Positions 1 through 64,000 are shown, counted from the first letter of the stretch. The stretch is DNA of 64,000 nt from Pseudogemmatithrix spongiicola (GCF_030623445.1 NZ_CP130613.1:3162001-3226000), one strand, 5' to 3'. Numbers and translations are program-made. The notes: generated by a model from the letters alone, not told the origin.

Positions 1-81
1 CATGCCGCCGCCGCCGAGTTCGCGCTCGACCTCAAAACCGGGGCCGAGGGCGTCCTGCAGGCGGGTAAGGAGGGAACTCAT
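1..81 (-). CDS. Serine/threonine protein kinase, N-terminal fragment (runs off the window)
   Basis: Only the first 27 codons lie in the window. They start at ATG 81 on the minus strand and read MSSLLTRLQDALG followed by FEVERELGGGGM. This is the usual opening of a Hanks-type Ser/Thr kinase: a short helix, then the first beta strand and the glycine-rich P-loop (GGGGM). The frame is open to the window edge, so the catalytic lysine and later motifs cannot be seen. Families with this opening in Gemmatimonadota and Acidobacteria usually carry C-terminal TPR or WD40-like repeats. That part is an expectation and is not visible here. Confidence 0.72.
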   Translation of the reverse strand, partial: MSSLLTRLQDALGPGFEVERELGGGGM

Positions 82-192
82 CGCGACAAACATCCCACGG
101 GGCCTGCGGGGACGCTAGGCGGATCCCCTTTCGCCGAGGGCGGGGTCGACGCCACATTGCCTCCATCCCTCAAGACCACTCTTGGAGCCTCG

Positions 193-825
193 ATGAACCT
201 GCGTCTCCCCCTGTTCGCCCTGCTGGTTGCGTCCCCGCTTGCCGTTGCCGAGGCGCAGAACTGCGTCGGTTCATTCGCTCTGCCGCCGGCCGGCAAGGGC
301 AACTTCTACGTGGCTGCCCAAGTCGACCAGGCGGACTTCGCCGACGCGGTCGGCGGGCGCGTGGGATACGTGCTGAGCAACAAGAAGACCGGCGCCTTCG
401 GTCTCCATCTGGGCGCCCGCACGTGGACCAACGACATCGACGTCGAGTCGCAGTACATCGACCTGCAGTTCTTCACGGGATTCCCTGGCAAGAGCGCGTT
501 CTCCCGCTCGACCTGCCTGGTGTTCGGCCTCGACGGCGACGTCTCCGAGGACGGCAACAGCGCCATCGACACATACTACGCGCTGTCGTTCGGCCACGAC
601 TTCGTCCTGGGCTCTGTGGCCGTCGTGCCGTTCGCGACGCTCGGCTTCAACGGCTACACCGACGACTTCATGGATGACTACGAGTACTCGGGTCTCTCGG
701 AGCTGGGGCTGGGCCTCCGGATCGGCAGCCGCCTGACCGCGACGCTCAGCTCGCGCACGATCTACTCGGACTTCGAACGGACACTCACGCGGTTGGTCGT
801 CTCGTATCCGTTCGGCGCGCGATAG
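193..825 (+). CDS. Small secreted outer-membrane beta-barrel-like protein
   Basis: This is a 210-residue exported protein of unknown function. It starts at ATG 193 with GGAG about 7 nt upstream. An in-frame ATG at 157 would place twelve extra residues before the signal peptide, so I prefer 193. Residues 1-22 form a signal peptide (hydrophobic core LFALLVASPLA, cleavage near AEAQ). The rest alternates polar and aromatic/glycine residues in strands such as GRVGYVLSNKKTGAFGLHLG and ends in VVSYPFGAR, as in small outer-membrane barrels. No family is recognised. A strong hairpin follows the stop. Confidence 0.72.
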   Translation: MNLRLPLFALLVASPLAVAEAQNCVGSFALPPAGKGNFYVAAQVDQADFADAVGGRVGYVLSNKKTGAFGLHLGARTWTNDIDVESQYIDLQFFTGFPGKSAFSRSTCLVFGLDGDVSEDGNSAIDTYYALSFGHDFVLGSVAVVPFATLGFNGYTDDFMDDYEYSGLSELGLGLRIGSRLTATLSSRTIYSDFERTLTRLVVSYPFGAR

Positions 826-851
826 ACGCAACTGTACTGCCGAGGAAGTGG

Positions 852-883
852 AAACGGGCCCGGCGATTTCGCCGGGCCCGTTT
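852..883. terminator. Perfect 14-bp hairpin between convergent genes
   Basis: Positions 852-865 are the exact reverse complement of 870-883, with a 4-nt loop (ATTT) at 866-869. The stem is GC-rich with AAA/TTT at its base. It sits 27 bp after the stop of the barrel gene and 36 bp from the stop of the facing lipoprotein gene, so it can act as a bidirectional terminator. Confidence 0.85.
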
Positions 884-919
884 GCGTCATCAGGCGCTGT
901 CACCTCCTGCACCGACGCA

Positions 920-1714
920 CTAGTACGGGCACGAGATCCGGCGGAAGTTGAATCCCGCGAATCCAGAACCCGTCCACGTGAGCAGCGCGATCTGCGCGTC
1001 GCTCGACCCGGTGTAGACGTAGTAGTTGCTGCTGTTCGGCTGCAGGGCACCGGTCGAGCTCACGAGCGCACCCCAGCGACGGTTCGACTCAGTGCTGCCG
1101 CGATACCGGAAGCTCGACGTGCCGGAGCTGTTGAGCGTCATGCAGACTTCGAAGCTGGTGTCCACCCACGTGCCGTGTAGCGTCGGGAGGTTGAATCGGA
1201 CGGGGGCCTGCACTCCGTTTCGCGACACGCACTGGTAGCCAGACGGCAGCGTGCCCGGGCACACGAAGCTGCCCGACGGGCTCGTCGGGCTGGTTGGGCT
1301 TCCACTGGTACTCCCGGACGACGCGGACAGCGTCACGCCGCTGTACGCGCTGTAGCCGTAGATCAAGACATGAACCGTGCCGCTCCCGACCGTGCAGCTT
1401 TCGGTCGTGCTCGAACCCCGCGACGCGCAATCATAGGTGGATTGGCTCGGCTGCGATCCGACGCGCACGAAGAGATCGGGATCGCCGGAGCCGCCGCTGA
1501 GACGCACGGTGACGGGGCCGGACGAAGAGAACGAGTACCGACGGCTTTGGCCCGAAGATCCGCTTAGCCCGGAAATCGAGCCGCCGACCGAAAGCGAGCC
1601 GGACGAGCTTGTCGATCCGGAACCTCCGGAGTCCGGGTCCGTGATTTCCTCGCACGCGGCAGCGGTGAGTGCAAGGACAGCGACCAACGTGCGGGTGCGA
1701 AGACGGGTCAACAC
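920..1714 (-). CDS. Lipoprotein with bacterial pre-peptidase C-terminal (PPC) domain
   Basis: This is a 264-residue surface lipoprotein. It starts at GTG 1714 with GAGG about 7 nt upstream; TTG 1711 is a less likely alternative. The N-terminus is a lipoprotein signal ending in LTAAAC (lipid Cys about residue 21). A low-complexity Ser/Gly linker follows. Residues about 43-133 match the PPC fold: a YSF strand, VTVRLSGGSGDPDLFVRVG and a late VHVLIYGYSAYSGVTL strand. A second Ser/Thr/Pro linker leads to an unrecognised Cys-containing C-terminal domain (FVCPGTLPSGYQCVS). PPC domains usually accompany secreted peptidases, but no catalytic domain is present here. It may bind carbohydrate or protein at the cell surface. 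Confidence 0.75.
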   Translation of the reverse strand: MLTRLRTRTLVAVLALTAAACEEITDPDSGGSGSTSSSGSLSVGGSISGLSGSSGQSRRYSFSSSGPVTVRLSGGSGDPDLFVRVGSQPSQSTYDCASRGSSTTESCTVGSGTVHVLIYGYSAYSGVTLSASSGSTSGSPTSPTSPSGSFVCPGTLPSGYQCVSRNGVQAPVRFNLPTLHGTWVDTSFEVCMTLNSSGTSSFRYRGSTESNRRWGALVSSTGALQPNSSNYYVYTGSSDAQIALLTWTGSGFAGFNFRRISCPY

Positions 1715-1917
1715 GAGTACCTCGGGTAGCAGATGCGACTGGCCGCCGTGACGCTGGCGGCAGCGGACTGCAGAGAGGTACGAGCGGGGCGTCAGCGCTT
1801 CATCAACTGCGCCGCCCCGCCGGCATCAGCTCGTGATCAAAACGACCGCCCGAACGCGCAAAGGGGCGTCCTGTTCTGGACGCCCCTTGGACTCGTTCAG
1901 CCGCTGCGGATGATTCG
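1715..1917. other. Intergenic region of about 200 bp
   Basis: This stretch lies upstream of the PPC lipoprotein and downstream of the desaturase. It contains the lipoprotein ribosome-binding site and a terminator hairpin at 1861-1888. No further open frame or repeat is convincing. Confidence 0.5.
1861..1888 (-). terminator. 11-bp hairpin downstream of the desaturase gene
   Basis: AAGGGGCGTCC at 1861-1871 pairs perfectly with 1878-1888 around a 6-nt loop. It lies 30 bp beyond the stop of the leftward desaturase gene and probably ends the FKBP-desaturase transcript. Confidence 0.75.
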
Positions 1918-2928
1918 TTACTGCGTCCGCAGCTCGCGGAACCCGATCAGGCGCCCACGCTCCTCGTCCCACAGCGCCAGGCGCAGCGAGCGCCACGCGG
2001 TCTTCAGCGTGATCACCGGCGCCTCCTGGAACACGGGGTTCTCCTCGTGCGCCTTCTTCAGCTTGTAGTTCGGGATCTTCGGGCCCAGATGGTGCACGTG
2101 GTGCAGGCCGATGTTGCCCGTGAACCAGTTCAGCACGGCGGGCAGCTTGAGGTACGAGCTGCCGGTGATCGCAGCCGTGGCGTAATCCCAGGTCTGGTTG
2201 CGCTCCCAGTACGCTTCCTCGAACTGGTGCTGCACGTAGAACAGCCAGATGCCCACCGCGCCCGCGACGTAGAAGGCCGGAACGTAGAGCAGCCACACCG
2301 AGCGCCAATCGAACACCATGTAGCCGATGATGGCGATCGCCACCAGCGCGATGTTCGTAAACCACACGTTCCACACCTGCTTCGCGCTGCCTTCACCGGT
2401 CATCATGAAGTGGAAGCGCTGGAAGAGGATGAGGTGCAAGGGCCCGAGGCCGAAGAGCACCAGCGGATTGCGATAGAGCCGGTACTTGAGCTTGCCCCAG
2501 GTCGACAGCGCCCGGTACTCGGCCACCGTCAACGTGGTCACGTCGCCATAACCGCGGTGATCGAGGTCGCCGGAGGACGCGTGGTGGATTGCATGCTCGC
2601 GCCGCCACTGCTGGTACGGCGTGAAGGTCAGCACGCCGGTGATGAAGCCGACGGCGTCGTTCCATTTCTGCGACGGGAAGAACGACCCGTGCGCGCAGTC
2701 GTGCATGATGATGAACGTGCGCGTCTGCAGGCCGGCGATCGGCAGGATCATCAGCAGGCTGGCCCACAGCGCGTAGTCCATCAGCCAGTAGGCGATGACG
2801 ACGGCGGAACCTAGCATGAACAACGTGCTGAAGAGCTGCCAGAGCGAGAGGCGGACGTCGGGACCGGCGTAGCGCGACACGGTCTCGCGCCAGTTGGATT
2901 CCTTCACGACGGGATTGGCGTTCTTCAC
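1918..2928 (-). CDS. Membrane fatty-acid desaturase
   Basis: This is a 336-residue integral membrane di-iron desaturase expected to introduce a double bond into acyl chains. The three histidine boxes are present: HDCAH at residues 76-80, HAIHH at 112-116 and HHVHH at 276-280. They are separated by hydrophobic segments at about 30-70, 155-172 and 188-232. The layout matches DesA/omega-6-type enzymes; substrate and regiochemistry cannot be read from the sequence. The start is GTG 2928, whose GTGA overlaps the TGA of the upstream FKBP gene, so the two are probably translationally coupled. A hairpin terminator follows. Confidence 0.9.
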   Translation of the reverse strand: MKNANPVVKESNWRETVSRYAGPDVRLSLWQLFSTLFMLGSAVVIAYWLMDYALWASLLMILPIAGLQTRTFIIMHDCAHGSFFPSQKWNDAVGFITGVLTFTPYQQWRREHAIHHASSGDLDHRGYGDVTTLTVAEYRALSTWGKLKYRLYRNPLVLFGLGPLHLILFQRFHFMMTGEGSAKQVWNVWFTNIALVAIAIIGYMVFDWRSVWLLYVPAFYVAGAVGIWLFYVQHQFEEAYWERNQTWDYATAAITGSSYLKLPAVLNWFTGNIGLHHVHHLGPKIPNYKLKKAHEENPVFQEAPVITLKTAWRSLRLALWDEERGRLIGFRELRTQ

Positions 2929-3434
2929 GGGCTCGGGGGGGCGGGGGTGGAATCGGAGTCGTACAGGAACTGGAGCGTCACGTCAAACACGATGATGCTG
3001 TTGGACGGAATCGCGGCAGAGCCTTGACTCCCATATCCGAGCCCCGGGGGGATGATCAGCTGGCGGCGACCGCCGACCCGCATCCCGCGCACGCCTTCGT
3101 CGAATCCGTCGACGACCGCGTTGCTGCCCGTTCTGAAGCGCAGCGGCAACGCCGCTGTGGTGTTCGAATCGAACGGGACGCCGTTCCGCAGGTAGCCGCG
3201 GTAGCGCACGCCGACCGAATCACCGTCCACCATCAACACCTGGGTGCCGGCACCCACGGTGATGTCCCTATAGTACAACCCAGACGCGGTTTTCGTTGAC
3301 GCCGCGAGGTTTACGCCCAACGACGGCTCGAAGTACACGTTCTCGATGTCCGGCACGAACAACTTGCCTTCGAGGCAGCTGCTCGCCAGCAAGGCGACGG
3401 CGAGGACAGCGAGGAAAGTGCGCAGCTTCTGCAT
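2925..3434 (-). CDS. FKBP-type peptidyl-prolyl cis-trans isomerase, lipoprotein
   Basis: This is a 169-residue lipoprotein. The signal peptide MQKLRTFLAVLAVALLASSC puts the lipid Cys at residue 20. The start is taken at ATG 3434 because a longer open frame upstream encodes no plausible N-terminus. The FKBP domain fills the C-terminal two thirds: VGVRYRGYLRNGVPFDSN, then VVDGFDEGVRGMRVGGRR, then IIPPGLGYGSQG and IIVFDVTLQFL. It should catalyse proline isomerisation and help proteins fold at the outer membrane or periplasm. It overlaps the desaturase start by 4 nt. Pairing a folding factor with a desaturase is unusual and may only reflect shared transcription. Confidence 0.9.
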   Translation of the reverse strand: MQKLRTFLAVLAVALLASSCLEGKLFVPDIENVYFEPSLGVNLAASTKTASGLYYRDITVGAGTQVLMVDGDSVGVRYRGYLRNGVPFDSNTTAALPLRFRTGSNAVVDGFDEGVRGMRVGGRRQLIIPPGLGYGSQGSAAIPSNSIIVFDVTLQFLYDSDSTPAPPSP

Positions 3435-3525
3435 CGAGTGCTTGGGTCGGTCTGGGAGGCCCACGGACCTTCCGGGGGCGCCTTGCAATCTACCCTGCAA
3501 GAGGCCGTCCGGGACCCCTGTCCAT

Positions 3526-4788
3526 CTATAGATAACGCCGCGGCGGGACCAACAGGGACCCGAACAAGAGACCTGCGACCAATGCCAGAATGGCACTGAG
3601 CACGGCGACCAGCGTGTCGAATCCCAGCGTGTAGTCACGCTCCATCACGAAGCTCAGCGCGCGGAAACCGACGCTGCCCGGCACGAGCAGCATGATGCCT
3701 GGGACGCGCACCAACTGCCCCGGCCGGCGCTTCCAGCGTCCGTACACGTTCGAGAGCGCCGTCATCACGAGGCTGGAAAAGAATACCGATCCGGCAAAGG
3801 TCCCGGTGGCGACGGGGCCGAGCCACCCGGAGCCGAGGCGCGTGAGGACGTAGCCGAGGATGGCCGCGCCCATCACGAGCGGGATGTCGCGGCGAGACGC
3901 CCGGAACAGCACCGCGAACGACGCGGCCGCCGCGACCATCGCAATCAGCTCGACCCACGGCGGCAAGGCCTCCGGCGTACCGGGCATCGGCGTCCAGCCG
4001 ATAGCGAGCATCAGCTGCGCGGCCGCCACCGAGCCGAAGGTGAGCTTGAGCAAGACCGTCATCGCGCCGGCGAAGCGCGTCGTGCCCGTCACGAGCTGGT
4101 TCGATGCCAACTCCGAAACCGCCGTCGTCAACGAGAGGCCCGGCATCAAGACGATCAGCGCTGCGACAATCACCGTCTGCAACGACAGCGGCGCCACGAA
4201 GTGCGCAAACGCCGTCGCCAACGCCGTTGCGACCAGCGCCGCGACGGCCTCGAACGCCGCCGCGAGATGCGGACGCGTGCCACTGAGGATCGCCAGCCAC
4301 CCGATGAGCAGGCCAATCACCGCCGCCACGGACACATCGATCCACGCCGTGCGCAGCAACCCGGCCACTGCGGCGGCGGCGAGACCGAACGCGCCCACCG
4401 TCATCAGCTGCTGCCGCGTGTCGAACGGCCGGTCCAGCGCGTGCATCGCCGCCCAGGCCTCGTCCAGCGACATCGTCCCCGCGACCACCTGCTCGGCGAT
4501 TGCGTCGAGTTTCGCCAGCGCCCCGAGCTGGATGTCGCCGAGCTCGAGGCGCAGCACCCGCGTCTCTTGCGTGGCGTTCGCGCGCGCGCCGTCGCTCAGC
4601 GAGAGCAGCAGGCCGGTGGGCGTGGACCAGATCTCCGCGCGCACGCCGATGCTCGTGGCGACGGATCGCACCGCGCCCTCGAGGCGCGAGGCAGACACGC
4701 CCACGAGATGCAGCCGTCGCGCCAGCTCCGTGAGGAAGCGGACGCGGTCGTCGAAGCTCGCGCGGTGCTCGGCGGTGTGCGTGCTCAC
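3526..4788 (-). CDS. ThrE-like threonine/serine exporter family membrane protein
   Basis: This 420-residue protein has a soluble N-terminal domain (about 1-120) and roughly ten hydrophobic segments (about 128-415). It resembles ThrE/DUF1212 exporters, which join a cytosolic DUF1212 domain to a second membrane module. Two Pro-Gly motifs mark the halves: VLMPGLSLTTAVSEL and IMLLVPGSVGFRAL. The expected role is proton-driven efflux of threonine, serine or similar small molecules. The start is GTG 4788, four bases after the stop of the upstream hydrolase gene, which suggests an operon. Substrate is inferred only from the family. Confidence 0.85.
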   Translation of the reverse strand: MSTHTAEHRASFDDRVRFLTELARRLHLVGVSASRLEGAVRSVATSIGVRAEIWSTPTGLLLSLSDGARANATQETRVLRLELGDIQLGALAKLDAIAEQVVAGTMSLDEAWAAMHALDRPFDTRQQLMTVGAFGLAAAAVAGLLRTAWIDVSVAAVIGLLIGWLAILSGTRPHLAAAFEAVAALVATALATAFAHFVAPLSLQTVIVAALIVLMPGLSLTTAVSELASNQLVTGTTRFAGAMTVLLKLTFGSVAAAQLMLAIGWTPMPGTPEALPPWVELIAMVAAAASFAVLFRASRRDIPLVMGAAILGYVLTRLGSGWLGPVATGTFAGSVFFSSLVMTALSNVYGRWKRRPGQLVRVPGIMLLVPGSVGFRALSFVMERDYTLGFDTLVAVLSAILALVAGLLFGSLLVPPRRYL

Positions 4789-4792
4789 GCGC

Positions 4793-5890
4793 TCAGGGCT
4801 TCAGCCACTTCTCGAAGAACGCCCAGACGAGGTTCCACGAGTCGATCTGCTCGGGCGAGTCCTCGCGCTCGAGCGTCTGGCGGTTCACGCGGCGGCTGAA
4901 CGTGTGCCCGACGCTCGTCGGACCCGGCGTCGGGTTCACGTAGACCTTGGTCTCCGCGAGGTCCGGCTTGCGGGCGCGCAGCGCATCGATGTACGGCTGC
5001 GACTCCACGAAGTCGGCGTCGGTGTCGTTCGTGGCGACATGCACGAGGATCGGCCGCGCGAGCGAATCGACCGAGTAGTACGGTGAGCGCTTGATGTACT
5101 CATCGCGGCGCTCGAAGGGCAGGCCGCGTAGGCCATCCTGCGTGCTGAACGAACGTTGGTAGCCGGGCCCCTTATACGAGAGGCGGAAGACCAGGTTGGT
5201 CGTGGGCACCATCGCGACGCCGGCCACGAACTTGGTCTGCGCGCCGCGCTGCAGCAGGTGGGCCGTGATGAACCCCCCGTGGCTCCAGCCCATGATGCCG
5301 ATGCGCGACGGGTCGACCTCGGGCCGCGCCTGCAGCACGGCGTACGCCGTCTCCACGTCATCGAGTTCCTTGCCGCCGTAGTCGATGGCGCGATGGAACG
5401 CTTCACCGTAGCCGGTGGAGCCGCGGTACTCCGGCGCGAGGATCACGTAACCGCGCTGCACCGCCTCGATGATGAACGGCAGGTAGTTCTGGTCCCAGTT
5501 GCCGTGCACGCCGCCGTGCACCCACACCATCGCGGCATGTCCCTTGGCGCGCGGCGTGAGGGGCGAGAACACGTACGCCGGGATCTCGAGCCCGTCGACC
5601 TGCGAGCGATACGTGATCTTTTCGTAGCGCATGACGCCGCGGCTGCGTGCGGCGAAGATGCTGTCCGTGCGGGCCTTTGCGGCCATGTGCTCGGCGTAGT
5701 CGGCGACCGGATGGTCCTCCGGCCGGTTGCTGACGTAGAGCTGGCGGGCGCGCGCCGAGTCCATCGGCACGGTGCGACGCGCCGGGGCGGGCGTGGAGGC
5801 GGCGGCCGGAGCCGGTGTGCTCGGAGCGGGGGCCGATCCGCCGGGCATGCACCCGGCGAGGCCAAGGACGGCGAGAAGGATTGTGCGCAT
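4793..5890 (-). CDS. Lipoprotein alpha/beta hydrolase, S9 prolyl-oligopeptidase-like
   Basis: This is a 365-residue lipoprotein (LGLAGC, lipid Cys 14) with a Pro/Ala-rich linker and then an alpha/beta-hydrolase domain from about residue 85. The nucleophile elbow is GWSHGG with Ser203. VHGG at 124-127 is the oxyanion-hole region, the acid is likely within NDTDAD, and the His is in SVGHTF. This is the S9 dipeptidyl-peptidase/acylaminoacyl-peptidase layout without the beta-propeller, so it could be a peptidase or an esterase. A TATAAT hexamer ends 6 nt before ATG 5890 and no Shine-Dalgarno is visible, which suggests a leaderless transcript. Confidence 0.85.
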   Translation of the reverse strand: MRTILLAVLGLAGCMPGGSAPAPSTPAPAAASTPAPARRTVPMDSARARQLYVSNRPEDHPVADYAEHMAAKARTDSIFAARSRGVMRYEKITYRSQVDGLEIPAYVFSPLTPRAKGHAAMVWVHGGVHGNWDQNYLPFIIEAVQRGYVILAPEYRGSTGYGEAFHRAIDYGGKELDDVETAYAVLQARPEVDPSRIGIMGWSHGGFITAHLLQRGAQTKFVAGVAMVPTTNLVFRLSYKGPGYQRSFSTQDGLRGLPFERRDEYIKRSPYYSVDSLARPILVHVATNDTDADFVESQPYIDALRARKPDLAETKVYVNPTPGPTSVGHTFSRRVNRQTLEREDSPEQIDSWNLVWAFFEKWLKP

Positions 5891-5909
5891 CTTCGTATTA
5901 TATCCGCAT
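5891..5909. promoter_or_regulatory. 19-bp divergent promoter with -10 hexamers on both strands
   Basis: On the minus strand TATAAT occupies 5902-5897 and is followed by 6 nt and ATG 5890. On the plus strand TATTAT occupies 5896-5901 and is followed by 8 nt and ATG 5910. Neither gene has a Shine-Dalgarno, and the spacer is too short for leader RNAs. Both transcripts are therefore likely leaderless, with RNA polymerase contacts extending into the opposite coding sequence. Confidence 0.65.
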
Positions 5910-6728
5910 ATGATCGCCTACGACCCGAAGAAGTGGCTACGGGTGCTGTTCGACTTCCCGCGCAGCCCGGTGTTCAAGACCCTGTTCCTCGACGTGCTGG
6001 GCGCCGGCGCCTGGGCGGCGCTGGTCGTCTGGGTCGAAACCGAATGGCTGCGCGTCGCGGTGCCGCTCGGCCCCGCCTTTCTCTCGATCCTGGGCATCAT
6101 CCTTGGCTTGCTGCTCGTCTTCCGGACGAACACCGCCTACGACCGGTGGTGGGAAGGTCGGCGGCTCTGGGGCCAGCTGGTGAACGTCTCGCGCGGCTTC
6201 GCGCGGCAGCTGGCGGCGGCCCCCTTGGAGCGACGCGCGCAGTACGCGACGCTGCTCGCCGACTTCCCGGGCGCGTTGACCGCGCACTTGCGGCGCGAAC
6301 GCGGGGTCGGCGGGCCGCATGTGCCGAACCAGATCCTCAGCGACCTGCACCGGGAAATCCGCGCCGATGCGGCGTCCGGGGCACTCGGCCCCGATGCCCT
6401 GCTCCGCCTCGCCCCACCGCTCCAGCAGTTCGACGATGTGCTCGGGGCCTGCGAACGCATTCGCAACACGCCAATCCCGTTCTCGTACTCGAGCTACGTC
6501 AAGCAATTCGTCGTGCTCTATGCCTTCATCATGCCGTTCGGGCTCGTGAAGGAGTTCGGCTACGGCACGGTAATCGCGTCCATGTTCACGTTCTTCGCGA
6601 CGATGGGCCTGGAGCTCCTCGCGGGCGAGATCGAGGAGCCCTTCGGCACGGACATCAACGACCTGCCGCTCGAGGACATCACCGGCGTGATCGCCCGCGA
6701 CGTGCGGGCGATCCTCGTCGCCGACTAG
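5910..6728 (+). CDS. Bestrophin-family anion channel protein
   Basis: This 272-residue protein matches the bacterial bestrophin (UPF0187) family, pentameric anion or cation channels of the inner membrane. Typical features are the opening RVLFDFPRSPVF, an early hydrophobic segment ending in LLLVFRTNTAYDRWWEGR, and the later block GYGTVIASMFTFFATMGLELL followed by the signature EIEEPFGTDINDLPL. The family is usually about 280-300 residues, so it is full length. The start at ATG 5910 is fixed by this opening and by the adjacent -10 hexamer. Its stop shares CTAG with the stop of the facing OsmC gene. Confidence 0.9.
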   Translation: MIAYDPKKWLRVLFDFPRSPVFKTLFLDVLGAGAWAALVVWVETEWLRVAVPLGPAFLSILGIILGLLLVFRTNTAYDRWWEGRRLWGQLVNVSRGFARQLAAAPLERRAQYATLLADFPGALTAHLRRERGVGGPHVPNQILSDLHREIRADAASGALGPDALLRLAPPLQQFDDVLGACERIRNTPIPFSYSSYVKQFVVLYAFIMPFGLVKEFGYGTVIASMFTFFATMGLELLAGEIEEPFGTDINDLPLEDITGVIARDVRAILVAD

Positions 6729-7195
6729 CGCAGGACGAGCTGCGGTTCGACGAGCACGGGGAAGTTCACCGAGTTCGCGATGTAGCACTCCTCGTGCGCA
6801 TCGTGATGGATCTTGGCGAAGGACTCGGCATCGGGGGCGTTGGCACTCACGGTGATCACCGGTCGGAGCGTGACGCGCGTCAGCGCCGTCTTTCCGTCGG
6901 CGCGCTTCTCCATCACGCCCTCGGCGGCGTCCTCATACGACTCGACCACCGCACCGAGCTTGGAGAGCAGTGACAGCGCAAAGAGCATGTGGCAGCTGCT
7001 GAGCGCGGCGACCAACGCCTCCTCGGGGTCCACCGCCGCCGCCACGGACAGCGGCGCGCGCATCACCAGCGGCGATGCCGAGGCGGGCACCGTGATGCCC
7101 TCATCGAAATGCCAGGTATGGCCGCGCGAGTACTTCTGCCTGAGGAACTCGTCGCTGCCGCGGTTCCACTTGATGGTGGCGTAGTACGTGCCCAT
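6725..7195 (-). CDS. OsmC-family peroxiredoxin-like protein
   Basis: This is a 156-residue cytosolic protein. OsmC/Ohr proteins reduce organic hydroperoxides with a thiolate pair. Both conserved cysteines are present: Cys68 in AALSSCHML and Cys137 in HEECYIANSVNFPV. The sequence resembles the OsmC-like/YhfA branch more than Ohr itself. A region AAGGCGGAT precedes ATG 7195, and a TACACT hexamer lies 14 nt upstream. The gene is convergent with the bestrophin gene, the two stops overlapping within CTAG at 6725-6728. Confidence 0.88.
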   Translation of the reverse strand: MGTYYATIKWNRGSDEFLRQKYSRGHTWHFDEGITVPASASPLVMRAPLSVAAAVDPEEALVAALSSCHMLFALSLLSKLGAVVESYEDAAEGVMEKRADGKTALTRVTLRPVITVSANAPDAESFAKIHHDAHEECYIANSVNFPVLVEPQLVLR

Positions 7196-7226
7196 CGATC
7201 CGCCTTGTGAGTGTAATGCTATTTAA

Positions 7227-7796
7227 TCATTCATCGAGAAGCCGGCGCACCGCCGGCTCGAGGCTCACCGGCGCCACCGGCCCGATGACCGTGTGCCGGA
7301 TCTTCCCGCTGCGGTCGAGCAGGAACGACGTCGGATAGCCCCGCACGCCGCCGAACAGCACCTCGGCCTCGCCCCCGACATGGGCGATCGGGTAGGTCAC
7401 CCCGCGCTCCTGCACGAAGGCGCGCACTGCGTCTGTGCTCGCCCGATCCACCGCCAGGCCGACCACCACGAAGCCATCGGGCGCGTGTCGATCGTGCATG
7501 CGTTGCAGCGCGGGCATCTCCACCCGGCACGGGGTGCACCACGTGGCCCAGAAGTTCACGAGCACGACCTTGCCTCGCAGCGTCTCTGCACTCAGCTCGC
7601 GACCGTCGAGAGCCACGAAGCGATAGGCCGGCGTGGTCGCCGGTCCGGACTCCACCCCCACCACGGCGCCGAGGTGCGGCAGCAGCCGTGGCGCGGCCCA
7701 GAGCAGGATTGCCACGGTGAGCACGTTCGCGACCGTGAGATGCTTGCGCAGTCGCTGCACGCTCGAGGGGACGGGAGGTTGGCTGAGGTCGCTCAC
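7227..7796 (-). CDS. TlpA-like thiol:disulfide oxidoreductase, membrane anchored
   Basis: This 189-residue protein has an N-terminal anchor (about residues 20-41) and a periplasmic thioredoxin fold. The active site is WCTPC (Cys87, Cys90) within NFWATWCTPCRVEM, and the cis-Pro lies in GYPTSFLLDRSG. It resembles TlpA/ResA reductants that reduce apocytochromes or other periplasmic thiols. I chose GTG 7796 because upstream codons in the same frame read as noncoding. It diverges from the propeller-amidohydrolase gene and has no c-type biogenesis neighbours here. A second TlpA-like gene lies at 25924. Confidence 0.87.
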   Translation of the reverse strand: MSDLSQPPVPSSVQRLRKHLTVANVLTVAILLWAAPRLLPHLGAVVGVESGPATTPAYRFVALDGRELSAETLRGKVVLVNFWATWCTPCRVEMPALQRMHDRHAPDGFVVVGLAVDRASTDAVRAFVQERGVTYPIAHVGGEAEVLFGGVRGYPTSFLLDRSGKIRHTVIGPVAPVSLEPAVRRLLDE

Positions 7797-7887
7797 GAGT
7801 GGACAATCCGGCGTCGGGGAGAGAAGTTCTCTGCCGCGCCGCGTCCCGCACTCGGCGCCAGGCACACATCCTATTGGAGCGCTCGTC

Positions 7888-10800
7888 ATGCGTGTTCCCG
7901 CTTTTGTTCGTATCTGCGTCTTCACTGCACTCGCGCTGTTGCCCCTGAGTCTCGCCGCACAGGACAGCAGCGGCACACGCCCGGCTCGTCGCACGGGCCT
8001 GCCGCTCGAGGCCACCCGTTCGTGGTCGCTCTCGACCACGGAAGCCTCGTGGATGTCGGTCGATGTGTCGCCCGACGGGCAGACCATCGTCTTCGACATG
8101 CTCGGCGACCTCTACAGCATGCCGATCGCCGGCGGCGCGGCGCGGGCGCTGACGAGTGGCATGCCCTTCGACGCCCAACCGCGCTTCTCGCCCGACGGCC
8201 GACACATCGTGTACGTGAGCGACGAGGACGGCGGCGACAACCTCTGGCTCCTCGAAGTCGCCTCAGGCAAGAAGACGCAGCTCACGCGCGGCAAGACGAA
8301 TCGCTACGTATCGCCCACCTGGACGCCCGACGGCCAGTACCTCGTCGCGGCGCGGGCGCCGTTCCGCGGCGGCACGACCAAGCTCTGGATCTATCACCGC
8401 GATGGCGGCAACGGTACGCAGCTGATCGCGACACCCGGCACGGCCTCCACGCAGGCACACGCGGGTCCCGTCGTCAGCCGCGACGGCCGCTACGTGTGGT
8501 TCGCCGAGCGCAACGGCGCCTGGCACTACAACGCGAACTTCCCGCAGTATCAGCTGGTGCGCTATGACCGCGAGACCGGGCGCAGCGTGACGCAGACCTT
8601 CGCCTACGGGTCCGCCGCGCGCCCGACGCTCTCGCCCGACAATCGCTATGTGGTCTACGGCTCGCGCTTCGAGGCGCAGACCGGCCTGCGCATCCGCGAT
8701 CTGAGCACGGGTGACGATCGCTGGCTCGCCTTCCCCACGCAGCGCGATGACATGGAGTCGCGTGCCGCGCTCGATGCCCTGCCGGGCATGGCGTTCACGC
8801 CGGACGGGCGGCACCTGCTCGCGTCGTACGGTGGCAAGCTCTGGCGCATCGCCGTAGACGGCTCCGGCCAGGCGGAGATTCCGTTCCGCGTTGAGGCAAC
8901 GGTCGCGGCGGGTCCGCGCGTGCAGTTCGAGTACGCCGTGTCGGATTCCTCGACCTTCGTCGCGCGGCAGCTGCGCGATCCCGTGCTGTCGCCGGATGGG
9001 CGTCGACTTGCCTTCACCGTGCTGGACCGCCTGTACGTGATGGATTGGCCGGCCGGCACGCCGCGTCGCGTCACCAATGCCGATGTGGTCGAAGCGCAGC
9101 CGGCGTGGTCGCCCGATGGCCGTCAGCTTGCGTATGTCACTTGGGAAGGAAGCGTCGGTCGCCTGATGCGCATCGCACTCGACCAGCGCACGGCGTCACC
9201 CGCTGCACTCACGCCCGAGCCCGCGTTCTACCAGCAGCCAGCGTGGTCGCCCGACGGTCGCCGCATCGTCGCCATCCGCGGACCGGCACGCGCCTTCGCC
9301 GACGCGACCGCGCAGGGCGCGCCTGGCGCTGCGACAGAGTTTGTGTGGGTCCCCGCTACGGGCGGCGCGGCGACGGTGATCGCCGAGACGCAGGGCCGCA
9401 CGCGTCCGCACTTCACGCAGGACAACGACCGCATCTTACTCTCCAGCGGCCAGGGGCTGTCGTCAATCCGTTGGGACGGCACCGACGAGCGGCGCATCGT
9501 GCGGGTGACGGGTCCCGTCGCGCCGGGCTCGAGCATCGAGTGCATCGAGTCGCACGTGTACTGCGAGGCGGAGAGCGACGATCCGCGCGAGGACAATCCG
9601 CCGCCGCCCGCCGCGCTGACCGTGATGGCGCCGCGCGGCGACCAGGCGTTGGCCGCGGTCGGCAACCATCTCTACGTGGTCACCGTGCCGAAGGTGAGCG
9701 GTGAGGCCGTCACGATCTCCGTGGCGAACGCCGACAACGCCGCGTTCCCCTCGCGTAAGCTCACCGACATCGGCGGGCAGTTCCCCTCGTGGGTGGCCAG
9801 CGGCCGCGCCGTGCTCTGGGGCATCGGCAACGCCGTCGTGCAGTTCGACCTCGACTCCGCACGCACGCGCGAACTCGCGCTGCGCGACACGGCCTCGTGG
9901 CGCAACGATACCACGCTCAAGCCCAAGCCCTACACGCCCGACGAACGGCGAGTGACCGTGCGCATCGCCCGCGACGTTCCGCAAGGCGCCATCGTGCTGC
10001 GCGGCGGCCGCGCCGTCACGATGCGCGGTACGGAGATCATCGAGAACGCCGACATCGTCATCGTCAACAACCGCATCCGCTCCATCGGCGCGCGCGGTAG
10101 CGTCGAGGTTCCGGCAGGCGCGACGATCCGCGACATCTCCGGTCGCACCGTGGTGCCCGGGTTCGTCGACACGCACGCGCACATGTGGCCCTCGTGGGGC
10201 ATCCACAAGGCACAGCCGTGGATGTATCTCGCCAACCTGGCGTACGGCGTGACCACCACGCGCGACCCGCAGACGGCGACCACCGACGTGCTGACCTACG
10301 GCGACATGGTCGAGAGCGGCCTCTCGATGGGTCCGCGCGTGTACAGCACCGGCCCCGGCGTGTTCTGGGAAGAGAACGTCCGCAACCTCGAGGACGCGCG
10401 CCGCGTGCTGCGCCGCTACAGCAGCTACTACGACACCAAGACCATCAAGATGTACGTGGCCGGCAATCGCGAGCAGCGGCAGTGGATCATCCAGGCCGCG
10501 CGCGAGCAGGAGATCATGCCGACCACCGAAGGCTCGCTCGACATCCGCCTCAACCTCTCGATGGCGCAGGACGGCTACAGCGGCCAGGAGCACAACATTC
10601 CCGTGACGCCGCTCTACCGCGATGTCACGGGCTTCTTTGCGTGGACCGGCATCGCCTACACGCCGACGCTGGTCGTGAACTACGGCGGCCCCTGGGGCGA
10701 GAACTGGTTCTACACGCGCGAGAAGCCGTATGAGGATCCCAAGGTGCGGCGCTGGATGCCGTACCAGGAACTCGCCGCGAACACGCGCCGCCGCGTCGCG

Positions 10801-11265
10801 CGGCGCCCGACCGACGGCACGCCGGGCGGTTGGTTCTCCGACGATGAGTACGCCTTCCCCAAGCATGCCGCCGACGCCTACGAAATCTTCAAGGCAGGCG
10901 GTCGCGTCGGCATCGGCAGCCACGGCCAGTTCCAGGGGCTCGGCTACCACTGGGAGATGTGGCTGCTCAAGGAAGGCGGCTGGTCCAATCACGACGTGCT
11001 GCGCGCCGCCACCATCGTCGGCGCGGATGCCATCGGACTCGGCCGTCAGCTGGGCTCGCTCGAGCCGGGCAAGCTCGCGGATCTGGTCATTCTCGATCGC
11101 GATCCGATCGCCGACCTGCGCAACACCAACAGCATCAGCGGCGTGATGAAGAACGGCCGTCTCTATGACGGCATGACCTTGGCCGAGCAGTGGCCGCGAC
11201 AGCGGCCGGGGCCGACGGTGGACGGCCTGCGGACCGTGCCCGACGTGAGGGCCGGCATGCGCTAA
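7888..11265 (+). CDS. Secreted TolB/WD40-like propeller fused to an amidohydrolase
   Basis: This is an 1125-residue exported protein. It starts at ATG 7888 with GGAG 8 nt upstream. The signal peptide is about residues 1-24 (LALLPLSLAAQ). Residues about 45-720 are PD40/TolB-type propeller repeats, seen as recurring LSPDxR, WSPDGR and FTPDGR motifs. From about residue 735 an amidohydrolase-superfamily domain follows, with a metal-binding FVDTHAHMW motif near residue 760 and the typical end LGSLEPGKLADLVILDRDP. Family knowledge suggests a secreted metal-dependent hydrolase acting on peptides, cyclic amides or imides, with the propeller for substrate access or binding. The substrate is unknown. 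Confidence 0.9.
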   Translation: MRVPAFVRICVFTALALLPLSLAAQDSSGTRPARRTGLPLEATRSWSLSTTEASWMSVDVSPDGQTIVFDMLGDLYSMPIAGGAARALTSGMPFDAQPRFSPDGRHIVYVSDEDGGDNLWLLEVASGKKTQLTRGKTNRYVSPTWTPDGQYLVAARAPFRGGTTKLWIYHRDGGNGTQLIATPGTASTQAHAGPVVSRDGRYVWFAERNGAWHYNANFPQYQLVRYDRETGRSVTQTFAYGSAARPTLSPDNRYVVYGSRFEAQTGLRIRDLSTGDDRWLAFPTQRDDMESRAALDALPGMAFTPDGRHLLASYGGKLWRIAVDGSGQAEIPFRVEATVAAGPRVQFEYAVSDSSTFVARQLRDPVLSPDGRRLAFTVLDRLYVMDWPAGTPRRVTNADVVEAQPAWSPDGRQLAYVTWEGSVGRLMRIALDQRTASPAALTPEPAFYQQPAWSPDGRRIVAIRGPARAFADATAQGAPGAATEFVWVPATGGAATVIAETQGRTRPHFTQDNDRILLSSGQGLSSIRWDGTDERRIVRVTGPVAPGSSIECIESHVYCEAESDDPREDNPPPPAALTVMAPRGDQALAAVGNHLYVVTVPKVSGEAVTISVANADNAAFPSRKLTDIGGQFPSWVASGRAVLWGIGNAVVQFDLDSARTRELALRDTASWRNDTTLKPKPYTPDERRVTVRIARDVPQGAIVLRGGRAVTMRGTEIIENADIVIVNNRIRSIGARGSVEVPAGATIRDISGRTVVPGFVDTHAHMWPSWGIHKAQPWMYLANLAYGVTTTRDPQTATTDVLTYGDMVESGLSMGPRVYSTGPGVFWEENVRNLEDARRVLRRYSSYYDTKTIKMYVAGNREQRQWIIQAAREQEIMPTTEGSLDIRLNLSMAQDGYSGQEHNIPVTPLYRDVTGFFAWTGIAYTPTLVVNYGGPWGENWFYTREKPYEDPKVRRWMPYQELAANTRRRVARRPTDGTPGGWFSDDEYAFPKHAADAYEIFKAGGRVGIGSHGQFQGLGYHWEMWLLKEGGWSNHDVLRAATIVGADAIGLGRQLGSLEPGKLADLVILDRDPIADLRNTNSISGVMKNGRLYDGMTLAEQWPRQRPGPTVDGLRTVPDVRAGMR

Positions 11266-11501
11266 TCAAATCGCACGCGACTATTCCGCCGTTCGCGCGT
11301 GCGGTTCGCACTGCATCACGCAGATCATGGGGAGACGTGATGAAGGTGCGGCTACGGATCAGTATTGTCACCGGCACGTGACAAACCACTCGATTATTGT
11401 TTGCTTCGTTACGTCCCCCACTTGACAGGTCTCCGCACCTCGTCTTAACCGTAGCCGGTGAGGTGCTGGCTCGAACCTTTCACAATCGGGGACAAGAGCT
11501 C
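11266..11501. other. Intergenic region upstream of the broken protease
   Basis: These 236 bp are less GC-rich than their surroundings. TTGTCAC (11365-11371) and GTGACAA (11378-11384) form a 7-bp inverted repeat with a 6-nt spacer, possibly an operator or weak terminator. No open frame longer than about 15 codons looks genuine. A -35-like hexamer lies at 11422. Confidence 0.4.
11422..11450 (+). promoter_or_regulatory. Candidate sigma70-type promoter with consensus -35
   Basis: TTGACA at 11422-11427 matches the -35 consensus exactly. The -10 at 16-17 bp spacing is poor (CTTAAC/TTAACC). It precedes the lipoprotein-protease pseudogene start by about 50 nt, so a transcript from here would have a leader carrying the GGGGA before ATG 11502. 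Confidence 0.3.
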
Positions 11502-12938
11502 ATGAAGTCTCATTCTCGCGCCGGCACCGTTTTCTTTCTCGCACTGGCGGTCGGCGGCTGTGTCGATCTCAATGCCCCCCCCCCCCGCCGGCTCGGCTAG
11601 CGGAGGGACCGCAGCTCGCGGAGTTGCGGCTAGCCGACCGTGAAGCCGGCATTCCAGGCGAGTTCATTGTCCGGCTGCGGGACGGTGCCGAAGACGAAAC
11701 AGTCGTCGAGCGCGAAATTTTGAGGGACTCTCACGGCCGGGTCATCGCAAGCTTGGGCGGCAACAGGGGGTTCGTCGCTCGATTGGACTCCGTGGCACTT
11801 GGACGTGCGCTTCGGAACGCTTCGGTCCGCTATGTCGAGCAAAGCGTTCGCTTACTACCCGATGCCGCTGTCCAGCATCAGAACGTGCCAGCCAACGCAT
11901 GGCACTTAGATCGCATCGACCAGCAGCAGCAAAGTCCCAATGGAGTGTACTCTTATCGATACACCGGGGCCGGTGTGCGCATCTGGATTGTTGACACCGG
12001 TGTGGACCCTTCGCATCCGGACTTGGTCGGTCGCGTGGACCAACTCTACTACTTCACCTACAACTGGACAGATCCGTTCGCGCCGTGCTTCTGGCACGGG
12101 ACCCCAGCGGCTGTTGTCGCCGCTGGCACCACATATGGTGTAGCAAAAGGTGCGACTATCAATGTTGCCCGCGTATCGGACGACTGTAACTCCGGCGCGA
12201 TGAGCAGCGCAGCTGCCGCCAGTGCCATTTACTTCATTGCGGACTACTCACCGAAGCCAGCCATTATCAATGCTAGCTTCGGTGGCCAGTGTCCTTGGTA
12301 CTATCCGTGGTGTGCCTCTTCGCTGCAGGACGCGGTAAATTACGCGAAGAGTCGCGGAGTGCCGGTGATCGCTTCGGCCGGCAACGACGGATCTGACGCT
12401 TGCGATCACTACCCGGCGAGTTTCGCATCGCTCGCCGTCGGTGCTTCAGACCCAAACGACTCACGAGTGAGTAATTCTTTGTGGGCGAGCAGCTACGGCG
12501 GCTGCGTGGACCTCTTTGCGCCTGGCATCTCAATCGGCGTTGGCCAGGATCAGTATTTCGGAGAACAATCCGCCTGGTGACGCCGCAGCGGCGCTCGTCG
12601 TCAATGCCACGCCGAATGTACTGACGAACATTGGCGCGGGCTCCCCCAATCGCTTACTGCACTCATTCTTCGTGCCGCGCGTGAGCATTGTTGGGCCTGA
12701 CCTGGTTCACGAAAACGTCTCTTGCTCATGGAGCCACACTGCATCGGGATGGACTCAGCCGATCTCACTCAACTGGGCGGTCAACGGCATTCCGGTTTCG
12801 TCCGGCGCGAACTATTCGACTTTCGATACGGGCACGGCAGGCTTTTCTCTCGAGCTGACACTGACCGATGCGGATGGGCGGGTCGGCTTCGCTGTGCTTC
12901 CCGTTACAGTCAGTGGCAGCGGAACATTTAGCTGCTGA
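11502..12938 (+). pseudogene. Broken S8 (subtilase/proteinase K-like) protease lipoprotein
   Basis: Three open pieces together read as one secreted subtilase. Frame A (from ATG 11502) gives a lipoprotein signal with lipobox VGGC and stops at 11600 just after a run of 12 C. Frame B carries an I9-type propeptide (GEFIVRLRDG), the catalytic Asp in IWIVDTGVDPSHPDL, a His in WHGTP and the oxyanion Asn in SAGNDG, then stops at 12580. Frame A resumes near 12530 with ATPNVLTNIGAGSPNRLL and a C-terminal domain ending at 12938. The catalytic block GTSMAxPHVAG is absent, apparently deleted between APGISI and NNPPGD. The His motif is also unusual (GTP where GTH is expected). An active enzyme is very unlikely. 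Confidence 0.82.
11575..11586 (+). repeat. Homopolymeric tract of 12 C at a frameshift
   Basis: Twelve consecutive C lie 25 codons into the broken protease gene. With 12 C the frame ends at TAG 11598-11600. With 13 or 10 C the lipoprotein signal would join the propeptide frame without a stop. This could be a slippage-prone switch, a fixed mutation, or a homopolymer sequencing error. Confidence 0.9.
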
Positions 12939-12994
12939 ACTAGGTGTCCCTCGCTCGTCGACACCAGCATTCTTCCTACCGAGGGGTCAGTCCA

Positions 12995-13516
12995 ATGCGC
13001 GCTTCTATCGTTTCCCTCACGGCCTCCCTCGCACTGGCCACGGGATGCTCGCTACTTGAGGTGGGTAACGGCGACTCGCGAGTAGGTATTATCGCGTTCG
13101 TGGACAGCCCTTTGCCGATCGCTAGCGTTTCGCACCAGCTACCCGAAGTCGGCACATCGGTTGACGGGTGTTGCGGGAGTTCGCCGGTTCTCGAGGTGCC
13201 CGATACCGTCACAGCGGGAGTTGCTTTTGATGCGATCGTCCGAACATTTGGCAACAACGGCTGCTGGCGCGCAGCCGGGTATCGCGAATCAACGAGCGGT
13301 ATGACAATTGAGATTACACCCTATGATGAGTCGGGTGATGATGGTGGCCGCGTGTGCACTATGGCCATAGTCCGCCTTCCGCGCACCGCACGTGTCTCAT
13401 TCGCTAATGCTGGGATTGGCACTATTGTCGTTCGAGGCCGCGTCAGCTCAATCGGTGGCAGTGTGGTATCAGCCGATTCGATGACGACGGTGTCGACTAC
13501 CGTGGTCGTGCGCTAG
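12995..13516 (+). CDS. Hypothetical lipoprotein in the low-GC insert
   Basis: This 173-residue protein starts at ATG 12995 with GAGGGG 8 nt upstream. The signal ends in LALATGC (lipid Cys about residue 18). The mature part holds a CCGSS motif and two further Cys, with alternating beta-prone segments (GTIVVRGRVSSIGGSVV). It has no recognisable domain. It follows the broken protease by 56 bp and shares its less GC-rich codon use, so the two may have arrived together. It might be a protease inhibitor or surface companion, but only the neighbourhood suggests that. Confidence 0.65.
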   Translation: MRASIVSLTASLALATGCSLLEVGNGDSRVGIIAFVDSPLPIASVSHQLPEVGTSVDGCCGSSPVLEVPDTVTAGVAFDAIVRTFGNNGCWRAAGYRESTSGMTIEITPYDESGDDGGRVCTMAIVRLPRTARVSFANAGIGTIVVRGRVSSIGGSVVSADSMTTVSTTVVVR

Positions 13517-13519
13517 TAC

Positions 13520-14002
13520 TCAGCTTAGCGCTGATTCGACTTCGCCGCGAATCTCTTCCGGCGTGTCGTTGGGTGCGAAGCGCTTGAGCACGGTGCCGTC
13601 CCGCGCAACCAGGAACTTGGTGAAGTTCCACTTGATGGCCTCGGTGCCGAGGACGCCGCGCTTCTCCTTCTTGAGATGCGCCCACAGCGGGTGCGAGTGC
13701 AGGCCATTCACCTCGACCTTCGCGTAGAGCGGGAAGGTCACGTCGTAGGTGAGTGAGCAGAACTGCTTGATCTCGTCGGCGTCGCCGGGCTCCTGCGCGC
13801 CGAATTGGTTGCAGGGGAATCCCAGCACGGCGAACCCTTTCGGACCGAGCTCGCGGTGCAGCGCTTCCAGTCCCTTGTACTGCGGCGTGAACCCGCACTG
13901 GCTCGCCGTGTTCACGATGAGCATCACCTGACCGCGGTAGGCGGCCAGCGTTTCCTCGCGGCCGTCCATGGTCGGGACGGGAATCTCGTAGATCGTGCTC
14001 AT
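13520..14002 (-). CDS. Glutathione-peroxidase-family thiol peroxidase
   Basis: This 160-residue protein is a Cys-type GPx. The catalytic set is in place: Cys36 in NTASQCGFTPQY, Gln70 after FPCNQFGAQEPG, and Trp125-Asn126 in KWNFTKFLV. Bacterial members usually use thioredoxin rather than glutathione; a resolving Cys could be Cys82 in the KQFCSLTYDV segment. It should reduce hydrogen peroxide and organic peroxides in the cytosol. It starts at ATG 14002, with a TAACCT hexamer 13 nt upstream. It is convergent with the lipoprotein gene, with only 3 bp between the stops. Confidence 0.93.
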   Translation of the reverse strand: MSTIYEIPVPTMDGREETLAAYRGQVMLIVNTASQCGFTPQYKGLEALHRELGPKGFAVLGFPCNQFGAQEPGDADEIKQFCSLTYDVTFPLYAKVEVNGLHSHPLWAHLKKEKRGVLGTEAIKWNFTKFLVARDGTVLKRFAPNDTPEEIRGEVESALS

Positions 14003-14045
14003 GTCGAATGCTGTCAGGTTACCCCGCAGTCTGCCAGTGGCAGCT

Positions 14046-14816
14046 TCACGGCCCGATCGGCGTGAGCGCTGGACGCTTAGCGGTGACGTCGTCGCCGGAG
14101 GAACGGCGCGTCAGCCGCCGCCACAGCCAGGGCGTGAGATACGTCGCGATCCAGTGTGCCTCGGTGCGTGCGCGTTCCCACAGCGTCGGTGCCGGCCGCG
14201 GCGGCAGTGGCGCAGCCCACGAATCATCGAAACCCGGCAACCCGAGCCGAGACGCCAGCCCCGCCGCGATGCGCCGATGTCCCTCGGCGTTCGCGTGCAG
14301 GCGGTCTTCGTGCCACAGGCGCGGGTCGCAGGCCGCCGGAAACTGCGCGACGTCGAGCAACACGCTACCGGTCTCGCGGCAGAGCGCACGCACGGATTCG
14401 TTGAATGCGAGCAGGCGCGGCCGTGCGCGTGCGGCAAACGGTGCGACTTCACTCAGGTCGGGCATGGTGATCGTCACGACCGTCGCGCCTGCCGATCGCA
14501 AGGCTACGTGCATGGCGCGGAGGTCGTCCATCACCTGCCCCGCGTCGTACTTGCTGCGGATGATGTCGTTGGTGCCGGCAAAGACCGACGCGAGGTCCGG
14601 CTGCATGGCGAGAGCTGGCGCGAGCTGCTCCTCGCGGACCTGACGGGTCTTGCGACCGCGAATCGCGAGATTGGCATACAGCAACGGCGCGCCCTGCGCC
14701 TGCGCCACGTGCAGCGCCAGCCGATCCGCCCAGCCGCGGTGCCGGCCGCCTTCGCCGGGATCCTCCAGCCCTTCGGTGGATGAGTCGCCGATGGCGACGT
14801 ACCGCGTGAAGCTCAA
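14046..14816 (-). CDS. SGNH/GDSL-family hydrolase
   Basis: This is a 256-residue hydrolase without a signal peptide. Block I is VAIGDSSTEGLED with the nucleophile Ser12 or Ser13, block III is FAGTNDII, and the catalytic Asp/His pair is in WHEDRLHANAEGH. The fold acts on esters of lipids, sugars or peptidoglycan, and the substrate cannot be told here. The C-terminal 60 residues are Pro/Arg/Trp-rich and hydrophobic (TYLTPWLWRRL), perhaps a membrane-associating tail. The start is TTG 14816, whose TTGA overlaps the stop of the upstream small lipoprotein gene. Confidence 0.88.
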   Translation of the reverse strand: MSFTRYVAIGDSSTEGLEDPGEGGRHRGWADRLALHVAQAQGAPLLYANLAIRGRKTRQVREEQLAPALAMQPDLASVFAGTNDIIRSKYDAGQVMDDLRAMHVALRSAGATVVTITMPDLSEVAPFAARARPRLLAFNESVRALCRETGSVLLDVAQFPAACDPRLWHEDRLHANAEGHRRIAAGLASRLGLPGFDDSWAAPLPPRPAPTLWERARTEAHWIATYLTPWLWRRLTRRSSGDDVTAKRPALTPIGP

Positions 14817-15037
14817 GGCAGCTTCGACAGCGAATCGAGCTCGCGGTTGCGCGCGGCCGCCGAGTCGGCGGCCTTCATGGCCCCCTGCACGCCGCGGGCA
14901 CCAGCGAGCGCGGACGCGCCGACGGTGCTATCGACCGCCCGCTGCTGCTCCTTGGTGCGCGTGGGCGCGGGTTCTTCGGATTTGCCGCCGCAGGCGGCGA
15001 CCAACAGGACACTCGCGATGACGATCAGGCGGCGCAC
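14813..15037 (-). CDS. Small Ala-rich lipoprotein (74 aa)
   Basis: The start is GTG 15037 with GGGGAG about 7 nt upstream. The signal MRRLIVIASVLLVAACGG gives lipid Cys at residue 16. The rest is a short charged, Ala-rich helix (ALAGARGVQGAMKAADSAAA), probably a coiled coil like small Lpp-type proteins. No domain is recognised. It is translationally coupled to the SGNH hydrolase by a TTGA overlap. Confidence 0.72.
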   Translation of the reverse strand: MRRLIVIASVLLVAACGGKSEEPAPTRTKEQQRAVDSTVGASALAGARGVQGAMKAADSAAARNRELDSLSKLP

Positions 15038-15079
15038 AGGATGGCTCCCCGAGGGTGATATCGCGAAGTTAGTGGCATC

Positions 15080-15862
15080 GTGTCGCGCTCGCACCCACGT
15101 CCACCGGTCGATCCCACCCTGCTCAACGCAGGGGCGACCGATGCGATGTGGACGAACCTTGGCGATTGGCAGGCGTCCCGCGACTACGGCAGCGCGGCAC
15201 GTGCCCTGGCCACGCACGTTGGCGCCGCGGCGGCCCTGCGCGCCGGCGATGTGGTGGTGGACTATGCCTGCGGCTTCGGGGATTCGCTGCGCCTTTGGGT
15301 TGACCACTTCGGCGTGCGGCGGGTAGTCGGCGTCGAACCCGATCCCGCCGTGTGCGAGACTGTCCGCGCGCGCGTTGCCCGCTGGGGTCTGCAGGACCGC
15401 GTGTCCGTGGTGAGCTCGCGCGCCGAGGCGCTGCCGCCGCGTGCGGCTGCTGCCGACGTCACCGCCGTGGTCTCCGTGGATGCGGCGTATCACTTCCGCT
15501 CGCGCCTTGCATGGTGGCGCATGCTGGGCGCCGACCTGCCACCGGGCGCGCGCATCGCCTGCAGTGACCTCTGCATCGCCAATGGCCGTCATGTGGGAGT
15601 GCTTGGCCGTTCGCTCGCGCGGATGATGGGCATTCCAACCGAGAATCTCGTGCCGACGTCTGTGCTGCAGCAGGCGCTGCGTGAGGTGATGCGCTCGGAT
15701 GTTCGGCTGGAACCGTGCGGCCGGTCCGTCCTCGACGGCTTCGCCGCGCACGCGCCAGCGCGCGGGCTGCAGCTGCGCATCGCCAAGGCAAGCATCAGGG
15801 CACTGCGCCGCCGCGGACTGCTCGAGTACGCCATTCTCTCGGCGACCGTCGCCGCTACCTGA
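15080..15862 (+). CDS. SAM-dependent methyltransferase
   Basis: This is a 260-residue class I methyltransferase. Motif I is VVDYACGFGDSLRLW, the acidic loop follows in RRVVGVEPDPAVC, and the post-motif strand is VTAVVSVDAAYHF. The overall pattern (SVDAAYHF, then GARIACSDLCIAN) resembles the UbiE/sarcosine/tocopherol C-methyltransferase group acting on small molecules. The substrate is unknown. It starts at GTG 15080, 42 bp from the divergent small lipoprotein. It converges on the multicopper oxidase gene with 3 bp between the stops. Confidence 0.87.
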   Translation: MSRSHPRPPVDPTLLNAGATDAMWTNLGDWQASRDYGSAARALATHVGAAAALRAGDVVVDYACGFGDSLRLWVDHFGVRRVVGVEPDPAVCETVRARVARWGLQDRVSVVSSRAEALPPRAAAADVTAVVSVDAAYHFRSRLAWWRMLGADLPPGARIACSDLCIANGRHVGVLGRSLARMMGIPTENLVPTSVLQQALREVMRSDVRLEPCGRSVLDGFAAHAPARGLQLRIAKASIRALRRRGLLEYAILSATVAAT

Positions 15863-15865
15863 AGC

Positions 15866-16840
15866 TCAGACGGCGACGATCCACCCCATCGCGCCGCGCT
15901 CCGCCAGCCGCGGCTGGTGCGGATGGAACATGTACCGCCCCGGCGCATCGAAGCGCATCTCGAGCATCGCGCGCTCGCCAAGCGTGAGCGGCACGACGTC
16001 CGAGTGTTCATCCGGAACGCGCCGCGTGCCCGAGCGGAACACATCGAAGGTCTGCGCGTGCAGGTGGAAGGTCGCAACCGGCTCGTCGGGGACGAGATTC
16101 AGCACGTGCAGTCGCACGAGCGCTCCGACCGGCACCTTGAGTGGATGGCGCGCGAAGAATCCCGCGACGCCGTTCCATCCATAGAGGTCGGAGCGACCGT
16201 CGTCATCAGTGTCGAAGCCGCCGAGGATGAGGACGCGCTCCTCGGCGCTCGGGCGCGGCAGCACGGGATCGACGATCAGCGCTCCGTAGAGCCCGCGCCC
16301 GAGATGCTGGGCGCTGGGCAGCAGATCGCAATGATACGGATACAGACCCGCAGGCCGCGGCGCGAACTCGTACGTGCGCGTTTCGCCGGGCGGAATCGGC
16401 TCCCAGCCGTCCTGCGTCGGCGCGTGCGCGCCATGCGTGTGCAGGTTGTGCGGATGCGGCGTGAGATTGCGCACGGTGAGCGCGAGGGTGTCGCCCTCTC
16501 GCACGCGGAGGATCTGTCCGGGTATGCGCCCGTCGAAGGTCCACGCGTCCATTTCGCGGCCGGCACCCACCTGCACACGCTGCTGCGTGATGGTGATCGT
16601 GCGCGCGACGCGGCCGGCGCGCGCGAGCGGCGGAATCGTGAGGTCATCGAGCGCGGTCGGTCCGAGCGTCGCAGGAGGTTCGACGCTGTGGCCGTACGGC
16701 CCGTGCAGCATGGTTGCGTCGTCGAGCGACGCGTCGTGACGTGCGGCGTTCCGGGAGCTCCGACGCGAGAGCATTGCGCTGACCGCGAGTGCGCCCGCGG
16801 CCCCGCCCACGCCGAACAACCACTCCCGCCGCGTCGGCAT
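15866..16840 (-). CDS. Two-domain multicopper oxidase with Tat signal
   Basis: This 324-residue protein has a twin-arginine leader (TRREWLFGVGGAAGALAVSA), so it should be exported folded with copper bound. Domain 1 has HNLHTHGAHAP and a type-1-like cluster in YPYHCDLLPSAQHLGRGLYG. Domain 2 has FHLHAQTFDV and, at the C-terminus, FHPHQPRLAERGAMGWI. The usual HCH there is HPH, so type-1 copper can only be in domain 1, as in two-domain laccases and nitrite-reductase relatives. Expected activity is oxidation of metal ions or small phenols, or a nitrite-reductase-like reaction. ATG 16840 overlaps the upstream stop (TGATG). Confidence 0.87.
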   Translation of the reverse strand: MPTRREWLFGVGGAAGALAVSAMLSRRSSRNAARHDASLDDATMLHGPYGHSVEPPATLGPTALDDLTIPPLARAGRVARTITITQQRVQVGAGREMDAWTFDGRIPGQILRVREGDTLALTVRNLTPHPHNLHTHGAHAPTQDGWEPIPPGETRTYEFAPRPAGLYPYHCDLLPSAQHLGRGLYGALIVDPVLPRPSAEERVLILGGFDTDDDGRSDLYGWNGVAGFFARHPLKVPVGALVRLHVLNLVPDEPVATFHLHAQTFDVFRSGTRRVPDEHSDVVPLTLGERAMLEMRFDAPGRYMFHPHQPRLAERGAMGWIVAV

Positions 16841-18651
16841 CAGATGCCGCTGTAGAGACTCGCAATCGTGACGGCGAGACCTACCCAGAGCGCCGCGACC
16901 GCCAGCAGGCTGCGCAGCGCCAGCCGCGCGCGTGCGGTGGGAGCGTTCGTGCGGCGCGCGCGCCGCAACGTCAGCGCGGCCGCCAGCACGAGCACTGCGA
17001 ATGCCAGCAGGCGCAGCGGCGAGAGCGGCAGCAGCGCTTGCACGCGCGCCAATCGCGGCGCGGGGCCCGGCAGCGGCAGCGCCTGCGCGGCGGCGAACAG
17101 CGAATCCCACGCGGCGGGCATCGGCACGCCGGCCGTGTCGGCGCGTACGCGATCGAACTCGCCGACGGCCGGTACCGCTGGAGCCGACTCAGGCGCCGGC
17201 ATGGTCGGCTGCGGCGGGGGAATCGGCTGCGTCTTCCAGTCCGGATACGTCACACTGTTGAGGCGCCAGATACGCAACGCGAGCGCGAGCGTCGGGGTCA
17301 GGTCGTTCTCCTCACCACCAGCGCGCCCGCTTGTGCAGCGCAGCGACGCTGGCGCCAGTGACACGTCACCGCGCTGAGCGGCGATGCAGTTGCCTTCGCT
17401 CATCGGCCCGCCGACGGACACGTCCGCCCGCCCGCTCGCCGTGATGCGGTTGTCGGCGACGCGATTCCCTTTCGCAGGCCAGAAGTTCGCGTCGGCCAAC
17501 GGCGCGACGATGACACCGTGACCCGCGTGGTGAAAGATGATGTTGTCCTCGACCACGTTCTCGCGCCCGCCGCCGAGCACGATTCCGTTGCCCCAGGCGA
17601 GCGGCGAGAGGCCCTTGCCCGGTCCGCTGCGGCTCGAGTTGTCGTGAATGAGGTTGCGGCGGATGGTCGTCGCGCGCTGCGGCGGATACAACTCGGTGTC
17701 GAGGGTGTTCGGCACGAGTCCACCGCGGTTGTTGCGCCAGATCGAGTTCACGATGTACAGCTCGTCGCCTGCGTTGGTGCCCGAGTAACCCACGGCGTTG
17801 TGCTCGCTGATGACGCGGCGCACCAGCGCGCGGCAGGGAAAGCACTGGCCGATGTAGAACCCGGCGTCGGGCGATCCGCTGGCGTAGGAGTCCTCGAACA
17901 ATCCGTCCTTCGAATCGAAGGCGTAGATGCCGTAGTCACCGTTGTTGTAGGCGGTGAGGAAGCGGCCGCGGTAGCCCGTGACGCCCGTCCAGAAGAACCC
18001 ATTGAGCGTCGCGTTGCGCGCGGTGAGGTTCTCGAGTGCCACGCCATCGGCCAAGACGTTGAACCCGTTGGGCCGGATGAACTCGCCGTCGACGATCGTC
18101 GTGTTGCGGTCGAGGCCCCGGATCACCAGCGACGGCGTGGTGACGGTGACCTCTTCTCTGTAGATGCCGGGCGCGATGAGGATGAGATCCCCGGGAACCG
18201 CCGCATCCACGGCGGCCTGAATGCTCGCGTGTTGCTCCGGCACGCGGCGCACCGTTCCGCTGGCCTGTGCCACCGCCTGCAGCTGGCCCCGCTTGCCTCC
18301 CGTGTACTCCGCGTCTCCCACGACCACGGCACCGGCCATGCCGAACCCATCCTTGGTGCCGTGGTACGAGCAGTAGAATTCGTAGACGCCGGCCGCGGCG
18401 AGCGTCACGGCCAGCTTGCTGCCCGGCGCGACGGCGGAGGTATCGATCGCCGGCCACTTCGTGGCATCGATCGGCACGATGTTGTGCGGATTGCGCCCGG
18501 CGTTCGTGAACGCGACGCCGGCCCCCACCGGAATCCGCACGACTGGTGCGTTGTAGGCGTTGTCGAGCATCTTGACCTGCGTCGCGCCCTGGGTCACAGG
18601 ATCCGAGCACGCGACGGCACTGAACACCAAGGGAGCAAGGAAGCGGCGCAT
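16840..18651 (-). CDS. Lipoprotein with cupredoxin, NosD-like beta-helix and C-terminal membrane helix
   Basis: This is a 603-residue fusion. The signal ends in SAVAC (lipid Cys 15). Residues about 24-112 are a plastocyanin-like cupredoxin with a complete type-1 copper set: His56, Cys94, His97 and Met105. Residues about 135-450 form a right-handed beta-helix of NosD/PbH1 type (IQAAVDAAVPGDLILIAPGIYREEV, then repeated NxIxxN-like rungs). A Pro-rich stretch leads to a hydrophobic segment near 555-600 and an Arg-rich turn. NosD proteins assist copper delivery to nitrous-oxide reductase, but no nos gene is nearby. It is coupled to the multicopper oxidase. Its ATG (18651) overlaps the divergent ATG. 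Confidence 0.85.
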   Translation of the reverse strand: MRRFLAPLVFSAVACSDPVTQGATQVKMLDNAYNAPVVRIPVGAGVAFTNAGRNPHNIVPIDATKWPAIDTSAVAPGSKLAVTLAAAGVYEFYCSYHGTKDGFGMAGAVVVGDAEYTGGKRGQLQAVAQASGTVRRVPEQHASIQAAVDAAVPGDLILIAPGIYREEVTVTTPSLVIRGLDRNTTIVDGEFIRPNGFNVLADGVALENLTARNATLNGFFWTGVTGYRGRFLTAYNNGDYGIYAFDSKDGLFEDSYASGSPDAGFYIGQCFPCRALVRRVISEHNAVGYSGTNAGDELYIVNSIWRNNRGGLVPNTLDTELYPPQRATTIRRNLIHDNSSRSGPGKGLSPLAWGNGIVLGGGRENVVEDNIIFHHAGHGVIVAPLADANFWPAKGNRVADNRITASGRADVSVGGPMSEGNCIAAQRGDVSLAPASLRCTSGRAGGEENDLTPTLALALRIWRLNSVTYPDWKTQPIPPPQPTMPAPESAPAVPAVGEFDRVRADTAGVPMPAAWDSLFAAAQALPLPGPAPRLARVQALLPLSPLRLLAFAVLVLAAALTLRRARRTNAPTARARLALRSLLAVAALWVGLAVTIASLYSGI

Positions 18652-19396
18652 GCGCGCGAATCTCGCGGATTCTCTTTGCCTTGTCCATCGCCTCGCCTGC
18701 GCGGCGCTGCTCGGGATTCCTGGACTCGCAGCGGCGCAGGAAGACTGGCAGGTCGTGCAGCAGTCGGCCCTGTGGGTGAACACCTTCGTCGACCACGCCG
18801 TCAGCGATCGGGCCGCCCTCTGGTTCGATGGGCACTGGCGGCGCATGGATCTCGGGGGGCCACCGCAGCAAGTCCTGCTCCGGCCCGGCGTGCAGGTCAC
18901 GCTCTCGCCGCGCGTCCGGGCGGGCGGTGGTTATGCCTATATCGCCACCGCGCCCTACGGCGAGTCGCCCAACCCGCGGCCCGTGCGCGAGCACCGCCTC
19001 TGGCAGCAGGTCTCCGCGTCACACACGTTGCTCAACCTTTCGCTGTCGCACCGCCTCCGAGTGGAACAGCGGTGGAGCGCACCTGTTCTCGCCGACGACG
19101 ACCTCGGCCCCCTTCGCTACCAGCAGCGCCTCCGCTACGCCGTGCGGGCGCAGCGGCCGGTTGGCGTGCGAACCTATGGCTTTGCGGCCAATGAGTTCTT
19201 CCTGCCCGTCGGCCACTCCGAAGGCGCGCAGCGCCGCCTGCAGAATCGCGCGCAACTCGGGCTTGGCCTGCCGCTCGATGACCGGCAACGCATCGAGTTC
19301 GGCTATCTGCACCAATGGAATCGCATCACGCCGCGCGAGACGCACGAGTTCAATCACACGCTTGTGCTCTCGTGGGTGTGGACGCAGCGGCCCTAG
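18650..19396 (+). CDS. DUF2490-like secreted beta-barrel protein
   Basis: This 248-residue exported protein has a signal peptide over residues 1-30 (CAALLGIPGLAAAQ). The mature part has the DUF2490 pattern: WQQVSASHTLL, LSLSHRLRVEQRW, LRYQQRLRYAVR and FNHTLVLSWVW at the end, all amphipathic strands suited to an outer-membrane barrel. Function is unknown. It starts at ATG 18650 with AGGGAG and AAGGAAG upstream. That ribosome-binding site lies inside the first codons of the divergent cupredoxin gene, and the two ATGs overlap in CATG. Shared regulation with the copper genes is likely. Confidence 0.8.
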   Translation: MRANLADSLCLVHRLACAALLGIPGLAAAQEDWQVVQQSALWVNTFVDHAVSDRAALWFDGHWRRMDLGGPPQQVLLRPGVQVTLSPRVRAGGGYAYIATAPYGESPNPRPVREHRLWQQVSASHTLLNLSLSHRLRVEQRWSAPVLADDDLGPLRYQQRLRYAVRAQRPVGVRTYGFAANEFFLPVGHSEGAQRRLQNRAQLGLGLPLDDRQRIEFGYLHQWNRITPRETHEFNHTLVLSWVWTQRP

Positions 19397-19400
19397 CGCG

Positions 19401-20300
19401 TCAGTGCACCTCGAGGTCGCGCGCCGACCGCGCGCGGCCGGCATAGCCCGCCTGCCGCAACTCGGCGAGTAGCCCCACATCATCCGTGCCCCAGTAGAGC
19501 TGGTGGTAAAGCAGCAACTGCGTCGGTCGCGCCCGCGTCGCGAGCAGCGCCAGCTCTTCCGTCGACGTGTGTGCGTTCCGGTGGTACCGCTGCCACTCAG
19601 GCGGCCGCGTGCGGAGCCGTTCGGCGGAGTACACCTCGTGCACGAGCAGGTCGCAGCCGTTACAGGCGGTCACCACCGCATCGCTCGCGCGCGTGTCGCC
19701 GGAGATGACGATGGACCGATCCGGGGCATCGAAGCGATAGCCGAACGCCACCTCCCAATCGCCATGCGGCACGGCGAACGCCGTCACGCGCAGGTTGCCA
19801 TCATCCAACACGAGCCCCGGCGCGATCTCATGCACCGTGACCTTCCAACCCTCGGTGTTCGCCGGCTCCAGCCCATCGATGCGATTGCGGATGTCTGCCG
19901 CATACGCCGCCTGGAGGTGCTCGACCATCGCCTTCGTCCCCGGCGGTCCGTACACGACGAGCGGCACGTTGCGCTCCAGCGTCCACGCGCTCAGGATCAC
20001 ATCGGGCAGTCCCACGGTGTGATCTGAGTGCAGGTGCGTCAGAAACAGCGTGCGTAGCTGCGGCGGTTCTAGGGCCGAAAGTCCGTGGCGCGCGGCGGCA
20101 GCGCTCGCGCGACGCACGATACCTGGACCCGCATCGATCAGATACGAGCGCGTCCCTCGCACCACGGCCAGCGCGGGCCCGCTGCGTTCCGGATCGGCGT
20201 TCGGCGTGCCGGTGCCGAGGACGACGAGCTTGGTGTCTTGCGCGCCGATGGCAGAGACGCAGAGTCCGAGAAGGCCGAAGGCCCGAGCGACGATTCGCAT
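19401..20300 (-). CDS. Exported metallo-beta-lactamase-fold hydrolase
   Basis: This 299-residue protein has a signal peptide (about 1-20, CVSAIGAQ) and an RNase Z-like metallo-beta-lactamase fold. Metal ligands include HLHSDH at 89-94, a later Asp in ISGDTRASD and a His in HTS. RNase Z-type enzymes act on tRNA, but an exported member cannot; lactonase, phosphodiesterase or arylsulfatase activity is more likely. The start ATG 20300 sits in the loop of a long perfect-looking hairpin (20281-20320). It faces the DUF2490 gene with 4 bp between the stops. Confidence 0.87.
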   Translation of the reverse strand: MRIVARAFGLLGLCVSAIGAQDTKLVVLGTGTPNADPERSGPALAVVRGTRSYLIDAGPGIVRRASAAAARHGLSALEPPQLRTLFLTHLHSDHTVGLPDVILSAWTLERNVPLVVYGPPGTKAMVEHLQAAYAADIRNRIDGLEPANTEGWKVTVHEIAPGLVLDDGNLRVTAFAVPHGDWEVAFGYRFDAPDRSIVISGDTRASDAVVTACNGCDLLVHEVYSAERLRTRPPEWQRYHRNAHTSTEELALLATRARPTQLLLYHQLYWGTDDVGLLAELRQAGYAGRARSARDLEVH

Positions 20301-20320
20301 GCAGCGAATGTCGCTCGGGC
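20281..20320. promoter_or_regulatory. Long hairpin with the MBL-hydrolase start codon in its loop
   Basis: GCCCGAGCGAC (20281-20291) pairs with 20310-20320, and after a one-base bulge ATTCGC (20293-20298) pairs with GCGAAT (20304-20309). The 5-nt loop ATGCA covers part of the start codon of the leftward MBL gene. It also lies 20 bp beyond the stop of the upstream leftward gene. It could end that transcript or hide the start from ribosomes. Confidence 0.6.
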
Positions 20321-20339
20321 CTCCGGCGATGTCGAGCGC

Positions 20340-21536
20340 TCAGCGCGAGCCGAGTTCGCTGGTGGCGCCGCTGCCGTGGGCGATGAGACGCATGCGGAAG
20401 CCGTCCTCCTTGTCCTCGGCGTTCACCGTGTACTGCACCCAGCCACCCGGAACGGTTGGGCTCAGCCACCACTCTTGGCGCCCGCCCGTGCTGCCGAAGT
20501 GCACGCGCTTGGCGCTGAACGTCCCGGCAGGCGTCGTCACGTTCTCGGTGCCGACCGTCGCGCCGTCCACGCTCTCCTTCGTCGGGCGCGAGCGGAACAT
20601 GCCCCAGGCCTGCAGCATCGTCATGTTCTCGGGCACCATCATCTCGTTGGGTTCCTTCTCGCCGGGCATGCGGCCACGCATGCGGACCAGTTCCTGCAGG
20701 CCGTCGCCGGCATCCTTGAAGAGGCCTTCGAGCACGATCGTATCGCCGCCCATCACCGACTTGTAGCGCCACCACTCCTTCCCTTCCTCGTCCTTGCTGA
20801 GGAAGGCGCGCTCGACGATCGCCTTGTCGTCATCGTCGTTGCCGCCGAGCTCCCAGCGCGTCCACTGGCCGGGCTGGTAGTCTTCGTCGAAGACGTTGGC
20901 GCCGGTGCCATACATCATGCCCCAGAGCTGGCCGATGTAGAGCCAGGTGTAGTCGGCCGTCCACTGCCCGGCGGCGGGGACGCCGCCGGTACCGCGCCCA
21001 AGGCCGCCGAGCGCGGCTTCGAGCGCCGCGGCATTCACGCCGTAGATGCTGCCGAAGCGTTCGCGACGCGCGTTCACGGCTTCGACCTCCGGTGCCGAGA
21101 GGCCCGCGCGGTCGCCGTAGGCGTAGATGCGCTCGAGCCGGATGCCGAGGCGCTGGAACTGCGGCACGGTGAAGTTGCCGGCCTGCGCCGCGGTGCGCGT
21201 GGCCTGCTCGCGCAGCGCGGTCTTCTCGCGTTCGATGTCCGATTCGTTATTGGCGCCGCAGCGCGCGCGGATGCCGGCGCGGGCGGCGAGTGCACCGAGG
21301 CGGCTACGCGTCGCGGAACCGGCGGCTTCGAACGCGATCTTGCACTCGCGGAAGCGGCGGATGCGCTGGTCGATCTCGCGGAGCTTGGGGTCGAGCGCGG
21401 CGATCTCCTCGCGCTCCTTGTCGTACGACGTCACGTAGCGATCGAGGACGTCGGTGGTGAGCGTGATCTCCTGCGCGACCGAAGCGGTGGCGGTCAGCAG
21501 CAAGGAAGCGACGACGACAGCGGTACGGCGGAACAT
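20340..21536 (-). CDS. Exported protein of unknown function (398 aa)
   Basis: It starts at ATG 21536; residues 1-21 are a signal peptide (VVASLLLTATASVAQ). The N-terminal third is helical and charged, with heptad-like spacing (DKEREEIAALDPKLREIDQR) that suggests a coiled coil, and holds two cysteines. The C-terminal half has many Trp and Gly strands (WRYKSVMGGDTIVLEGLF, TPAGTFSAKRVHFGS, QEWWLSPTVPGGWVQYTV) like a lipocalin or LolA/LolB-type lipid-binding fold. I do not recognise a named family. It diverges from another small exported protein gene at 21626. Confidence 0.7.
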   Translation of the reverse strand: MFRRTAVVVASLLLTATASVAQEITLTTDVLDRYVTSYDKEREEIAALDPKLREIDQRIRRFRECKIAFEAAGSATRSRLGALAARAGIRARCGANNESDIEREKTALREQATRTAAQAGNFTVPQFQRLGIRLERIYAYGDRAGLSAPEVEAVNARRERFGSIYGVNAAALEAALGGLGRGTGGVPAAGQWTADYTWLYIGQLWGMMYGTGANVFDEDYQPGQWTRWELGGNDDDDKAIVERAFLSKDEEGKEWWRYKSVMGGDTIVLEGLFKDAGDGLQELVRMRGRMPGEKEPNEMMVPENMTMLQAWGMFRSRPTKESVDGATVGTENVTTPAGTFSAKRVHFGSTGGRQEWWLSPTVPGGWVQYTVNAEDKEDGFRMRLIAHGSGATSELGSR

Positions 21537-21625
21537 GTGCGTCAGGTCCGTTGGGGTGGGGGTGCTAAGTTGCACCATGCGGCGTGCTGGCGACAGCACC
21601 CGGCGAATCCCCTACGGAGAGTTCC

Positions 21626-22204
21626 ATGCGTCGTTTCGCGGTCCTTGCGGTTCTCCCGGTTCTCGCGCTGTTGGCGCCCAATCTCGCGGCCCAGGATCAC
21701 CAGCACACGCCCGGGATGCAGCATCCGGCGGCGGGTCCGCAGCCCAAGGAGGGCGGTCAGGCGGCGTTCGCCGCCATCGCCGAAATCGTGAGGCTGCTCG
21801 ACGCCGATCCGCGTACCGACTGGAGCAAGGTGAACGTCGAGGCGCTGCGGCAGCATCTCATCGACATGGATGAGGTGACGATGCGGGCAGACGTGCGCGC
21901 CGAGGAGGTCCAGGGCGGCGCGGCATTCATTGTCACGGGCAGCGGGCGCACATTGGAGGCCATCCGCCGCATGACGCGCTCGCGCGCGGCGACCGGCACG
22001 GCGGACGGCTCGGTGCGAATGAGCGTGAGCGACGTGGACGGCGGTGTGCGCTTCGTCGCGCTAGCCGGCAACCCGACGGATGCGCGCGCGGTCGCGCGCA
22101 TCCGTGGGCTGGGGTTCATCGGGGTCGTGGCGCTCGGCGACCACCACGCGCCGCATCACCTGGGCATCGCCAACGGCACGATGACCGGGATGCACGGGCA
22201 CTAG
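21626..22204 (+). CDS. Exported His-rich protein of unknown function (192 aa)
   Basis: It starts at ATG 21626 with ACGGAGAG 4-5 nt upstream. Residues 1-22 form a signal peptide (LALLAPNLAAQ). Just after it comes DHQHTPGMQHP, and the C-terminus reads GDHHAPHHLGIANGTMTGMHGH, both His/Met-rich, which suggests copper or other metal binding. The middle is an ordinary alpha/beta sequence without recognised motifs. It faces ettA with one base between the stops. Confidence 0.7.
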   Translation: MRRFAVLAVLPVLALLAPNLAAQDHQHTPGMQHPAAGPQPKEGGQAAFAAIAEIVRLLDADPRTDWSKVNVEALRQHLIDMDEVTMRADVRAEEVQGGAAFIVTGSGRTLEAIRRMTRSRAATGTADGSVRMSVSDVDGGVRFVALAGNPTDARAVARIRGLGFIGVVALGDHHAPHHLGIANGTMTGMHGH

Positions 22205-22205
22205 C

Positions 22206-23873
22206 TCAACGCACCAACGGCTTGTACTTGAGCCGATGCGGCTGGTCCGCATCCGGCCCCTTCCGACGCTTGAGATCCTCGATGTAGCTCTGGTAGTTGC
22301 CCTCGTACCACACCACTTCCGAGTCGCCCTCGAAGGCGAGGATGTGCGTGGCCACGCGGTCGAGGAACCAGCGGTCGTGCGAGATGATCACCGCGCAGCC
22401 GGAGAAATCGAGCAGCGCTTCCTCCAGCGCACGCAGCGTATCGACGTCGAGGTCGTTGGTGGGTTCGTCGAGCAGGAGCAGGTTGCCGCCCTGCATCACC
22501 GTCTTGGCGAGGTGCAGGCGATTCCGCTCGCCGCCCGAGAGGTTCGCGACGAGCTTCTGCTGGTCGGCGCCCTTGAAGTTGAAGCTCGACGCATAGGCGC
22601 GGCTGTTGAGCTCCTTCTTGCCGACCGTGATCAACTCGCGGCCGCCGGAGATCTCTTCCCACAGCGTGCGCTTGCCTTCCAACGTGCGGTGCTGGTCCTG
22701 GTACGAGATCACCACCGTCTCGCCGATCGTGAGCTCGCCGCCGTCGGGCTTCTCGAGGCCGTTGATCATGCGGAACAGCGTCGTCTTGCCGGCACCGTTG
22801 GGGCCGATGATGCCGACGATGCCCGCGCGCGGCAAGTCGAAGTTCAGGTTGTCGAACAGCAGCTTGTCGCCGAAGGCCTTCTTGAGGCCCTTGGCGCGCA
22901 CCACGTCGTTGCCGAGGCGCGGTGCCGGTGGAATCACGATCTCGTTCTGCATCACGCGATCGTTCTGCGCCTCGCTGGCCAGCTGCTCATAGGCCTGCAA
23001 ACGCGCCTTGCTCTTGGCCTGCCGTGCCTTCGGCGACATGCGCACCCACTCGAGCTCCTTCTGCAGCGTCTTCTGCCGCGCGCTGGCCTGCTTCTCCTCC
23101 AGCGCCAGCCGCTGCTGCTTCTGCTCAAGCCAGCCGGAATAGTTGCCCTCGTAGGGCACGCCCTTGCCGCGGTCGAGCTCGAGGATCCACTTCGCGACGT
23201 TATCCAGGAAGTAGCGATCGTGCGTGATCGCCACGACCGTGCCCGGGAACGTCTCGAGGAAGTGCTCCAGCCACGCCACGCTCTCCGCATCGAGGTGGTT
23301 CGTCGGCTCGTCCAGCAGCAGCATATCGGGCTCTTCGAGCAGCACCTTGCAGAGGGCCACGCGACGCTTCTCGCCGCCCGAGAGGTTCGTCACGGGCGAA
23401 TCGGACGGCGGCAGGCGCAGCGCGTCCATGGCCACGTCGATCTTGTTGTCGAGATTCCAGAGGTCGTGCTGGTCGATGTACTCCTGCAGCTTCGCCTGCC
23501 GGTCCATCAACTTGTCGAAGTCCGCATCGGGCTCGGCAAACTTCGCGGAGATCTCATTGAACTCGTTCAGCGCGTCGCGCTGCGCCTTCACGGCGAGCTC
23601 CACGTTGCCGCGCACGTCGAGCTTGGGGTCCAGCTCAGGCTCCTGCGGCAGGTACCCGATGCGCGTGCCCTTGTGCGCCCAGGCTTCGCCTTGGAATTCC
23701 GTGTCGACCCCGGCCATGATGCGCAGCAGCGAGGACTTACCCGCGCCGTTGGGGCCGAGGACGCCGATCTTGGCGCCGGGATAGAACGAAAGCCAGATAT
23801 CGTCGAGGATGATGCGCGAAGGCGGGATCACCTTCTTCAGCGCCTTCATCACATAGATGAACTGCGGGGCCAC
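22206..23873 (-). CDS. ettA: Energy-dependent translational throttle protein EttA (ABC-F)
   Basis: This 555-residue cytosolic ABC-F ATPase is the same length as E. coli EttA. It has two nucleotide-binding domains, each with Walker A (GPNGAGKSS, GPNGAGKTT), signature LSGGE, and Walker B with DEPTN. The EttA arm between the domains and the linker are present. EttA binds the ribosomal E site and gates the first elongation steps according to ATP/ADP ratio. The start GTG 23873 is chosen because the following residues (APQFIYVMKALKKVIPP) match the EttA N-terminus. Upstream codons in the same frame overlap a terminator hairpin. Confidence 0.95.
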   Translation of the reverse strand: MAPQFIYVMKALKKVIPPSRIILDDIWLSFYPGAKIGVLGPNGAGKSSLLRIMAGVDTEFQGEAWAHKGTRIGYLPQEPELDPKLDVRGNVELAVKAQRDALNEFNEISAKFAEPDADFDKLMDRQAKLQEYIDQHDLWNLDNKIDVAMDALRLPPSDSPVTNLSGGEKRRVALCKVLLEEPDMLLLDEPTNHLDAESVAWLEHFLETFPGTVVAITHDRYFLDNVAKWILELDRGKGVPYEGNYSGWLEQKQQRLALEEKQASARQKTLQKELEWVRMSPKARQAKSKARLQAYEQLASEAQNDRVMQNEIVIPPAPRLGNDVVRAKGLKKAFGDKLLFDNLNFDLPRAGIVGIIGPNGAGKTTLFRMINGLEKPDGGELTIGETVVISYQDQHRTLEGKRTLWEEISGGRELITVGKKELNSRAYASSFNFKGADQQKLVANLSGGERNRLHLAKTVMQGGNLLLLDEPTNDLDVDTLRALEEALLDFSGCAVIISHDRWFLDRVATHILAFEGDSEVVWYEGNYQSYIEDLKRRKGPDADQPHRLKYKPLVR

Positions 23874-23903
23874 GCGGAGCGTCTCCTGATCGGGAAAAAC
23901 CAA

Positions 23904-23935
23904 ACGGCTGGATGCGCACCCGCGCATCCAGCCGT
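23904..23935 (-). terminator. 14-bp intrinsic terminator before ettA
   Basis: ACGGCTGGATGCGC at 23904-23917 pairs perfectly with 23922-23935 around a 4-nt loop. Read on the minus strand it is followed by TTTGGTTTTT, a classic intrinsic terminator. It ends transcripts of the 37-residue gene upstream of ettA. A second 9-bp hairpin lies at 23955-23978. Confidence 0.85.
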
Positions 23936-23954
23936 GAAAGATAGTGCCCTCCCG

Positions 23955-23978
23955 CGGGTCGCCGAGGGCGGCGACCCG
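23955..23978 (-). terminator. 9-bp hairpin after the small membrane protein gene
   Basis: CGGGTCGCC at 23955-23963 pairs with 23970-23978 around a 6-nt loop. It lies 8 bp past the stop of the 37-residue gene and 20 bp before the stronger hairpin at 23904-23935. The pair looks like tandem termination. Confidence 0.5.
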
Positions 23979-23986
23979 TGCCCCCG

Positions 23987-24100
23987 TCAGACCACGCGTG
24001 CCAGGAGAACGATGGCCGCGAGCCCAACCGCGAGCGGCATCCAGGCCGCTTCGAGGGTGCTGGTCAACGCGTCATAGATTCCACGGATGCGGCTGAACAC
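23987..24100 (-). CDS. 37-residue single-helix membrane protein
   Basis: This small frame starts at GTG 24100 with an ideal CAGGAG 7 nt upstream and ends at TGA 23987. The product has a short basic, amphipathic N-terminus (FSRIRGIYDALTSTLEA) and a C-terminal hydrophobic helix (PLAVGLAAIVLLARVV). It has its own terminators at 23955-23978 and 23904-23935, so it is a separate transcription unit between ettA and the divergent desuccinylase-like gene. Such proteins often modulate a larger membrane complex. No homologue is recognised. Confidence 0.6.
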   Translation of the reverse strand: MFSRIRGIYDALTSTLEAAWMPLAVGLAAIVLLARVV

Positions 24101-24134
24101 GGGTCGGCTCCTGAGAAGGGACGTGACGACGTAC

Positions 24135-25208
24135 ATGGCAAAGACGCGCAGGGGGCGCCTTTGGTTTCCTTGTGCTACCCCACTGCTCGCCCTCTCGGTC
24201 ACGCTCGGGCTGCCCGCCGGCGCCCAGGCGCGCCAAGACAGTGCAGCGTACCGCTTCCAACCGACGTTGGCTGTGTCCGAGGTCACATCCGCGACGCCGG
24301 GCGCGACGGTGGCCCTGGTCGCCGGTGTGCACGGCGGCAAGGTGGCCGCCATCCACGCGCTCGACGTGCTGCGCGGGGAGCTGACCGGCCGCCTCCTCCG
24401 CGGCCGCGTGCTGCTGGTCGGCCCGGCGAACATGGCGGGGTACCTCGCGGGCCTCGCGCAGATCTCCCCGCACGACTCGCTGAACCTGAATCGCGTGTTC
24501 CCCGGCCGTGCCGACGGCCGCCCGACGGAGGCGCTGGCCGCGAAGATCATGCGCGATATAGTATCGCGAAGCGACTATCTCGTGGACCTGCACGGATCGG
24601 ACGGCGACGAGGCGGTCGGACGCTTCGCCTATGCGGCGCGGCCAGGCGTGGATCCACGGGTCGACAGCGCGGCCAAGGCGTTGGCCGAGGCCTGGGGCAC
24701 GCCAGTCATCGTCTGGGACGACGCCGGCCCGCGGACCTTGGCCGAAGCCCGGTTCCTGCAGACCGCGGCACACCTGAGCGGCGTACCGGCCATCACCGTG
24801 TTCGAGGCGGGCGCCACGCGCGAAGACAGCGCCGCCACGGCGGCTTTCGTGCGCGGTTCCCTCGCCACCCTCCGCAGCCTCGGCGTCCTCGGCGCCGACA
24901 GCGGCGTGGGGGCCGTGGTCGGCCCGCCGGCCCCCGCCACCGCCGCGCCCTCCCGGCTCTTCGCCCGGCGTGCCGTCAGCATCGCGCCCGCGGCCGGGCG
25001 CTGGGAACCGGCCGTCGCGCCGGGGGCCGGCGTCGCCGCCGACGAACTCTTGGGCCAGTTCACGAGTTCTACTGGCGAGCGTCAGCCGATCCGTGCCGCC
25101 GAGGCCGGGTTAGTGTTACATCAGCGGAAGGCGGGCGACGTGACAGCCGGCACCGCGCTCATCATTGCTGCCGTCGCACCACATCCCGTCCCGCCACCTC
25201 GTCCTTGA
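24135..25208 (+). CDS. Exported succinylglutamate desuccinylase/aspartoacylase-like protein with altered zinc site
   Basis: This 357-residue protein has a signal peptide ending near AGAQARQ. Its core is the M14-like AstE/AspA fold: VALVAGVHGGKVAAI, LNLNRVFPGRADG and DYLVDLHGSDGDE. Zinc ligands in this family are normally His and Glu of HGxE, plus a later His. Here the Glu position is Lys69 (HGGK) while His66 and His153 remain, so metal binding or chemistry is probably changed. A C-terminal beta domain (PIRAAEAGLVLHQRKAGDV) resembles the biotinyl-like domain of the family. The stop overlaps the CcdA start as TGATG. Confidence 0.82.
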   Translation: MAKTRRGRLWFPCATPLLALSVTLGLPAGAQARQDSAAYRFQPTLAVSEVTSATPGATVALVAGVHGGKVAAIHALDVLRGELTGRLLRGRVLLVGPANMAGYLAGLAQISPHDSLNLNRVFPGRADGRPTEALAAKIMRDIVSRSDYLVDLHGSDGDEAVGRFAYAARPGVDPRVDSAAKALAEAWGTPVIVWDDAGPRTLAEARFLQTAAHLSGVPAITVFEAGATREDSAATAAFVRGSLATLRSLGVLGADSGVGAVVGPPAPATAAPSRLFARRAVSIAPAAGRWEPAVAPGAGVAADELLGQFTSSTGERQPIRAAEAGLVLHQRKAGDVTAGTALIIAAVAPHPVPPPRP

Positions 25209-25924
25209 TGGACTTCACCGGCCTCTCCGCCCAGCTGTCCTCGAGCCCGCTCACTGCGGTCGGGCTCGTGTTCCTGGCCGGCGTGTTGACGAGCCTGAAT
25301 CCCTGCATCTATCCGATGATCCCGATCACGGCGGCGATCGTCGGGGGGCAGACATTGGGCGAGACGAAGCCGCCGCGCTTCCGCACGCTGCTGCTGACGA
25401 TGGCGTATGTGGTCGGGCTCGCGGCGGTGTACTCCACGCTCGGCATCATCGCGGGCGTGACCGGCACGATGTTCGGCACGATCAGCACGAACCCGTGGCT
25501 GTACTTCGCCATGGCCAACGTGCTGATCCTCTCGGCCTTGATGATGTTCGACGTGCTGCCCGTGCCGATTCCCGCATCGCTGCAGGCGCGAGCGGCGACG
25601 GCGGGCACGGCGGGCCGCGTGGGAGGCGCGCTCATCATGGGCGCCATGTCGGGCTTGGTGGCGGCACCCTGCGGCGCGCCGGTGATGGCGGCCATTCTCA
25701 CCTGGGTCGGCAGCCAAGGGAGCCCGGCGCTCGGTTTCGTGTATCTCTTGGTGTTCTCGCTCGGGATGTGCACGCTGCTCGTGGTCGTGGGTCTCTCGAG
25801 CGGTGCGCTGGCGCGCCTCCCGCGCGCGGGCAACTGGATGAATTGGATCAAGAAGGGGTTCGGCGTCGTGATGATCGCGGTGGCCGAGTACTATCTCATC
25901 GAAATGGGGAAATTGGTGTTCTGA
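25208..25924 (+). CDS. CcdA/DsbD-type thiol-electron transporter
   Basis: This 238-residue inner-membrane protein has about six helices. The two transport cysteines are in the expected places, Cys33 in TSLNPCIYPMIP and Cys155 in VAAPCGAPV, each next to a conserved Pro. The family carries reducing equivalents from cytosolic thioredoxin to periplasmic thioredoxin-like proteins. ATG 25208 overlaps the upstream stop, and its own stop overlaps the following thioredoxin-like gene, so donor and acceptor are made together. Confidence 0.92.
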   Translation: MDFTGLSAQLSSSPLTAVGLVFLAGVLTSLNPCIYPMIPITAAIVGGQTLGETKPPRFRTLLLTMAYVVGLAAVYSTLGIIAGVTGTMFGTISTNPWLYFAMANVLILSALMMFDVLPVPIPASLQARAATAGTAGRVGGALIMGAMSGLVAAPCGAPVMAAILTWVGSQGSPALGFVYLLVFSLGMCTLLVVVGLSSGALARLPRAGNWMNWIKKGFGVVMIAVAEYYLIEMGKLVF

Positions 25925-26430
25925 TGCGTACGCTCTCGATGTTCCGTCGCGCCCTCGGCGCGCTTCTGCTGCTTGGCGCGTCGTCCGTCGCCGCGCAGGA
26001 CACCGGCCTTCCGATCGGCACGGTCGGCCCGGCCGCCGCGCTGGAGACGCTGGACGGCACCGCCGCCAACCTCAGCAGCGTGGTCGGCGGCGGCAAGCCG
26101 ACGCTGATCGAGTTCTGGGCCACGTGGTGCCCGAACTGCCGCCAGCTCGAACCGGCGCTCGATGCCGCGCAGCGGCGCTACGGCAACCAAGTGCGCTTCG
26201 TCGGCGTCGCGGTCAGCGTGAACCAGTCGTCGGAGCGCGTGAAGCGCTACGTGACCGAGCATCTGCGCGGCTTCACGCATTTCTACGACCGGCGCGGCCA
26301 GGCGGTGACCAACTACGACGTGCCGGCGACGAGCTACGTGGTCATCCTCGACAAGGACGGCAAGGTCGTCTACGGCGGCGTGGGCGGCGATCAGGACATC
26401 GCGCGGGCGCTGGCATCGGTGGTTCGGTAA
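25924..26430 (+). CDS. Exported TlpA/thioredoxin-like protein
   Basis: This 168-residue protein has a signal peptide (residues 1-25, LLLLGASSVAAQ) and a periplasmic thioredoxin fold with active site WCPNC (Cys69, Cys72) and cis-Pro segment VPATSYVVILD. The preceding CcdA-like protein most likely reduces it, and the pair would supply reductant for periplasmic thiols or cytochrome maturation. ATG 25924 overlaps the CcdA stop (TGATG). Confidence 0.92.
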   Translation: MRTLSMFRRALGALLLLGASSVAAQDTGLPIGTVGPAAALETLDGTAANLSSVVGGGKPTLIEFWATWCPNCRQLEPALDAAQRRYGNQVRFVGVAVSVNQSSERVKRYVTEHLRGFTHFYDRRGQAVTNYDVPATSYVVILDKDGKVVYGGVGGDQDIARALASVVR

Positions 26431-26445
26431 GCCGTCGAACTACCT

Positions 26446-26623
26446 TGCCACAGAGGCACAGAGGCACAGAGTTCTTCACAGAGAACAGCACCGTAAGAAC
26501 AGGGGGTCCGCACCGAGCCATCGGCGCGGCCCCCTGAAGCTTTTCAGTCGCGTTTCCTGTCTCCGCGATGAGGAGTAGTTGCCGTTCTCCGTGCAACCTC
26601 TGTGTCTCCGTGCCTCTGTGGCA
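26446..26623. repeat. Inverted-repeat element of about 178 bp
   Basis: The 26-bp ends (26446-26471 and 26598-26623) are inverted copies with two mismatches, built from CACAGAGG-type units repeated in tandem. Inner arms CACAGAGAAC (26477-26486) and GTTCTCCGTG (26584-26593) continue the pairing with one mismatch. The centre includes an imperfect GGGGG/CCCCC hairpin near 26500-26535. It lies between the thioredoxin-like and 2H phosphoesterase genes and has no transposase. Repeats of the CTCTGTG type occur in intergenic DNA of many environmental bacteria. It fits a non-autonomous mobile or REP-like element. Confidence 0.7.
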
Positions 26624-26639
26624 GCCGTTGCCCGTGCCG

Positions 26640-27161
26640 TCAGCCGCGCAGGAGCAGCTGGAACAGTAGCGTCGGCGGCTGCGGCTCCCGCGTGTGATAC
26701 ACCTTGAGCGTGCGCACCGTGAATGGCTCGTCGATCCGCACGGCCATCATCTTGCGCAACTTCTCCTGCGTCAGCTCGGGATACAGGTTCAGCGTGCAGT
26801 GCGGCGTGAACGGCCAGCGCGCCGGTTGGAACGGCAACCCGCACTGCTTGATGGCCTCGTGCAGCGCCCGCAGCGGGCCGTGCGGATCGAGGCGCAGCGA
26901 CACGATGTTGCGCCCGATGAAGCGCTCCGGCGGCCCGAAGCTCAGCGTGATCGGCGCGGTGCGCGCGGCCACCGGCTCGAGCTTCTCGCGCATCAGCGCC
27001 ACCGGCGTATCCGGCGGCAACGGCCCGGCTCCTGAGGATCCTGTGAGCGTGATGTGCGGCGGCAACGCCCGCGCCATCTTCGGGTCGAATTCCATTTGCA
27101 GCGCGTGCACGCGCTCGGCGAGCGCGCCTTCCAGCTCCGTCGTGATGAAGATCCCGTTCAC
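26640..27161 (-). CDS. 2H phosphoesterase (2'-5' RNA ligase family)
   Basis: This 173-residue cytosolic protein carries the two HxTL/HxTx motifs of the 2H superfamily: HITL at 36-39 and HCTL at 121-124. Bacterial members (LigT/ThpR) hydrolyse 2',3'-cyclic phosphates or join tRNA halves in vitro. The start GTG 27161 overlaps the stop of the upstream PAP2 gene (GTGA), which supports it. A 3' inverted-repeat element begins 17 bp after the stop. Confidence 0.87.
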   Translation of the reverse strand: MNGIFITTELEGALAERVHALQMEFDPKMARALPPHITLTGSSGAGPLPPDTPVALMREKLEPVAARTAPITLSFGPPERFIGRNIVSLRLDPHGPLRALHEAIKQCGLPFQPARWPFTPHCTLNLYPELTQEKLRKMMAVRIDEPFTVRTLKVYHTREPQPPTLLFQLLLRG

Positions 27162-27976
27162 CGGAAGCTGGCCGAGAACCCCACGCCGACGCCGCCCTGC
27201 CGCGACGAGAGCACGGGCTTGAGAAAGAACCCGTCGATGGGATCCGCCGCGCGCGTCGCATGCCAGCGATGGATTGCCGCGGCCGTCACGCTGCCGATGC
27301 CGGCCCCCGTGACGACGTCGCTGAGCCAGTGCCGGTCGTCGTGCATGCGGCCGTACGCGGTCGCCACGGCGCCGCTGTAGACCAAGATGCCGACGAGGCG
27401 CGCGTGCTGCGGGGCGCGACGCCTCACTTCGAGGTGCACAGCCGTGGCGAACGCGAACGCCGCCGTCGCGTGCCCCGACGGTACGGACTGATAGTCCCCA
27501 CCCTCCCGCATGCCGCGCAGCCATGCGAAGCTCGCCGGGTCGTCCGGCGAGATCTCCGGACGCTTGCGGCCCGCGAGGCCCTTGATCGTGGCCGTCACGA
27601 GGCCGCTCACGCCGATGGCCTCGAGCCCGCGGAAACCGCTCGCCGCGATCACGGGACGCTTTGCCAGCAACCCGCCGCCGTAGAGCGCGGCGCTCAATGC
27701 CATCACGCCCGGCGAGCCATAGGGATTCCCGAAGCCGGCGATGCCGTCGAGCACAGCGGACCCCTGCGGTCCGCTGCCGCGCACCGCGTCGCGCGCCGAT
27801 TGGTCGGCGAAGTACGCCAGCCCGCCCGCGGCGAACGCCACCGCAAAGCCACGGAGCTCCGGCGCCCCGAACGCCGGTGAAGGGCGCGGCGCGGAATCCG
27901 CAGGAGCGGCTTGGGCACCGAGGGCAGCGGCACTCAGCGGCCAGACGAGGGCGAGCAGGAGGCGGAGGCGATTCAC
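27158..27976 (-). CDS. PAP2-family phosphatase, exported
   Basis: This 272-residue protein has a signal-like N-terminus (LLLALVWPLSAAALGAQ) and the three PAP2 motifs: K132 to P140 (KGLAGRKRP), PSGHA at 166-170, and Arg210, His216, Asp220 in GRMHDDRHWLSD. Members dephosphorylate lipids such as undecaprenyl pyrophosphate or phosphatidic acid on the outer face of the membrane. The C-terminal VGVGFSASFR looks like a terminal beta strand. I set the start at GTG 27976. TAAACT ends 7 nt upstream and no Shine-Dalgarno is present, which suggests a leaderless mRNA. Confidence 0.87.
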   Translation of the reverse strand: MNRLRLLLALVWPLSAAALGAQAAPADSAPRPSPAFGAPELRGFAVAFAAGGLAYFADQSARDAVRGSGPQGSAVLDGIAGFGNPYGSPGVMALSAALYGGGLLAKRPVIAASGFRGLEAIGVSGLVTATIKGLAGRKRPEISPDDPASFAWLRGMREGGDYQSVPSGHATAAFAFATAVHLEVRRRAPQHARLVGILVYSGAVATAYGRMHDDRHWLSDVVTGAGIGSVTAAAIHRWHATRAADPIDGFFLKPVLSSRQGGVGVGFSASFR

Positions 27977-27994
27977 GTTGCCTAGTTTAGCTAT
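27977..27994. promoter_or_regulatory. 18-bp divergent promoter with overlapping -10 hexamers
   Basis: On the minus strand TAAACT (27989-27984) precedes GTG 27976 by 7 nt. On the plus strand TAGTTT (27983-27988) precedes GTG 27995 by 6 nt. The hexamers overlap almost completely, so only one polymerase could open this site at a time. No ribosome-binding sites are present on either side. Confidence 0.65.
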
Positions 27995-28783
27995 GTGCCA
28001 TCCCCGTACACCATCCGTCCGTTCGCATCGCACACCGACCGCGCCCAGTGCGTGGCGTTGCAGGAACTCACCTGGGGCCAGGGCTTCACCGAGAAGATTC
28101 CCGCCGCCATGCTGCTCGTCGCGCAGAAGACGGGCGGCGTCTGCGCCGGCGCCTTCGACGCCGACGGACGCATGCTCGGCTTCGTGTTCGGCGTCACCGG
28201 TGTGCAGGACGGGGAGCTCATGCATTGGTCCGACATGCTGGCGGTGCATCCCGACGCCCGCGGCCAGCACCTCGGCGAGCAGCTTAAGGCCTTCCAGCGC
28301 GACCACTGCCGCGCGCTGGGCATCAAGCACATCTATTGGACGTATGATCCGCTCGTCGCACGCAACGCGCACCTGAACCTCGCGCGCATGGGCGCACGCG
28401 TGCGCGAGTTCGTGCCGGCCATGTATGGCGAAGGCACGAACTCGCCGCTGCAGGGCGACATGCCGACCGACCGTTTCGTGGTGGCTTGGGCAGTGGATCC
28501 CGTCGATGCGGCGGCGCCGCTCCATGGCCTGCCTGCGGAGGCCGTGCAAGCCGTCGATGCCGCCGGCAATCCCGCCGCCGCGTGGCCGGACGCAACGCAC
28601 GTCGTCGTGCGCGCCCCGCGCGACATCACCGCACTCGCCGCCACCGATCTCGACGCCGCGCGGCGTTGGCGCTTCGGCACGCGCGCTGCCTTTCAGCACT
28701 ACCTCGGCCACGGCTATCACGTGGCCGGCTTCGTCGCCGATGATGACGGCGGCAGTTACCTGATTTCCCGGACGGCCCCGTGA
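27995..28783 (+). CDS. GNAT acyltransferase (COG3375-like), first gene of the racemase operon
   Basis: This 262-residue protein has an N-terminal GNAT domain with the acyl-CoA loop PDARGQHLGEQL. The C-terminal part (TDRFVVAWAVD onward) is typical of the COG3375 group, which often sits beside N-acylamino-acid racemase genes. In the characterised Geobacillus system a GNAT enzyme succinylates D-amino acids. The start is GTG 27995, 6 nt after a TAGTTT hexamer with no ribosome-binding site. Its end overlaps the next start by GTGA. Confidence 0.85.
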   Translation: MPSPYTIRPFASHTDRAQCVALQELTWGQGFTEKIPAAMLLVAQKTGGVCAGAFDADGRMLGFVFGVTGVQDGELMHWSDMLAVHPDARGQHLGEQLKAFQRDHCRALGIKHIYWTYDPLVARNAHLNLARMGARVREFVPAMYGEGTNSPLQGDMPTDRFVVAWAVDPVDAAAPLHGLPAEAVQAVDAAGNPAAAWPDATHVVVRAPRDITALAATDLDAARRWRFGTRAAFQHYLGHGYHVAGFVADDDGGSYLISRTAP

Positions 28784-29901
28784 TCCGACTCGACCGCATC
28801 GTCCTCCGCGAAATCCGGCTGCCGCTGCGCGAGCCGTTCCGCATCTCGTCCGGCGAGATGCGCGAGCGTCGGATCTTGCTGCTCGAACTCTTTGACGCTG
28901 CCGGTGCACATGCATGGGCCGAATGCGTCGTGGATGACGCGCCCAACTACTCGTCGGAAACCATCGACACCGCGTGGCCGACGATCGTGCGCTGGCTCGC
29001 GCCGCGGCTCCTCGGCGCATCGGTCGCGCACACCGACGTGCACGCGCTGCTCGAGCGCGACGTGCGTGGGCACAACATGGCCAAGGCCGCCCTCGAGATG
29101 GGCTGTTGGAATCTCGCGGCGCTGGAGGCCGGCCTGCCACTCGCGCGCCTCCTCGGCGGCACGCGCACGGAGATCGCCACCGGCATTTCGCTCGGCATCC
29201 AGCGCGACATCCACACGCTCGTGGCCAAGGCGACCGAATCGCTGGCTGCGGGGTACCAGAAGGTGAAGATCAAGATTGCGCCCGGCCGCGACGTCGAGTG
29301 GGTGGCCGCGGTGCGCCACGCCGTCGGTGACGATGCGCATCTCATGGCCGACGCCAACAACGCCTACACGCTCGCCGATGCCGACCGGCTCGCGCAGCTG
29401 GATGCGCTGCACCTGATGATGATCGAACAACCGCTGGCCCACGACGACCTCGTGCGGCATGCGGAGCTGCAGCGCCGGCTCCGCACGCCGCTCTGCCTCG
29501 ACGAATCCATCACCTCGCTCGAGCGTGCGCAGGACATGCACACGCTGCGGGCGGGGCGCATCGTGAACATCAAGCCGGGCCGCGTCGGCGGCTTCGCGCA
29601 GAGCGTCGCCATCCATGATTTCTGCGAGGAACACGGCATCCCCGTGTGGTGCGGCGGCATGCTCGAGAGCGGCATCGGCCGCGCGTACAACGTTGCGCTG
29701 GCCTCACTGCCCAACTTCACCCTGCCGGGCGATCTCTCACCCAGCGCTCGCTACTGGACGCAGGACGTCGTCACACCCGAATGGACCATGGACGCCCACG
29801 GAATGGTGCGTGTCCCGCTTGACGCCCCGGGACTCGGTGTCGCCGTGGACGACGCCCGCATCCGCGCACTGACCGTGCGCACGGAGGAGCTTCGCGCGTG
29901 A
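28780..29901 (+). CDS. Enolase-superfamily N-acylamino-acid racemase / o-succinylbenzoate synthase-like
   Basis: This 373-residue enzyme has the capping domain and TIM barrel of the muconate-lactonizing subgroup. Active-site residues are visible: Lys163 and Lys165 (KIK), metal ligands Asp191, Glu216 and Asp241 (MADANN, IEQPL, CLDES) and Lys265 in NIKPGRVGG. This matches NSAR/OSBS enzymes, which either racemise N-succinylamino acids or make o-succinylbenzoate for menaquinone. No menaquinone gene is adjacent, whereas a GNAT and an M20 hydrolase flank it, so racemisation is the better guess. It overlaps both neighbours by 4 nt (GTGA). Confidence 0.88.
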   Translation: MIRLDRIVLREIRLPLREPFRISSGEMRERRILLLELFDAAGAHAWAECVVDDAPNYSSETIDTAWPTIVRWLAPRLLGASVAHTDVHALLERDVRGHNMAKAALEMGCWNLAALEAGLPLARLLGGTRTEIATGISLGIQRDIHTLVAKATESLAAGYQKVKIKIAPGRDVEWVAAVRHAVGDDAHLMADANNAYTLADADRLAQLDALHLMMIEQPLAHDDLVRHAELQRRLRTPLCLDESITSLERAQDMHTLRAGRIVNIKPGRVGGFAQSVAIHDFCEEHGIPVWCGGMLESGIGRAYNVALASLPNFTLPGDLSPSARYWTQDVVTPEWTMDAHGMVRVPLDAPGLGVAVDDARIRALTVRTEELRA

Positions 29902-31097
29902 CCCCTGCCCTGCCGGAATCCATCACCTCGCAGTTCACCGATGCCGAGCGAACGCTGCTGATCGAACTGCGCCGCTCGCTGCACCGCCGACCCGAACTCT
30001 CCTGGAAGGAGTCGCAGACGCAGGCGCGCCTGCGCGAAGCGCTGCTCGACATCGGCATCACGGACATCCGTGAGACGGCAAGCACCGGGCTCGTCGCGCA
30101 CATCCCCGGTCGCTCGGTATCCGGCCCGGCGGTCGCCATCCGCGGGGACATCGATGCCCTGCCGATCCAGGAAGAGACCGGACTGCCGTTCACGTCGATG
30201 CACGCCGGCGTGATGCACGCCTGCGGACACGACATGCACGCGGCGTGGGCCGTGGGCGCGGGCCTGTTGATCGCCAAGCAGCCCGCGGTGGGCGAGGTCC
30301 GGGTTCTGCTTCAGCCCGCCGAGGAGCTGGGGGAAGGCGCACCGCGCGTACTCACTGACGGCGCACTCGAGGGCGTCGGGGCGATCTTCGGCGGCCACGT
30401 CGACTGGCGCTTCGAGGTCGGCCAGGTGGTCGCAACGCCCGGGCCGCTCGCGGCGAGCACGGACACCTTCGAGATCACGTTCCACGGCAAGGGTGGCCAC
30501 GGCGCGCGCCCGCAGGACACGCACGACCCCATCGTCGGCATGGCGGCCTTCGTCAGCGACGTCCAAACCATCGTTTCGCGCCGGCTCGATCCGGCGCTGC
30601 CCGGCGTCGTCACGGTCGGCATGTTGCACGCAGGCTCGGCGCCGAACGTCATTCCGGAAACCGCGACGTGCGGCGGGACCATCCGCGCCACGACACCGGA
30701 GTCGCGCGCGCTGCTCGTTGCCGAGATCGAACGCCTCGCGCATGCCGTCGCCGCGGCGCATCGCCTGACGGCGACCGTGCAGGTCACGCAGGGTACGCCG
30801 CCGTTGATGAACAGCCCGCGCGCCGCCGAGTGGGCGCAGGACGCGGTACGCGAGCTCCTCGGGGACGACGCGCTGCGGAAGCTGCCGCTGGCCAACATGG
30901 GCGGCGAGGATTTTGCGTTCTACACGGAGCGCATCGAAGGCTGCTTCATGCGCATCGGCACCTGGCGAGAGGGCCGTGAGCGGCATGGCGTGCACACGCC
31001 GCGCTTCAATCCCGACGAGGACTCGTTGCTGCTCGCGTCGGCGGTGCTGGCAGAGAGCGCGCGCCGCGCCAGCGCAGCCCTGCATTCCGCAGCATGA
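29898..31097 (+). CDS. M20D-family amidohydrolase (N-acyl-amino-acid hydrolase)
   Basis: This 399-residue cytosolic metalloenzyme carries the M20D signature HACGHDMH at 107-114, QPAEE at 139-143 and a dimerisation domain with FHGKGGHGARPQ. Such enzymes remove acyl groups from N-acyl-L-amino acids (hippurate or succinyl forms) or hydrolyse indole-acetyl conjugates. Third in a GNAT/racemase/M20 operon, it would release the L-amino acid and complete a D-to-L conversion. GTG 29898 overlaps the upstream gene, and its ATGA overlaps the Sua5 start. Confidence 0.9.
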   Translation: MTPALPESITSQFTDAERTLLIELRRSLHRRPELSWKESQTQARLREALLDIGITDIRETASTGLVAHIPGRSVSGPAVAIRGDIDALPIQEETGLPFTSMHAGVMHACGHDMHAAWAVGAGLLIAKQPAVGEVRVLLQPAEELGEGAPRVLTDGALEGVGAIFGGHVDWRFEVGQVVATPGPLAASTDTFEITFHGKGGHGARPQDTHDPIVGMAAFVSDVQTIVSRRLDPALPGVVTVGMLHAGSAPNVIPETATCGGTIRATTPESRALLVAEIERLAHAVAAAHRLTATVQVTQGTPPLMNSPRAAEWAQDAVRELLGDDALRKLPLANMGGEDFAFYTERIEGCFMRIGTWREGRERHGVHTPRFNPDEDSLLLASAVLAESARRASAALHSAA

Positions 31098-32080
31098 TCG
31101 TCGCCGCGTCGCCGGAAGCCATCGCGAGCGCAGCGGCCATCATCCGCGCCGGTGGCTTGGTCGCCATGCCGACGGAGACCGTCTATGGCCTCGCGGGTAA
31201 CGCACTCGATCCCGCAAGCATCGCGCGCATCTATGCGGCGAAGGGGCGTCCCGCGTACAATCCGCTGATCGCCCATGTGGCCGACGCCGCACAGGCCCAG
31301 ACGCTGGCCGCGGAGTGGCCCGAGATGGCGCGCGCGTTGGCCGCGAAGTTCTGGCCGGGCCCCCTCACGTTGGTGGTGCGTCGAAAGGCCATCGTCCCGT
31401 CGGAGCTAACGGCCGGGCTCGACACCTTCGGCGTGCGCGTGCCGGATCACCCGGTCGCGTTGGCCCTGATCCGTGCCGCTGGCGTGCCGCTCGCGGCGCC
31501 GAGTGCGAATCGCTTCACGGAAGTCTCGCCCGTCACGGCCGCACAGGTCGCGCGGGGACTCAGCTCCGCGGTAGACATGATCCTCGACGCCGGACACACG
31601 CGCGTGGGCATCGAGAGCACGGTCGTCGATGTGAGCGGTGGTCGGCCCGTGTTGCTGCGCCCCGGGATGATCACGCAGCAGGAGATCGAGGCCATCGTCG
31701 GTCCGGTGTCGCGCCACCGCGGCGGCGGTCGCGACGATGCGGCACGCCCGGCGCCGGGCATGATTGCACGGCACTACGCGCCGCGCGCGCGCGTCGAACG
31801 CGTGGCCATCGGTCGTATGCAGGCCGCGCTTGATGCAGCGCGGCAGGCCGGCGGCGCGGCAGCGATTGGTTGCCTCGTGCACTCGCATGCCGTGCCGGCG
31901 GGTCTCGCCTTCGCACGACGCATGCCAGACGCGCCCGAGGGCTATGCGGCGGCATTGTACGACGCCCTGCACGACGCCGACGCCGCGGGCTGCACGCTGT
32001 TGCTGGTCGAAGACCTGCCGGACGAGCCCGCGTGGGAGGCCCTCCGCGATCGCCTCACACGCGCGGCCCATCCCATGTAG
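31094..32080 (+). CDS. sua5: L-threonylcarbamoyladenylate synthase (Sua5 type)
   Basis: This 328-residue protein has an N-terminal YrdC domain (TETVYGLAGNAL, AKGRPAYNPLIAHV, PSANRFTEVSPVTA) and a C-terminal Sua5 domain after a linker containing PAPGMIARHYAPRA. It makes threonylcarbamoyl-AMP from threonine, bicarbonate and ATP for t6A37 tRNA modification. It is the fourth gene of the operon, joined by ATGA; a housekeeping role in that position is probably incidental. The TAG stop forms part of a -10-like hexamer for the next gene. Confidence 0.93.
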   Translation: MIVAASPEAIASAAAIIRAGGLVAMPTETVYGLAGNALDPASIARIYAAKGRPAYNPLIAHVADAAQAQTLAAEWPEMARALAAKFWPGPLTLVVRRKAIVPSELTAGLDTFGVRVPDHPVALALIRAAGVPLAAPSANRFTEVSPVTAAQVARGLSSAVDMILDAGHTRVGIESTVVDVSGGRPVLLRPGMITQQEIEAIVGPVSRHRGGGRDDAARPAPGMIARHYAPRARVERVAIGRMQAALDAARQAGGAAAIGCLVHSHAVPAGLAFARRMPDAPEGYAAALYDALHDADAAGCTLLLVEDLPDEPAWEALRDRLTRAAHPM

Positions 32081-32083
32081 TTT
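32078..32083 (+). promoter_or_regulatory. -10 hexamer for leaderless fabI, overlapping the sua5 stop
   Basis: TAGTTT at 32078-32083 includes the TAG stop of sua5 and ends 7 nt before ATG 32091. No Shine-Dalgarno lies between. The arrangement allows an own, leaderless fabI transcript in addition to read-through from the operon. Confidence 0.45.
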
Positions 32084-32090
32084 CTAGGGT

Positions 32091-33005
32091 ATGCTGACTC
32101 TCGATCTCACGGGCAAGCGTGCCCTCGTCGCCGGGGTCGCCGATGACGGCGGCTTCGGCTTTGCCATCGCCAAGGCGCTCATCGAAGCGGGCGCGACCGT
32201 CTGCGTCGCCACCTGGCCGCCGGCGCTCAACATCTTCCTCAACCTGCTCGAGCGCGGGAAGATGGATGAGTCGCGCAAGCTCAAGGACGGCACGCTGCTC
32301 AACTTCGAGAAGATCTATCCGCTCGACGCCGTCTTCGACACGCTCGAGGACGCACCGCAGGAGCTGCGCGAGAGCAAGCGCTACAAGGACGTCGGGGACT
32401 TCTCCATCGCCGGACTCGCCGCACGCGTGCAGGCGGACTTCGGGGCGCAGCCGCTCGACATCCTCGTGCATTCGCTGGCCAACGGCCCGGAAGTGAAGAA
32501 GCCGCTCATGGAGACCTCGCGCGCGGGCTACCTCGCGGCGGTCAGCGCCAGCGCCTACTCGCTGGTCTCGATGGTGCGGCACTTCGGGCCACTGATGCGC
32601 CGCGGGGGCAGCGTCGCGTCGCTCACGTACATGGCCAGCGAGCGCGCGATTCCCGGCTACGGCGGCGGCATGAGCTCGGCGAAGGCCGCGCTCGAGAGCG
32701 ACACGCGCGTGCTCGCGTTCGAAGCGGGGCGCAAGTACGGCATCCGCATCAACACCGTCTCGGCGGGCCCCTACGCGTCGCGCGCCGCGAGCGCGATCGG
32801 CATCATCGACAACATGGTGAAGTACTGCCAGACGAACACGCCGTTGCCCGAGGTGTTGGAAGCCGTCGAGGTGGGCCACGCGACGGCCTTCCTGTGCTCA
32901 CCGCTCGCGAGCGGCATCACCGGCGCGACGGTGTATGTCGACAAGGGCTACCACTCCATGGGCATGGCGGTGGATGGCGCCACCGTACCGACATTCGGCG
33001 CCTAA
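32091..33005 (+). CDS. fabI: Enoyl-ACP reductase, plant/apicomplexan-like FabI
   Basis: This 304-residue NADH-dependent enoyl-ACP reductase is about 40 residues longer than E. coli FabI. The extra length lies after the first strand-helix unit ([20 protein letters not shown]), as in plant and apicomplexan enzymes. The catalytic block [17 protein letters not shown] gives the Tyr-x6-Lys pair, and the following stretch and [16 protein letters not shown] also look plant-like. It completes each elongation cycle of fatty-acid synthesis. This type differs in the loop that shapes triclosan binding. Start ATG 32091 follows a -10-like hexamer. Confidence 0.92.
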
Positions 33006-33011
33006 CGCAGA

Positions 33012-33896
33012 TCAATCGCCGAGGCGACGGGCCGGCATCCAGTTCCGCACGATGCCCGTCGCCACGGCCACGCCGCCGAGGATGAACCCGCAGCCTACGA
33101 GCATGGTCGCGGTCGCGGATTCGTCGAGGAAGAGCCAGCCCCAGATCATCCCGAACAGCGGGATCAGGTAGGTCACGGCCATCGCGCTCGTCGGCCCGGC
33201 ATTGGCGAGGAGGCGAAAGTACAGCACGTAGCCCAGCGCCGTGCCGCCCACCGCCAGCGCGAGGACGCTGCCCCACGCCGCTGCACTCGGCATCGTCGTC
33301 GGACGCAACATGAGCGTCGGGATGGCAAGCAAGACCACCGACGCGAGCAACGACCCGCCCGAGATCGCCAGCGAACTCATGCCCGGCAGCAGGCGCCGCG
33401 TGAGATGCGCCGAGAGCGCGTAGAGGGTTGAGCCGGTCAAGGCAGCGGCGATGGCGAGCGTCTCGCCGCCGACACTGAGCTTCGGCGCCACAAGGATGAC
33501 GACGCCGACGAATCCGACGAAGAGCCCCACGCCGCGATCGATGCCCAGCTTCTCGCCGAACACGACCCGCCCGATCAACGCGCCCCAGAGCGGCACCGTG
33601 GCGTTAAGCACCGCCGCGAATCCCGCGGGCACCGTGCGCGTCGCATAGGCGAACAGCGCGAACGGCACGGCCGTGTTGATGGCGCCGATCATGAACAGCT
33701 GCCGCCAGCGCCCGCGGAAGGCGCTGAGCTCGCCGCGTGCCGCCATCCAGCCAAGCAACAGCGCCGCGGCGATGAGCACGCGCACCTCCACCAGCGCAAT
33801 CGGTCCGAACTCCGGGACCGCGATGCGGATGAAGAGGAACGCGGCACCCCACAGGGCACCGAGCAGGACAAGGTCCAGTCCGTCGCGACGCTGCAC
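33012..33896 (-). CDS. EamA/DMT-family transporter
   Basis: This 294-residue membrane protein has ten predicted helices in two EamA repeats (opening LVLLGALWGAAFLFIRIAVPEFGP; second repeat about residues 150-280, with LIPLFGMIWGWLFLDE near the end). DMT exporters move amino acids, metabolites or drugs, and the substrate is not predictable. The start is GTG 33896. TACACT ends 5 nt upstream and no ribosome-binding site is present. The gene converges on fabI, with 6 bp between the stops. Confidence 0.9.
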   Translation of the reverse strand: MQRRDGLDLVLLGALWGAAFLFIRIAVPEFGPIALVEVRVLIAAALLLGWMAARGELSAFRGRWRQLFMIGAINTAVPFALFAYATRTVPAGFAAVLNATVPLWGALIGRVVFGEKLGIDRGVGLFVGFVGVVILVAPKLSVGGETLAIAAALTGSTLYALSAHLTRRLLPGMSSLAISGGSLLASVVLLAIPTLMLRPTTMPSAAAWGSVLALAVGGTALGYVLYFRLLANAGPTSAMAVTYLIPLFGMIWGWLFLDESATATMLVGCGFILGGVAVATGIVRNWMPARRLGD

Positions 33897-33901
33897 GCCG
33901 A

Positions 33902-33907
33902 AGTGTA
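33902..33907 (-). promoter_or_regulatory. -10 hexamer 5 nt before the EamA gene start
   Basis: TACACT (33907-33902 on the minus strand) is followed by 5 nt and GTG 33896. There is no Shine-Dalgarno, so the transcript may be leaderless. The divergent gene at 33963 instead has GGGAGG before its ATG. Confidence 0.4.
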
Positions 33908-33962
33908 ATCCGAAGCCGTGACATCCGCGTGTCCGCGGTGTAGCCTATGTCGGGAGGTGACG

Positions 33963-35036
33963 ATGCGACTCCACCCGATGCTGGCGATGCTGCTTGGCGT
34001 GCTTTCCCTCACGCCTGCACCGACGGTCTCTGCGCAGAGCTCCGTCCGCATCGTGCCGCGCCTCGGAAGCGTCGCCGGATACGTGGTCGACACCGATGGG
34101 CGCCCGCTCGAGGGCGTCCCCGTCGTCATCCCCACCGCCGCCGCGCGCGCCACGACGGACGCCGAGGGGTTCTTCCTCCTGCGCGGCATCGCCTCCGGCC
34201 GGCACCAGCTCTTCGTGCGGCAGATCGGTTTCCGCCCCGCGGTCACCGACATCGACGTCGAGGCCGATCGCACGTTGAACCTGCGCATCGACCTCCGCCG
34301 CCTGGCCGTCGAGCTCGACCCTGTCGTGGTGCAGGCTTACGTGCTCAACGAACTCTCGGGACTGGTCACGGACGTCTATGAACGCCCGATTCCCGGCGCA
34401 GTCATCGAAATCGTCGGATTGGGCGTGAAGACCGAGACGCAGGACCAAGGCCGTTTTCTCCTGGTGGACCTCGCGCCGGGCAACTATGTGCTCCAGATTC
34501 GCGCGCTCGGGTACCGCGTGGCGCAGTTCGGCCTCCGCATGCTGCCGCAGATGGAGCGCGACCTCACGTTCCGGTTGCGTACCGCGTCCCTCGAGGACGA
34601 ACTGCAGATTCCGCGCGCGGTCGAAGTCGCGAACGAGGCGAATCGGCGGCTCGGACTTCGCGGAGGGCGCGCCGTGATCATCGGGCGCGAGCAGCTGGAG
34701 CGCCACGGTAGCGCACCGCTCGGCGTCGCGCTGGCGGGAACCGAAGCCGCGCTCGTCTTCAATCAAGTCGGCGGAAGCTGCATCCTCTTGAATGGCTCGG
34801 AACCGCTGACCATCGGCAGTGCGAGTCGACAGTCGTCGCGGCAATCGCCCGGGTCCGGCAACCTCTTCAATGCAGGTGGCTGGCTCGGCTTCTTTCGCGC
34901 CGACGAGGTCGCGCTGATCGAGCTGTACCCGGAAGGCAGTGAGAACTCGCGGACGCTCTGCGGACGCTTCCCGCCGAGCTCCGGCTGCTCGTGTCCGCCG
35001 GAGCCGTCCGGCATCGTGCTGTGGCTGCAACGCTGA
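33963..35036 (+). CDS. Carboxypeptidase-regulatory plus plug-like exported protein (copy 1)
   Basis: This 357-residue exported protein starts at ATG 33963 with GGGAGG 5 nt upstream. A signal peptide (to about AQSS) is followed by two carboxypeptidase-regulatory-like beta-sandwich domains (GSVAGYVVDTDGRPLEGVPV, then SGLVTDVYERPIPGAVIEI). A C-terminal part resembles the end of a TonB plug (EVALIELYPEGSENSRTL... GIVLWLQR) with four Cys including CSCPPEP. No beta-barrel follows. It may be a surface or periplasmic signal-type protein related to TonB receptors. A paralogue follows directly. Confidence 0.8.
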   Translation: MRLHPMLAMLLGVLSLTPAPTVSAQSSVRIVPRLGSVAGYVVDTDGRPLEGVPVVIPTAAARATTDAEGFFLLRGIASGRHQLFVRQIGFRPAVTDIDVEADRTLNLRIDLRRLAVELDPVVVQAYVLNELSGLVTDVYERPIPGAVIEIVGLGVKTETQDQGRFLLVDLAPGNYVLQIRALGYRVAQFGLRMLPQMERDLTFRLRTASLEDELQIPRAVEVANEANRRLGLRGGRAVIIGREQLERHGSAPLGVALAGTEAALVFNQVGGSCILLNGSEPLTIGSASRQSSRQSPGSGNLFNAGGWLGFFRADEVALIELYPEGSENSRTLCGRFPPSSGCSCPPEPSGIVLWLQR

Positions 35037-35098
35037 CGCAAACCCTTCCGTGACATTCCGTGCCCTACGGGGTATCGTCAGCATCTGGAGACTCACGC

Positions 35099-36232
35099 AT
35101 GACACTCGGTGAACTGCAGCGCTTGCTGTTCCCTCTCGCGCTCCTCGCGGTCTCGGCCGTCGCCGAGGCGCAGGAGACGCCTGCCCCGCGCGATTCCATA
35201 CCGCGCGGGGCCATCGCCGGCGTTGTGCGCGACGAACGTGGCCAGCCGATCGCCGACGCCCGCGTCGGCATCGAAGCGCTGGCCATACAGACGCGCACGG
35301 ACTCGGCCGGACGCTTCGTGCTCGCGGGCCTCCCGGCGCGCAGCGTCGACGTCGTCGTGCGCTTTCTCGGCTACCGCCCCGCCATCGCCACGGTCACGGT
35401 ACCGGCCGAGCGCACGCTCAACCTCGGCATCGCACTCGTGCCCACGGCGGAGCGCCTGGATGCCGTGGTCATTCGGGAGGCCATCCTGAACCAAGTGGCC
35501 GGCCTCGTCACCACCGACGCGGGACAGCCGATTCCCGGCGTGCTCGTGGACGTCCTCGGATTGAATCGCCGCATCACGACGAATGAGGACGGACGTTTCC
35601 TGCTCACGGACCTCAATCCGGGTTCGTACATCCTGCAGTTCCGCCTGAGCGGCTACCGCGTCTCGCAGTACGCCCTGCGCATGGTGCCGCAGATCGACCG
35701 CGACATCACCATCAAGCTACGTCCTCTCGAACGTGGCGATCGGTTCTCGCCCGAAGTCGCGGCGCAGGTCGCGCTGGAGACGAACCAGCGCATCGGGTTT
35801 CGCGGTGCGCTCTCGATGGTCATCGGCCGCGACGAGCTCGAGCGCTGGGATACCGCGCCGCTCGGGGTCGCCTTGGGCGGCAGCCGCGCGGCCCTCATGC
35901 TCCAGAACCTACCGACGGCCTGCCTGCTCTTGAACGGCTACGAGCCACTTGTCACGCAGACCGCCGGTTCGGGGTTCGTGAGTGCGCAGTCGATGAGCCG
36001 GACGCCGACGTCGATCGAACCAGCGGGCGTTTCCGGGGGAGGGGCCGCCGGCCTGCCAACGTCACGTGCCGGCGGATGGCTGAACCACTTCCGGGCCAAC
36101 GAGGTCGAGATGGTCGAGCTCTACGAGCCCGGCAGCGAGAACTCCCGCACCATGTGCCAGCGCTTCCCCCCGAGCACGGGCTGCTCCTGCCCGCCGGAAC
36201 CAGGGGGCATCATCATCTGGCTCAAGCGGTAG
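35099..36232 (+). CDS. Carboxypeptidase-regulatory plus plug-like exported protein (copy 2)
   Basis: This is a 377-residue tandem paralogue of the preceding gene, with the same order: signal peptide ending AEAQ, a sandwich domain (AIAGVVRDERGQPIADARV), a second one (AGLVTTDAGQPIPGVLVDV), and a plug-like end (EVEMVELYEPGSENSRTM, CSCPPEPGGIIIWLKR). It has an additional Ser/Gly insertion before the last block. GGAG lies 8-9 nt before ATG 35099. The two genes are 62 bp apart and may share a transcript. Function is not known. Two similar copies without barrels suggest a binding or scaffold role. Confidence 0.8.
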   Translation: MTLGELQRLLFPLALLAVSAVAEAQETPAPRDSIPRGAIAGVVRDERGQPIADARVGIEALAIQTRTDSAGRFVLAGLPARSVDVVVRFLGYRPAIATVTVPAERTLNLGIALVPTAERLDAVVIREAILNQVAGLVTTDAGQPIPGVLVDVLGLNRRITTNEDGRFLLTDLNPGSYILQFRLSGYRVSQYALRMVPQIDRDITIKLRPLERGDRFSPEVAAQVALETNQRIGFRGALSMVIGRDELERWDTAPLGVALGGSRAALMLQNLPTACLLLNGYEPLVTQTAGSGFVSAQSMSRTPTSIEPAGVSGGGAAGLPTSRAGGWLNHFRANEVEMVELYEPGSENSRTMCQRFPPSTGCSCPPEPGGIIIWLKR

Positions 36233-36251
36233 TCGAGCGAGCGCCCGTCGA

Positions 36252-37076
36252 TCAGCGCGGCACCTCGCGCGCGCGCAGCGCCTCGATCTCCCGCAGCATG
36301 CCAGCCACGCTGGCCTCGACGATCACCCGCCCCTTCTCGACCGTCGCGAGCGTCGCGTCGCCCCACACGCCGCTCGCGGAATAGGTGCCGCGTCCGCTCG
36401 GATTGCGCGTCAATCCGCCTTCACCGCGCGGCGAGTCATCCTTCACGGCCTTCCGCATGTCCACCCGTTCCGGCGCCATGTATAGGATCGCCGACGTCTC
36501 CGACTCGTCGGCATGCGTCCCGCGCAGCTGCTGGCTCACGCGTGCCTCGGCTTCCCCCGCGACCTCGATGATGTTCGTGTACTCGAACAGGATGCCCTCG
36601 GCCCGCAGGATCTCCGCCGAGGCGGCGAGCGGACGCAGCGTCGAGACCCCGGTGTTGAGCACGTAGAACTTGCGCGGGCCGTACGCGGCGAGGCTGCGCA
36701 CGATATCGACGATGACATCGCGCGCCGTTTCGAAGCGCAGCGTCGTCGATCCCGGATACTCCACGAACGATGGATAGAAGTGGTAGTTCACGGTCGGCGC
36801 GACGATCACGTCTGCGGCGGCGAGGACGCGCCGGCGATAGTACTCTGCCAACGTCCGGTCGTTGTCCAGCCGCAGGTGCGGACCGTGCTCCTTGGCCTCG
36901 GCGCCAAGCGGGATCACGACGATCGCGTCGCGCGTGAGCACCTGCTCGGCTTCCAGCCACGTGAGGTCGCCAAGCACGAGTCCGCGCTGACCGGCCGCCG
37001 GCTGCGGCCGCTGGGCCGCGAGTGCTGTCGAGACGCCCAACACGAGCAGCCACGCAACCACGGACGGACGCAGCAT
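36252..37076 (-). CDS. Exported creatininase-family amidohydrolase
   Basis: This 274-residue protein has a signal peptide (to about ALAAQ) and a creatininase fold. The metal-binding start is KEHGPHLRLDND (Glu63, His64, His67, Asp73) and a later GTHADESETS provides the conserved Glu region. Cytosolic relatives hydrolyse creatinine or formamides of pterin and mycofactocin precursors; an exported one is unusual and its substrate is unknown. It is the last gene of a leftward operon beginning near 43522, with 13 bp separating it from the lipoprotein gene. Confidence 0.88.
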   Translation of the reverse strand: MLRPSVVAWLLVLGVSTALAAQRPQPAAGQRGLVLGDLTWLEAEQVLTRDAIVVIPLGAEAKEHGPHLRLDNDRTLAEYYRRRVLAAADVIVAPTVNYHFYPSFVEYPGSTTLRFETARDVIVDIVRSLAAYGPRKFYVLNTGVSTLRPLAASAEILRAEGILFEYTNIIEVAGEAEARVSQQLRGTHADESETSAILYMAPERVDMRKAVKDDSPRGEGGLTRNPSGRGTYSASGVWGDATLATVEKGRVIVEASVAGMLREIEALRAREVPR

Positions 37077-37089
37077 CGGACGACCCCCG

Positions 37090-37788
37090 CTACGGAGTGA
37101 CGGTCACCTGCACGGAATCGACGGCCCGGTCGGAGCGGATCACCAGCCACGTGCTGCCCGCGGCGACCGCTGCAAAGGTATACGTGCCCGTCGTGTTCGG
37201 CGTGAAGGTGCTGCTCAGCACACCCGGCGTTCGAAGCGTGACTGTGGCGCGGGCCATCGCATGCTGCAGGCCCTGCACGGCGAACCCGCGCGCATCGCGC
37301 GACGCGCTCCGCACATTGAGGGTTGCGCCGACCGCCAGCGGCACCGCGCTGCAGGCCACCGGCGCCGCAACACTGCCGCAGGAGAGGCGCAGCGTGTCCA
37401 CGAGCTGCCCCACCACGATGCTGCGGCCAACGACGACTTCCTCGTTGAAGCGCGCGCCGACGGCGAGGGTCTTGAGCTCCGCCGACATCGCGTTGGTCGC
37501 GAGGAACTCGCCGTTGAAGAGGTGTTGGAGCTGCGTGGCGGGCGCGAGAATGTCGTTGGGGTCCGTCACGCGCCATTGGATCGACAGCGTGGATTGGTCG
37601 ATCGGCGGATCGCGCTCAATGGTGGCCTGGAACCGCTGGCCGATGGCGAAGACGGTGTCCGGGACGCCGACCAGCCGCATCGGGTACGGCGATCCCGGAT
37701 CGAAGGGATTGCTGCGCTCGAACGGCGGTTCGAGCGTGCAGGCCGAGAGGACGACCAGCAACGCAAGACGTCGCAGCATCGGGCGCAT
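37090..37788 (-). CDS. Hypothetical lipoprotein (232 aa)
   Basis: It starts at ATG 37788 (TGATG overlap with the upstream stop); ATG 37779 is an alternative. The signal LALLVVLSAC is followed by TLEPPFERSNPFDPG. The body has Ig-like beta segments (STLSIQWRVTDPND, LSSTFTPNTTGTYTFAAVAAGSTWLVI). It resembles cell-surface Ig/PKD-fold lipoproteins. No enzyme motif is visible. Its position between a DUF5683-like protein and an exported creatininase suggests a shared surface role. Confidence 0.68.
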   Translation of the reverse strand: MRPMLRRLALLVVLSACTLEPPFERSNPFDPGSPYPMRLVGVPDTVFAIGQRFQATIERDPPIDQSTLSIQWRVTDPNDILAPATQLQHLFNGEFLATNAMSAELKTLAVGARFNEEVVVGRSIVVGQLVDTLRLSCGSVAAPVACSAVPLAVGATLNVRSASRDARGFAVQGLQHAMARATVTLRTPGVLSSTFTPNTTGTYTFAAVAAGSTWLVIRSDRAVDSVQVTVTP

Positions 37789-39347
37789 CACCGCGACCTC
37801 CGACGCGCGCCGACGTCCTGGACGTCCGCGATGCGACGCTTGTGGCGCCATTCCATGAACACGCCTTCAATGGCCGCGTAGCTCCAGACCGAGATGGCGC
37901 CGATCGTCATGGCGTTGCCGATGTTGCGCGTGAGGTCTGCCCGGCGGTAGTCGGCCGCGGCCGGGGTGCTCGTCGAGCCGGTGTTCGCGAGGTAGTCGTC
38001 GTAGGCGCTGCGCGAGTACGCATGCAGGCCCTGCGCTGCCGCGAACGCGCCGACCGTCGCCAGCAGCAAGGTCTGCCCGAAGGCGCGGCGACCGGGCGTG
38101 ATGATCTGGCCGCCGCCCGGCACCAGACCCGCGGCGGCAACAAGCGGCAAGCGCAGCGACGTGCAGCGCGCCTGCGGCCGTACGCGATCGAGGATGCGGT
38201 GCATCTCGTCCGGCGCACCGGCCGTCATGCGGAGGCAGGGATAGAACGCGGCCACATCCGTCAACAAGGCCGTGGCGTCTTCGTCGTAGCCGTAGGCCAC
38301 GAAGGTCGCGGCGCCGAGCACCATGCCATCCCGCACCTCCGGCGCGCGCGGCAGCGGCGTGCGCGCGAGTCGACCGAGCACGGTTGACGTCGCGAGCCCC
38401 CACGCGCCCGCGCGAAACTCCGCGTGCGCACGACGCAGCACGGTATCGCGCGGCTCGGGGAACTCGAGCGTCAGCGCATCGAGCGGCCGCGCGCCGTCAT
38501 GTCCGAGCTGACGCGCACGCCACGGTTGGAACTGTGCCCATACCGCGCGGGCGAGTTCCGGCGGGACGCGCAGGATATCCGGGGCATCGTCCACGGGACT
38601 CGACACGAACAGCGAGAGATCGGCCGTGCGACCGTCATCGTACGGCGCGAATGCGTCGACCGGCACATACAGCCGAACCTGGCGCGTGTCGTCCTCAACC
38701 ACGGCACCGATGGCGTGCTTCCGGACCGGCGCGCTGCCCAGAAGTACCTCGGGAATCAGCTCGCCGTCGCGCCGGAGTTCCGCGCGCGTGGCATCGTAGA
38801 CCGGATTGTACGCCGGCGGCACGCCGAACACCGCACCGCGCGTGATGGCCGCGAAGCGCGCGAGCTGCCCGCGCGCGCAGTCGATGCGCACCGGATCGGC
38901 GGGGAGGATCGTGAAAGCGACCGTGGGTCGCGCGGCGGCGGCGGAGTCGAACGCTGCCCATGGGCGCATTGCCGCCGCCGAATCGATGACCGCATCGGGG
39001 TACTGCAGCACGGGTTGGCATCCGCGCGCATGCCGCACCACCAAGCTGTCCGGCGCCAGCACGTCCAAGGCCATCGGGGTCACGACGAGCACTTGATACC
39101 GCTGTCCCATCAACAGGAACGACGAGCCGAAGCGCCCATGCTCACGTACCTCGGCGCGCCACTGCGTGAACGCCGTGTCGCGCGGCCCCGCCGTCAGCAC
39201 CGAGTCAGGTGCCGTCGGCGCGCGCTGCGACGTCGCAACGCGCGGCTGCGCGGCCGAGAGCGCACAGGCCAGCGCCAGCAGCAGCGCGGACGACGGGAGC
39301 GCCCGGCGCCCGCCCTTGCCGTCAGGGCTCGTCGCCACTCGGGCCAT
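37788..39347 (-). CDS. Exported protein with C-terminal DUF5683-like membrane domain
   Basis: This 519-residue protein has a basic N-terminus followed by a signal-like helix (SSALLLALACALSAAQ). The long middle is unrecognised and rich in beta segments, with a few Cys (GCQPV, DCARG, FYPCLRM). The last about 120 residues (LVPGGGQIITPGRRAFGQTLL onward) match the DUF5683 pattern of two membrane helices around a Gly-rich turn. I chose ATG 39347, which overlaps the DinB gene by 26 bp. GTG 39338 is equally possible, and neither has a clear ribosome-binding site. Confidence 0.65.
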   Translation of the reverse strand: MARVATSPDGKGGRRALPSSALLLALACALSAAQPRVATSQRAPTAPDSVLTAGPRDTAFTQWRAEVREHGRFGSSFLLMGQRYQVLVVTPMALDVLAPDSLVVRHARGCQPVLQYPDAVIDSAAAMRPWAAFDSAAAARPTVAFTILPADPVRIDCARGQLARFAAITRGAVFGVPPAYNPVYDATRAELRRDGELIPEVLLGSAPVRKHAIGAVVEDDTRQVRLYVPVDAFAPYDDGRTADLSLFVSSPVDDAPDILRVPPELARAVWAQFQPWRARQLGHDGARPLDALTLEFPEPRDTVLRRAHAEFRAGAWGLATSTVLGRLARTPLPRAPEVRDGMVLGAATFVAYGYDEDATALLTDVAAFYPCLRMTAGAPDEMHRILDRVRPQARCTSLRLPLVAAAGLVPGGGQIITPGRRAFGQTLLLATVGAFAAAQGLHAYSRSAYDDYLANTGSTSTPAAADYRRADLTRNIGNAMTIGAISVWSYAAIEGVFMEWRHKRRIADVQDVGARRRSR

Positions 39348-39786
39348 AGATCTGCGGCACCGTCGATCCCATCGGCCGCAAGTACGTCGTGATCTGCCCG
39401 CGGTGATGCACGAGGTCGAACAGGAAGCTCCAGGCCATCGGCGACGCCGGGCGCTTGCGACCGAAAAAATCGATCTCGCCGTTCCAGCGATCCGCCGGCA
39501 CCTGCGCCCAGCGCGTGGGCAAGGTGTTCGCCAGCTCCTCGTACGCAGCAATCACCTCGCGCATCGTTGCCGGGACGGCCGGCGCGCTTGGCGGCTTCAT
39601 CACGCCGGTCTCGACACCGTCGATGATCATCCGCTCCTCGTTCACGATCTGCCACGCGATCTCCTGCGCGGTACGCGACTTCGGATCGGGCCGGTACGTC
39701 GAGCCCTCCGGGATCCGCGAGATGACGCGCAACGTGGTCTTGGTCTCGTGCGTCCAGAACCTCGTGAACAACTCCTGCTCGGTCAT
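39322..39786 (-). CDS. DinB-family protein
   Basis: This 154-residue four-helix protein opens TEQELFTRFWTHETKTT. Metal-binding His residues of DinB/YfiT proteins are suggested by His17 near the N-terminus and LVHHRGQITTYL near the C-terminus. Members are thiol-dependent or damage-inducible hydrolases/transferases of mostly unknown substrate. Its ATGA overlaps the upstream GNAT stop. It sits in the operon driven from 43522. Confidence 0.87.
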   Translation of the reverse strand: MTEQELFTRFWTHETKTTLRVISRIPEGSTYRPDPKSRTAQEIAWQIVNEERMIIDGVETGVMKPPSAPAVPATMREVIAAYEELANTLPTRWAQVPADRWNGEIDFFGRKRPASPMAWSFLFDLVHHRGQITTYLRPMGSTVPQIYGPSGDEP

Positions 39787-40277
39787 CGCAGCTCCTTGGT
39801 GAACATCTCGACGGCGTTGTCGCCGTCGTTGTACTCGCGCAGCCCAACTCCGCTGTACCCCATGGCGGCGTGAAATGCCACGGACCCGGGATTCGGCGGC
39901 CGGAGATTCACCTCCAGGGCGATGCGCGGCCATCGTTCTGCCGCCCGGGCGTGCAGGTCATCATACAGCGCCCGCCCGATCCCGCGCCGCTGCGCGCGCG
40001 CGGCCACCGCCACCCGGTCCAGATACAGGAACGCGTCGAAGCGTTCGCCGAACCAGTTGTAATTGTCGCTCCAATACGAGCGGCCGGAGGGGATGCAAAT
40101 CACGAAGCCGAGGATGCCCTCGGCATCCTCGGCCACCGTGTAGTGCGCACTCATCGCGACGATCTGCGCCAGCGTGTCGGCGCTGAGTTCGTTGACGTGC
40201 GGCACGCTCGCGTTGTTGAGGGCCAGCACCGCCGCCGCATCGGCGGCGGTGCCAGGTCTCAGCGCGAACCCGCTCAC
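39783..40277 (-). CDS. GNAT-family N-acetyltransferase
   Basis: This 164-residue protein has the GNAT acetyl-CoA motif VAVAARAQRRGIGRALYDDL and the late block NPGSVAFHAAMGYSGVG. It probably acetylates a small molecule or protein N-terminus in the cytosol. GTG 40277 overlaps the upstream stop (GTGA) and its own stop overlaps the DinB start (ATGA). Confidence 0.9.
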   Translation of the reverse strand: MSGFALRPGTAADAAAVLALNNASVPHVNELSADTLAQIVAMSAHYTVAEDAEGILGFVICIPSGRSYWSDNYNWFGERFDAFLYLDRVAVAARAQRRGIGRALYDDLHARAAERWPRIALEVNLRPPNPGSVAFHAAMGYSGVGLREYNDGDNAVEMFTKELR

Positions 40278-43200
40278 GCGGCCGCCGCCTCCGCATGGTC
40301 GTCGTCCATCACGATGTCATCGTCCGCCACCGGTCCGCGCGCCGGCTCCGGCAAGTCCGTGCTCGGGACAATCGGCTCCTGGCGCGCCGAACGCAGCTGG
40401 CGGTTGAAGCGCTCGAGATCCTCGCGCAGGACCTTGTCGAGCCGGTCCGTCTGCACCTTGAGCATCGCCGAGACTTCGTTGTAGACGGCGATGGTCTGGT
40501 CCGTCGGGCGGTACGGGCCGGAGCCCGCGACGCCGGCGAGGGCCGCGATCTTGTTGTTGATGCGGATCGGGAAGTTGAGCGGATCCTGCGAGCTCTGGTT
40601 CCGGACCTGGTAGATCTCCTCTTCGATCGCCGCGAGCGAGCGCAGCAGCTCGTCGGCGTTGCGCCGCAGGCGCGGCACGGCCGCGACGCGCGCCTCGATC
40701 TGCGCGCGTACGTTACGGATCGTGCGCACGGCGTTGTTCGCCTCGGAGGTCTTGTCGCGCACCTGGATGAGGAAGTCGAACTGCGCCTGCAGGTCGGCCG
40801 CCGTCGCCGTGGTGCGCGGATCGTTGAGCAAGTTCACGCGCGCCGTCTGCGTCTCGCTGCCGACGGTGAGGCGCACCGTGTACGTGCCCGCCGGAGCCAC
40901 CGGCCCCGTCGTGCTGCCCGCCCACATGATCATGCCCGGGAAGGTCACGGCATCGGGGTAGCGCATGTTCCAGACGAACTGGTTGAGGCCCACGGCATTG
41001 CCCGGGCGCTGCGCCGCGGCGGGCCCGCCGCGACCACCGCCCGGTCCGGCAGGCGCACCCTCGGCGGGACGCACGGGCTGGCCGTCGTTCTCGTAGCTCT
41101 TGATCACGCTGCCATTCGCCGCGAGGAACTCCAGCTTCACTGGCTGGTTCGCGTCCTTGATGTGGTAATAGACCACGACGCCGCTCGGCGGATTCTGCCC
41201 GGGCCGGCTCGCCGCCGCCTGCTGGTTGCCGCCGCCGCCGAAGCCCCCGCCGCCCCAGTTGATGCGGTAGGCATCGCGCGGCTGGAACAGATGCGCCGGC
41301 TTCGCCGCGATCTGCGGCGTGTACTGCCGGATCGCCGACAGGTCGTCGAGGATCCAGAACGAGCGGCCGTGCGTGCCCGCCACGAGATCGCCTTCCTTCA
41401 CGACGAGGTCGTGCACGGGCACCGGCGGCAGGTTGAGCTGCAGCGGCTGCCAGATCGCGCCGTCATTGAAGCTCACGTACACGCCGCGCTCCGTGCCGGC
41501 GTAGAGCAAGCCGCGGCGCTCGGGGTCGTGGCGGATGACGCGCGTGAAGTGCTCGGCGTCGATGCCCGTGACGATCTTCGTCCACGTCGCGCCGAAGTCC
41601 GTGGTCTTCCAGAGCGACGGGCGGAAGTCGTCGAGCTGGAATCGGTTCGCCGCGACGTAGGCCGTGCCTTCGTCGAACGACGACGCATCGATGATGCTCA
41701 CGCGCGCGAAGTCGCCGATGTCGCGCGGCGTGATGTTCGTCCAGTTGGCGCCGGCGTCGCGGGTGATCCAAATGTATCCATCATCGGTGCCGGCCCAGAG
41801 GATGCTCCGGTTCTTCGGCGACTCGGCCAGTGTGAAGATCGTACCGTAGGTCTCGACACCCGTCTGGTCCTTCGTGATCGGACCGCCCGACGCACCCATC
41901 GTACGCGGATCGCGACGCGCGAGCTCCGGCGAGATCATCGTGAAGCTCTGGCCTTCGTTCGTGCTCTTGAAGAGCCGGCTGCCGCCGACGTAGAGCACCG
42001 ACGGGTCGTGCTGCGAGACCACGATCGGGAAAGTCCACTGGAAGCGGTACTGGATGTCTTCCGAGCTGTGGCCCATCGGATTGAGCGGCCAGGCATTGAT
42101 GTTTCGCTCGAGGCCCGTGCGCATGTCCTTGCGCGTCAGATAGCCCGAGTACGAGCCCGCGAAGATGATGTCCGGATTCGCCGGGTTCGCCGTCACGTAG
42201 CCCGACTCGCCACCGCCCGCATCCTGCCAGTCGGCGATCGTGATGTTGCCTTCCTTCCGGCTCGGTCCGCAGAGCGTCGAGTTGTCCTGCTGCGCGCCGC
42301 AGACCCAGTACGGGAAGTGGTTCGTCGTCGACACGTGGTACATCTGCGCCGTGGCGAACTCCTGGTCGGTCCACGTGCGGCCGCCCGTGAAGCTCACGTT
42401 CGCGCCGCCGTCGTTCGCCTGCACCATGCGCATCGGATCGTTCGGCGCGATCCACATGTCGTGGTTGTCACCATGCGGCACCTGGATCTGCTGCCGGAAC
42501 GTGCGGCCACCGTCGGTGCTGCGGAAGAACTGCACGTTCAAGCCGTAGACGACGTTCGTGTCCTTGGGATCCGCGTAGATCTTGCTGTAGTACCACGCGC
42601 GCTGCCGCAGCGAGCGGTCGCGGTTCAGCCATTCCCACGTTTGGCCACCGTCGTCGGAGCGGTACACGCCACCCGAGTCGTTCTCGATGATGGCCCACAC
42701 GCGCCGCGAGTTGGCCGGCGACACCGCGAGCCCGACCTTGCCCCACACGCCGCGCGGCAGGCCGCGGTTCGCCGTGAGCTCGGTCCACGTCGCGCCGCCA
42801 TCGGTGGTCTTCATGATGCCGCCGCCCGGGCCGCCCGAATTGAGCATCCACGGCCGCCGATACGCGTGCCAGAACGCCGCATACAGCGTGTTCGGGTCAT
42901 TCGGATCCATGATCAGGTCGCTGATGCCCGTCGAGTCGTTGCGGTAAAGAATGCGCTGCCAGTTCTTGCCGCCGTCCACGCTCTTGTAGACGCCGCGCTC
43001 CGGATTGTTGCCGAACGCATGGCCCAGCGCGCCGACGTAGACGATGTCCGGATTGGTCGGATGCACGCGCACGCGGGCGATGTGCCGCGTCTCGCGCAGC
43101 CCCATCAGCTGCCAGGTGCGGCCGCCGTCGGTGGTCTTCCAAAGGCCGTCCCCGTGCGAGGTGTTGCCGCGGATGTGCGTCTCGCCGCCGCCTACGTACA

Positions 43201-43522
43201 CGATGTCCGGATTCGACTCCGCCACGGCGATGGCGCCGATCGTCCCGCCGAAGGCGTTGTCGGTCGACGGCTGCCAGTTCATGCCGCCGTCGGTGGTCTT
43301 CCACACGCCGCCGCCCGTGGTGCCCATCCAGTACTCGAGGGGCCGAGACGAAGAGCCGGCCACGGCGACGGATCGACCGCCGCGGGCGGGGCCGAGTTCG
43401 CGCCAGCGCAGGGCGCGGAAGGCGGTGGAGTCCGCGGACTGCGCGGCCAGCGCATCCGGGAGGGCGAGGGCGACCGCGCCAAGCAGCGCGAGCGAACGGG
43501 GCAACCACTTCCGGACTGACAC
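40274..43522 (-). CDS. Secreted sortilin/VPS10-like BNR-repeat protein (1082 aa)
   Basis: This is a large exported protein. It starts at GTG 43522 with GGAGG 8 nt upstream and has a signal peptide ending near ALAAQ. Residues about 30-720 are repeated BNR/sortilin-like propeller units, seen as W(K/R)TTDGG, STDGGRTF and similar Asp-box motifs. A Gly/Gln-rich linker (WGGGGFGGGGNQQAAA) follows, then an Ig-like segment near 820-900 and helical repeats at the C-terminus, ending in a short acidic tail (DDDIVMDDDHAE). Such proteins are called VPS10-domain or glycosyl-hydrolase-like and are numerous in Gemmatimonadota. Catalysis is unproven; binding or scaffolding is as likely. First gene of a leftward operon. 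Confidence 0.9.
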   Translation of the reverse strand: MSVRKWLPRSLALLGAVALALPDALAAQSADSTAFRALRWRELGPARGGRSVAVAGSSSRPLEYWMGTTGGGVWKTTDGGMNWQPSTDNAFGGTIGAIAVAESNPDIVYVGGGETHIRGNTSHGDGLWKTTDGGRTWQLMGLRETRHIARVRVHPTNPDIVYVGALGHAFGNNPERGVYKSVDGGKNWQRILYRNDSTGISDLIMDPNDPNTLYAAFWHAYRRPWMLNSGGPGGGIMKTTDGGATWTELTANRGLPRGVWGKVGLAVSPANSRRVWAIIENDSGGVYRSDDGGQTWEWLNRDRSLRQRAWYYSKIYADPKDTNVVYGLNVQFFRSTDGGRTFRQQIQVPHGDNHDMWIAPNDPMRMVQANDGGANVSFTGGRTWTDQEFATAQMYHVSTTNHFPYWVCGAQQDNSTLCGPSRKEGNITIADWQDAGGGESGYVTANPANPDIIFAGSYSGYLTRKDMRTGLERNINAWPLNPMGHSSEDIQYRFQWTFPIVVSQHDPSVLYVGGSRLFKSTNEGQSFTMISPELARRDPRTMGASGGPITKDQTGVETYGTIFTLAESPKNRSILWAGTDDGYIWITRDAGANWTNITPRDIGDFARVSIIDASSFDEGTAYVAANRFQLDDFRPSLWKTTDFGATWTKIVTGIDAEHFTRVIRHDPERRGLLYAGTERGVYVSFNDGAIWQPLQLNLPPVPVHDLVVKEGDLVAGTHGRSFWILDDLSAIRQYTPQIAAKPAHLFQPRDAYRINWGGGGFGGGGNQQAAASRPGQNPPSGVVVYYHIKDANQPVKLEFLAANGSVIKSYENDGQPVRPAEGAPAGPGGGRGGPAAAQRPGNAVGLNQFVWNMRYPDAVTFPGMIMWAGSTTGPVAPAGTYTVRLTVGSETQTARVNLLNDPRTTATAADLQAQFDFLIQVRDKTSEANNAVRTIRNVRAQIEARVAAVPRLRRNADELLRSLAAIEEEIYQVRNQSSQDPLNFPIRINNKIAALAGVAGSGPYRPTDQTIAVYNEVSAMLKVQTDRLDKVLREDLERFNRQLRSARQEPIVPSTDLPEPARGPVADDDIVMDDDHAEAAAA

Positions 43523-43651
43523 GTGCGAGACCTCCGACAGGGTGGGGAACCTCGGGACCCAGCAGCATGATTGTAGCAGTGCAAGCCGCCGGCGACGAGT
43601 AGATTCCGCTCGCAGCGTCGACACCGCCTCCGCCATCTGCCTTCTGTCCCT

Positions 43652-44569
43652 ATGCGCATCACTACGCTCGCCCTCCTCGCTCCGTTCGCGCTCGTCGCCT
43701 GTGGCGGCGAGAACGCCTCCCAAGCCGCCGACGCCAACGCCCCGCTGGCGGTCGTCTCCGAAGGGCTCAGCACCCCTGAGTCCGTCCTCTGGGACGCCAC
43801 GCGCAACGTGTGGTATGTGAGCAACATCAATGGCTCGCCGCTGGGCAAGGACGACAACGGCTACATCGTCCGCCTCTCGGCGGATGGCGCCAAGCTCGAC
43901 AGTGTGCCGTTCATCAACGGCGCAGATGCCGACATCACGCTGAACGCCCCCAAGGGCATGGCCCTCGTCGGCGACACGCTCTGGGTGGCCGACATCGACG
44001 CCGTGCGTGCGTTCGACGTCAACACGGGGAACGCCGTCACCTCGCTCGAGCTCGGCGCGCAGAACGCGACCTTCCTCAACGACGTCGCCGTCGCGGGCGA
44101 CGGCACGATCTACATCACGGATTCCGGCATCAGCTTCAACGCCGATGGCTCCGTCTCGCACCCGGGCAAGAGCCGGGTGTTCGCGCTCGTCGGGCGCAAC
44201 GCCCGCGAGGCCGTCGTCCTCCCCGCGCAGTCGGCGGCCAACGGCATCGCGTTCGACGCCGGCAACAACCGCTGGCTCATCGTCGGCTTCAACTCGCCGA
44301 GCGTCTTTGGCTGGACCGCCGGCACCGACAGCGTCACCGTGCTCGGCAGCGGCCCCGGCGGCGGCGACGGCATCGTCATCCTCAAGGACGGCCGCGCGCT
44401 GTACTCGAGCTGGGCGGATTCGTCGCTGTATGTCTTCGAGAACGGCACCTCGACCAAGCTCCGTGGCGGCCTCAACGCCCCCGCCGACATCGGCTACGAC
44501 CCGCGCCGCCACATCGTGGCCGTGCCGTTGTTCACCGAGAATCGCGTCGAACTCTGGCAGCTCAAGTAA
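43652..44569 (+). CDS. SMP-30/gluconolactonase-like propeller lipoprotein
   Basis: This 305-residue lipoprotein (FALVACGG, lipid Cys 17) has a six-bladed propeller like SMP-30/NHL proteins: PESVLWDATRNVWYVSNING, PKGMALVGDTLWVADID, FLNDVAVAGDGTIYITDS and ANGIAFDAGNNRW. These proteins are calcium-dependent lactonases or binding proteins. It starts at ATG 43652, 129 bp from the divergent sortilin-like gene. The SCP2 and R2lox genes follow within 6 bp, probably in the same transcript. Confidence 0.88.
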   Translation: MRITTLALLAPFALVACGGENASQAADANAPLAVVSEGLSTPESVLWDATRNVWYVSNINGSPLGKDDNGYIVRLSADGAKLDSVPFINGADADITLNAPKGMALVGDTLWVADIDAVRAFDVNTGNAVTSLELGAQNATFLNDVAVAGDGTIYITDSGISFNADGSVSHPGKSRVFALVGRNAREAVVLPAQSAANGIAFDAGNNRWLIVGFNSPSVFGWTAGTDSVTVLGSGPGGGDGIVILKDGRALYSSWADSSLYVFENGTSTKLRGGLNAPADIGYDPRRHIVAVPLFTENRVELWQLK

Positions 44570-44574
44570 GCCCC

Positions 44575-44994
44575 GTGCCGAATCGTCCCTTCACGGCGGC
44601 ATGGGCGGAGGCATTCCAGTCGGCCATCGAGGCCGATGACGCCTATCGCAGCGCCGCCGCGAAGTGGACCTGGCCCGTCGCGCTGATCCTCAGCCCCGCG
44701 CCAGAGCTCGGATTTCCCGACGCCGTCGCCGTCGAGCTGCAGCTCGATCGGGGACGCTGCGGCGGCGCGCAGGTCGTGCCCGCCGACGCCGTGACGGCGC
44801 CCATCGCACTCACGGCGCCGTACGCCGTGTGGAAGTCCGTCGTGCGCGGCGAACTCGATCCCATTGTCGGCGTCACGCGCGGCAAGATTGCGGTCCGCGG
44901 ATCCCTCGCCACATTGATGATGCACGCCCGCGCCGCCACCGCCCTGGTCGCCTGCGCGAAGGCGGTGCCGACGGAGTTTCCCGACGAGGAGTGA
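44575..44994 (+). CDS. SCP2 sterol-binding-domain protein
   Basis: This 139-residue cytosolic protein has the SCP2-like pattern WTWPVALILSPAPELG, a central strand set (GGAQVVPADAVTAPIALTAP) and the late segment GELDPIVGVTRGKIAVRGS. The fold binds lipids or fatty acyl-CoA. The start is GTG 44575, 5 bp after the propeller stop. R2lox begins 3 bp after its stop. It may present a hydrophobic substrate to R2lox. Confidence 0.82.
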   Translation: MPNRPFTAAWAEAFQSAIEADDAYRSAAAKWTWPVALILSPAPELGFPDAVAVELQLDRGRCGGAQVVPADAVTAPIALTAPYAVWKSVVRGELDPIVGVTRGKIAVRGSLATLMMHARAATALVACAKAVPTEFPDEE

Positions 44995-44997
44995 GCG

Positions 44998-45870
44998 ATG
45001 CCCCTGGTGCAGCGTGAAGCCGAGAGCGCGTACTTCGAGCTCTATCGCAAGGCCAAGCAACTGCACTGGGATCCGGCCACGATCGACCTCCGGGCCGATC
45101 GCGCGCAATGGGAGCACATCCGCCGCGACTTCGCCGCCGAGCAGTTCCCCGAGCAGATTCTCCGCCTGACGTCGCTGTTCTATGAAGGCGAGGAGTCCGT
45201 CACCAAGACGCTCGCGCCCTTCTGTTCCGCCGTCTCGCGCCTCGGACTCGGCATCGACAAGGAGCTCTTCCTCACGACGCAACTCTACGAGGAAGCCAAG
45301 CACTTCGAGTTCTTCGCCCGCTACTTCCGCGAGGTCTTCGAGGAAGACGGCAGCATCACGCGGCAGTACATGACGCCGGCCCCGCAGGCGGTGCTCGTCG
45401 CCGATCTCGAGGAGGTCACCGAGCGATTGCGGCGCGAGGACGATCCCGTGCAGTTGCGCGCGACCTTCGCCGAGGCGGTCACGCACTATATGGGCGTCGT
45501 CGAGGCGATGCTCGCTCGCACCGGATACGTGGGTGCGCACGATGCGCTCGCCGCCCGTGGCTGGCTGCCGGGCCTGCAGGAGGGCTATCGGCTCATCAAG
45601 CGCGACGAGGGCCGCCATGTGAGTTTCGGCATGCGCTGCATCGCCGAGCTGACGTCGGCCCATCCGGAACTGAAGCCGGTCGTCCAAGGCGTGTTCGAGC
45701 GGCACCTGCCCAACGTGCTCGCCACGGTGCAGGAGTTCGATTATCCGACGCCGCTCGTGGATCTCGACAAGCTCACGGCGTACGCGCTCGCGCAATACGA
45801 GCGCTTTGCGGCCGCCGCGGGGCTCGACGGCAGCACCGCCGACCTCGACGCACTCAGCGCCGAGGACTGA
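44998..45870 (+). CDS. R2-like ligand-binding oxidase (R2lox)
   Basis: This 290-residue ferritin-fold protein has all metal ligands of R2lox proteins: Glu65 or Glu66 (FYEGEESV), Glu99 and His102 (EEAKH), Glu169 (YMGVVEA), Glu204 and His207 (DEGRH). Val68 and Tyr164 match the residues that form the Val-Tyr ether crosslink. These proteins assemble a Mn/Fe cofactor and bind a long-chain fatty acid; the natural reaction is unknown. It is not a ribonucleotide reductase subunit, and no NrdA is adjacent. An SCP2-type protein directly upstream fits lipid oxidation. Confidence 0.9.
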   Translation: MPLVQREAESAYFELYRKAKQLHWDPATIDLRADRAQWEHIRRDFAAEQFPEQILRLTSLFYEGEESVTKTLAPFCSAVSRLGLGIDKELFLTTQLYEEAKHFEFFARYFREVFEEDGSITRQYMTPAPQAVLVADLEEVTERLRREDDPVQLRATFAEAVTHYMGVVEAMLARTGYVGAHDALAARGWLPGLQEGYRLIKRDEGRHVSFGMRCIAELTSAHPELKPVVQGVFERHLPNVLATVQEFDYPTPLVDLDKLTAYALAQYERFAAAAGLDGSTADLDALSAED

Positions 45871-45876
45871 GCGGCC

Positions 45877-46827
45877 TCACGGCGTGCGACAGGGCTCCTG
45901 CTTCGCCTCGAGCCCGCCGTGCAGCACGTCCCCCGCACGCACGACCGTGATGTCTCCGCTCGCAGTGATCAGCACGAGCGTGTCACCGGCGGCACGGCGA
46001 ATCGCCGGCGTGGCCAACACGCCCACGAGCTCCGGTGGAGCGGACACGCGCCAGCATCCGTCGAGGACGGGCAGTACCATCGGCGCGGCCACCATCGGGG
46101 CCGCCATAGGCGCCGCCGCGCGGGCGGGCGCCTGACGTGCGGACGCCCGCGACTCATCGGACACCGCCGCCGCGCGTGTCGCGCGCGCCGCGCGGGCGCG
46201 CTCCTGCTCTGCGGCGAGTTCGGCACTGCGTCGCGCCGCCACATCCTCTTCGGCTCGTTGCGCCACGGGGGGCGGCGCGGCAGGCGGTGCTGCCGGCGGA
46301 GCCGCTTCGGACGCCACTCCTGCGGCACCCGCACCTGACGGCAGCGTATTGATTGACTGAGCGGCTGCCTCGGCCGCCGGGCGCGCCACGCCGATCGGTG
46401 GCACCTCACTCGGCGGCTGTACGCGATCGCCAGCCCGACCGACTTGCACGCCCGGTGCGGTGTCCGTGATCGTCGGTGACGGCGACGGTGACGAGACCAC
46501 ACCGAACGGCGCCGTGCTCTGCTCGCGCAGCACGTACGCGGTACCCGCGACCAACACAAGTCCCGCCGCCACGCCCATCCAGGACGCAACACGGAAGCCA
46601 CGGCGCGCCACGGCAGGCGCTGCCTTCCCACCCGCCGGCTTCGCGTGGGGCACGGCATCCAGCGCGCCGAGAATCCGCGAGCTCGCCGCAATCAGGCCGC
46701 GTGCCTCGGCCACCGCCGCCGCCCACTCCGCGTCCGTCGCCACCAGCCGCTCGAGGCGCGCCGACTCTTCCGGCGTGCACTCACCGTCCAGCCACTGGTG
46801 GATCAACCCTTCGTCAGGACGCGACAT
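45877..46827 (-). CDS. Anti-sigma factor, membrane bound, no zinc motif
   Basis: This 316-residue protein has a cytosolic N-terminal anti-sigma domain (PDEGLIHQWLDGECTPEESARLERL), a membrane helix at about residues 112-129 (SWMGVAAGLVLVAGTAYVL) and a long Pro/Ala-rich periplasmic part. A small Cys-containing domain ends it (LDGCWRVSAPPELVG ... EPC). The HxxxCxxC zinc site of ZAS-type anti-sigmas is missing. It overlaps the sigma gene by 14 bp (sigma stop 46814, start here ATG 46827). It should hold the ECF sigma at the membrane until a signal arrives. Confidence 0.82.
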   Translation of the reverse strand: MSRPDEGLIHQWLDGECTPEESARLERLVATDAEWAAAVAEARGLIAASSRILGALDAVPHAKPAGGKAAPAVARRGFRVASWMGVAAGLVLVAGTAYVLREQSTAPFGVVSSPSPSPTITDTAPGVQVGRAGDRVQPPSEVPPIGVARPAAEAAAQSINTLPSGAGAAGVASEAAPPAAPPAAPPPVAQRAEEDVAARRSAELAAEQERARAARATRAAAVSDESRASARQAPARAAAPMAAPMVAAPMVLPVLDGCWRVSAPPELVGVLATPAIRRAAGDTLVLITASGDITVVRAGDVLHGGLEAKQEPCRTP

Positions 46828-47329
46828 CCGCGCCTCCCCGGCCACCGGCCGCCAAGTCTTCGTATGACTCTGCCAGACGACGCCGCGCACGCGAGAGCGT
46901 CGTGCCGACGGAGCTCTTCTCGATGCCGAGCACGTCGGCAATCTCTTGGTAGTCCAACCCTTCTTCCTTGAGCAGCAACGCCTGGCGGTCCCGCTCGGTC
47001 AGTGATGCCAACGCTTGGCGCGCCATCCGCAGCTGCTCCGCGCGATCCGCGGTCTGCTCCGCCTCTGGCTCTTGCGCCTCGCGCTGCTCGGCAGCCATCA
47101 GTTCGAGGTGCCGGCGGTTGCGCGCATCGCGCCGCGCTCCGTCACGCACCAGGTTGTGCGCCACCGCGAAGACCCATGCGCGTTCGTTCACGATCGTCTC
47201 CTGCCGCAGGGCACGGACGAACGTCTCCTGCGCCACCTCTTCCGCCCAATCGCGGTCGCCAAGCCGGCGCGTGAGATACCGCACCAGCGTTGCGTGGTAG
47301 GTGACGAAGAGCCGTTCGGCCGTGTCCAT
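46814..47329 (-). CDS. ECF-type RNA polymerase sigma factor
   Basis: This 171-residue sigma factor has region 2 at residues about 5-75 (ATLVRYLTRRLGDRDWAEEVAQETFVRAL and WVFAVAHNLVRDGARRD) and region 4 at about 108-155 (LTERDRQALLLKEEGLDYQEIADVLGIEKSSVGTTLSRAR). It lacks regions 1 and 3, as ECF factors do. It lies between the VIT-vWA gene (7 bp upstream) and its anti-sigma (overlapping). The promoter it recognises is not known. Confidence 0.93.
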   Translation of the reverse strand: MDTAERLFVTYHATLVRYLTRRLGDRDWAEEVAQETFVRALRQETIVNERAWVFAVAHNLVRDGARRDARNRRHLELMAAEQREAQEPEAEQTADRAEQLRMARQALASLTERDRQALLLKEEGLDYQEIADVLGIEKSSVGTTLSRARRRLAESYEDLAAGGRGGADVAS

Positions 47330-47336
47330 CGGCGCC

Positions 47337-49550
47337 CTACCAGTCCCGCGCCACCGCGGCGAGCTCCGCGGCGCTCAGCCGTTCCGCGCCATCCGCCGCC
47401 AACACGACGGTCACGGCGCGCCCGCGCACCTCGACGTTGTCGCCGAGCGCAAAGGCCTCTCGCAGGTCAGGCGTGCGGTCCATGAGGGCGAAGTATGCAT
47501 CCGAATAGGGACGCACGCGCAGCGTGCGGGCCTGCGCGGCCTCGGCGCGCGCATCCACCCAGGTGCTGTCGCGGAGCACGAACAGGCGATTCGCCGCGCG
47601 CCGCGTCCGCGCGCCATCCATCGACCGATCCGCCTCGGCCATCGAGCGCGCGCTGCGCTGCGCGGCGGCGGCACGCGCTTCCTCGAAGGCCGTCGGCGCC
47701 GGCGGTGCGGCCGGCGCTGCGCCCGCGCCCATGGTCGCCATCGGCATCGCACGTGGTTGCCCACGCCCAGGCCGCGGCGCGTTATCCACGACCATGCCGG
47801 GTTCCAGCACGAGGTACGACGTGAGGACCGTCGGAATGCCCCAGCGCTCGCCGAGCGTCTTGAGTTCCTCATCCACCTCGGCCGATGGCCCGCTCTTGCG
47901 CCGCTCGGCGCTCAACCAGCCCACGCGTTGCGTCGCCCAGAGGCGTCCGACGAACGCGTCCTGCGTGCGCTGCGCGGGAAATCGCGCCACGGTCGACCAC
48001 TGCACCGGCCCCTGGGCGCCCCGCCCCGCAACCGTCAGGCGCACCGCATCGGCATCGCCGCGATACTTCGCGAGAATCGTCAGCTCCTGCCCGGCAAAGA
48101 GGTCGATCCGACCCGCCGGCATCACCTGCGTCAGCGTCACGCCCTCGGCGCGCACGCGCAGGTCCGTGGCGACGGGCCGCGTGATGCGCTGCGCGACGAC
48201 CCCGACGATCCGCTCCACGTCCTCCTGCGGCCGCACGAAGTGCGCCGTGCCGGCGCCATCGAGCGCGAGCCGCTCGAGCAATGACGCGTTCACGTCTGCG
48301 CCGAGCCCGAAGGTGAACACGCGACGCTCGCCGCGCTCCCGCGACGCATAGGCCGCGAGGCGATCGGCGTTCTGCTCACCGACCGTCGGCTCGCCATCCG
48401 TGAGGAAGAGGAGCAGGCCGAGGCGGCCGGCGGGTGTGTCCGCTTCGAGCCCGCGCGCGAGCGCCGCACCGATGTTCGTGCCGCCCACGGCGGCGAGACC
48501 GTCGAGCCATTCCTCAGCTGCCCGCAGGTTCGCGGGCGTCGCGGCGCTCCACGCATCGGCGAAGTCCGTCACGTCACTCGAGAAGGCCACGAGCCGGAAC
48601 CGATCGCTGCGGCCGAGGCTGTTGAGCAACTGCCGACCCGCCGCCTTGGCCTGGCGCAGCTTCTCGCCGCTCATCGAACCCGACACATCGATCACGAAGG
48701 TGATGTCGCGGGGCGTGGCGGGGCCCGTCTGTGCGGGCGGCGCCAAGGTGATGAGCACGTAGCCGTCATCGCGGCGCGGCGCATGCGTGAGTACGGTCAT
48801 CGCCGCACCGCTGCCGCGCACCGGCAGCAACAGCGTGACGGTGCCGACGGCATCCTCCACGCGGGCCACACGCCGGCGCTCCACCGCCGACGCAGCCCGC
48901 ACGTCGTGCGTGGGCGACCAGGCATCGCCGAAACCGTCGCCCTGCGGCCACTCGAAGGCGAGCGTCGTACCGCCTCCCTGCGTGCCTTGGCCACGCGGGG
49001 CCGGCACGTCGATCCGCAGCGCGTCGCCTTCACGCTCGGCAACGGCGCGGAACCGTACGGTCACCGTGCGCGTCTCTCCGGGCTGGATCGGGAAGATGCG
49101 CGTGCGCAGCACGCCGTGATCCATCCACTCGACCAGTGCGGGATCGCGCTGCCGGCGCACGATCTCTTCGTAGATGCGCCGCGCCTCGCCGGCGCCGCGG
49201 ATCTCGCCTGTCACCATCTCGCCGTCGATCATCAACGCGAGATCTTCGAAGGCCGCGCCTCGCGGCAGCGGTAGCACGTAGTCGGCCTCGCCGATCGTGC
49301 GCCCGCGGTTGGTCCAGCGCTCGGTCACCTCGTAGGCGAGCACGCGCCCCTCGAGCACTACGCGCACGTCGCGCCCCGTACGCACGACGCGTCCGTCCAC
49401 GGGACATGGAGGCTGCGGGCAGGGTGCCGCGACACAGGTACGTGTCTCGCAGGGCACAGGCCGCGCCTGCGCGCTCGTCGCGCGGGCGGTCAACATCAGC
49501 GGTAACACCATCAAGGCGGCGCGGACTGCGCCAGTCATTCGGCCGATCAC
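47337..49550 (-). CDS. Exported VIT and von Willebrand A domain protein
   Basis: This 737-residue protein starts at GTG 49550 with GGGAG 6 nt upstream; ATG 49538 is an alternative. After a signal peptide (ATSAQ) come a Cys-rich PCETRTCVAAPCPQPPCP segment and a VIT domain (about 55-175, YVLPLPRGAAFEDLALMIDGE). A vWA domain (about 283-450) has an intact MIDAS motif DVSGS at 288-292. The C-terminal part is Ala-rich and ends in VARDW. Inter-alpha-trypsin-like proteins bind matrix or protein partners through Mg2+. Linked to sigma and anti-sigma, it may sense or adhere at the surface. Confidence 0.88.
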   Translation of the reverse strand: MIGRMTGAVRAALMVLPLMLTARATSAQARPVPCETRTCVAAPCPQPPCPVDGRVVRTGRDVRVVLEGRVLAYEVTERWTNRGRTIGEADYVLPLPRGAAFEDLALMIDGEMVTGEIRGAGEARRIYEEIVRRQRDPALVEWMDHGVLRTRIFPIQPGETRTVTVRFRAVAEREGDALRIDVPAPRGQGTQGGGTTLAFEWPQGDGFGDAWSPTHDVRAASAVERRRVARVEDAVGTVTLLLPVRGSGAAMTVLTHAPRRDDGYVLITLAPPAQTGPATPRDITFVIDVSGSMSGEKLRQAKAAGRQLLNSLGRSDRFRLVAFSSDVTDFADAWSAATPANLRAAEEWLDGLAAVGGTNIGAALARGLEADTPAGRLGLLLFLTDGEPTVGEQNADRLAAYASRERGERRVFTFGLGADVNASLLERLALDGAGTAHFVRPQEDVERIVGVVAQRITRPVATDLRVRAEGVTLTQVMPAGRIDLFAGQELTILAKYRGDADAVRLTVAGRGAQGPVQWSTVARFPAQRTQDAFVGRLWATQRVGWLSAERRKSGPSAEVDEELKTLGERWGIPTVLTSYLVLEPGMVVDNAPRPGRGQPRAMPMATMGAGAAPAAPPAPTAFEEARAAAAQRSARSMAEADRSMDGARTRRAANRLFVLRDSTWVDARAEAAQARTLRVRPYSDAYFALMDRTPDLREAFALGDNVEVRGRAVTVVLAADGAERLSAAELAAVARDW

Positions 49551-49607
49551 GGGAGTCTCCCGGCTGGAGTTGCCAAGGAGACGCCGGCGGCCGGGAAACT
49601 TGCACAC

Positions 49608-50492
49608 CTAGCTGGCGGCGGGGTCCTCTCCCTTGCCTGGCACGCGGGTGGGTGTGCGCTCGATCACACGCACCGCCAGCAGGTTCTGGTCGGCGCGGTT
49701 CACCGTCGACGTGAGGCTCTCCCCCGGCTCGCGCACGGCCCAGCCGAGGCTGAACGGCACCGGCGCCGTCCGAAGCGCGGCGATGCGCATGCGCTCGGCC
49801 ACCATTCCCACCTGGGCCTGGCGCGCCCCGCGCAGCACGATCACGAACTCGTCGCCGCCGACGCGCACCACCGGCTCCTCCGCGCGCACCTGCCGCATCA
49901 GGAAGCGGCTCATGCGGATGAGCGTGTTGTCGCCCATCTGGTGCCCGTACTCGTCGTTGTACTGCTTGAAGTGGTCGATGTCGATGAACAGGCAGCCCCA
50001 GCTCTCGTCGCCGGGGCTGAGCACAGCGTCGAGATCGGCCAAGTGCCGCCGGTTGTAGCAGCCGGTGAGCGGGTCGCGCACGCTCTGCTGGCGGAGCTCC
50101 TCTTCCAGTTGCTTGCGCTGCGTGATGTCGACGAGGATGCCGTGGTAGATCGTCTCGCCCGATTCCGCTTCCTGCACGGCGTACATGGTGTCGAGCACGG
50201 TCAGCATCATGCCGTCCGGGCGCAGCAGTTGCAGTTCGAAGTCCCGCACGAAGCCATCGCGCTCCACCATGTCCATCTCCGCCAGGCGCCTCGACGGATC
50301 CACCACCATCTCGTTCGCGCCGTACGCCTTCAGGTCGTCGAGCCCGCGGACGCCGAGGAGCTGGAAGAACGCCGGGTTCGCATCGAGGACGTTGCCGCGC
50401 ATGTCGGTGATGTAGATCGCCTCGCGCAGGTTCGCGACCAGCGAACGCAGCGCGTCGGGGTCCTGCAGCGAGCGGAAGCGGCGCGGGCTCAT
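49608..50492 (-). CDS. PAS-GGDEF diguanylate cyclase
   Basis: This 294-residue protein has one PAS domain (about 15-128, LREAIYITDMRGNVLDANPA) and a GGDEF domain (about 138-285). The active-site motif GGDEF at 212-216 is intact, so synthesis of cyclic di-GMP is expected. The inhibitory site normally RxxD reads RAEE at 203-206, so product feedback may be weak. ATG 50492 overlaps the stop of the HD-protein gene (ATGA). It is the last gene of a three-gene operon starting at 53778. Confidence 0.93.
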   Translation of the reverse strand: MSPRRFRSLQDPDALRSLVANLREAIYITDMRGNVLDANPAFFQLLGVRGLDDLKAYGANEMVVDPSRRLAEMDMVERDGFVRDFELQLLRPDGMMLTVLDTMYAVQEAESGETIYHGILVDITQRKQLEEELRQQSVRDPLTGCYNRRHLADLDAVLSPGDESWGCLFIDIDHFKQYNDEYGHQMGDNTLIRMSRFLMRQVRAEEPVVRVGGDEFVIVLRGARQAQVGMVAERMRIAALRTAPVPFSLGWAVREPGESLTSTVNRADQNLLAVRVIERTPTRVPGKGEDPAAS

Positions 50493-51637
50493 GCGACCAC
50501 CGCCTCGCGCGCTTCCCACTGCTTCATCATGCCGATGAACGCGGTCGCGGCCTCGAGGTCGAAGTCCGGCCCCGCGCCCTGTTCGATCTGCTTCAGCACG
50601 CGCTCCGGCTCCCAGGCCTCGCGGTACGGGCGGTTGGTGCGCAATGCGTCGTACACGTCGCAGACGTGCACCAGCTTGCTCGCCGAGTGCACGCCGCGCT
50701 CGAAGTGCCGCCGCGGATAGCCCTGCCCGTTGATCATGATGTGGTGCTCGTAGGCCACCGCCGCCGCGAGATCGAGGTTGTGGTCGCTCTCGTAGATGAT
50801 CTTCGCCCCGTCGATCGGGTGCTTGCGCATGATCACCCACTCCTCGTCCGTCAGCTTGCCCGGCTTGGTCAGCACTTCCTTGGGGATGCGGACCTTGCCA
50901 AGGTCGTGCAGCAGGCCGGCGACGCCGAACGCACGCACGTCGCTCGGGCCCATGCCCATCCACTCCGCCAGCGCCATCGTCAGCACGGAGACGTTCAGCG
51001 AGTGCGTCGTCGTGTACTGGTCGAATTCCTTGAGCTGCAGCAGCGGCATCACGATGTTGCGGTCGCCGTGCATCGCCAGCGAGAGCGACCGCACCACGGA
51101 CTCGGCCTCGAACAGCGGCAGTTCGCCCGTCTCCTGCACTTCGCGGTGCATCCACTCCACCGTATCGGCTTCCTCGCCGAGCGTGTACGTGAAGTTGGTC
51201 GTCGGTACCGGCAGGACCAGCTTGGGATCCTCGCCGCCCTTCACGCCGATCGCGCCGAACTTGATCGTCGAACGCTTCTCGGGACTGCGCGTCGTGGAGT
51301 CGATGGCCTGCAGCGTGATGCGCGCCAGTACCTCATCGAGGAACAGCTCGAACTCCTCGCGTGTCGTGCCCTTCTGGAACTCCACGCGCTGCACGCCCGC
51401 GTTGGCGAGACGGGTGCCCCAGTCCCAGTCCCCGAGTTCGCGCAGCGACATCTCGCCGTACACGACGTCCTGCCCGAGAAACGAGAAGCGTGGCTTCGGG
51501 TCGGTCTCCTGCAGGACCTGCAGCCGCTCGAAGGCCTGCTCGATGCCGCGCGCGCGCGCCGGATGCCCCTCCGAGTAGAGGGACATCGTCGCCAAGGCCT
51601 GCGCGAACGTCGTGAGGAACTTCACGGCTTCGGTCAC
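50489..51637 (-). CDS. HD-domain phosphohydrolase with degenerate GYP motif
   Basis: This 382-residue protein has an N-terminal domain of about 110 residues that it shares with the next upstream protein (YSEGHP, then RELGDWDWGTRLANAGVQRV, then TTREEFELFL). A C-terminal HD domain follows (HSLNVSVL, GLLHDLGK with His244-Asp245, KHP). The HD-GYP signature is altered: HHE becomes HHI (298-300) and DGxGYP becomes NGQGYP. It may still bind metal and hydrolyse cyclic di-GMP, or act as a receiver only. GTG 51637 and its stop both overlap neighbours by 4 nt. Confidence 0.85.
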   Translation of the reverse strand: MTEAVKFLTTFAQALATMSLYSEGHPARARGIEQAFERLQVLQETDPKPRFSFLGQDVVYGEMSLRELGDWDWGTRLANAGVQRVEFQKGTTREEFELFLDEVLARITLQAIDSTTRSPEKRSTIKFGAIGVKGGEDPKLVLPVPTTNFTYTLGEEADTVEWMHREVQETGELPLFEAESVVRSLSLAMHGDRNIVMPLLQLKEFDQYTTTHSLNVSVLTMALAEWMGMGPSDVRAFGVAGLLHDLGKVRIPKEVLTKPGKLTDEEWVIMRKHPIDGAKIIYESDHNLDLAAAVAYEHHIMINGQGYPRRHFERGVHSASKLVHVCDVYDALRTNRPYREAWEPERVLKQIEQGAGPDFDLEAATAFIGMMKQWEAREAVVA

Positions 51638-53778
51638 GCCATCTCCGCGTCGGTGTCGACGGCGATGAGCGGCTCGCCGGCGGACGGCGTCTCGCTGCGC
51701 GGCCGCGCCGTCATCGCGGCGGCCGCGACGATCTCGACGTCACCGCTCGCGGCCGCCAGCGCCAACGGCTGCTTCGCCGCCGGATGCGTGCGCCAGTGGA
51801 TCGCCAGGCCCTCGAGTGCCGCCAGCATCTCCGGCGACTTCCCCACCAACGCCTCGCGCTTGATGAGCTTGCCGACCTTCACCACGCGGTTCGCCAGCCA
51901 GGTCGGCGTGTCCGTGGCGCGGTCGGAACTCAGCGCGCGAATGCCGAGGGCGCGCAGGTCCGGCGAGAGCAGCGCTTCGTCCGCGCGCGTGCGCAGCACC
52001 AGCGCCGCGTCGTGCGGGCAGTTCGTCATCGCCGCACCGAGGCCCAGGCGCACGTTGCCTTCGTCGGCGTCGGCCAGCGCGCGCACGATGGCCGCATCGC
52101 GCGTCTGCGGCGCGCGCAGCAGCTGCCGGAGCGTCTCGCGGCGCACCGCCGCATCCGGATGGTCCATCCACTGCGCCGCGTCGAAGCCGCAGGCCCACTC
52201 CGGATGCCGGCCGAGCAAGGCGAGCAGCGGACGCAGCAGCGTCCAGCGCATACCCGGCAATCGCGCGAGGATCTCCGGACCCGCCGCCGGCCCGATGCGT
52301 TCGAGCAGCTGCGCGAGCGACTGCTGGCGCCGCTCGTCCGTCGCCTCCTCGAAGGCGTCCAGCAGCGCGTCCGCCGCGGCGACGCCCATGCGCCGCACGA
52401 TGCGCTCGAGGGTGGCGACTGGCAGCGGCTCGAGCGCGAGCTGGAGCCGCAATTGCTGCGGCGTCGCCACATGGCGCCACAGCGCATCGCGCATCCACAG
52501 CGACGGCGCGTTGTCCACGAGGTTGAGCAGCGGTGCCACATCGCTGCGCTGCGCCATCACATCCGCCGAACGCCAGACCTGGTCCCCGAGCGTCTCGATC
52601 TCGAGCCCCATCGCCAACAGGCGCTCGGGTTCGATGGGGAAGCTGTGTTCCACCGTTCGCTGCTGCGGCTCGGCGCGCGCCATCTTCTCCAGCGCCTCGC
52701 GGTACCCGTCCGGATTCGGATCGTCGAGCGCCCAGCCTTCCATCAGCTTCTTGACCTGATCACGCAACGCGCCGTCGGCCTGTGTGCGCGTCGTCGACGG
52801 TCCCGATTCGGCATGCGTCGCCAGCTTCGAGAGCATGCGGACCATCGAGTGCGAGACGTTCTGTCCCGAGCTCTCCGACGCGGCCCGCACCAGTTCGATC
52901 ACCGCGTCCAGGGCCATGCCCTGCGCCGCATCGAGTACGAACTTCTGCTGCTGCTTGCGGTTGCCGCCCATGCGGACCAAGCGCTCGAGCGTCGCCGGCG
53001 AGAGCTGCGCGATGAGCTGCGAGATGCGTCGCTGCAGGGCCGCCGCCTCGCGACCCGACTTGTGCTTGAGTTCCTCGGCGATCTGCAGCAGGTAGCCGAC
53101 GACGACCTGGTCGTACGCGGCGTCGCGCTTGTGCTCCTCGATCGCCTGCGCCACGACCGCCGGATCGACGCCCGCGGGATCGTCGGTGTCGAGCTTGTCG
53201 GCCTGCGCCACCAACGCCGCCCGTGCAAGGCCCACCCACAGCGCGGCCGCGCGGCTGCCGCTCGCCTTCTGCCCGTCGTCGTCCTCGTCGCCCGCGTTGG
53301 GATCCTCCTCCAACAGCTGCAACTGCGCGAACGTCAGCGGAAACAGCCGGATGTGCGGCCACTGCGTGAGCACCTCGGGACCCTCGAGCCCCAGCGGCCG
53401 CGGCAAGCGTCCCGCGTCCACCGACACGGTGGACAGCATGTCCGTGAGCTCATCCTCCGTCACGCCCACGCTGAACTTCACGGCGCCCAGATGATGCTTG
53501 TGCAGCCGGTTCGCGAGCTCGCGCAGCACCGGGTTGCCCTCGTCCGTCGCCACGCCCTCGATGATCAGCTGGTGCCGCGCCACGCCCAGCGAGAGCGCCG
53601 CGCGCTCGCGCAGCAACGCGGCGAGCCGCGCACTCAGATCCGTCGTCGTGTTCTCCAGCAACGGATGCCCGGCCGGGTAGATCGCGTTCTTGTGCAGCCC
53701 GATCGAAAACTCGATCAGGAAGTCGGTCAGCTCCTTCGAGAGCGTCGCGGACTCGCCAGCCGTCGCCAAACGGGACAT
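51634..53778 (-). CDS. HEAT-like repeat protein with an N-terminal domain shared with the HD protein
   Basis: This is a 714-residue cytosolic protein. Residues about 10-115 align by motif with the start of the HD protein: YPAGHP, LSLGVARHQLIIEG, LRELANRLHKHHLGAVKFSVG, TEDELTDML. The middle is helical with an acidic linker (DPNAGDEDDDGQ). The C-terminal 330 residues carry HEAT-like helical repeats (DAAVRRETLRQLLRAPQTRDAAIVRAL and similar). No enzyme motif is present. As the first gene of the HD/GGDEF operon it could be a scaffold or effector for cyclic di-GMP control. ATG 53778 is 93 bp from the divergent GMC gene. Confidence 0.72.
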   Translation of the reverse strand: MSRLATAGESATLSKELTDFLIEFSIGLHKNAIYPAGHPLLENTTTDLSARLAALLRERAALSLGVARHQLIIEGVATDEGNPVLRELANRLHKHHLGAVKFSVGVTEDELTDMLSTVSVDAGRLPRPLGLEGPEVLTQWPHIRLFPLTFAQLQLLEEDPNAGDEDDDGQKASGSRAAALWVGLARAALVAQADKLDTDDPAGVDPAVVAQAIEEHKRDAAYDQVVVGYLLQIAEELKHKSGREAAALQRRISQLIAQLSPATLERLVRMGGNRKQQQKFVLDAAQGMALDAVIELVRAASESSGQNVSHSMVRMLSKLATHAESGPSTTRTQADGALRDQVKKLMEGWALDDPNPDGYREALEKMARAEPQQRTVEHSFPIEPERLLAMGLEIETLGDQVWRSADVMAQRSDVAPLLNLVDNAPSLWMRDALWRHVATPQQLRLQLALEPLPVATLERIVRRMGVAAADALLDAFEEATDERRQQSLAQLLERIGPAAGPEILARLPGMRWTLLRPLLALLGRHPEWACGFDAAQWMDHPDAAVRRETLRQLLRAPQTRDAAIVRALADADEGNVRLGLGAAMTNCPHDAALVLRTRADEALLSPDLRALGIRALSSDRATDTPTWLANRVVKVGKLIKREALVGKSPEMLAALEGLAIHWRTHPAAKQPLALAAASGDVEIVAAAAMTARPRSETPSAGEPLIAVDTDAEMA

Positions 53779-53859
53779 TGGCCGGAATATGTGCGGGCGC
53801 CATGTAACGCGCCAATATCTAATAGGATGCGATCGCTGGCCTCCCACCCCAGGCCCGTC

Positions 53860-53865
53860 TATATA
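53860..53865 (+). promoter_or_regulatory. -10-like TATATA 6 nt before the GMC gene start
   Basis: TATATA at 53860-53865 is followed by 6 nt and GTG 53872, with no ribosome-binding site. This supports GTG 53872 as a leaderless start rather than ATG 53827. Confidence 0.45.
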
Positions 53866-53871
53866 TCTGCC

Positions 53872-55785
53872 GTGCGCAGCCCCGCCCCGCTTTCCGCCAC
53901 GCAGCGCGAGGTCCTCCGGGCCATCGCCGAAGCCGTCGTTCCGCACGCCTTCGCCGATGCCGATCGCGGCCGGGCGCTCGTCGACGCCGTCCTCGCGCGC
54001 ATCGCCCGATTGCATCCCCGCAAACGACGCGACCTCGGACTCGCCATCTCGCTGCTCGGGGCGCGGCCTGCGGCCGTTGTTGCGGGCCTCCCGCCGAGCC
54101 GCTTTGAACGCCAGTCCGTCCAGAACCGGACGCGCATCCTCGAGGCATGGGCGCAAAGTCGCATCCCGCTCATGCGCACGGTCCTGCAGTCCGTGCGCCG
54201 TCTCGTGTTGCTCGTCGAGTACGGCACTGAAGACGCGCAGCGCGAGGTCGGTTACCGCGGCGCGTACCACACGCGCGGTCCTGCCGTGCCGTGGGAAGGC
54301 GCGCTCGCCGGCACGCCATCGGACGATGAACCGGTGGCGCGCGCGCCGATCCCCGAGGCTGCGCATCGCCAACCCGTCTCTTCCACGCGCCTGACGCCCC
54401 TTACCCTCGACGGCAGCGTCCTGCGCTGTGACGCCGTGGTGATCGGCACGGGAGCGGGAGGCGCGACCGCGGCAGCGCGTCTCGCCGAGTCGGGGCTCGA
54501 TGTCCTCGTCGCCGAGGGCGGCGAACTCGTGCAGCCGAGTGAGTTCGATGAGCGCGAAGGTCCGCTCTTCGAGCGACTCTACGCCGATGGCGGACTCCGC
54601 ACCACCGACGACCTCGGCGTCGCCATGGTCCAAGGCGTCACGGTCGGCGGCAGCACGACCGTGAACTGGATGATCATGCTGCGGACACCCGACTGGGTGC
54701 TCGACGGCGCCGCCAAGCTCGGCTGGTCCGCACAGCACGCGGTGATCAACGCGCGCAACTGCATTCGCACGGGCTTCTGCGGCTACGGCTGTCGCAGCGG
54801 CGCCAAGCAGGGCACGCTGGAGACCTTTCTCCCGCGCGCCTTGGCCGCCGGTGCGCGCCTCATCGTGAACGCCGAGGCGCAGCGCATCGAGTTCGTCGAG
54901 CGCGGCGGGCCCTTCCCGAAGAAGCGCATCGTGCTGCAGCAGCGGCTCCCCGATGGCCGCGTCCGCGATGTCGGGGTCGAGGCGAAGGTGGTGGTGGTTG
55001 CAGGCGGCGCCGTCGGCACGCCGGTGCTGCTCCAACGCTCGGGTCTCGGGGGCGGCGCGGTCGGCAAGTACCTGCGCCTGCATCCGACCACCGGACTCAA
55101 TGGCATCTACGACCGCGAGATCTACGCCGCGGGTGGCATCCCCATGACGTCCGTCTGCGACGAGTTCCACCGGCTCGACGCCAACGGATACGGCGTGTGG
55201 ATCGAGACGCCACCGCTTCACCCCGCACTCGCCGCCACCGCCTGCCCCGGCATCGGCGAGCCGCACCGCGCCAAGATGCTGCAGTTCCGGAACACGGGCT
55301 CGCTGGTCATCCTCACCCGCGATGGCGCCGACCGCGAGCAATCCAACGGCGACGTCCGCCTGCGGCGCGATGGCTCGGTCTCGATTCGCTACGCCATGGG
55401 ACGCACGGACCGCGCCCACGCCTTGACAGGGCTCGAAGCGGCCGCCCAGCTCCACTTCGCGATGGGGGCGCGTGAAGTCATCAGCGGCCACGCGCGCGGC
55501 CTCACCATGCGGCACCCCGACGACATCGCGCGGCTGCGCGAGCGTCCCATGGGCCCCAACGACCTGCCGTTCTTCTCCGCGCACGTGAACGGCACCTGCC
55601 GCTTCGGCACCGACCCCCGGTCCGCCGGCACCGATCCGCACGGTGAACGCTTTGGCGCGCCGGGCGTATTTGTCGCGGACGGTTCGCTCCTGCCCACCGC
55701 GCCCGGTGTGAACCCGCAGGAGACGATCTTCGCCCTCAGCACCATCGTCGCGGAACGCATCGCATCGAGAGTCCGGGGCGGATAG
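53872..55785 (+). CDS. GMC-family FAD oxidoreductase
   Basis: This is a 637-residue protein. An N-terminal domain of about 150 residues (LSATQREVLRAIAEAVVPHAF) is typical of gluconate-dehydrogenase-like and cholesterol-oxidase-like relatives. The FAD dinucleotide motif is VVIGTGAGGATAAARLAESG near residue 190, and catalytic-end motifs are FSAHVNGTCRFGTDP and GVNPQETIFALS. It should oxidise an alcohol or sugar with FAD; the electron acceptor is unknown. I prefer GTG 53872; ATG 53827 would add 15 residues. No signal peptide is seen. Confidence 0.87.
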   Translation: MRSPAPLSATQREVLRAIAEAVVPHAFADADRGRALVDAVLARIARLHPRKRRDLGLAISLLGARPAAVVAGLPPSRFERQSVQNRTRILEAWAQSRIPLMRTVLQSVRRLVLLVEYGTEDAQREVGYRGAYHTRGPAVPWEGALAGTPSDDEPVARAPIPEAAHRQPVSSTRLTPLTLDGSVLRCDAVVIGTGAGGATAAARLAESGLDVLVAEGGELVQPSEFDEREGPLFERLYADGGLRTTDDLGVAMVQGVTVGGSTTVNWMIMLRTPDWVLDGAAKLGWSAQHAVINARNCIRTGFCGYGCRSGAKQGTLETFLPRALAAGARLIVNAEAQRIEFVERGGPFPKKRIVLQQRLPDGRVRDVGVEAKVVVVAGGAVGTPVLLQRSGLGGGAVGKYLRLHPTTGLNGIYDREIYAAGGIPMTSVCDEFHRLDANGYGVWIETPPLHPALAATACPGIGEPHRAKMLQFRNTGSLVILTRDGADREQSNGDVRLRRDGSVSIRYAMGRTDRAHALTGLEAAAQLHFAMGAREVISGHARGLTMRHPDDIARLRERPMGPNDLPFFSAHVNGTCRFGTDPRSAGTDPHGERFGAPGVFVADGSLLPTAPGVNPQETIFALSTIVAERIASRVRGG

Positions 55786-55827
55786 CTTTCTAGCTCGCAC
55801 CACGCCTCCCTCGCCTCGATTCCGCCC

Positions 55828-57837
55828 GTGTCACAGCCCGACGCCTCGCTGCAATCGCTCGCCATCAACACCGTCCGCACCCTCTCCATGGATGCGGTCC
55901 AGGCAGCCGAGTCGGGGCATCCCGGCACCCCGATGGCCTTGGCGCCGCTGGCCTACGCGCTCTACACGCGGCACGTGCGCCACAATCCCGCCGATCCGCA
56001 TTGGCCCGACCGCGATCGCGTGATCCTCTCCGCAGGCCATGCGTCGATGCTACTCTACTCGACGCTGTATCTCTCCGGCTACGATCTCTCGCTCGACGAG
56101 ATCAAGAACTTCCGGCAGTGGGGCAGCAAGACACCCGGGCATCCGGAGTTCGGCCACACCGCCGGCGTCGAGACCACCACCGGCCCGCTCGGCCAAGGCG
56201 TCGGCAACGCCGTCGGCTTCGCCGTCGCCGAAGCGCACCTCGCCGCGCTGTTCAATCGCGATCGCCACAGCGTCATCGACCACTACACCTGGTTCATCGC
56301 CGGCGACGGCTGCCTGCAGGAAGGCATCTCGCACGAGGCTGCGTCCTTCGCCGGCCACCAGAAGCTCGGCAAGCTCATCGGCTTCTTCGACGACAATCGC
56401 ATCACGATCGACGGCCGCACGGATCTCTCCTGCAGCGATGACGTCCAGAAGCGCTTCGAGAGCTACGGCTGGCAGGTGCTGCACATCAGCGACGTGAACG
56501 ACCAGTCGCAGATCGACGCCGCCATCGCCGACGCCAAGCGCGACACCGAGCGTCCCACGCTCGTCATCACGCGCACCATCATCGGCTTCGGCTCGCCGAA
56601 TCGTGCGGACACCGCCAAGGCCCACGGCGAACCGCTCGGCAAGGACGAGATCAAGCTCACCAAGGCCGCCTATGGTTGGCCCAGCGACGAACCCTTCCAC
56701 GTGCCAACCGCGGCGCTCGAGCATTGGCGCCTCGCCAAGGAGCGCGGCGTCAACATGCAGGCCGAGTGGATGCGCCGTTTCGCCGAGTACGCGAAGGCGT
56801 TTCCCAGCGAAGCGAAGGAACTGGGCCGTCGTTGGCACGGCGACCTCCCCGCCGGCTGGGAGAAGTCGCTGCCCGAGTTCACGAGCGAGAACGGCAACGT
56901 CGCCAGCCGCGCCGCCAGCGGCAGCGTCATCAACGCCATCGGCCCCGCGGTGCCCGAACTCATCGGCGGTTCCGCCGACCTCACGGGCTCGAACCTCACG
57001 AACGTCAAGAACGGCGGCATCTTCTCCGCCACGCAGCGCAGCGGCCGCAACTTCCACTTCGGCATCCGCGAGCATGCCATGGGCGCCGTGATGAACGGCA
57101 TGGCCCTGCACGGCGGCATCATCCCGTACGGCGGCACGTTCCTCGTGTTCGCCGACTACATGCGGCCGGCGATCCGCCTTGCCGCGCTGATGCGCCAGCA
57201 GGTCATCTACGTCTTCACGCACGATTCCATCGGACTCGGCGAGGACGGCCCCACGCATCAGCCCATCGAGCATCTCGGGGCGCTCCGCTGCATCCCGAAC
57301 CTGCTCGTGCTGCGTCCCGCCGACGCGCAGGAGACGGCGGAGGCCTGGCGCACGGCCCTCAAGCATCGCACGGGGCCGAGCGCGCTGGTGCTCACGCGTC
57401 AGAAGCTCCCGTTGATCGATCGCAGCACGCACGGCGCGGCAAGCGGGCTCGCCAAGGGCGCGTACGTGCTCAAGGATGCACCAGAGGGTCAGTCACTCAA
57501 GGCGGTGATCCTCGCGACGGGCTCCGAGGTCGAGGTCGCGCTCAAGGCGCAGGCCGAGCTCGCCACGAAGGGCATCGCGACGCGCGTCGTGTCCATGCCG
57601 TCGATGGAACTCTTCGCGCAGCAGTCGAAGGAGTATCAGGCATCGGTGCTGCCCGAGGGTGTTCGCCGCGTGGCTGTCGAGGCTGCGCATCCGATGAGCT
57701 GGCATCGCTGGGTAGGCGTTGATGGCGCGATCGTCGGCATCGACGGCTTCGGTGCGTCGGCGCCGGCCCCCAAGCTCTTCCAGGAGTACGGCATCACCGC
57801 GCAGGCCGTCGTGGCGGCCGTCACGGCGCGCGCGTAG
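55828..57837 (+). CDS. tkt: Transketolase
   Basis: This 669-residue enzyme starts at GTG 55828. The thiamine-diphosphate site GDGCLQEGISHEAASFAGHQ, the first-domain LSAGHASMLLYS, the HTAGVETTTGPLGQG loop and the second-domain GIREHAMGAVMNGMALHGG and THDSIGLGEDGPTHQPIEH are all present. It is full length for the bacterial family. It moves two-carbon units in the pentose phosphate pathway with ThDP and Mg2+. It lies 42 bp after the GMC gene, on the same strand, so co-transcription is possible. Confidence 0.96.
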   Translation: MSQPDASLQSLAINTVRTLSMDAVQAAESGHPGTPMALAPLAYALYTRHVRHNPADPHWPDRDRVILSAGHASMLLYSTLYLSGYDLSLDEIKNFRQWGSKTPGHPEFGHTAGVETTTGPLGQGVGNAVGFAVAEAHLAALFNRDRHSVIDHYTWFIAGDGCLQEGISHEAASFAGHQKLGKLIGFFDDNRITIDGRTDLSCSDDVQKRFESYGWQVLHISDVNDQSQIDAAIADAKRDTERPTLVITRTIIGFGSPNRADTAKAHGEPLGKDEIKLTKAAYGWPSDEPFHVPTAALEHWRLAKERGVNMQAEWMRRFAEYAKAFPSEAKELGRRWHGDLPAGWEKSLPEFTSENGNVASRAASGSVINAIGPAVPELIGGSADLTGSNLTNVKNGGIFSATQRSGRNFHFGIREHAMGAVMNGMALHGGIIPYGGTFLVFADYMRPAIRLAALMRQQVIYVFTHDSIGLGEDGPTHQPIEHLGALRCIPNLLVLRPADAQETAEAWRTALKHRTGPSALVLTRQKLPLIDRSTHGAASGLAKGAYVLKDAPEGQSLKAVILATGSEVEVALKAQAELATKGIATRVVSMPSMELFAQQSKEYQASVLPEGVRRVAVEAAHPMSWHRWVGVDGAIVGIDGFGASAPAPKLFQEYGITAQAVVAAVTARA

Positions 57838-57870
57838 TTCGCGCATGCAGCTCCGCGCGGCCTCCCCACG

Positions 57871-58881
57871 GTGACCTTCGCCGCCCGATGGACCGCGCGA
57901 GCCCCCGGGCTCGCGCTTGTCATTCTCGTCGCCGTCGCCGCGCACGCCCTCGGCGCATGGGAGGTCCGCAGCCTCGGTCGGATGCTCGTCGATCCGCTCG
58001 TGCTCGCCATCCTCCTCGGCATGCTCGTGCGCGCCGTGCTCGGCGCGCGTGATCGCCTCGAGGATGGCATCGGCTTCGCAGCCAAAGACGTCCTCGAAGT
58101 CGCGGTCGTCCTGCTCGGCGCCTCCGTCAACCTCGCGATGCTCCGGAGCGCGGGCGTACCGCTCGCGCTCGGATTGCTCGGCTTCGTGGCGCTCGCCCTC
58201 GTCGGCGGCATCGTGATCGGCCGCGCGTTTGGGCTCACGCCGTCGCTCAGCGTGCTCATCGCCGCCGGCAACGCCATCTGCGGCAACTCGGCCATCGCCG
58301 CCGTGGCGCCGAGCATCGGCGCGCGCCGCGAGGACACCGCCTCGGCGGTGGCGTTCACCGCCTTGCTCGGCATGGTCGCCGTGCTCGCGTTGCCGCTGCT
58401 CATGCAACCCCTGGGCCTGAGCCACGAGCAGTTCGGCGTGCTGGCCGGTTCGACCGTGTACGCCGTGCCGCAGGTGCTGGCGGCTGCGTATCCCGTCAGC
58501 GACGCCGCCGGCGAGATGGCCACGCTCGTCAAGCTCACGCGCGTGCTGCTGCTCGGGCCCATGGTGCTGATCATCGCCGCGTGGTGGCGCCGCACGCACG
58601 CCGACGCCAGTGGCCTGAAGATGCCGCGCGTGGGACTGCCGTGGTTCATCGTCGGGTTCGCGCTCCTCGCCTTGCTCCGGGCAACGGGAGTCCTCTCGGT
58701 GGCCAACGCCGAACTCGCGGCGGACGGCGCGCATCGCCTCACGCTGGCGGCGATGGCCGGTCTCGGCCTGAGCGTGGACCTGCACGATGTTCGCCGCGTC
58801 GGGCTGCGCGCGGCGCTGACCGCCTCGGCCGGCTTGCTCCTGCTGGTCCTCCTCGGCCTCGGACTCGCCCGGCTCGTCTAG
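57871..58881 (+). CDS. YeiH-family (UPF0324) putative sulfate exporter
   Basis: This 336-residue membrane protein has about ten helices. Family motifs are VLLGASVNLAMLRSAG, AICGNSAIAAVAPSIGA and FGVLAGSTVYAVPQVLAAAYPVS. YeiH proteins are annotated as sulfate or other anion exporters, but transport is not established for most. The start is GTG 57871, 33 bp after transketolase. A twin-arginine metalloprotease pair follows after 143 bp. Confidence 0.9.
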   Translation: MTFAARWTARAPGLALVILVAVAAHALGAWEVRSLGRMLVDPLVLAILLGMLVRAVLGARDRLEDGIGFAAKDVLEVAVVLLGASVNLAMLRSAGVPLALGLLGFVALALVGGIVIGRAFGLTPSLSVLIAAGNAICGNSAIAAVAPSIGARREDTASAVAFTALLGMVAVLALPLLMQPLGLSHEQFGVLAGSTVYAVPQVLAAAYPVSDAAGEMATLVKLTRVLLLGPMVLIIAAWWRRTHADASGLKMPRVGLPWFIVGFALLALLRATGVLSVANAELAADGAHRLTLAAMAGLGLSVDLHDVRRVGLRAALTASAGLLLLVLLGLGLARLV

Positions 58882-59024
58882 CGCGCGGTTCCGGGGCGGT
58901 AGGGCGGGCCTGCGCCCAGCACCCCAGCCCGCTGCGCCGTAGACCTTCGACAGCGTTTGCCATCTGGGTGCACAGGGGCCACATTCTCCCCCCGCGCCCG
59001 ATCCCGCTCTCCGGAGATCTTCGC

Positions 59025-60650
59025 TTGACCTCACGCCGTGAGTTTCTCGCCTCCACCGGCCTCGCCGCGGGGGCCCTCGCCCTCGCGTCCCGACGCTTGG
59101 AGGCCGCTGAATCGGGATCCCCGATTCTCACCGCCACCACCGAGCCGGATCCGCAGGTCCGCGTGCTGCTCATGGAGGCGCTTAACGCCGCCAAGCTCGC
59201 CGGCGCCTCCTGGGCCGACGTGCGCGTGCAACGGCAGCGCCGCCAGAACCTCGGCACCCGCGAGCAGCAAGTCACCAACGTCCTCGACACCGATACGATC
59301 GGCTGCGGCGTGCGCGTGCTCGTGGACGGCACCTGGGGATTCTCCGCTACGCGCGCCCTCACCACCGACGGCGTCGCTCGTGCCGCGCGGCAGGCCGTAG
59401 CGCTCGCCCGCGCCAACCGCGTGGCGCGCGATCGTGAAGTGCGGCTTGCCGCTTCGCCTGCGCACCCGAATGCCACCTGGAAGTCGAGCTACACCGTCGA
59501 CCCCTGGTCGATCCCGGTCGAAGAGAAGGTGCAGCTGCTGCTCCAGGCCAACGCCGCCGCGCAGCGCGTGCGCAACGTGCGCTTCGTGAACTCCTCGCTG
59601 CAGTTCGTGAAGGAAGAGCGTAGCTACGCCAACTCCGAGGGCTCGGTCATCAGCCAGGACGTCGTGCGCTCCTGGGTGACGATGTCGATCACCGCCATCT
59701 CCGACGACCGCCGCCAGGTCGCGACGCGCGGCCCAGAGGTCGTGCAGCCCGCCGGCCGCGGCTGGGAGTACGTGCTCGAAGCCGACATCGTCAACAACGC
59801 GACCGTGTGGGCCGAGCAGGCGCGCGAGAAGCTGACCGCGCGCTCGGTCGAAGTCGGCCGCTGGGACCTCATCCTGCATCCCTCGCAGCTCTTCCTCACC
59901 ATCCACGAGTCCATCGGCCACCCGACCGAGCTCGACCGCGCGATGGGGTACGAGGCCAACTACGCCGGCACGAGCTTCATCGCGCCGCCCGACACCGTGC
60001 TCGGCAAGCTCAAGCTCGGACCCGAGCACCTCACCATTCGCGGCGATCGCTCGCAGCCCGGCGCGCTGGCCACCATCGGCTACGACGACGACGGCGTCCA
60101 GCCGGACGAGTTCGACATCATCAAGAACGGCATCTTCTGGGATTACCAGACCACGCGCGAGCAGGCCGAATGGCTGCGGCCCTGGTACGAGAAGAACAAC
60201 ATGCCCGTGCGCTCGCACGGCTGCGCGTATGCGCAGAGCTGGAGCGACGTGTCGTTCCAGCGCATGCCGAACGTGAGCATCGTGCCCGACCAGCGCGTGG
60301 ATCGCAGCTGGAACGACCTCATCGCCGCCACCGACAAGGGCATCGCGATGATCGGTCGCGCGTCGTACTCGATCGACCAGCAACGCTACAACGCCCAGTT
60401 CGGCGCGCAGATCTGCTATGAAGTGCGCGGCGGCAAGATCGTCGGACAGCTCAAGGACGTCGCCTACGTGATGCGGACCCCGGAATTCTGGAACTCCATC
60501 GACCTCATCGGCGGCAAGTCGTCGTACGAGCTCGGCGGCACCTTCAACGACGGCAAGGGCCAGCCGGGGCAGGCCAACGCCGTCTCGCACGGATGCCCGC
60601 CCTGCCGCTTCAAGGACATCAACGTGATCAACACGGGGGTGACGCTGTGA
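59025..60650 (+). CDS. tldD: TldD metalloprotease subunit with twin-arginine leader
   Basis: This 541-residue protein starts at TTG 59025 with CCGGAG 8 nt upstream. The leader TSRREFLASTGLAAGALALA fits a Tat signal. The TldD zinc motif HESIGH is at 294-299 (HExxxH), followed by HPTELDRAMGYEANYAGTSF, and the end has HGCPPCRFKDINVINTG. With TldE it forms a heterodimer that cleaves unfolded peptides, as in microcin B17 or CcdA processing. Most TldD proteins are cytosolic, so the Tat leader is notable. It overlaps tldE by GTGA. Confidence 0.9.
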   Translation: MTSRREFLASTGLAAGALALASRRLEAAESGSPILTATTEPDPQVRVLLMEALNAAKLAGASWADVRVQRQRRQNLGTREQQVTNVLDTDTIGCGVRVLVDGTWGFSATRALTTDGVARAARQAVALARANRVARDREVRLAASPAHPNATWKSSYTVDPWSIPVEEKVQLLLQANAAAQRVRNVRFVNSSLQFVKEERSYANSEGSVISQDVVRSWVTMSITAISDDRRQVATRGPEVVQPAGRGWEYVLEADIVNNATVWAEQAREKLTARSVEVGRWDLILHPSQLFLTIHESIGHPTELDRAMGYEANYAGTSFIAPPDTVLGKLKLGPEHLTIRGDRSQPGALATIGYDDDGVQPDEFDIIKNGIFWDYQTTREQAEWLRPWYEKNNMPVRSHGCAYAQSWSDVSFQRMPNVSIVPDQRVDRSWNDLIAATDKGIAMIGRASYSIDQQRYNAQFGAQICYEVRGGKIVGQLKDVAYVMRTPEFWNSIDLIGGKSSYELGGTFNDGKGQPGQANAVSHGCPPCRFKDINVINTGVTL

Positions 60651-62068
60651 GCGCGCATCCCTTTGCCCGTGAGCCCAAGCGGCTCATCGCCCAGCGTGAG
60701 GCTGCACGCCACGGCGTACTCGACGAGGCCGTGGTGCTCACGCGCGCCGAGTGCGAGGACATCATCCAACGCGCGCTGCGCGCGTCGAAGGCCGATGCCT
60801 GCCGCGTGTCGGTCAACAGCAGCTATGACACGAACGTCCGCTTCGCCGACAATCAGATGTCGACGTCCGGCATTACGGACGACGCCTCGGTGAGCATCAC
60901 GTCGTTCGTCGGGAAGCGCAGTGCGACCGTCCTCACGAACGACCTCACCGCGCGCGGGCTCGAGACCGCGGTTGCGCAATCGGAAGCCCTCGCCCGGTTG
61001 GCACCGGAGGATCCGGAGTCGCTCCCCGAACTCGGGCCGCAGCGCTACGTGGAGATTCCCGCGTGGTTCGACTCCACCGCGCAGCTCAGCGCCGACGATC
61101 GTGCCCGCGCGGCGCTCACGGCGCTCGAAGTCTCGCGTCGCGCCAACGACCTCCAGGTCGCCGGCTTCATCGAGTGCAACGCCTCGGCCCGCGCCATCGG
61201 CAACAGTGCCGGCTTGTTCGCCTTCCACCGCGGCACGCGGGCGAACTATACGCTCACCGTGCGCACCGCTGACGGCACCGGCTCCTCGTGGAGCGGCGCC
61301 GACGAGAACGACTGGAGCAAGATCGACTTCCGCGCCATGGCCACCCGCACCATCGAACGCGCCCGCGCCTCGCGCGAACCGCGCGCCGTGGAGCCCGGCC
61401 GGTACACGGTCATCTTCGAGCCGCAGGCCTCCGCCGACTTCCTAGGCGCCATCCGTGGCACCCTCGGTGCCCGTGCCGCCGACGAAGGTCGCTCGGCCAT
61501 GGCGAAGCCCGGTGGCGGCACCAAGCTCGGCGAGCGCATCCTCGATTCGCGTATCTCGCTGGTCAGTGACCCCGCGGATGCGCAGATCCTGAATGCGCCG
61601 TTTGACAACGATGGCCTGCCGCTGCAGCGCGAGACCTGGGTCGAGAACGGCATCCTGAAGCAGCTCTCCTACGACCGCTTCTGGGCCCAGAAGCAAGGGG
61701 TCCGTCCCACCGGCGGCGGCGGTGGATTCGGAGGTGGCGGCGGCGGCTTCAAGATGCTCGGCGGCGATTCGTCCATCGATGCCATGATCCGCGGCACCGA
61801 GCGCGGCGTGCTCGTGACCCGCCTCTGGTACCTGCGCGCGGTGGATCAGCGCACGCTGGTCTACACGGGCCTCACCCGCGACGGCACCTTCCTCATCGAG
61901 AACGGTCGCATCAGCCGATCGATCAAGAACTTCCGCTTCAACGATTCGCCGCTCCTGATGCTCAACAAGGTGGACGCCATCGGCCCCACCGTGCGCACGG
62001 ATGGCGGCGTGTTCCCGGCCATCAAGGCGCGGGACTTCGCGTTCACCTCGCTTTCGGACGCGGTGTAA
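60647..62068 (+). CDS. tldE: TldE/PmbA subunit of the TldD/E protease
   Basis: This 473-residue protein starts at GTG 60647 in the GTGA overlap with tldD. It carries the TldE/PmbA fold (DACRVSVNSSYDTNVRFADN, GNSAGLFAFHRGTRANYTLTV, FDNDGLPLQRETWVENGILK) and no zinc motif, as expected of the partner subunit. A Gly-rich insert (TGGGGGFGGGGGGFKM) interrupts it. No signal peptide is visible, so if TldD is exported by Tat, TldE would have to travel with it or the leader may be non-functional. Confidence 0.88.
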   Translation: MSAHPFAREPKRLIAQREAARHGVLDEAVVLTRAECEDIIQRALRASKADACRVSVNSSYDTNVRFADNQMSTSGITDDASVSITSFVGKRSATVLTNDLTARGLETAVAQSEALARLAPEDPESLPELGPQRYVEIPAWFDSTAQLSADDRARAALTALEVSRRANDLQVAGFIECNASARAIGNSAGLFAFHRGTRANYTLTVRTADGTGSSWSGADENDWSKIDFRAMATRTIERARASREPRAVEPGRYTVIFEPQASADFLGAIRGTLGARAADEGRSAMAKPGGGTKLGERILDSRISLVSDPADAQILNAPFDNDGLPLQRETWVENGILKQLSYDRFWAQKQGVRPTGGGGGFGGGGGGFKMLGGDSSIDAMIRGTERGVLVTRLWYLRAVDQRTLVYTGLTRDGTFLIENGRISRSIKNFRFNDSPLLMLNKVDAIGPTVRTDGGVFPAIKARDFAFTSLSDAV

Positions 62069-62112
62069 TGGGCGGCATCGCTCGGCTCCTCGACACCGGA
62101 CGGCGCTGAGCG

Positions 62113-63138
62113 ATGCCCCATCGCTTTCCCTGGGCGCGCTGGTCCGACCAGCGACTGATGCTCCTCAAGCTCCGCGACCTCGGGCTGCGCATCGATGGCA
62201 CCTGGGTCGGGAGCTGCGTCGACGAACTGTACGCCGAGCTGGACGCGCGCGACATCCGCCTCAAGCCCCACGTCTGGGTCAGCGACGAGTGGTTCTCGCC
62301 TGGGGGAGTGAGTGGCTTCGCCGTCCCCTTCTACCTGCTGCATCCGCGCCTGATGCGGCTCGAGAAGAGCCAACTCATCGAGGTCGAGGGCGGCTCGCAT
62401 CACGAGTGCATGAAGATCATGCGCCACGAGTGCGGGCATGCCATCCAGCACGGCTACCAGCTCCACCGCCGGCGCGAGTGGCAGCGCCTGTTCGGCAAGT
62501 CGAGCGTCAAGTATCCGGAGGCCTATCGCCCGAATCCGGCGAGCAAGAAGTACGTCCAGCACCTGCGCCGCTGGTACGCGCAGAGCCATCCGGACGAAGA
62601 CTTCGCCGAGACCTTCGCGGTGTGGCTCAAGCCGCGCAGCGACTGGAAGCGTCGCTATGCCGGCTGGCCCGCGTTGCAGAAGCTCGAGTATGTGGACCGC
62701 TTGATGGCCGAGATCGCCGGGACGGTGCCCAAGGCCCGCAACCGCGAGGTGGTCGATCCGCTGCGCTCGATCAAGACCACGCTCTTCGAGCATTACACCT
62801 ACCGCCGCGCGGTATATTCGGTCGAGTATCCCCCGCACTATGACGAAGACTTGCTGCGGCTGTTCTCCAGCGACCCTCGTCACCGCCACAAGCCCACCGC
62901 CGCCGGTTTCCTGCGGACGCATCGCGCGGACATCCGCCGCATCGTCTCCCGCTGGACCGGCGAATACCAGTTCTCGCTCGACCAAGTGCTCACGGACATG
63001 ATCGGCCGCGCTCGCGAACTCAAGCTCCGCGTCGTCGGCCCCGAACGGCAACTGCTCACCGACTTCATGGTACTGCTCACCGCGCGTACCATGAGTTTCC
63101 TCGTCGGACAGGGCCGGCGGGACTGGATCGCCGTATGA
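62113..63138 (+). CDS. Putative zinc metallopeptidase (PF15887-like)
   Basis: This 341-residue protein has a gluzincin-like HECGH at 105-109 and a downstream Glu166 in DEDFAETFAVW as third ligand. N-terminal VWVSDEWFSPGGVSGFAVPFYLL and the C-terminal FMVLLTARTMSF match the putative zinc-binding metallopeptidase family. No signal is visible, so it probably acts in the cytosol. It starts at ATG 62113 and overlaps the ATP-grasp gene by ATGA. Pairing a peptidase with an ATP-grasp ligase suggests modification of a peptide. Confidence 0.85.
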   Translation: MPHRFPWARWSDQRLMLLKLRDLGLRIDGTWVGSCVDELYAELDARDIRLKPHVWVSDEWFSPGGVSGFAVPFYLLHPRLMRLEKSQLIEVEGGSHHECMKIMRHECGHAIQHGYQLHRRREWQRLFGKSSVKYPEAYRPNPASKKYVQHLRRWYAQSHPDEDFAETFAVWLKPRSDWKRRYAGWPALQKLEYVDRLMAEIAGTVPKARNREVVDPLRSIKTTLFEHYTYRRAVYSVEYPPHYDEDLLRLFSSDPRHRHKPTAAGFLRTHRADIRRIVSRWTGEYQFSLDQVLTDMIGRARELKLRVVGPERQLLTDFMVLLTARTMSFLVGQGRRDWIAV

Positions 63139-64000
63139 GGAAGCTGCGCATCCTCGTGCTCACGCACCCGGATCTCGCGCCGCCCGACGTGCTGAGCTCG
63201 CTCACCCCGAAGGAAGCGTTCGAGATCAAGACCGAGATCGACGTCATCTCGACGCTTCGCCGGCTCGGGCACGATGTCCATGTCCTGGGCGTGCAGTGGG
63301 AGCTGCGTCCCATCCGCGAGGCCGTCGACGTCCTCAAGCCCGACATCGTCTTCAACCTGCTCGAGGAGTTCCACGGCGAGACCACCAACGACCACAACGT
63401 CGTCGGGTTCCTCGAGCTCATGAAGGTGCCCTACACCGGATGCAACCCGCGCGGCCTCATGCTCTCGCGCGGCAAGGCGCTCTCCAAGAAGCTCTTGCAC
63501 TACCATCGCATCCGGACCCCGGACTTCGCGGTCTTCCCGATCGGTCGCAAGGTGCGGCGCCCACGGCACCTCGCCTTCCCGCTCATCGTGAAGTCGCTCA
63601 TCGAGCACTCCTCGACGGGCATCTCGCAGGCGTCAATCGTCGATTCCGACGAGAAGCTGGCGGAGCGCGTGCGCTTCATCCACGAACGCGTCGGCACGGA
63701 TGCCATCGCCGAGCAGTTCATCGATGGCCGCGAGCTGTACGTCAGCGTCCTCGGCAACGATCGCCTGCGCGCCTTCACGCCCTGGGAGCTCGTCGCCGAG
63801 AAAGGCGACCCCAGCGAGCCGCTGATCGCGACGGCCAAGGCAAAACACGACCTGGATTACCAGACCAAGAAGGGCATCGTCATCCGGGCCGCGCAGGAGC
63901 TGCATCCGGGCGTCGAGGAGCGCCTGCTGCACGACAGCAAGCGCATCTATCGCATCCTCGAGCTCACGGGCTACGCGCGCATCGACTTCCGCCTCGACGC
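63135..64000 (+). CDS. ATP-grasp ligase, D-alanine-D-alanine-ligase-like (3' end outside)
   Basis: At least 288 residues are visible, starting at ATG 63135 in the ATGA overlap with the metallopeptidase. The N-terminal PLVLEEFHG-like segment (VFNLLEEFHGETTNDHN), GCNPRGLMLSRGKALSKKLL, the ATP-binding FPLIVKSLIEHSSTGISQAS, EQFIDGREL and the late YARIDFRLDA are all ATP-grasp hallmarks in the DdlA style. The enzyme should activate a carboxylate with ATP and join it to an amine. The visible end stops just before the last Mg2+ ligands, so activity cannot be fully judged. Confidence 0.88.
   Translation, partial: MRKLRILVLTHPDLAPPDVLSSLTPKEAFEIKTEIDVISTLRRLGHDVHVLGVQWELRPIREAVDVLKPDIVFNLLEEFHGETTNDHNVVGFLELMKVPYTGCNPRGLMLSRGKALSKKLLHYHRIRTPDFAVFPIGRKVRRPRHLAFPLIVKSLIEHSSTGISQASIVDSDEKLAERVRFIHERVGTDAIAEQFIDGRELYVSVLGNDRLRAFTPWELVAEKGDPSEPLIATAKAKHDLDYQTKKGIVIRAAQELHPGVEERLLHDSKRIYRILELTGYARIDFRLD

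Follow-up and report, generated by a model that had tools for sequence, protein, structure and literature searches.

A pair of adjoining genes in Pseudogemmatithrix spongiicola, one for a lipoprotein that fuses a cupredoxin to a beta-helix and a membrane tail and the other for a Tat-exported two-domain multicopper oxidase (MCO), looks like a conserved and apparently undescribed extracytoplasmic copper redox module. The pair occurs in at least five bacterial groups, and it is on account of this recurrence that it looks like a real module; no description of it was found in the literature searched, which consisted of open-licence papers. In the reading favored here, with a probability of about one half, the cupredoxin would exchange electrons with the MCO, and the beta-helix would dock the enzyme at the membrane. 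The locus lies in a stretch of 64,000 nucleotides, referred to below as the window, within a complete genome consisting of a single 3.26 Mb contig. Its features, in window coordinates, are as follows.

15866..16840, minus strand: Tat-exported two-domain MCO, type C, with the type-1 (T1) copper in domain 1 (324 aa, ATG at 16840)
16325..16330, minus strand: C171–D172 of the MCO, the T1 Cys followed by Asp at a type-3 (T3) His position (HCD; D172 at 16325–16327; from the sequence)
16838..16842, minus strand: TGATG overlap of the fusion stop and the MCO start (from the sequence)
16840..18651, minus strand: cupredoxin–beta-helix–transmembrane lipoprotein (603 aa, ATG at 18651)
16846..17019, minus strand: C-terminal membrane tail, two long helices, residues 545–567 and 573–602 (AlphaFold model)
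17314..18261, minus strand: right-handed beta-helix, about residues 131–446 (PF13229 and AlphaFold model)
18307..18594, minus strand: type-1 cupredoxin domain, residues 20–115, ligands H56/C94/H97/M105 (PF00127)
18607..18651, minus strand: lipoprotein signal MRRFLAPLVFSAVAC, lipobox Cys = Cys15 (from the sequence)
18650..19396, plus strand: divergent gene for a DUF2490 predicted outer-membrane barrel protein (PF10677)

The fusion and MCO genes are coupled by the TGATG overlap, as the original prediction stated, and near-touching junctions are also seen in two other loci (L047 and L027). At the opposite end of the fusion gene, its ATG (18651, minus strand) and that of the DUF2490 gene (18650, plus strand) have a CATG palindrome in common (18649–18652), so that no intergenic space is left for a promoter. 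In near relatives these two genes are separated by a gap, unlike the arrangement in the window. Rfam, promoter and terminator scans gave nothing useful.

The predicted lipoprotein, with its four cupredoxin ligands, beta-helix and membrane tail, was borne out by the coordinates, the Pfam matches and an AlphaFold model alike. The lipobox Cys15 is invariant in 12 Gemmatimonadales sequences. The cupredoxin passes the PF00127 Copper-bind model (32.9 bits; cut-off 21.2), is plastocyanin-like in both profile and fold searches, and shows no variation in its four ligands across 56 aligned relatives. By this profile and by the His–Cys–His–Met set, it is a type-1 domain of the plastocyanin/azurin family and is predicted to bind copper. 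The helix that follows passes the PF13229 Beta_helix model (49.8 bits; cut-off 25.9) and carries a C270xPC273 pair, both cysteines of which are invariant in 56 aligned sequences. The AlphaFold model, in which the cupredoxin, the beta-helix and the two long C-terminal helices can all be recognized, has a mean pLDDT of 91.5 and high confidence nearly throughout, the signal peptide excepted. The tail is a two-helix form that stays under the PLDc_N model and occupies the slot that is PLDc_N-like in other lineages. No NCBIfam model was passed by either the fusion or the MCO.

The beta-helix had been described as NosD-like, and this was upheld for the fold but not for the family. In the fold search the helix matched the epimerase AlgE4 (Z 31), other epimerases and lyases (Z 23–31) and the NosD subunit of NosDFY (7o0y_A; Z 26.9), although a fold in common with epimerases or NosD leaves the function of the helix unfixed. 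Like the fusion, NosD is an extracytoplasmic right-handed beta-helix found beside a copper enzyme; unlike NosD, the fusion possesses a T1 cupredoxin and has no NosF, NosY or NosL adjoining it. Identity with NosD was rejected on the scores of the fusion against TIGR04247 (28.9 bits; cut-off 300) and PF05048 (22.9 bits; cut-off 23.6). Residues 144–386 also resemble the TIGR03805 parallel beta-helix proteins, at 84.7 bits and thus under the cut-off of 141.5.

The original prediction also held that nitrous-oxide reductase was absent, which is true of the window but not of the genome. A nos cluster occurs elsewhere on the chromosome (L111 5180–11077; G000 contig C1 about 2314179–2320076), with a Sec-dependent NosZ that scores 923 bits in a profile search (cut-off 625) and a NosD that scores 397.8 bits against TIGR04247. 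Beside them lie an ABC ATPase and a permease-like protein, forming a NosF/NosY-like pair, and a NosL-like protein, all three labels being based on position and sequence. Given this second locus, the organism does have nitrous-oxide reductase, and the NosD that goes with it is a protein other than the fusion.

The MCO begins with the twin-arginine sequence MPTRREWLF and scores far over the cut-offs of Cu-oxidase_3 and Cu-oxidase_2 (PF07732 and PF07731), in agreement with the exported two-domain oxidase proposed at the outset; a predicted model and a fold search also support the two cupredoxin domains. With ligand roles assigned by analogy with known MCOs, the T1 site lies in domain 1 and is formed by H131, C171 and H179, none of which varies among 34 sequences; its axial residue is Leu. 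Three HxH pairs, at 134/136, 259/261 and 306/308, occur in addition to H170, and domain 2 contains HPH but no HCH. Type C two-domain MCOs are defined by a T1 site in the N-terminal domain only (PMC13151041). The window MCO is, judged by its sequence, of type C, putatively a trimer that binds copper and reduces O2. The missing second HCH motif, to which the original prediction drew attention, is therefore real but expected, being part of the definition of the type rather than a special trait.

The nearest structures to the MCO by sequence and fold are 3gdc and 7rab, followed by 9cck. Its fold, its domain-1 T1 ligands and the HxH motifs in both domains are common to type C enzymes, of which 3gdc is the nearest solved example. 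It differs from these relatives by a subfamily motif, FHPH(Q/E)…GAMGW, and by the HCD that replaces HCH in most Gemmatimonadota. The motif, in the form FHPH(Q/E)...G(A/S)xGW, was present in all 34 MCOs from fusion-bearing genomes, whereas 23 related MCOs from genomes without the fusion have FHAH instead. In the MCO tree, a single clade for the fusion-linked enzymes was not rejected (p-AU 0.31), yet it appeared in only 6% of bootstrap trees, and monophyly is therefore not claimed. With HCD, the trinuclear cluster of the window MCO has seven His, and Asp172 takes the position of the eighth ligand, a replacement that the original prediction does not mention and that may weaken O2 reduction. HCD was found in most Gemmatimonadota copies (the window, L021, L022, L026, L027, L112–L115 and L138), with G063 and G146 as exceptions; the other fusion-linked MCOs examined, outside this phylum, have HCH and thus His as the eighth ligand.

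A resemblance to NirK is limited to the two-domain fold and the T1 site in domain 1. The catalytic residue of NirK is Asp98, which precedes the T2 His, and its position is occupied here by His134, part of an invariant HxH; the MCO also has the paired HxH motifs expected of an MCO cluster. NirK identity was rejected on these grounds and on its TIGR02376 score (83.9 bits; cut-off 296.3). In one near relative (L020), the gene 3′ of the MCO codes for a membrane protein that bears the motif YCTVCRTG and may be DUF3179-like.

When one genome per species was scanned, 277 loci proved to encode a relative of the fusion, and both cupredoxin and helix were present in all of the best 80. These 80 span Gemmatimonadota, Myxococcota, Actinomycetota (Acidimicrobiia and Nitriliruptorales), Chloroflexi, Leptospiraceae, Gammaproteobacteria and Pelagibacteraceae. 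Of the 49 loci compared outside Pelagibacter, 31 have the MCO next to the fusion, while some others stop at a contig edge; the pairing was found in Gemmatimonadota, Myxococcota, Actinomycetota, Leptospiraceae and Gammaproteobacteria. Mapped onto the fusion tree, the presence of the MCO needs seven changes, so that the pairing is neither the accident of one clade nor fixed. Genes flanking the two-gene unit differ among lineages. SCO1/SenC-like proteins are encoded 3′ of the MCO in three loci (L061, confirmed by Pfam; L081 and L096, judged by eye). In L029 and L026 it is followed by one or two extra cupredoxins.

The architecture of the fusion varies as well. Actinobacterial and Chloroflexi fusions end in a PLDc_N-like segment (by Pfam in L035, by eye in the others), while in Pelagibacter, Leptospira, Gammaproteobacteria and second paralogues of Gemmatimonadota this part consists of one or two small separate genes after the fusion. 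A plasmid collection yielded relatives of the helix and MCOs of other kinds, but not one cupredoxin-helix fusion; the helix relatives on Streptomyces and haloarchaeal plasmids have no cupredoxin domain, and the next-nearest MCO family (FHAH) sits on plasmids where its neighbors are ZIP transporters, P-type ATPases and ArsR regulators.

Further evidence for a functional unit comes from co-occurrence, and the conserved pairing of fusion and oxidase that the original prediction proposed as a check was found in all 13 MCO-positive genomes of each of two groups. Among 395 Gemmatimonadota genomes, the MCO subfamily occurs in 13, every one of which also has the fusion; the fusion itself is present in 14, with one further genome (G603) encoding a helix-only protein. 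The two genes adjoin in eleven of the 13, one pair is interrupted by a contig end (G527), and in G057 the two genes are on different contigs. A Fisher test gives about 2e-23, a value inflated by kinship, which the test ignores, and within the order the comparison is 9/9 versus 0/142. In the second group, the class containing G164 (hereafter the Acidimicrobiia class), 13 of 198 genomes encode the MCO, with a helix protein adjacent in all 13; the FHPH motif could be read in 11, the MCOs of G236 and G359 being cut by contig ends. A fourteenth match, in G183, is only an apparent exception, for it carries FHAH and belongs to the other family. Six of these 13 genomes encode the cupredoxin apart from the helix, in a lipoprotein-like gene that directly precedes the helix gene; the cupredoxin is kept in all six cases where it has split off. 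The sampled genomes are often incomplete and related to one another, so these p-values are indicative only. As a separate observation, the neighbors of the helix-only gene of G603 (L194) have start sequences resembling those of the window genes at 3526–4788 and 4793–5890, which have no adjoining helix gene in the window.

The reverse dependence does not hold. The original prediction would have counted wide occurrence of the fusion without the oxidase against a system, and such occurrence is what was found: in all six Pelagibacteraceae genomes tested, in Chloroflexi and in many genomes of the Acidimicrobiia class. No sampled genome had the MCO subfamily but lacked the fusion, so that the link is one-sided rather than refuted. 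Where the lipoprotein lacks this MCO, its cupredoxin must have another partner. Streamlined marine bacteria are among those with the cupredoxin-helix protein but no such MCO (L034–L074, which include Pelagibacteraceae, and L195 and L196, from low-GC genomes of the Acidimicrobiia class of about 0.6–1.1 Mb), and in Pelagibacteraceae a PLDc_N-like gene follows the cupredoxin-helix gene. A paper on SAR11 mentions an uncharacterized plastocyanin-like gene, which could be this one or a different one (PMC12636525).

The DUF2490 gene fared differently. Its identity and overlapping start were as predicted (PF10677, 137 bits, E 7.9e-40), but only the closest relatives (L021/L207, L022/L206 and L027) have it next to the fusion; in L025 some 3 kb separate the two, and it was not detected in the remaining loci compared. 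The barrel protein was dropped as a core partner and is probably a lineage-restricted neighbor.

How might such a pair work? In the electron-exchange reading, the lipid and the C-terminal helices would tether the plastocyanin-like T1 cupredoxin and the long beta-helix to the cytoplasmic membrane, and the Tat-exported type C MCO would dock on the lipoprotein. Electrons would then pass from the cupredoxin to the T1 copper in domain 1 of the MCO, and from there to the multi-histidine copper cluster, where O2 or some other small oxidant would be reduced. We infer the role of docking scaffold for the beta-helix from its position and from the analogy with NosD, which has the same fold. The best independent hint of electron exchange is 9cck of Nitrosopumilus maritimus, a two-domain MCO fused to a C-terminal plastocyanin-like cupredoxin: the window MCO matches its first part (E 9e-40) and the window cupredoxin profile matches its C-terminal domain (E 9e-14). 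In 9cck these parts form one polypeptide, whereas the window has two genes, with a beta-helix, a lipid anchor and a membrane tail added. Counting against electron exchange are the unlinked genes of G057, the T3 Asp of the window MCO and the frequency of the lipoprotein without the MCO.

That last point could also suggest that the two genes are chance neighbors with no joint function, an idea that deserves hardly any credence given a pairing in five groups and a partner for every MCO-positive genome in the two sampled ones. An unlikely but more substantial alternative is copper loading, in which the lipoprotein takes up copper (supplied by SCO1 in some lineages) and transfers it into the MCO, much as NosD and NosL serve NosZ. 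The structural closeness of NosD to the helix, the SCO1-like proteins adjoining the MCO in three loci and the one-sided dependence of the MCO on the lipoprotein all argue for it, and there is precedent in the MCO CutO, whose maturation, according to PMC8456105, requires CutF, an accessory protein of the same operon. Against these points, the unit lacks adjoining NosF/NosY ABC subunits or NosL in a genome that encodes a true NosD elsewhere, and the lipoprotein is kept where such an MCO is absent. Moreover, the T1 site of the fusion is complete and invariant, as is typical of electron carriers rather than of chaperones.

The ZIP, P-type ATPase and ArsR surroundings of the FHAH family on plasmids would fit a role in detoxification, the MCO oxidizing Cu(I) or another metal ion while the cupredoxin buffers copper. 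This appears improbable for the pair itself, beside which no recurrent efflux pump or metal regulator was found, its flanks varying by lineage, and the plasmid collection held no cupredoxin-helix fusion. Still less probable is a part in envelope polysaccharide chemistry, where the helix would bind a glycan and the MCO would act on the bound substrate; the AlgE4, epimerase and lyase matches point that way, but the beta-helix fold is common, implies no function by itself and is found in NosD too.

Beyond the electron-exchange reading, a wider scenario can be offered tentatively, as one that is possible though on the doubtful side. Here, a widespread cupredoxin/beta-helix/PLDc_N-like module would act alone in SAR11 and the Acidimicrobiia class and elsewhere would have gained a dedicated type C MCO, in Gemmatimonadota one with the T3 His-to-Asp change, whose redox couple may differ from the usual O2/phenol one.

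To our knowledge, few two-domain MCOs have a known physiological partner. A membrane-tethered blue-copper partner with a beta-helix would give them a concrete pair for electron transfer or copper loading, and the Asp at the type-3 site is a natural variant on which MCO mechanism could be studied. The family likewise provides a starting point for understanding the cupredoxin lipoprotein of SAR11 and other streamlined marine bacteria.
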